Source: an uncultured Flavobacterium sp. (lineage in GTDB: Bacteria; Bacteroidota; Bacteroidia; Flavobacteriales; Flavobacteriaceae). From it: 16,941 nucleotides of DNA. The position numbers and the translations under genes were made by a program. Location of the stretch: positions 1-16,941 of the forward strand of contig NZ_CAMLIX010000103.1 in NCBI RefSeq assembly GCF_946479975.1, in the 5' to 3' direction. Positions 1 through 16,941 of this stretch are shown one piece after another. The notes beneath the pieces were generated by a model. That model was not told the DNA's origin and made no database searches. It saw nothing but the letters and a program-made list of their open reading frames with translations. How positions within the stretch are numbered: the stretch's first letter is position 1; the number at the start of each line of letters is the position of its first letter.

Positions 1-2
1 CA

Positions 3-197
3 GAAGAAATCAATACCTATTGGGAAAAATTATCGATTGAAGATTTCAACGAAACTTTCAATTTATTCGGTCAATATGAATTTCCGATCATTCAGAATAT
101 TTTGTATTTTATTGATAATGAAGTACACCACCGCGGACAAGCGTATGTATATTTAAGAGCTTTAAACATTGAACCGCCATTTTTCTGGGAAAGATAA
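3..197 (+). CDS. DinB-family protein, C-terminal fragment
   Basis: An open frame enters from the left edge and ends at TAA 195-197, leaving 64 residues of a longer protein. The fragment includes EVHHRGQAYVYLRALNIEPP and ends FFWER. The H-RGQ-YLR pattern followed by PP and an aromatic-rich tail matches the last helix and C-terminus of DinB/YfiT-like four-helix-bundle proteins, where such a histidine usually serves as a metal ligand. Members of this family are putative metal-dependent enzymes, some acting in thiol or detoxification chemistry; the substrate cannot be told from this end. The start lies outside the window. It converges on the WYL regulator gene, with a shared terminator between them. 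Confidence 0.7.
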   Translation, partial: EEINTYWEKLSIEDFNETFNLFGQYEFPIIQNILYFIDNEVHHRGQAYVYLRALNIEPPFFWER

Positions 198-210
198 TTC
201 TCTGAAAATA

Positions 211-263
211 AAAAAAAATACTCCCAAAGAAAGAATCGAAATTCTCTTTTGGGAGTTTTTTTA
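211..263. terminator. Bidirectional intrinsic terminator
   Basis: ACTCCCAAA at 220-228 pairs with TTTGGGAGT at 248-256. The stem extends inward, with small bulges, to a CGAA loop at about 237-240. On the + strand it is followed by a run of T (256-262). On the - strand the A run at 211-219 becomes a T tract. It sits directly after the stop codons of two convergent genes, so it probably ends both transcripts. Confidence 0.85.
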
Positions 264-1220
264 TAAAAGTCTTTTTTTGTTGATTTCGATTAAATCTAAA
301 ACTTTGGTTTTCAATATTTCGGGTTCTAAAATAGTCGCGTAATCTCCAAACATTAAAAACCAGCGCGGAAAACCATTTTCCATATCACGGCACATAAATG
401 TCATTTCTATTTTATCGTCAATTTCTTTTTCAGAAACAAAACCATGATATTTTCTATCAAACGCTAGGTATCTTGCAATTTTCTTTTCTACTAAAAGTCG
501 AACTTTTGTAGTAGGAATGGTTTCGTGTTTATTTAAATAAGTTTCTAGAGAATCGTGTTCTATTGTAAAATCGAGATCGGTTTTTTTCAGGTTCTGAATT
601 CGATCTGTTCTAAACTGTCTGTAATCTTTTCGCAAATGGCAGAAACCTAAAAAATACCAGTTATTATTATCATGAAAAACGCCCACAGGTTCCAGGTTTC
701 GTTCTGTTAATTCGTCTTTTCCGAAAGTTTTGTATGAAAGTAAAATTTGTTTCTTTTCGGCAATACTTTCAAACAAAACATTCAAAGTATTTGGTGAATT
801 ATCATGAAACATCGGTTCAGCAGTCTGCATGATTACTCGCGATTCTATGTTCGAAAGCCAATCTTTATCGCTGTTTCTCAAAACCGATTTGAGTTTGTAC
901 ATCGCACTCGCATAATGATTTCCCAAAACAGGATCTGTAAATTTCTGAATTAGTTTTTCTGCGGCAATAAAACTGCTCACTTCTTCGCGCGTAAACATAA
1001 CCGGCGGTAATCGATACCCTTCCATTAAAGCATAACCAACTCCGGCTTCGCTATAAATGGGAACTCCAGAAGCTTCCAAAGTTCGAATGTCTCTGTAAAT
1101 GGTTCGTAAACTACAGTCAAAACGATCTGCTAATTCCTGCGCTTTTACAATCTTTTTAGACTGTAATTGAATCAGAATAGCAACAATTCGGTCAAATCGT
1201 TTTGGGGTTTCGTCGATCAT
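261..1220 (-). CDS. WYL-domain transcriptional regulator (YafY-like)
   Basis: This 319-residue protein has an N-terminal winged helix-turn-helix (about residues 6-65, core AQELADRFDCSLRTIYRDIR) of the DeoR/HTH_11 type. A WYL effector domain follows at about 140-220, with NWYFLGFC (187-194) in place of the canonical W-Y-L and RQFRTDRI (201-208), the conserved arginine-rich ligand-contact segment. A WCX-type C-terminal extension completes it. WYL regulators bind DNA and sense ligands, often nucleic acids or nucleotides. The ATG at 1218-1220 begins directly in front of the helix-turn-helix domain and the length is normal. It is monocistronic, converges on a DinB-family gene and is divergent from the Lgt-like operon. 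The inducer and targets are unknown; the DinB neighbour is a plausible target. Confidence 0.9.
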   Translation of the reverse strand: MIDETPKRFDRIVAILIQLQSKKIVKAQELADRFDCSLRTIYRDIRTLEASGVPIYSEAGVGYALMEGYRLPPVMFTREEVSSFIAAEKLIQKFTDPVLGNHYASAMYKLKSVLRNSDKDWLSNIESRVIMQTAEPMFHDNSPNTLNVLFESIAEKKQILLSYKTFGKDELTERNLEPVGVFHDNNNWYFLGFCHLRKDYRQFRTDRIQNLKKTDLDFTIEHDSLETYLNKHETIPTTKVRLLVEKKIARYLAFDRKYHGFVSEKEIDDKIEMTFMCRDMENGFPRWFLMFGDYATILEPEILKTKVLDLIEINKKRLL

Positions 1221-1236
1221 TTTTAAAACATTTTTT

Positions 1237-1244
1237 CAAAGATA
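1237..1244 (-). promoter_or_regulatory. Bacteroidota -7 promoter element for the WYL gene
   Basis: The - strand reads TATCTTTG, an exact match to the Bacteroidota -7 consensus TAnnTTTG, 17 bases upstream of the ATG. I see no clear TTG/TTTG -33 element at the usual spacing, so the call rests on the -7 box and its position. Confidence 0.5.
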
Positions 1245-1321
1245 GTATTTTATCAGCGTGAGTTTGAAAACATTTTTTTCGCATCTTTACAGAATTATAG
1301 TATTAAATCTTGGTATAAAGA

Positions 1322-2065
1322 ATGAAGCTTCCTTTTGAGCCAGTTATTTTTGGTTATGAAATTAATGTCCATTTGGTTCTAGAATATCTGGCATTTTTTT
1401 TAGGATATCGGTATTATGTTTTTTTGAGAAAAAGAACAAACGACACTATTGTTTCTACCAATAGATTATCAATCATATTAGGAGCAGCAATTGGAGCTTT
1501 TTTGGGTTCTAGACTTATGGGTTTTCTAGAAAATCCTGTTTTTCATTCTGATGCAAAATCAATCTTAGAACTCTTCAATGCAAAAACCATTATGGGAGGA
1601 TTGTTTGGTGGACTTTTGGGCGTTGAAATTGCGAAGAAGATTATCGGTGAAAAAGAGTCATCGGGTGATTTATTCACTTTTCCCATTATTTTAGGAATTT
1701 TTATCGGAAGGATTGGTTGTTTTTTATCTGGTACAAATGAGTTTACATATGGAAAACAAACTAACTTTTTTTTGGGAATGAATCTTGGCGATAATATTAT
1801 GAGACATCCGATTGCTTTATATGAATTAATTTTTCTGATTATTTTGTTTTTTGTTTTGAAGAAATTAAAAACCAGAAATATTAAAAACGGGCTGCTGTTT
1901 CAGTATTTTATGATTGCCTACTTTACGTTTCGATTTTTTGTAGAATTTCTGAAACCCAATTATTTCCTGATTTTTGGAATAAGTTCCATTCAGATTTTAT
2001 GTCTCATTTGTCTGCTCTATTATAACAAAACAATTTTAAATTTATTTGTAAAAAATGCCAGTTAG
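1322..2065 (+). CDS. Divergent Lgt-family integral membrane protein
   Basis: This 247-residue polytopic membrane protein belongs to the prolipoprotein diacylglyceryl transferase (Lgt) fold family. Family marks are GRIGCFLSG (129-137), RHPIALYE (161-168), FRFFVEFLKPN (203-213) and a final SSIQILC helix start. True Lgt moves diacylglyceryl from phosphatidylglycerol to a lipobox cysteine. By eye alignment to E. coli Lgt, several important positions differ: His103 is replaced by Phe95 (GGLFGGLLG), Asn146 by Cys132, and Tyr26 probably by His17. The two arginine-containing motifs are kept. This suggests a paralogue that still binds a phospholipid-like substrate but does other chemistry; I would not call it the housekeeping lgt. 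The ATG at 1322 fits the family N-terminus. Its end overlaps the radical SAM gene by 11 bases, implying translational coupling. Confidence 0.8.
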   Translation: MKLPFEPVIFGYEINVHLVLEYLAFFLGYRYYVFLRKRTNDTIVSTNRLSIILGAAIGAFLGSRLMGFLENPVFHSDAKSILELFNAKTIMGGLFGGLLGVEIAKKIIGEKESSGDLFTFPIILGIFIGRIGCFLSGTNEFTYGKQTNFFLGMNLGDNIMRHPIALYELIFLIILFFVLKKLKTRNIKNGLLFQYFMIAYFTFRFFVEFLKPNYFLIFGISSIQILCLICLLYYNKTILNLFVKNAS

Positions 2066-3446
2066 AAAATACACTTATTATGATTTTACATTAAGCCTTT
2101 GTCCAGAATGCTTAAAGAGAATTGATGCTAAAATTGTTTTTGAAGACGAAAATGTCTACATGCTTAAAAGATGTCCAGAGCATGGAAGTTCGAAGGTTTT
2201 AATTGCCGACGATATTCAGTATTACAAGAATATCCGAAACTACAATAAACCATCTGAAATGCCCTATACTTTTAATACAAAAACGCATTACGGCTGTCCT
2301 TACGACTGTGGTTTGTGTCCAGATCACGAACAGCATTCGTGTCTTACAGTTGTTGAGGTTACAGATCGTTGCAATTTGACTTGTCCGACCTGTTATGCTG
2401 GTTCATCGCCTAGTTATGGCAGACACAGGACTCTTGATGAAATAAAAGCAATGCTCGATACGGTTGTTAAAAATGAAAAAGAACCTGATGTGGTGCAGAT
2501 TAGTGGAGGAGAACCCACTATACATCCGGAGTTCTTTGAAATTTTGGATTATGCAAAATCTACTCCGATTAAGCACTTAATGCTAAATACAAACGGAATC
2601 AAAATAGCAAAAGACAAAGAATTTGTTCAGAGACTAAAAAGTTATGCTCCAGATTTTGAAGTATATCTTCAGTTTGATTCTTTTGAAGATAGTGTCCTGC
2701 AGGAACTTCGAGGTGCCGATTTAAGCGAAATACGGAAACAAGCTTTAGAAAATCTAAACGAAGTGAATTTGTCAACCACATTGGTAGTTACACTTCAAAA
2801 AGGATTAAACGATCATGAGATAGGTAAAATTGTGGAGTTTGCACTAAAGCAAAAATGCGTTCGTGGTGTTACCTTTCAGCCGACTCAAATTGCAGGACGA
2901 TTGGAAAACTTCAATTTAGAAACCGATCGAATGACATTAACAGAAGTAAGAAGAAAAATTCTGGAGCAAACATCGGTTTTCAATTCAGATGATTTACTTC
3001 CAGTTCCTTGTAATCCAGATGCATTAGTAATGGGCTATGCATTGAAATTAGGAGATGAAGTTTTTCCGTTAACGCGATATATTAATCCAAATGATTTATT
3101 AGATAATAGTAAAAACACGATAATTTACGAGCAAGACGAAGTGCTTCGCGGCAAAATGATAGATTTGTTTAGTACAGGAAATTCTGTAGAAGTAGCGCAG
3201 GAGAATTTAAAATCGATATTATGCTGCCTTCCTAACATTGATGCGCCAGAATTAGGTTACGACAATCTGTTTAGAATTATTATCATGCAGTTTATTGATG
3301 CCTATAATTTTGATGTGAGGGCAATAAAAAAATCATGTGTCCATATTGTAAATAAGGATAATAAAATAATTCCGTTTGAAACGATGAATCTATTTTATAG
3401 AGATGATAAAATAAAAAGACTAGAAGAATTAAGAACTAATCTATAA
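2055..3446 (+). CDS. Radical SAM protein resembling tetraether lipid synthase (Tes)
   Basis: This is a 463-residue radical SAM enzyme. The cluster motif CNLTCPTC (C106, C110, C113) binds the SAM-cleaving [4Fe-4S] cluster, and SGGEPT (150-155) is the SAM-contact motif. Before it lie two more metal-type motifs: CPEC (16-19) with CPEH (40-43), a possible rubredoxin-like or zinc site, and CPYDCGLCPDH (81-91), a likely auxiliary Fe-S site. This order (CPxC/CPEHG, then GCPYDCGLCP, then the radical SAM triad) is what I associate with Tes-like proteins such as archaeal MJ0619, which join lipid alkyl chains. More cysteines at 319, 390, 391 and 428 could ligate further clusters. The substrate is unknown. 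The ATG at 2055 lies inside the Lgt-like gene. There are no membrane segments, so a cytosolic or membrane-associated enzyme is expected. Similarity is by recognition; another radical SAM function remains possible. Confidence 0.8.
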   Translation: MPVRKYTYYDFTLSLCPECLKRIDAKIVFEDENVYMLKRCPEHGSSKVLIADDIQYYKNIRNYNKPSEMPYTFNTKTHYGCPYDCGLCPDHEQHSCLTVVEVTDRCNLTCPTCYAGSSPSYGRHRTLDEIKAMLDTVVKNEKEPDVVQISGGEPTIHPEFFEILDYAKSTPIKHLMLNTNGIKIAKDKEFVQRLKSYAPDFEVYLQFDSFEDSVLQELRGADLSEIRKQALENLNEVNLSTTLVVTLQKGLNDHEIGKIVEFALKQKCVRGVTFQPTQIAGRLENFNLETDRMTLTEVRRKILEQTSVFNSDDLLPVPCNPDALVMGYALKLGDEVFPLTRYINPNDLLDNSKNTIIYEQDEVLRGKMIDLFSTGNSVEVAQENLKSILCCLPNIDAPELGYDNLFRIIIMQFIDAYNFDVRAIKKSCVHIVNKDNKIIPFETMNLFYRDDKIKRLEELRTNL

Positions 3447-3451
3447 AGCAT

Positions 3452-3646
3452 ATGACAGCACTAGAAGTCAATTTAGGTAGTTTGGTCGCTTTTTTTATAG
3501 CGATTATGGTTGGACCGCCAATTTTAATGACAATCATTGGTTTAGCAATTAAGAAAAACAGTCCAAATGGAGCAAAGGTGTGTTTTATTATTGGAGCCTT
3601 ATATCTTATTATCGGACTAGGAATATGCGGAACACTTATGTCATAA
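3452..3646 (+). CDS. Small two-helix membrane protein
   Basis: This 64-residue protein starts at an ATG 5 bases after the radical SAM stop. It has two hydrophobic segments, about residues 10-32 (LVAFFIAIMVGPPILMTIIG) and 43-62 (VCFIIGALYLIIGLGICGTL), joined by a basic loop KKNSPNGAK that should lie in the cytoplasm. I do not recognise a family. Tight spacing makes it the third gene of the Lgt-like/radical SAM operon, so it may anchor or assist those proteins at the membrane. A leader or RiPP precursor role is unlikely: there is no cleavable leader or repetitive core, and the length is taken up by the two helices. Confidence 0.7.
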   Translation: MTALEVNLGSLVAFFIAIMVGPPILMTIIGLAIKKNSPNGAKVCFIIGALYLIIGLGICGTLMS

Positions 3647-3681
3647 TAAAAAACCCCAAATAAATTTATTTATTTGGGGTT
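3646..3681. terminator. Intrinsic terminator between convergent genes
   Basis: A perfect 13-bp stem, AACCCCAAATAAA at 3652-3664 with its complement at 3669-3681, encloses a TTTA loop. On the - strand it is followed by T-rich sequence, so it clearly serves the outer-membrane protein gene that ends at 3706. It can also stop the + strand operon that ends at 3646, although the + side lacks a long T run. Confidence 0.8.
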
Positions 3682-3705
3682 GGTAACTGATTATTTTTAA
3701 CTGAT

Positions 3706-4320
3706 TTAGAATCTATACAACAATCCAAATTGTGGTTGATCGAAGATGTTTTCAAACAAATTGATGTTCACTTGAAAAGTATCTGATGATGGACCATTTT
3801 CTGGAGCAACACTGTTGTAAGAAAGCATATTTGCCAATACAAATGTTACCGCAATGTTTTTAGTAATAAAGTAGTTTAAACCAATATTTACATCTGCAGT
3901 TACACTGTTTGTAGTGTCGCTAATAAGATCGCTTTCATATTTGTTTCTTCCGAAACCTAAACCTACCTCAGCATAAGTTTTAAAACGTTTTTTATCTAAT
4001 TCTAAGAAATAGTAACGTGCAAATGCTCCAGCTCCAAATACATTTGTTTTCTCGTATGGAGTTTCTTGTTTGATACTCGCATAGTTTACTTTTGCTCCTA
4101 CAGCAAATTTATCGTTTAGGAAATAGCCAAATTTTGGACTAAAACCATAGTAATCTTCTTCACCACCTGTACTGATTTTTATAGAACCTTCAAGAAACAT
4201 ATCGCCTTGTGAAAAAGTTACTCCTTTTGCAGAATTCATTTCAGCTTCAGCTTGATCTTCTTGTGCGTTTGCGAAACAAAAAGTGAAAAGTGCTAAAATA
4301 ACTGATAATTTGGTTTTCAT
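3706..4320 (-). CDS. Outer-membrane beta-barrel protein
   Basis: This 204-residue secreted protein has a Sec signal peptide (MKTKLSVILALFTFCFANAQ, cleavage near residue 19/20), then alternating amphipathic strands rich in G, Y and F, such as YGFSPKFGYFL, VGAKVNYASI, AGAFARYYFL and YAEVGLGFGRN. It ends in LLYRF with a C-terminal phenylalanine, the usual signal for barrel insertion. The length suits an eight-stranded OmpX/OmpW-like barrel. It has no peptidoglycan-binding OmpA domain. The function (porin, adhesin or structural) cannot be told. It stands alone, convergent with the Lgt-like operon. Confidence 0.85.
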   Translation of the reverse strand: MKTKLSVILALFTFCFANAQEDQAEAEMNSAKGVTFSQGDMFLEGSIKISTGGEEDYYGFSPKFGYFLNDKFAVGAKVNYASIKQETPYEKTNVFGAGAFARYYFLELDKKRFKTYAEVGLGFGRNKYESDLISDTTNSVTADVNIGLNYFITKNIAVTFVLANMLSYNSVAPENGPSSDTFQVNINLFENIFDQPQFGLLYRF

Positions 4321-4396
4321 AATAATGTGTATTTAATGTTTGTGAGATTAAAATTAGTTCGCAAAAATTATACACGCCAAATATTTGAGCAATCGG

Positions 4397-4425
4397 GTTA
4401 ATATTGAATTAATCAAGTTAATATT
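4397..4425. repeat. Two direct GTTAATATT repeats upstream of the barrel protein gene
   Basis: GTTAATATT occurs at 4397-4405 and again at 4417-4425, exactly 20 bases apart (about two helical turns), 77-105 bases upstream of the barrel protein start. The spacing would place two bound regulators on the same DNA face. The DNA is AT-rich, so chance is possible. Confidence 0.35.
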
Positions 4426-4474
4426 CTGATAAATTTGTAGGTTTTATCTTTTTAATTTTTGAGTTGTAATTAAC

Positions 4475-4504
4475 AAAAAACCCAATAACGAAAGTTATTG
4501 GGTT
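4475..4504 (-). terminator. Intrinsic terminator of lepA
   Basis: An 11-bp perfect stem (AACCCAATAAC at 4479-4489 with GTTATTGGGTT at 4494-4504) closes a GAAA loop at 4490-4493. On the - strand it runs into six T (4475-4480). It lies about 43 bases beyond the lepA stop. Confidence 0.85.
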
Positions 4505-4546
4505 AGTCTATATTCTATGTTCTTTCCTCTATTTTCTAAAAAAAGC

Positions 4547-6343
4547 TTAGTCATTCAATTTCAAAACAGCCATAAATGCTTCTTGCGGAATCTCAACGTT
4601 TCCTACTTGACGCATACGTTTTTTACCTTTTTTCTGTTTCTCAAGAAGCTTACGCTTACGCGAAATATCTCCACCGTAACATTTTGCGGTAACGTCTTTA
4701 CGAAGTGCTTTGATCGTTTCACGTGCGATAATTTTAGCTCCAATTGCAGCTTGAATCGGAATATCAAATTGCTGTCTTGGAATTAACTCGCGTAATTTTT
4801 CGGTCATTTTTTTACCAATGTTGTATGCGTTATCTTCGTGAATCAATGCAGAAAGTGCATCAACTGTTTGCGCATTCAAAAGAACGTCTAGTTTTACTAA
4901 TTTCGAAGTTCTCATTCCGATTGGAGAATAATCGAAAGACGCATAACCTTTAGAAACCGTTTTTAAACGATCGTAGAAATCAAATACAATTTCTGCCAAA
5001 GGCATATCAAAATTCAATTCAACTCTTTCAGTCGTCAAATACGTTTGATTCGTAATTTGACCACGTTTTTCAATACATAAACTCATTACGTTTCCAACGA
5101 AATCAGCTTTTGTAATGATTGTTGCTTTTATAAAAGGTTCTTCAACTCTGTCCAAACGAGAAGGTTCAGGTAAGTCGGAAGGATTGTTTACCACAAATGC
5201 AGTTTCTGGATCTTTTTTAGTGTAAGCCAGATACGAAACGTTAGGAACTGTAGTAATTACAGTCATATCGAATTCACGCTCTAAACGTTCTTGGATAATT
5301 TCCATGTGAAGCATTCCTAAGAAGCCGCAACGGAAACCAAAACCTAAAGCCGCAGAACTTTCTGGAGTAAATACTAACGAAGCATCATTCAATTGTAATT
5401 TTTCCATTGATGAACGAAGATCTTCATAATCTTCTGTATCAACAGGATAAATTCCAGCGAAAACCATTGGTTTCACATCTTCGAAACCCGTAATCATATT
5501 CGTTGTCGGCGTTTTAGCATCTGTTAGTGTATCACCAACTTTTACTTCTTTTGCCTCTTTAATACCAGAAATTAAATAACCAACATCACCCGAAGAAATT
5601 ACATTTTTCGGAACTTGATTTAATTTTAAAGTTCCAATTTCGTCAGCAAAATATTCATTTCCAGTGGCCATGAATTTAATTTTCTGCCCTTTTTTAATTT
5701 CACCATTTACAACTCTAAAGATAACCTCGATTCCACGAAACGGATTGTAAACCGAGTCAAAAATCAAAGCTTGTAATGGCTCTTCTGGGTTTCCTTTTGG
5801 AGCTGGAATTTTTTCGATAATGGCAGCTAAGATGTTCTCAACACCAAAACCAGTTTTTCCAGAAGCATGAATAATATCTTCCAATTTACATCCAAGTAAA
5901 TCAATAATATCATCACTAACTTCTTCTGGATTAGCACTTGGCAAATCGACTTTGTTTAAAACCGGAATAATTTCCAAGTCGTTTTCAAGCGCTAAATATA
6001 AGTTTGAAATCGTTTGGGCCTGGATACTTTGTGCCGCATCTACAATCAATAAAGCACCTTCGCAGGCAGCAATAGATCTCGAAACTTCGTATGAAAAATC
6101 TACGTGGCCGGGAGTATCAATTAAATTTAAGATATATTCTTCACCTTTATAAGTGTATTCCATTTGAATGGCATGACTCTTAATGGTAATTCCACGCTCA
6201 CGCTCAAGGTCCATGTTGTCAAGCAATTGCGCTTTTTCTTCACGAGCCGTTACGGTTTGTGTTGCACCAAGTAATCTATCTGCCAATGTACTTTTACCGT
6301 GGTCAATGTGTGCAATAATGCAAAAGTTACGTATCTTCTTCAT
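4547..6343 (-). CDS. lepA: Elongation factor 4 (LepA), ribosome back-translocase GTPase
   Basis: This 598-residue translational GTPase has the normal family length. It acts on the ribosome in the cytoplasm, where it is thought to remodel stalled or mistranslocated complexes. GTPase motifs are AHIDHGKST (P-loop, 11-19), RGITI (switch I, 50-54), DTPGH (76-80), NKVD (130-133) and SGKTG (161-165). Domain II, the EF-G-like domains III and V ([24 protein letters not shown], then [14 protein letters not shown]) and the LepA-specific C-terminal domain ([20 protein letters not shown]) follow in order. The absence of an EF-G domain IV separates it from EF-G. The ATG at 6341-6343 gives the canonical [19 protein letters not shown] start. 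Confidence 0.98.
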
Positions 6344-6399
6344 TTGTATATATCAGTTCTCTATAACGAGTTTAGTATTTTTTGGGAAAAATAAATGCC

Positions 6400-6413
6400 A
6401 AAGCAATTGCTTT
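6400..6413. repeat. Perfect 14-base palindrome in the lepA leader
   Basis: AAAGCAATTGCTTT is a perfect 14-base palindrome, 57-70 bases upstream of lepA and downstream of its predicted -7 box. It could be a protein-binding site or fold in the leader RNA, though without a loop it would fold poorly. No function is assigned. Confidence 0.4.
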
Positions 6414-6432
6414 AAAGCAGGTTATTAAGGCG

Positions 6433-6440
6433 CAAAGATA
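6433..6440 (-). promoter_or_regulatory. Bacteroidota -7 promoter element for lepA
   Basis: The - strand reads TATCTTTG, an exact TAnnTTTG match, followed by GCG and a leader of about 85 bases before lepA. The -33 TTG is not evident at usual spacing. The octamer GCGCAAAG is repeated at 6430-6437 and 6441-6448, flanking and overlapping this element. Confidence 0.5.
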
Positions 6441-6505
6441 GCGCAAAGTTTTGGATTCTGGAATGCAGATCTTCGATAGTTGATGGGAATGAATTAAAAA
6501 CAGGT

Positions 6506-7204
6506 TTAAAATTCAAAATTGAATCCTTTTTCTGTTAATTTCCTGTACATTTCAGGGTCAAATTTGTAAAGTTTTGCCGCTCTGTGCGAAACGTCTTTTT
6601 GCTTTTCATCCAATGCTGTCAGCAGTTTCATGTGAAGAACTTTTCTTCTGAAATTAGATTTGTCCAGCTCGATTCCTAAAATTTCTTCGTACAAATGCAT
6701 CAGCTGCAATAAAGTGAATTTTTCGGGTAATAAATTAAAACCAATTGGCGCTTGACGAACTCTATTTCGCAGTTGTAATAAACTGAAATCGAGAATTTCA
6801 TTATGGTCAAAAATCAAATCTGGAATTTCTTTGATTTTGTACCATTTGGCTTCAATAACTTTTAAACTGGCCTTGATATTGTAATCTTCCCGATTTACTA
6901 AAGTATAATAACCAATGGTTACAACTCTTCGCTCCAAAACACGTTTCGGATTTGTAAAAGCTTTTAACTGCTCCAAATAAATATCTTCAAGTCCGGTAAG
7001 TTCCTGCAAAATACGCTGTGCGGCATCATCGGCGCTTTCGTCCAGTTGAAGCCAGCCACCGAGAAGTCCCCATTTGCCTTTACTTTCGCCTTGAGCGTGT
7101 TGTACCAAAAGAACTTCGAGACTTTCTTTATTAAATCCGAAGAAAACACAGTCAATTGTGATTCCGTCAACAGCTGGTTTGTTATGAGTAGTTATGTCTG
7201 TCAA
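6506..7204 (-). CDS. NUDIX-domain winged-helix regulator, copy 1 (NrtR/AraR-like)
   Basis: This protein of about 232 residues has an N-terminal NUDIX fold (about 15-140) and a C-terminal winged-helix DNA-binding domain (about 160-215, FTLLQLMHLYEEILGIELDK). This is the architecture of NrtR and of the Bacteroidota arabinose regulator AraR. The NUDIX box is degenerate: in RILQELTGL the catalytic glutamates expected in REuxEExGu are reduced to one, so it should bind a ligand (sugar or ADP-ribose-like) rather than hydrolyse it. No ATG is available near the N-terminus; an in-frame stop lies shortly upstream, so the TTG at 7202-7204 is the best start, giving MTDITTHN. It lies 56 bases downstream of the start of its paralogue's 3' neighbour region, about 77% identical to it by eye, and probably shares its transcript. 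No clear terminator separates it from lepA. Confidence 0.85.
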   Translation of the reverse strand: MTDITTHNKPAVDGITIDCVFFGFNKESLEVLLVQHAQGESKGKWGLLGGWLQLDESADDAAQRILQELTGLEDIYLEQLKAFTNPKRVLERRVVTIGYYTLVNREDYNIKASLKVIEAKWYKIKEIPDLIFDHNEILDFSLLQLRNRVRQAPIGFNLLPEKFTLLQLMHLYEEILGIELDKSNFRRKVLHMKLLTALDEKQKDVSHRAAKLYKFDPEMYRKLTEKGFNFEF

Positions 7205-7260
7205 TTTATTAGGGTATTTCGAAGTACGGAAAAGTTATTTTATTTGTTTTTTACTGAAAA

Positions 7261-7977
7261 TCAGAATTCAAAATTGAAACCTTTCTCTGTTAATTTCTCG
7301 TAGATTTCAGGGTCAAATTTATACAATTGAGCTGCTCTGTGCGATACATCTTGTTGTTTTTCGTCTAAAGCGGCCAAAAGTTTCATATGAAGAATTTTTC
7401 TTCTAAAGTTCGGTTTGTCCATTTCAATTCCCAAAATTTCTTCGTACAACTGCATCAATTGTAATAAAGTGAATTTCTCTGGAAGCAGATTAAAACCTAT
7501 TGGCGTCTGGCGGACTTTATTTCGAAGGTGTTGTAAACTGTAATCTAAAATTTCGTTATGATCGTAAATCAAATCTGGAATTGTGTTGATTTTATACCAT
7601 TTAGCATCAGAGGCTGTAAAACCTGCTTTAATATTGTAATCTTCTCTTTTTACCAAAGCATAATAGCCAATTGTAATAACGCGTCGCAGCGGAAAACGGT
7701 CTGGATCTCCAAACGCTTTCAATTGTTCTAGATAAATATTATCAAGTCCCGTTAATTCATTCAATAAACGATGCGCCGCATTATCGGTACTTTCTTTTTT
7801 GTTAATCCATCCTCCAGGAAGACCCCATTTTCCTTTGCTGATCCCTTCGCCGTGCTGTACCAAAAGTACTTCAAGACTGCCTTTGTCAAAACCAAAAATG
7901 ACACAGTCAATTGTGATGGCATTCATCGCACTGTTTTCACTTTTTGGAGCAGTTTTGTCATCTACATTTTCGACCAT
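7261..7977 (-). CDS. NUDIX-domain winged-helix regulator, copy 2 (NrtR/AraR-like)
   Basis: This 238-residue protein is the tandem paralogue of the next gene downstream, with a NUDIX domain then a winged helix (FTLLQLMQLYEEILGIEMDK, LHMKLLAALDEKQ). The NUDIX box (GGWINKKES to RLLNELTGL, about residues 55-78) has lost two of the three usual glutamates, suggesting a ligand sensor. The frame stays open to a TTG at 7996-7998. I chose the ATG at 7975-7977 because it is the first standard start and the extra seven residues have no match in the paralogue. It is divergent from the susC-like gene and next to the likely control region, so it is the natural candidate regulator of the polysaccharide locus. 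In Bacteroides the related AraR controls arabinose genes; the ligand here is unknown. Confidence 0.88.
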   Translation of the reverse strand: MVENVDDKTAPKSENSAMNAITIDCVIFGFDKGSLEVLLVQHGEGISKGKWGLPGGWINKKESTDNAAHRLLNELTGLDNIYLEQLKAFGDPDRFPLRRVITIGYYALVKREDYNIKAGFTASDAKWYKINTIPDLIYDHNEILDYSLQHLRNKVRQTPIGFNLLPEKFTLLQLMQLYEEILGIEMDKPNFRRKILHMKLLAALDEKQQDVSHRAAQLYKFDPEIYEKLTEKGFNFEF

Positions 7978-8174
7978 ATTCAAGATAAATTTTGACAAAT
8001 TAAATAAATAAAATGATTAGGAGGCTTCTTAAAAGCTTTATATTTTTTTTAACGAAACAAAAAATTGATTATCAGTAGATTAAAAAATCATTAAAAAACC
8101 TTCTTAATTAGATTGATTCTTAAATAGCTGATTGTCAATTTCATAAAACGCTGATTTTTCTACATTTTTTATTT

Positions 8175-8182
8175 CAAAACTA
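8175..8182 (-). promoter_or_regulatory. Possible -7 element for the NUDIX regulator
   Basis: The - strand reads TAGTTTTG, an exact TAnnTTTG match about 200 bases upstream of the ATG at 7977. There is no good -33 match. A second exact match, TAAATTTG, lies at 8289-8296 within the inverted repeat. AT-rich DNA gives such matches by chance. Confidence 0.3.
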
Positions 8183-8284
8183 ATTCAATTTTTACAGCAT
8201 TCGTAAAAATGGATTAGAATATATTAGAATAGAAAAAAATTAACCCTAATATTTTGTTAATATAGAAAATTTGTTTTACACTTG

Positions 8285-8321
8285 TAGTCAAATTTACCAT
8301 AAGATAAATTCAAATTGACTA
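8285..8321. promoter_or_regulatory. Spaced inverted repeat, candidate NUDIX-regulator operator
   Basis: TAGTCAAATTTA at 8285-8296 faces TCAAATTGACTA at 8310-8321. The arms match at 10 of 12 positions with a 13-base spacer, putting the half-site centres 25 bases apart. This suits a dimeric regulator. It lies between the divergent NUDIX regulator and the susC-like gene, and the left arm overlaps a possible - strand -7 box. The link to the NUDIX proteins is inferred from position only. Confidence 0.45.
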
Positions 8322-8495
8322 TAAGTAAAAAAAACAAAACTACAACTTAACTTAAACTTTACCACAATTGTTTTTTTAAAGAATTGATTTAATAGTTTAT
8401 TGATGAGATTACCATCATTAAAAACTGAAAAAAATTGATTTTGATGTTTTAAACAATAAAAACATCTGCTAATAGTCAGCAAGTACTAAATGTTG

Positions 8496-8522
8496 AAAAT
8501 GAGATTCAGGCCCTCATTTTTT
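8496..8522 (+). terminator. Terminator-like hairpin in the susC leader
   Basis: AAAATGAG (8496-8503) pairs with CTCATTTT (8513-8520) around a 9-base loop, and the T run continues to 8522. It lies about 85 bases before the susC-like start and points in the same direction, so it may act as an attenuator or end a short leader RNA. CAGG at 8507-8510 could instead pair with CCTG at 8530-8533, placing the terminator's right arm in a loop. The stem has only three G:C pairs. Confidence 0.4.
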
Positions 8523-8606
8523 GGCATGACCTGCTTGGGAAGTTTTCCGGAGTTTCTCTTAGAGTAGAAATTACTAACTATAACTTAAACTTAATCAATT
8601 CTTATT

Positions 8607-11600
8607 ATGAAAAGCAAAAATTGTATTAAAACAACAAAGCTTCCATATTTTATGGCGGTGCTGCTTAGCGTATTTATGATGCAGTTTGGATTTGCACAAG
8701 AATCCAAAACTGTAAGTGGAACAATCACTTCTGCCGAAGACGGATTTGGAGTTCCCGGAGCAACTGTACAAGTACAGGGAACAAAATCGAGTACTGTTAC
8801 CGATTTTGATGGAAAATATAAAGTGGAAGCCAAAACAGGCGATGTTTTAGTGATCACTTTCGTGGGATTTAAAACACAGAATATTACAGTTGGCACTCAA
8901 AAAGTAGTCAACGCAGTGATGCAGCCAGAAACTGCAGAACTTAAAGAAATCGTAGTAATTGGTTACGGTACACAAAAGAAGAAGGTAAATACTGCTGCAA
9001 CTTCGTTGGTATCTGGAAAAGATATTCAGCAAGTAGCATCTCTTGATGTTGTAAATGCTTTGCAGGGTCAGGCTTCTGGAGTTTCTGTAACTTCTTCTTC
9101 TGGTCAGCCGGGTGCGAATATGGTGGTAAATATTCGTGGAGCAGGTACAGCAGGAAACAGTGATCCGCTTTATGTGGTGGACGGTGTGGTGGTAGACAAC
9201 GGAATTGGATATTTGGATCCGTCTGTTATTGAAAGGGTTGACGTTTTGAAAGATGCTTCTGCAGCTTCTATCTACGGAGCAAGAGCGGCAAATGGAGTGA
9301 TCTTGGTAACTACTAAAAAAGGAAAAGACGGTAAAATGAATGTGGCATTCAGTTCTTATACAGGTTTTCAGCAGATTGCTAAAAAACTAGATTTGATGAA
9401 TACACAGGAATATACAACGATTATTAACGAAGCTCGTGTAAATTCTGGTTATGCGCCGTTATATACAAAAGATCAAATCGCTGGTTTTCCTAATAATGAC
9501 TGGCAGAAAGATTTGTTCTACGAAGGAGCAATGAAACAAAACCACTCACTTTTGATTACTGGTGGTGACGAAAAATCTACAATTGCAACGGGTTTATCTT
9601 ACTACGGACAAGATGGTATGATTGGAGGATCTACAAATCAATCGCAGTTTGACCGTGTAACTTTCTCTGTAAATTCTACTTCAGAAGTGATTAAAGGATT
9701 TTTGAAAATTGGTGAAAACTTTACTTTATCAAACATCAAATCTAAAGGTGTTGCAGATGATGGTATTTATGGCAATGCAATTAGAAGTTTCTTAAATGCA
9801 GCTCCAATTGATCAGGCGTATGACGCAAACGGAGGTTTTGCTCGTTCAGTTATTTCAAATGACGTAACAAATCCTGTTGGATCTTTGTATTACAACAACT
9901 TCAACCAGACAAAAACAAACCGTTATGTGGGGAATATTTTTGCTGAATTAAAAGTTATAAAAGACCTGACTTTCAGAACTAGTTTTGGTGTAGATATGAC
10001 AGATAGTAACTACCGCGCTTTTAGACCAGTTTATTCTCTTTCTTCAAATGATAACAATACTGTTTCTAGCGTAACTCAAAGTGGTACAAAATCTATGGGA
10101 TGGATTTTTGAAAATACACTTCAATACAAATTCAATCTTGCTTCTTCCCATAATTTTGATGTATTGGTTGGTACTTCTGCAAAAAAGAATACTTCTGATT
10201 ACATGGAAGGACAAGGAAGAAACTTAATTTTTGACGATTTTGCTCACGCTTATTTGGATAATGCAAAAGATCCTACATCAAATGTGGTAAAAGGAAATCG
10301 TAAAGATTATGCGATTCAGTCGTACTTCGGACGTTTATTATACGATTACAACAATAAATACTTATTCTCTGCAACAGTTCGTCGTGACGGTTCGTCAGAA
10401 TTTGGTCCAGATAACAAATATGCTATTTTCCCTTCGTTCTCAGCCGGATGGAATTTAGATAAAGAAGCTTTCTTTAAAGAAAATAAAGTTTTAAATAGTT
10501 TCAAATTAAGAGCAAGCTGGGGACAAAATGGTAACGACCAATTTGGTAGAAGATTTGCTTATTTGTCAACTGTAAATTCAACAGATAAAACTTATCATTT
10601 TGGAACTGGTGACGAAACGTTATTAGTAGGTTCAAGTCCAGATCAATTAGCAAATCGCAACTTAAAATGGGAAACTTCAGAGCAGTTAGATTTAGGTTTT
10701 GATGCTACTTTGTTCGACAAATTTAATTTGACTTTTGATTATTATGATAAGAAAACAAAAGATTGGCTGGTATTGGCCTCTATCCCAACTTATGCTGGAG
10801 CAACTGCACCTTACATTAACGGTGGAGATGTAAGCAACAAAGGTTTTGAAATTGGATTATCATACCGCACACGTATTGGACAAGATTGGAATTTTGCTGT
10901 AAATGCAAACCTTTCTCGCAACCAGAATGAAGTGTTGAGAATTGCAAACAATGAAGGAATCATTCACGGAGAATCAAACGTATTGTTTCAAGGTTTAGAC
11001 GAGATGAACCGTGTTGAAGTAGGAAAACCAATGGGTTATTTCTACGGATTAAAAACAGCTGGAATTTTCCAAAATGCGGCTGAAGTTGCAGCGGGAGTAC
11101 AGCCAAATGCACAGCCTGGAGATGTTCGTTTCGTAGATTTAAATGGTGACGGACAAATCGATGCAAATGATAAAACGCAAATTGGTGATCCAAATCCAGA
11201 TATTAATTACGGCATCAATTTAGAAATTTCATACAAAGCTTTTGATTTTTCTATCAATACTTATGGTATCGCTGGAGGACAAAACGTTTTCGGAATTCAC
11301 GATTACACTCGTGCTTATACAAATAACACAACAGATGTGTTGAACAGATGGACAAGCGAAGGAACTTCAAATAGAATTCCGAGAGTAACTTACGGAACAG
11401 ATGACAACGGTAATTACACTAAATTCTCAGATTTGTATATTCAGGATTCAGATTTCTTCAGAATTAAAAATGCTACCATCGGATGTGATTTAACGAAAGT
11501 AACAGACAAGTTGAAATTCTTCTCAAAATTCAGAGTGTACGTGGCTGGAAATAATATTTACACTTTCACGAAATACAAAGGAATGGATCCAGAGATTGGT

Positions 11601-11696
11601 TTCGGAAACGTAAATCAGTCTTGGGCAAAAGGAATCGATGTGGGATATTATCCACAGCCAAGAACCTACATGATGGGTCTAAATGTTAACTTTTAA
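8607..11696 (+). CDS. SusC-like TonB-dependent outer-membrane glycan transporter
   Basis: This 1029-residue protein has the usual length for the family. It has a signal peptide to about residue 30 (QFGFAQ), a carboxypeptidase-like regulatory domain (about 34-107, GVPGATVQVQGT, TDFDGKY), a TonB-box-like EIVVIGYG (114-121), a plug domain with the SusC marks PLYVVDGV (188-195) and DASAASIYGARAANG (216-230), and a large beta-barrel ending in MMGLNVNF. It imports oligosaccharides across the outer membrane using TonB energy, with the SusD-like protein as its lid. It lacks an N-terminal STN domain, so control by an anti-sigma/FecI-type sigma pair is not expected. It starts the operon, with 12 bases before the susD-like ATG. 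The substrate is not predictable from the sequence. Confidence 0.97.
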   Translation: MKSKNCIKTTKLPYFMAVLLSVFMMQFGFAQESKTVSGTITSAEDGFGVPGATVQVQGTKSSTVTDFDGKYKVEAKTGDVLVITFVGFKTQNITVGTQKVVNAVMQPETAELKEIVVIGYGTQKKKVNTAATSLVSGKDIQQVASLDVVNALQGQASGVSVTSSSGQPGANMVVNIRGAGTAGNSDPLYVVDGVVVDNGIGYLDPSVIERVDVLKDASAASIYGARAANGVILVTTKKGKDGKMNVAFSSYTGFQQIAKKLDLMNTQEYTTIINEARVNSGYAPLYTKDQIAGFPNNDWQKDLFYEGAMKQNHSLLITGGDEKSTIATGLSYYGQDGMIGGSTNQSQFDRVTFSVNSTSEVIKGFLKIGENFTLSNIKSKGVADDGIYGNAIRSFLNAAPIDQAYDANGGFARSVISNDVTNPVGSLYYNNFNQTKTNRYVGNIFAELKVIKDLTFRTSFGVDMTDSNYRAFRPVYSLSSNDNNTVSSVTQSGTKSMGWIFENTLQYKFNLASSHNFDVLVGTSAKKNTSDYMEGQGRNLIFDDFAHAYLDNAKDPTSNVVKGNRKDYAIQSYFGRLLYDYNNKYLFSATVRRDGSSEFGPDNKYAIFPSFSAGWNLDKEAFFKENKVLNSFKLRASWGQNGNDQFGRRFAYLSTVNSTDKTYHFGTGDETLLVGSSPDQLANRNLKWETSEQLDLGFDATLFDKFNLTFDYYDKKTKDWLVLASIPTYAGATAPYINGGDVSNKGFEIGLSYRTRIGQDWNFAVNANLSRNQNEVLRIANNEGIIHGESNVLFQGLDEMNRVEVGKPMGYFYGLKTAGIFQNAAEVAAGVQPNAQPGDVRFVDLNGDGQIDANDKTQIGDPNPDINYGINLEISYKAFDFSINTYGIAGGQNVFGIHDYTRAYTNNTTDVLNRWTSEGTSNRIPRVTYGTDDNGNYTKFSDLYIQDSDFFRIKNATIGCDLTKVTDKLKFFSKFRVYVAGNNIYTFTKYKGMDPEIGFGNVNQSWAKGIDVGYYPQPRTYMMGLNVNF

Positions 11697-11708
11697 TTTT
11701 TGAAAACG

Positions 11709-13289
11709 ATGAAAACATATATAAAATTATTTGCCCTTTCAAGCCTACTTGTTTTAGGTTCTTGTTCGGAGGATTTTTTAGAAAACGAACCATACACAGA
11801 TAAAGTAACAGAGAATTTTTATAAAACTCCAGCTGACGCTTTTGAAGGTTTGGTTGCCGTTTATGATGTATTGCAAAGAGAAGCTTACGGTACACAATTG
11901 ATCGTGAGTGAGCAGGCATCTGACAACTGTTTCGGCGGATTTGGTCTTGCAGATCCAACTATAGATTTACAATGGGACCGTTTCCAGTATACTACAGACA
12001 AAGATATGAACGCGCCAACTTGGACAAACTCTTATCTTGGAATTTACAGAGCTAATGTTTTGTTAGAAAACTTAGACAAAGTAAACTGGGGAGCAGATAC
12101 AGCTTTGAAAACACGTTACGAAGCAGAAGCTCGTTTTTTAAGAGCGCACTTCCACTTTCAGGCAGCAAAAATGTTTGGAGATATTGTTCCGTTAGATCAT
12201 ACGGTTACAACAAGCGAATTTCAATTACCAAGACAAGCAGCAGAAGTTACGTATGCTTTAATTGCTAACGATTTAAAATTTGCTGCAGATAACTTAAATA
12301 ATGATAATTATTCTAAAGCAGGAAATGCAAACTTTGGGCGTATTACAAAATGGGCTGCAGAAGCTTATTTGGCTAGAACATTCTTGTTTTACACTGGCGC
12401 TTACAACAAAACAGATTTAGCTGGAGTAATCACAAAAGCACAAGCAACAACTTATATTAATGATGTTGTAAGTAATAGTGGTCATGATTTAGTTCCTGAT
12501 TTTGCTAATCTTTGGCTGGCAGCTTCTTTAGAAAATTTTGTTGGAGAAGATAATACAGAAATGGTTTGGGCTGTTCGTTTTAATGGTTCAGGAAAAGGAA
12601 ATTGGGATCTTCACGAAGGAAACCGTTTCCAAGTAAACATTGCACCACGTGGAGGAGCAATTGGAAGATATGCAACAGGATGGGGTGGAGCAACAGTAAA
12701 CCCAAAATTGGTTGCAGCTTATGATCTTGCAGATACTAGAAAAAAAGCTTCATTTATTGATTATGTTGGAGAAGGATTAAATTTTGATGCACAAACAAGA
12801 GAGCAGCGTCAATACACTGGATATTCTTGGAAAAAATACTGCCCAATTACAAATGCTGCAGGAACAGCTGTCGTAGAAGCAAACGGAGGAAATTTCCAAA
12901 TTGATAACTACCAAGATTACGCTATTATTCGTTTTGCAGATGTTTTATTAATGGCTGCCGAATTAAACTTAGACGGAAATGCAGGTTTAGCTCAAGCAGA
13001 TCTAGACAGAGTTCGTGATCGTGCTTTTAAAAACACCACTCACAGAATTACTGCCTCTAAAGCAAACATTATGGAAGAGCGTCGTTTAGAATTGGCCTTA
13101 GAAGGATCACGTTATTTTGACTTAATCAGACAAGGAATGGTTGTAATGAAATCTGCTATTGATAACAATACCGGAGACTCACAATTTAATGTGACTTTTA
13201 GACCAGAAACTCAAGGATGGTTTGCTTTACCGCAATCGCAGATAATACTTTCAAACGGTACTATTAAGCAAAATGCAGGTTGGAATTAA
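11709..13289 (+). CDS. SusD/RagB-like surface glycan-binding lipoprotein
   Basis: This 526-residue protein is the lid partner of the SusC-like transporter and captures glycan at the cell surface. The lipoprotein signal MKTYIKLFALSSLLVLGSC places the lipidated cysteine at residue 19. The following SEDFLE is acidic, as in Bacteroidota surface-export signals. SusD marks are ARFLRAHFHF (about 141-150) in the TPR region and the C-terminal EERRLELALEGSRYFDLIRQG segment. The frame opens at a TTG at 11700, but the ATG at 11709 is preferred because it gives a standard lipoprotein signal. Spacing to the next gene is 18 bases, so these form one operon. Confidence 0.96.
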   Translation: MKTYIKLFALSSLLVLGSCSEDFLENEPYTDKVTENFYKTPADAFEGLVAVYDVLQREAYGTQLIVSEQASDNCFGGFGLADPTIDLQWDRFQYTTDKDMNAPTWTNSYLGIYRANVLLENLDKVNWGADTALKTRYEAEARFLRAHFHFQAAKMFGDIVPLDHTVTTSEFQLPRQAAEVTYALIANDLKFAADNLNNDNYSKAGNANFGRITKWAAEAYLARTFLFYTGAYNKTDLAGVITKAQATTYINDVVSNSGHDLVPDFANLWLAASLENFVGEDNTEMVWAVRFNGSGKGNWDLHEGNRFQVNIAPRGGAIGRYATGWGGATVNPKLVAAYDLADTRKKASFIDYVGEGLNFDAQTREQRQYTGYSWKKYCPITNAAGTAVVEANGGNFQIDNYQDYAIIRFADVLLMAAELNLDGNAGLAQADLDRVRDRAFKNTTHRITASKANIMEERRLELALEGSRYFDLIRQGMVVMKSAIDNNTGDSQFNVTFRPETQGWFALPQSQIILSNGTIKQNAGWN

Positions 13290-13307
13290 CTCTAAAACAA
13301 ATTGATT

Positions 13308-14177
13308 ATGAAACGTATATTATATATAGTATTAGCGGCTGTAACAATCAGTTCGTTTTTATTCTCTTGCGAGCCTGTTGAAGATCGTGAAAGTTTGCCA
13401 GCAGTGACGCTGACACCAGAAACACTTGAGTTTTCTATAACTCAAAATACAGCAAAAAAGAATGAAGTAGTTTTAAAGAATGATGATCCAACGGTGATTC
13501 CGTTTTGGAGATACGTTGACGGAAACGGAAACGAGCTAGGACATTCTAATAAAAGTGACGATAAAATAACTTTTCCTTTTGCCGGAAAATACACTGTTTA
13601 TTACACTGCTTTCGTACGCGGCGGTTCTGTCGAAGCGGCGCCCGTAACGATAGAGGTTCCAGAAAATGATAATGCATTCTTCAGTGATCCAAGATGGAAC
13701 AAATTGACAAACGGACAAGCTGGAAAAACTTGGGTAATGTACATGACAGCTCCATTAGAATTTATTGGAAACAGTCCGAGTTATGTTAACAGAGCGGTAA
13801 GCCCTGCGGGTTGGTGGCCAAATTTATCCGATATTTCATGGGCCGGTCTGGAAAATAAAGATTGGGGAGAAATTACTTTTGATCTTGACGGAGGTTACAA
13901 TGTCTCGGTAACGCAGACAAATCCAACTTTAGGAAGCACAGCAAAAACAACAAAAAAGGGAACATTCAATTATAGTTTGACAAATGGTGAAACCAATGAT
14001 AGAATTTCATTTAATGGAGGAACAGAAATGCTGCATCCAAATGAAGCAAGCTATTTTAGCCCTTCATTTAGTTTTACTAATGTAAAAATTGTAGAATTAA
14101 CGGATACAAGTTTGTGTTTTATCGCCATTAGAGCAGATGGTGATTATTTGATTTACCATATGGTTCCAAAATCTTAG
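13308..14177 (+). CDS. Putative surface glycan-binding lipoprotein (SusE/F position)
   Basis: This 289-residue lipoprotein has a signal ending LFSC with Cys21, followed by acidic EPVEDRES, consistent with surface display. An Ig/PKD-like domain occupies about residues 28-115 (FPFAGKYTVYYTAFVRGG, then VTIEV). A C-terminal beta-rich domain with many aromatics follows (GKTWVMY, AGWWPNLSDISWAG, DWGEITFDL). That layout and the position after SusD fit a surface glycan-binding protein of the SusE/SusF functional class, although no catalytic motif or specific family is recognisable. The tryptophans W173 and W174 and nearby residues could form a sugar platform. The ATG at 13308 is chosen over an upstream TTG because it starts a clean signal peptide. 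Confidence 0.75.
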   Translation: MKRILYIVLAAVTISSFLFSCEPVEDRESLPAVTLTPETLEFSITQNTAKKNEVVLKNDDPTVIPFWRYVDGNGNELGHSNKSDDKITFPFAGKYTVYYTAFVRGGSVEAAPVTIEVPENDNAFFSDPRWNKLTNGQAGKTWVMYMTAPLEFIGNSPSYVNRAVSPAGWWPNLSDISWAGLENKDWGEITFDLDGGYNVSVTQTNPTLGSTAKTTKKGTFNYSLTNGETNDRISFNGGTEMLHPNEASYFSPSFSFTNVKIVELTDTSLCFIAIRADGDYLIYHMVPKS

Positions 14178-14191
14178 GTTAGTTAGTTTTG

Positions 14192-14239
14192 AAGTCTCAG
14201 TTTTAAACATGTTTCTAACGTGCTTTAAGACTGAGACTT
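14192..14239. terminator. Long hairpin between the glycan-binding gene and the GH2 gene
   Basis: A 16-base arm at 14192-14207 (AAGTCTCAGTTTTAAA) pairs with 14224-14239 with only one non-Watson-Crick position (G:U on the + strand RNA), leaving a 16-base loop. It starts 14 bases after the stop codon. The following AATTATTTTAG is only weakly T-rich, so it may be a partial terminator or an RNA-stabilising hairpin that lowers expression of the downstream glycosidase. Confidence 0.6.
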
Positions 14240-14312
14240 AATTATTTTAGTAAGAAATAAACGAAATCGATTTTTATTTCTATCTTCAATTTCCAAAAAA
14301 AATAAAATACCA

Positions 14313-16799
14313 ATGCAGATTAAAAAAAATATACTAAAAATCAGTTTATGGGCATTTGCGGCCGGAGTTCTTTTTTTGAATTCTTGTGCAAAAAAAGAAG
14401 AAGCTTTTATAAACCGAAAAGTTTCTTTTAATGCCAATTGGAGCTTTCATCTCAATGATAGTATTGCTGATAAAGATACTATCGGAACTGCCACAAAATG
14501 GAGAACTCTAGACGTTCCGCACGATTGGGGAATCGAAGGTAAATTTAATGAAAAAAGTCCCGGAGGTTATGGCGGCGGATCGCTTAATGGAGGTTTAGGC
14601 TGGTATAAAAAAACATTCAAAGTTACTGCAGCAGACAGCACAAAAATTACTTCAATTACTTTCGACGGCGTTTATAGAAACAGCGAAGTCTGGATAAACG
14701 GACATTATTTAGGAAAACGTCCAAACGGATATATTGGTTTTCAATATGAAATGACTCCATATTTAAATTACGGAGACAAAAACAACGAAATCATTGTTAA
14801 GGTTGACAATTCAAAACAACCTAATTCACGTTGGTATTCGGGTTCAGGAATTTTTAGAAATGTTTGGATCGAAACCACAGATAAATTACATGTTGAAAAT
14901 TGGGGAACTTATGTTACAACTCCAAAAGTTACGGCTGAAAAAGCTTCAGTAAATATTGAAACCAGAATCCAGAATGATCATTTAGATTCGAAGAAAGCAA
15001 AAATTGTAACTACTATTTATAAAGAAGATGCAAAAGTAACGTCATCTTCAAGTGAAATAACTCTAACTAAGAAAAGTGGCACATTATTAAATGTAGATTT
15101 AGAAGTTGAAAATCCAGTTTTATGGTCAGATGAAAAACCTGAATTGTACACAGCAGTGACGGAAATTTCAGTTGATGATAAAATTGTAGATCAATACAAA
15201 ACTACTTTTGGAATCAGAGATTTTAAATTCGATTTGAACAAAGGTTTTATTTTGAATGGAAAACAAGTCAAAATAAAAGGAGTTTGTATGCACCACGATT
15301 TAGGTCCGTTAGGTGCTGCAATCAATACACGCGCGATCGAACGCCAGTTGGAAATTTTAAAAGAAATGGGTGTAAACGGAATCAGGACTTCTCACAATCC
15401 ACCTGCTCCAGAACTTTTAGAGCTTTGCGATAAAATGGGTTTCATTGTCATGGATGAAGCTTTCGACATGTGGAAACAAAACAAAACCAAATACGATTAT
15501 GCAAACGATTGGGACAAATGGCACAGAAAAGATTTAGCAGATCAACTTCGCCGTGACCGTAATCATCCAAGTATTTTTATGTGGAGTATCGGAAATGAAA
15601 TTCCAGAACAATGGAGCGAAGAAGGTATTAAAATTGCAAAAGAATTAGCAGAAATTGTCCGTTTAAATGACAAAACGCGTCCAATTACGGCAGGAATGAA
15701 TCCGCCGGTAAATATGAATATTGATGCCGTGACTTTGCAGTTTGAGAAAAAAAATGTTTCGATTAATCCGCTTGCGGGATCGGGAGTTTTAGATTTAATC
15801 GGATACAATTACGCGCATCAAACGTTTGAACACCATCAAAAAAATTTCCCAAACAAACCTTTCATCGCAACCGAAACTACTTCAGGTTTGCAGACAAGAG
15901 GTTATTACGATGCCGTTTCAGACACGATCAAAAAATGGCCGGTTAGATGGGATCTTAAGTTTACAGAAGGAAATCCTGGAAATACCGTTTCAGCCTACGA
16001 TCAAGTGCAGGCGCCTTGGGGTTCTACGCACGAAGCAACTTGGAAAATCATTAAAAAACACGATTTCTTAGCTGGAATGTACGTTTGGACAGGTTTCGAT
16101 TATATCGGAGAACCAACTCCGTACGAATGGCCATCAGTAAGTTCCTATTTTGGAATTGTCGATTTAGCCGGTTTCCCGAAAGACGTGTATTATATGTACC
16201 AAAGTGAGTGGACGAAGAAAGATGTTCTTCACATTTTCCCACATTGGAACTGGAAAGCAGGACAAACCGTTGACGTTTGGGCCTATTATAATAATGCAGA
16301 TGAGGTGGAACTTTTCGTAAACGGAAAATCAGTTGGAAAAAGAACTAAAAAAGGAGACGATTTACACGTAATGTGGAGAATTCCTTTCGAAGCTGGAACG
16401 CTTAAAGCAATTTCTCGTAAAGGCGGAAAAGTAGTTTTAGAAAAAGAAATCAAAACGGCTGGAAATCCTTCACAATTAAAATTAACGGCTGATAGAAATA
16501 CAATCAAAGCAGACAAAAATGATTTGTCATTTGTAACCGTAGATATTTTAGATGCTAACGGAACTTTAGCGCCAAACGCCAATAACGAAATCAATTTTTC
16601 ATTAAAAGGAAACGGAAAAATTGTAGGCGTTTGCAGCGGAGATCCCGTAAGTCACGAACCGTATAAAGGAACAAAACATACGGCTTTGGCAGGAAAATGT
16701 TTAGTGATTGTTCAATCTGGAGATAACTCTGGAAGATTAGAATTAACCGCTAAAGCAAATGGTCTAAAACAAGCAACAATCGTAATTACAACAGAATAA
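14313..16799 (+). CDS. GH2-family glycoside hydrolase lipoprotein (beta-galactosidase-like)
   Basis: This 828-residue enzyme hydrolyses beta-linked sugars with retention. A lipoprotein signal ends LNSC with Cys25. Domains in order are the GH2 sugar-binding jelly roll (about 35-188, VPHDWGIEGKF, DGVYRNSEVWINGHYLG), an Ig-like domain (190-300), and a TIM barrel (about 305-630) with HNPPAPELLELCDKMGF, the acid/base E429 in GNE and the probable nucleophile E521 in ATETTS. A DUF4982-like domain (about 640-705, VDVWAYYNNADEVELFVNGKS) and a C-terminal bacterial Ig-like domain (720-828) follow. This layout is common in beta-galactosidases of Bacteroidota loci, but beta-glucuronidase or other GH2 activities cannot be excluded. 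It is periplasmic or cell-surface, and probably the first of more enzymes to the right. Confidence 0.95.
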   Translation: MQIKKNILKISLWAFAAGVLFLNSCAKKEEAFINRKVSFNANWSFHLNDSIADKDTIGTATKWRTLDVPHDWGIEGKFNEKSPGGYGGGSLNGGLGWYKKTFKVTAADSTKITSITFDGVYRNSEVWINGHYLGKRPNGYIGFQYEMTPYLNYGDKNNEIIVKVDNSKQPNSRWYSGSGIFRNVWIETTDKLHVENWGTYVTTPKVTAEKASVNIETRIQNDHLDSKKAKIVTTIYKEDAKVTSSSSEITLTKKSGTLLNVDLEVENPVLWSDEKPELYTAVTEISVDDKIVDQYKTTFGIRDFKFDLNKGFILNGKQVKIKGVCMHHDLGPLGAAINTRAIERQLEILKEMGVNGIRTSHNPPAPELLELCDKMGFIVMDEAFDMWKQNKTKYDYANDWDKWHRKDLADQLRRDRNHPSIFMWSIGNEIPEQWSEEGIKIAKELAEIVRLNDKTRPITAGMNPPVNMNIDAVTLQFEKKNVSINPLAGSGVLDLIGYNYAHQTFEHHQKNFPNKPFIATETTSGLQTRGYYDAVSDTIKKWPVRWDLKFTEGNPGNTVSAYDQVQAPWGSTHEATWKIIKKHDFLAGMYVWTGFDYIGEPTPYEWPSVSSYFGIVDLAGFPKDVYYMYQSEWTKKDVLHIFPHWNWKAGQTVDVWAYYNNADEVELFVNGKSVGKRTKKGDDLHVMWRIPFEAGTLKAISRKGGKVVLEKEIKTAGNPSQLKLTADRNTIKADKNDLSFVTVDILDANGTLAPNANNEINFSLKGNGKIVGVCSGDPVSHEPYKGTKHTALAGKCLVIVQSGDNSGRLELTAKANGLKQATIVITTE

Positions 16800-16809
16800 G
16801 TTATGTTCA

Positions 16810-16842
16810 TATCCTAACAGGTTTCCAAAACCTGTTAGGTAT
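16810..16842. repeat. REP-like palindromic element, copy A
   Basis: CCTAACAGGTTT at 16813-16824 pairs with AAACCTGTTAGG at 16828-16839 around a CCA loop, giving a perfect 12-bp stem; flanking TAT is included on both sides. Positions 16810-16842 are the exact reverse complement of 16874-16906. There is no T tract, so it is not a classic terminator. It follows the GH2 stop by 10 bases. Confidence 0.8.
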
Positions 16843-16873
16843 CAATAGATTTATATTAAGATATTAAAATAAA

Positions 16874-16906
16874 ATACCTAACAGGTTTTGGAAACCTGTT
16901 AGGATA
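16874..16906. repeat. REP-like palindromic element, copy B (inverted)
   Basis: This is the perfect reverse complement over 33 bases of 16810-16842, again with a 12-bp CCTAACAGGTTT/AAACCTGTTAGG stem, but a TGG loop. The two copies are separated by 31 bases of AT-rich, unrelated sequence, so the pair resembles a BIME. Together they could also fold into one large hairpin in RNA and block 3' exonucleases. Confidence 0.8.
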
Positions 16907-16932
16907 AACTAACATCTAGAATTTATTAACTA

Positions 16933-16941
16933 ATGAAAAAC
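16933..16941 (+). CDS. Probable start of the next gene (three codons)
   Basis: ATGAAAAAC at the window edge encodes M-K-N, a typical beginning of a secreted or lipoprotein gene in this group, and the + strand locus would continue. Only three codons are seen, so this is a guess from position. Confidence 0.3.

What the first reader, a model, noticed from the sequence alone, without database searches (positions are those of the whole stretch)
1322..3646. Three-gene operon pairing a divergent Lgt-like protein with a Tes-like radical SAM enzyme
A membrane protein of the Lgt fold (a phospholipid-using family) is translationally coupled (11-base overlap) to a radical SAM enzyme with the motif order of tetraether lipid synthases, followed after 5 bases by a two-helix membrane protein. 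Tes enzymes join lipid alkyl chains by C-C bonds; Lgt handles a diacylglycerol lipid. The coupling suggests a bacterial membrane-lipid modification system, perhaps cross-linking or otherwise altering lipid tails. I know of no described role for such a pair in Flavobacterium. The overlap and motifs are seen; the lipid function is inferred.
Basis: partly seen in the sequence, partly recalled or inferred. Interest (0 to 1): 0.78.

Follow-up and report, generated by a model that had tools for sequence, protein, structure and literature searches.

The report
Conserved Lgt-like, Tes-like lipid-enzyme operon
A Flavobacterium-type gene trio pairs a relative of the archaeal enzyme that fuses lipid tails with a relative of the enzyme that attaches lipids to proteins, plus a tiny membrane protein with a conserved cysteine; the trio recurs in distant bacteria and probably alters membrane lipids in a way not yet described.

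Summary
In detail: 1322-2065 (Lgt-like), 2055-3446 (radical SAM, 11-base overlap), 3452-3646 (64-aa membrane protein, 5 bases later). The pairing is old. In the 80 nearest loci kept, all 80 have the Lgt-like gene upstream. In 395 Bacteroidota genomes, all 28 with the radical SAM ortholog also carry the Lgt-like gene (26 adjacent). The pair recurs on three actinomycete replicons. True Tes and TrsS-type relatives lack the Lgt-like neighbour (0 of 8 loci).

New here: the third gene, not alignable across lineages, carries a cysteine (G-x-C and near variants) at the predicted periplasmic end of its last helix (112 of 118 copies; control 6 of 396). I propose a membrane-lipid modification module in which the small protein may be the lipid acceptor; the chemistry is inferred.

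The parts
1322..2065 (+). Lgt-like integral membrane protein, 247 aa. R130, E168, Y200, R204, E208 align with E. coli Lgt R143, E202, Y235, R239, E243; the His103 position is M91; the N146 position is C133
2055..2065 (+). 11-base overlap of Lgt-like stop and radical SAM start; same length in 52 of 80 relatives
2055..3446 (+). Radical SAM protein of the Tes/TrsS superfamily, 463 aa. Rubredoxin-type C16, C19, C40, H43; N-terminal cluster C81, C85, C88 (H91); SAM cluster C106, C110, C113; C-terminal C319, C390, C391, C428; M411 at the place of Tes Met439
3452..3646 (+). 64-aa membrane protein with two predicted helices; conserved Cys59 (codon 3626-3628) in GICG near the C-terminus, predicted on the periplasmic side
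3652..3681 (.). 13-bp perfect inverted repeat between the operon and the convergent gene; terminator-like on the - strand in the scan
   Evidence: 2 sites found, 1.5 expected by chance

Best explanation
The three genes encode one membrane-associated lipid-modification module. Shown: strict co-conservation, Tes fold with three of the four Tes metal sites, Lgt fold with conserved donor-lipid residues and no His103, and a small 2- to 4-helix membrane protein whose only cross-lineage feature is a cysteine near the C-terminus. Inferred: the Lgt-like protein binds a phospholipid at the outer face of the inner membrane and acts on the glycerol C3 side, but with an acceptor other than a normal lipobox peptide. 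The small protein, whose cysteine is predicted to sit at that same face, is the likeliest acceptor or docking partner, giving an uncleaved, lipid-tethered membrane protein. The radical SAM enzyme performs C-H chemistry on a lipid tail, either coupling two tails or another tail modification. My split: acts on membrane lipids at all about 0.6; small-protein Cys receives or handles the lipid about 0.25; tail-to-tail C-C coupling about 0.15.
Against: No substrate, product or lipid profile is known. His103 is essential in E. coli Lgt and proposed to help bind the acceptor peptide, so transfer to Cys is not assured; Y26 is not kept either. The Cys context (G-x-C with bulky -1 residue) is not a lipobox. 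In the radical SAM protein the 353-400 region is modelled with low confidence, the stretch between residues 341 and 413 is about as polar as in Tes (no clear difference), and two Tes-type C-terminal cysteines are absent (S427, E442). G021 has the Lgt-like gene without radical SAM gene and no small Cys protein near it; G038 has the two genes on different contigs and no small protein found near either.
Confidence: 0.42

Rival explanations
1. Bacterial tail-coupling enzyme: the radical SAM protein joins ends of two acyl chains (iso-branched chains being chemically like isoprenoid ends), making membrane-spanning or macrocyclic lipids, with the Lgt-like and small proteins as membrane anchor and lipid feeder.
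Against: Below the Tes cut-off (305.5 vs 450) and the Tes model aligns best only over residues 12-320; Tes-type CC and PFC cysteines replaced by S427 and E442; Tyr459 replaced by I431 (though Y459 variants of Tes stay active). A true Tes by cut-off in the same phylum (L123, 493.8 bits) has no Lgt-like neighbour. No membrane-spanning lipid of Flavobacterium turned up in my paper searches.
Confidence: 0.15
2. Isoprenoid modification: the radical SAM protein acts on menaquinone, carotenoid or polyprenol tails rather than glycerolipids, and the Lgt-like protein is a diverged lipid-binding scaffold.
For: Tes natural substrates are isoprenoid chains (PMC9433317, passages); the Lgt-like protein has lost His103 (0 of 80 with HGG).
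Against: Donor-lipid residues R130, E168, Y200, R204 and E208 are kept, which a mere scaffold would not need; no isoprenoid gene is recurrent in the ORF clusters of the 80 loci (ORFs clustered and inspected by eye, not searched by family).
Confidence: 0.12
3. Protein maturation: the small Cys protein is itself the radical SAM substrate (a thioether or other peptide modification), and the Lgt-like protein is a membrane partner.
For: Small protein gene next to the radical SAM gene and conserved Cys; in G276 the small gene stays with the radical SAM gene while the Lgt-like gene is on another contig.
Confidence: 0.1
4. Methyl or other one-carbon transfer to a pterin or lipid, as in the old annotation of MJ0619 as 7,8-dihydro-6-hydroxymethylpterin dimethyltransferase.
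For: Several metagenome relatives carry that name; TrsS-type relatives sit beside a methyltransferase gene.
Against: The Tes structure paper holds the pterin annotation to be incorrect for MJ0619 (PMC9433317, passages); there is no methyltransferase gene in the window operon.
Confidence: 0.05

Closest known systems
Tes / GDGT-MAS (MJ0619), tetraether lipid synthase, PDB 7TOL/7TOM, NCBIfam NF045702
   Different: Below family cut-off; different C-terminal cysteine pattern and no Tyr459; always near an Lgt-like gene in the clade studied, which the three Tes-type loci seen here are not.
TrsS, radical SAM (seleno)protein, NCBIfam NF045646
   Same: Best full-length family match (342 bits over 12-450).
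   Different: Below cut-off 490; the five TrsS-type loci inspected pair with a class-I methyltransferase gene, not with an Lgt-like gene. The label TrsS-type for those five is mine, from their neighbour and place in the tree; they were not scanned with NCBIfam.
Lgt, prolipoprotein diacylglyceryl transferase, PDB 5AZB, TIGR00544
   Different: Below the Lgt equivalog cut-off (56.6 vs 118.9); His103 and Asn146 lost; canonical Lgt copies exist besides it in 4 of 4 genomes tested.
Mss, bacterial membrane-spanning lipid synthase
   Same: A radical enzyme for lipid-tail coupling in bacteria, said to share the catalytic architecture of Tes (PMC13274423, passages).
   Different: Not compared by sequence here; nothing in the passages read links it to an Lgt-like gene.

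Membership tests
Tes (tetraether lipid synthase) | NCBIfam NF045702 score at or above 450 | tested here: not met
   305.5 bits, best stretch 12-320; L123 in the same phylum scores 493.8
Tes (tetraether lipid synthase) | Rubredoxin-type CxxC...CxxH site | tested here: met
   C16, C19, C40, H43 (motif from PMC9433317)
Tes (tetraether lipid synthase) | N-terminal auxiliary cluster, three Cys plus a His | tested here: met
   C81, C85, C88 and H91 in GCPYDCGLCPDH, same as the Tes row
Tes (tetraether lipid synthase) | SAM cluster CX3CX2C | tested here: met
   C106, C110, C113
Tes (tetraether lipid synthase) | C-terminal auxiliary cluster with Tes-type cysteines (CC and PFC) and Met439 | tested here: not met
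   S427-C428 and E442 instead of CC and PFC; M411 kept; C319, C390, C391 present instead. That these Cys are the Tes ligands is my inference from conservation; the passages read name only Met439
Tes (tetraether lipid synthase) | C-C coupling of lipid tails | not testable with these tools
   -
TrsS | NCBIfam NF045646 score at or above 490 | tested here: not met
   342 bits
TrsS | Neighbouring class-I methyltransferase gene (my working criterion) | tested here: not met
   None in the window operon; present beside 5 of 5 TrsS-type loci inspected
Lgt | Pfam LGT gathering score | tested here: met
   87.2 vs 24.9
Lgt | TIGR00544 equivalog cut-off | tested here: not met
   56.6 vs 118.9
Lgt | HGGL motif with essential His103 | tested here: not met
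   M91 in the window; HGG in 0 of 80 related ORFs, residues 76-125 searched
Lgt | R143 and R239 of the donor site | tested here: met
   R130 and R204, invariant in 25 of 25 aligned sequences
Lgt | Diacylglyceryl transfer to lipobox Cys | not testable with these tools
   -

The most novel reading that the evidence does not exclude
A self-contained lipid-tethering machine: the Lgt-like enzyme attaches a glycerolipid to the cysteine of the small, uncleaved membrane protein, and the Tes-like enzyme then couples or remodels the tails of that protein-bound or neighbouring lipid, producing a membrane-spanning or macrocyclic lipid (or lipoprotein) in ordinary aerobic, mesophilic bacteria.
Probability: 0.1. 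Interest if true: 0.92.

Novelty: new variant of a known kind. Interest (0 to 1): 0.72.

Why it matters
If it acts on lipids, a widespread group of aerobic bacteria has a radical-based lipid modification that no lipidomic study I could find has looked for. It also bears on geochemistry: published surveys count bacterial Tes homologues by E-value (below 1e-50 in PMC8941075) and read them as possible brGDGT makers; proteins of this clade match Tes well enough that they could be counted too, although they form a separate subfamily with different partners and a different C-terminal cysteine pattern. The small Cys protein gives a one-residue, directly testable handle on the mechanism, and the Lgt-like protein shows an Lgt fold used without its acceptor histidine.

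Tried and rejected
Rejected: Tes proper and TrsS (model cut-offs). Canonical Lgt (His103 lost; separate Lgt genes in 4 of 4 genomes). Phage defence: PADLOC gives only a viperin match over the shared radical SAM core, 47 bits. Mobile or viral origin: first viral scan found no relative; with alignment A2, 80 viral loci came back, best at 30% identity over residues 12-238 or less, and were not followed. Regulatory RNA: no Rfam match in the window. A more hydrophobic second lipid pocket in Tes than in the window protein: hydropathy of the 341-413 stretch did not separate them (window -0.12, Tes-type -0.16 to +0.32), so I make no claim from it. C133 as a mark of this system: dropped, since an Lgt paralogue in G172 also has GRIGC. 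G266, fetched as a second background case, was not resolved. Fold searches: no absence is claimed from them.

Counts that weaken the case: automated scan for the small protein missed 4 of 28 loci: L104 ends at a contig edge, L241 and L244 have it under other starts or as a fusion (read by eye), L107 has none that I found. 6 of 118 copies in the 80 loci lack G-x-C (4 without Cys in the last 20 residues), at least some being unlikely as genes. The 118 copies are related by descent, and the profile used to find them was built from them, so the distant loci and searches are the independent test; the G-x(1,3)-C form was chosen after seeing the distant tails. The P ignores shared descent. The tree has long branches: Tes+TrsS-type against the rest has only 90/77 support, and the actinomycete clade sits on a 3.6-long branch.

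Full report
What is in the window. ORF 1 (1322-2065) is a member of Pfam LGT; ORF 2 (2055-3446) has the Radical_SAM domain and the Zn_ribbon_HMPTM domain; ORF 3 (3452-3646) hits no Pfam or NCBIfam model. Divergent upstream is a WYL/HTH regulator (261-1220, -), convergent downstream an outer-membrane beta-barrel gene (3706-4320, -). A 13-bp perfect inverted repeat lies between them at 3652-3681. No Rfam family matches the window.

Is the pairing real? All 80 hold an Lgt-like ORF upstream on the same strand and a small ORF3-like protein downstream. From Lgt-like stop to radical SAM start, 57 overlap, 22 are 0-500 bases apart and one (L074) is 5.5 kb apart; 52 of 80 overlap by exactly 11 bases. 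A few Lgt-like ORFs in these loci are short or broken (for example L023, L054, L074). Because these 80 are close relatives, I used a wider test: 395 genomes drawn from the phylum of one of them. The radical SAM ortholog (60% identity or more) is in 28. With an Lgt-like profile in the same genomes, 29 match at E 2e-76 or better: all 28, plus G021. In 26 of 28 the two genes are adjacent within the fetched flank; in G038 and G276 they lie on different contigs. Under independence log10 P is -41, which ignores shared descent. The next four genomes by radical SAM similarity (G125, G374, G160 at 39-43%; G100 at 36%) also have an Lgt-like gene, 0.2-1.1 kb from the radical SAM gene, although G100's Lgt-like score lies at the level of background Lgt (E 3e-22). 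The two most Tes-like hits of the sample, G070 and G306, have none in 13.5-14 kb.

Beyond Bacteroidota. tblastn against plasmid records with a distant member gave 10 records; I fetched nine. Mycobacterium avium pS2b, M. branderi pJCM12687 and Nonomuraea gerenzanensis each have an Lgt-like gene just upstream of the radical SAM gene, and Persicobacter (Bacteroidota) has the 11-base overlap again. Four haloarchaeal records and Mycolicibacterium vanbaalenii instead have a methyltransferase gene beside the radical SAM gene and no Lgt-like gene. In all, 0 of 8 Tes-type or TrsS-type loci have an Lgt-like neighbour (L123, L124; L157, L239, L240, L245, L246, L247). The flanks inspected differ, from about 1.5 kb (L157) to 8 kb. 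In three lineages related at 39-43% (L121, L127, L128) the operon also holds an ICMT/PEMT-type methyltransferase, tested in L121 and L127, and a DUF4395 protein, tested in L121.

The third gene. Across the 80 loci there are 118 ORF3-like copies, one to four per locus; 112 have G-x-C in the last 20 residues and every locus has at least one such copy. Among 396 other hydrophobic ORFs of the same loci, 6 have it. In distant loci the small proteins no longer align, yet 24 of 28 Lgt-linked loci have one with G-x(1,3)-C in the last 20 residues, against 0 of 8 Tes/TrsS-type loci. Of the four misses, one is at a contig edge, two carry it under another start or fused to a longer ORF, one has none that I found. 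With the same criteria, 18 such ORFs lie within 2.3 kb of the radical SAM gene in 14 distant loci (84 kb) against 2 in 114 kb elsewhere; in the 80 loci, 113 in 477 kb against 4 in 572 kb. Over 112 copies the loop before the last helix has mean net charge +4.3 and the C-tail 0.0, so by the positive-inside rule (recalled) the cysteine is at the periplasmic end of the helix, the side on which Lgt's active site is thought to face (PMC4728403, passages).

Interpretation. A Tes-fold radical enzyme, an Lgt-fold membrane protein with its donor-lipid residues intact and a small membrane protein with a cysteine on the same face make a lipid-modification module the best reading. That the Lgt-like protein transfers a lipid to the small protein, and that the radical enzyme couples or otherwise changes lipid tails, are inferences that need the experiments listed. 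Eight paper searches touching this pair or its parts found none describing it; the library lacks most subscription journals, and I saw listings and passages, no whole paper.

Noticed in passing
8607-16799 (+): SusC-like (8607-11696), SusD-like (11700-13289), a further lipoprotein-like ORF (13302-14177) and a glycoside hydrolase family 2-like protein (14313-16799), looking like a polysaccharide utilisation locus; read from the translations, not searched.
   Followed up: no
6506-7204 and 7261-7998 (-): Two adjacent, similar Nudix-type proteins with a C-terminal extension, resembling NrtR/AraR-type regulators (recalled), apparently a tandem duplication beside the SusC gene.
   Followed up: no
L123 6364-7821 (+): A Bacteroidota-phylum protein above the NCBIfam Tes cut-off (493.8 vs 450), so a candidate bacterial Tes without Lgt-like neighbour.
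   Followed up: partly
L240, L245, L246, L247; L239: Tes-superfamily radical SAM gene directly followed by a class-I methyltransferase gene on haloarchaeal and Mycolicibacterium plasmids: a two-gene pattern distinct from the Lgt-linked one.
   Followed up: partly
L121 4784-5858, L127 7829-8951, L128 7518-8516: ICMT/PEMT-type methyltransferase and DUF4395-type genes between the radical SAM and Lgt-like genes in the 39-43% clade (Pfam run on L121 both and L127 methyltransferase only).
   Followed up: partly
L244 2114-3220 (+): In Nonomuraea a 368-aa ORF upstream of the Lgt-like gene ends in three hydrophobic helices and SAGICTGINPSLYG, as if the small Cys protein were fused to a long N-terminal part.
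   Followed up: partly
L141 6153-6998 (-): G021 has the Lgt-like gene with its motifs intact but no radical SAM ortholog found and no small Cys protein nearby.
   Followed up: partly
L014, L041, L060, L027 and others: The small Cys-protein gene is in tandem copies in 33 of 80 loci (29 with two, 3 with three, 1 with four; some may not be real genes).
   Followed up: partly
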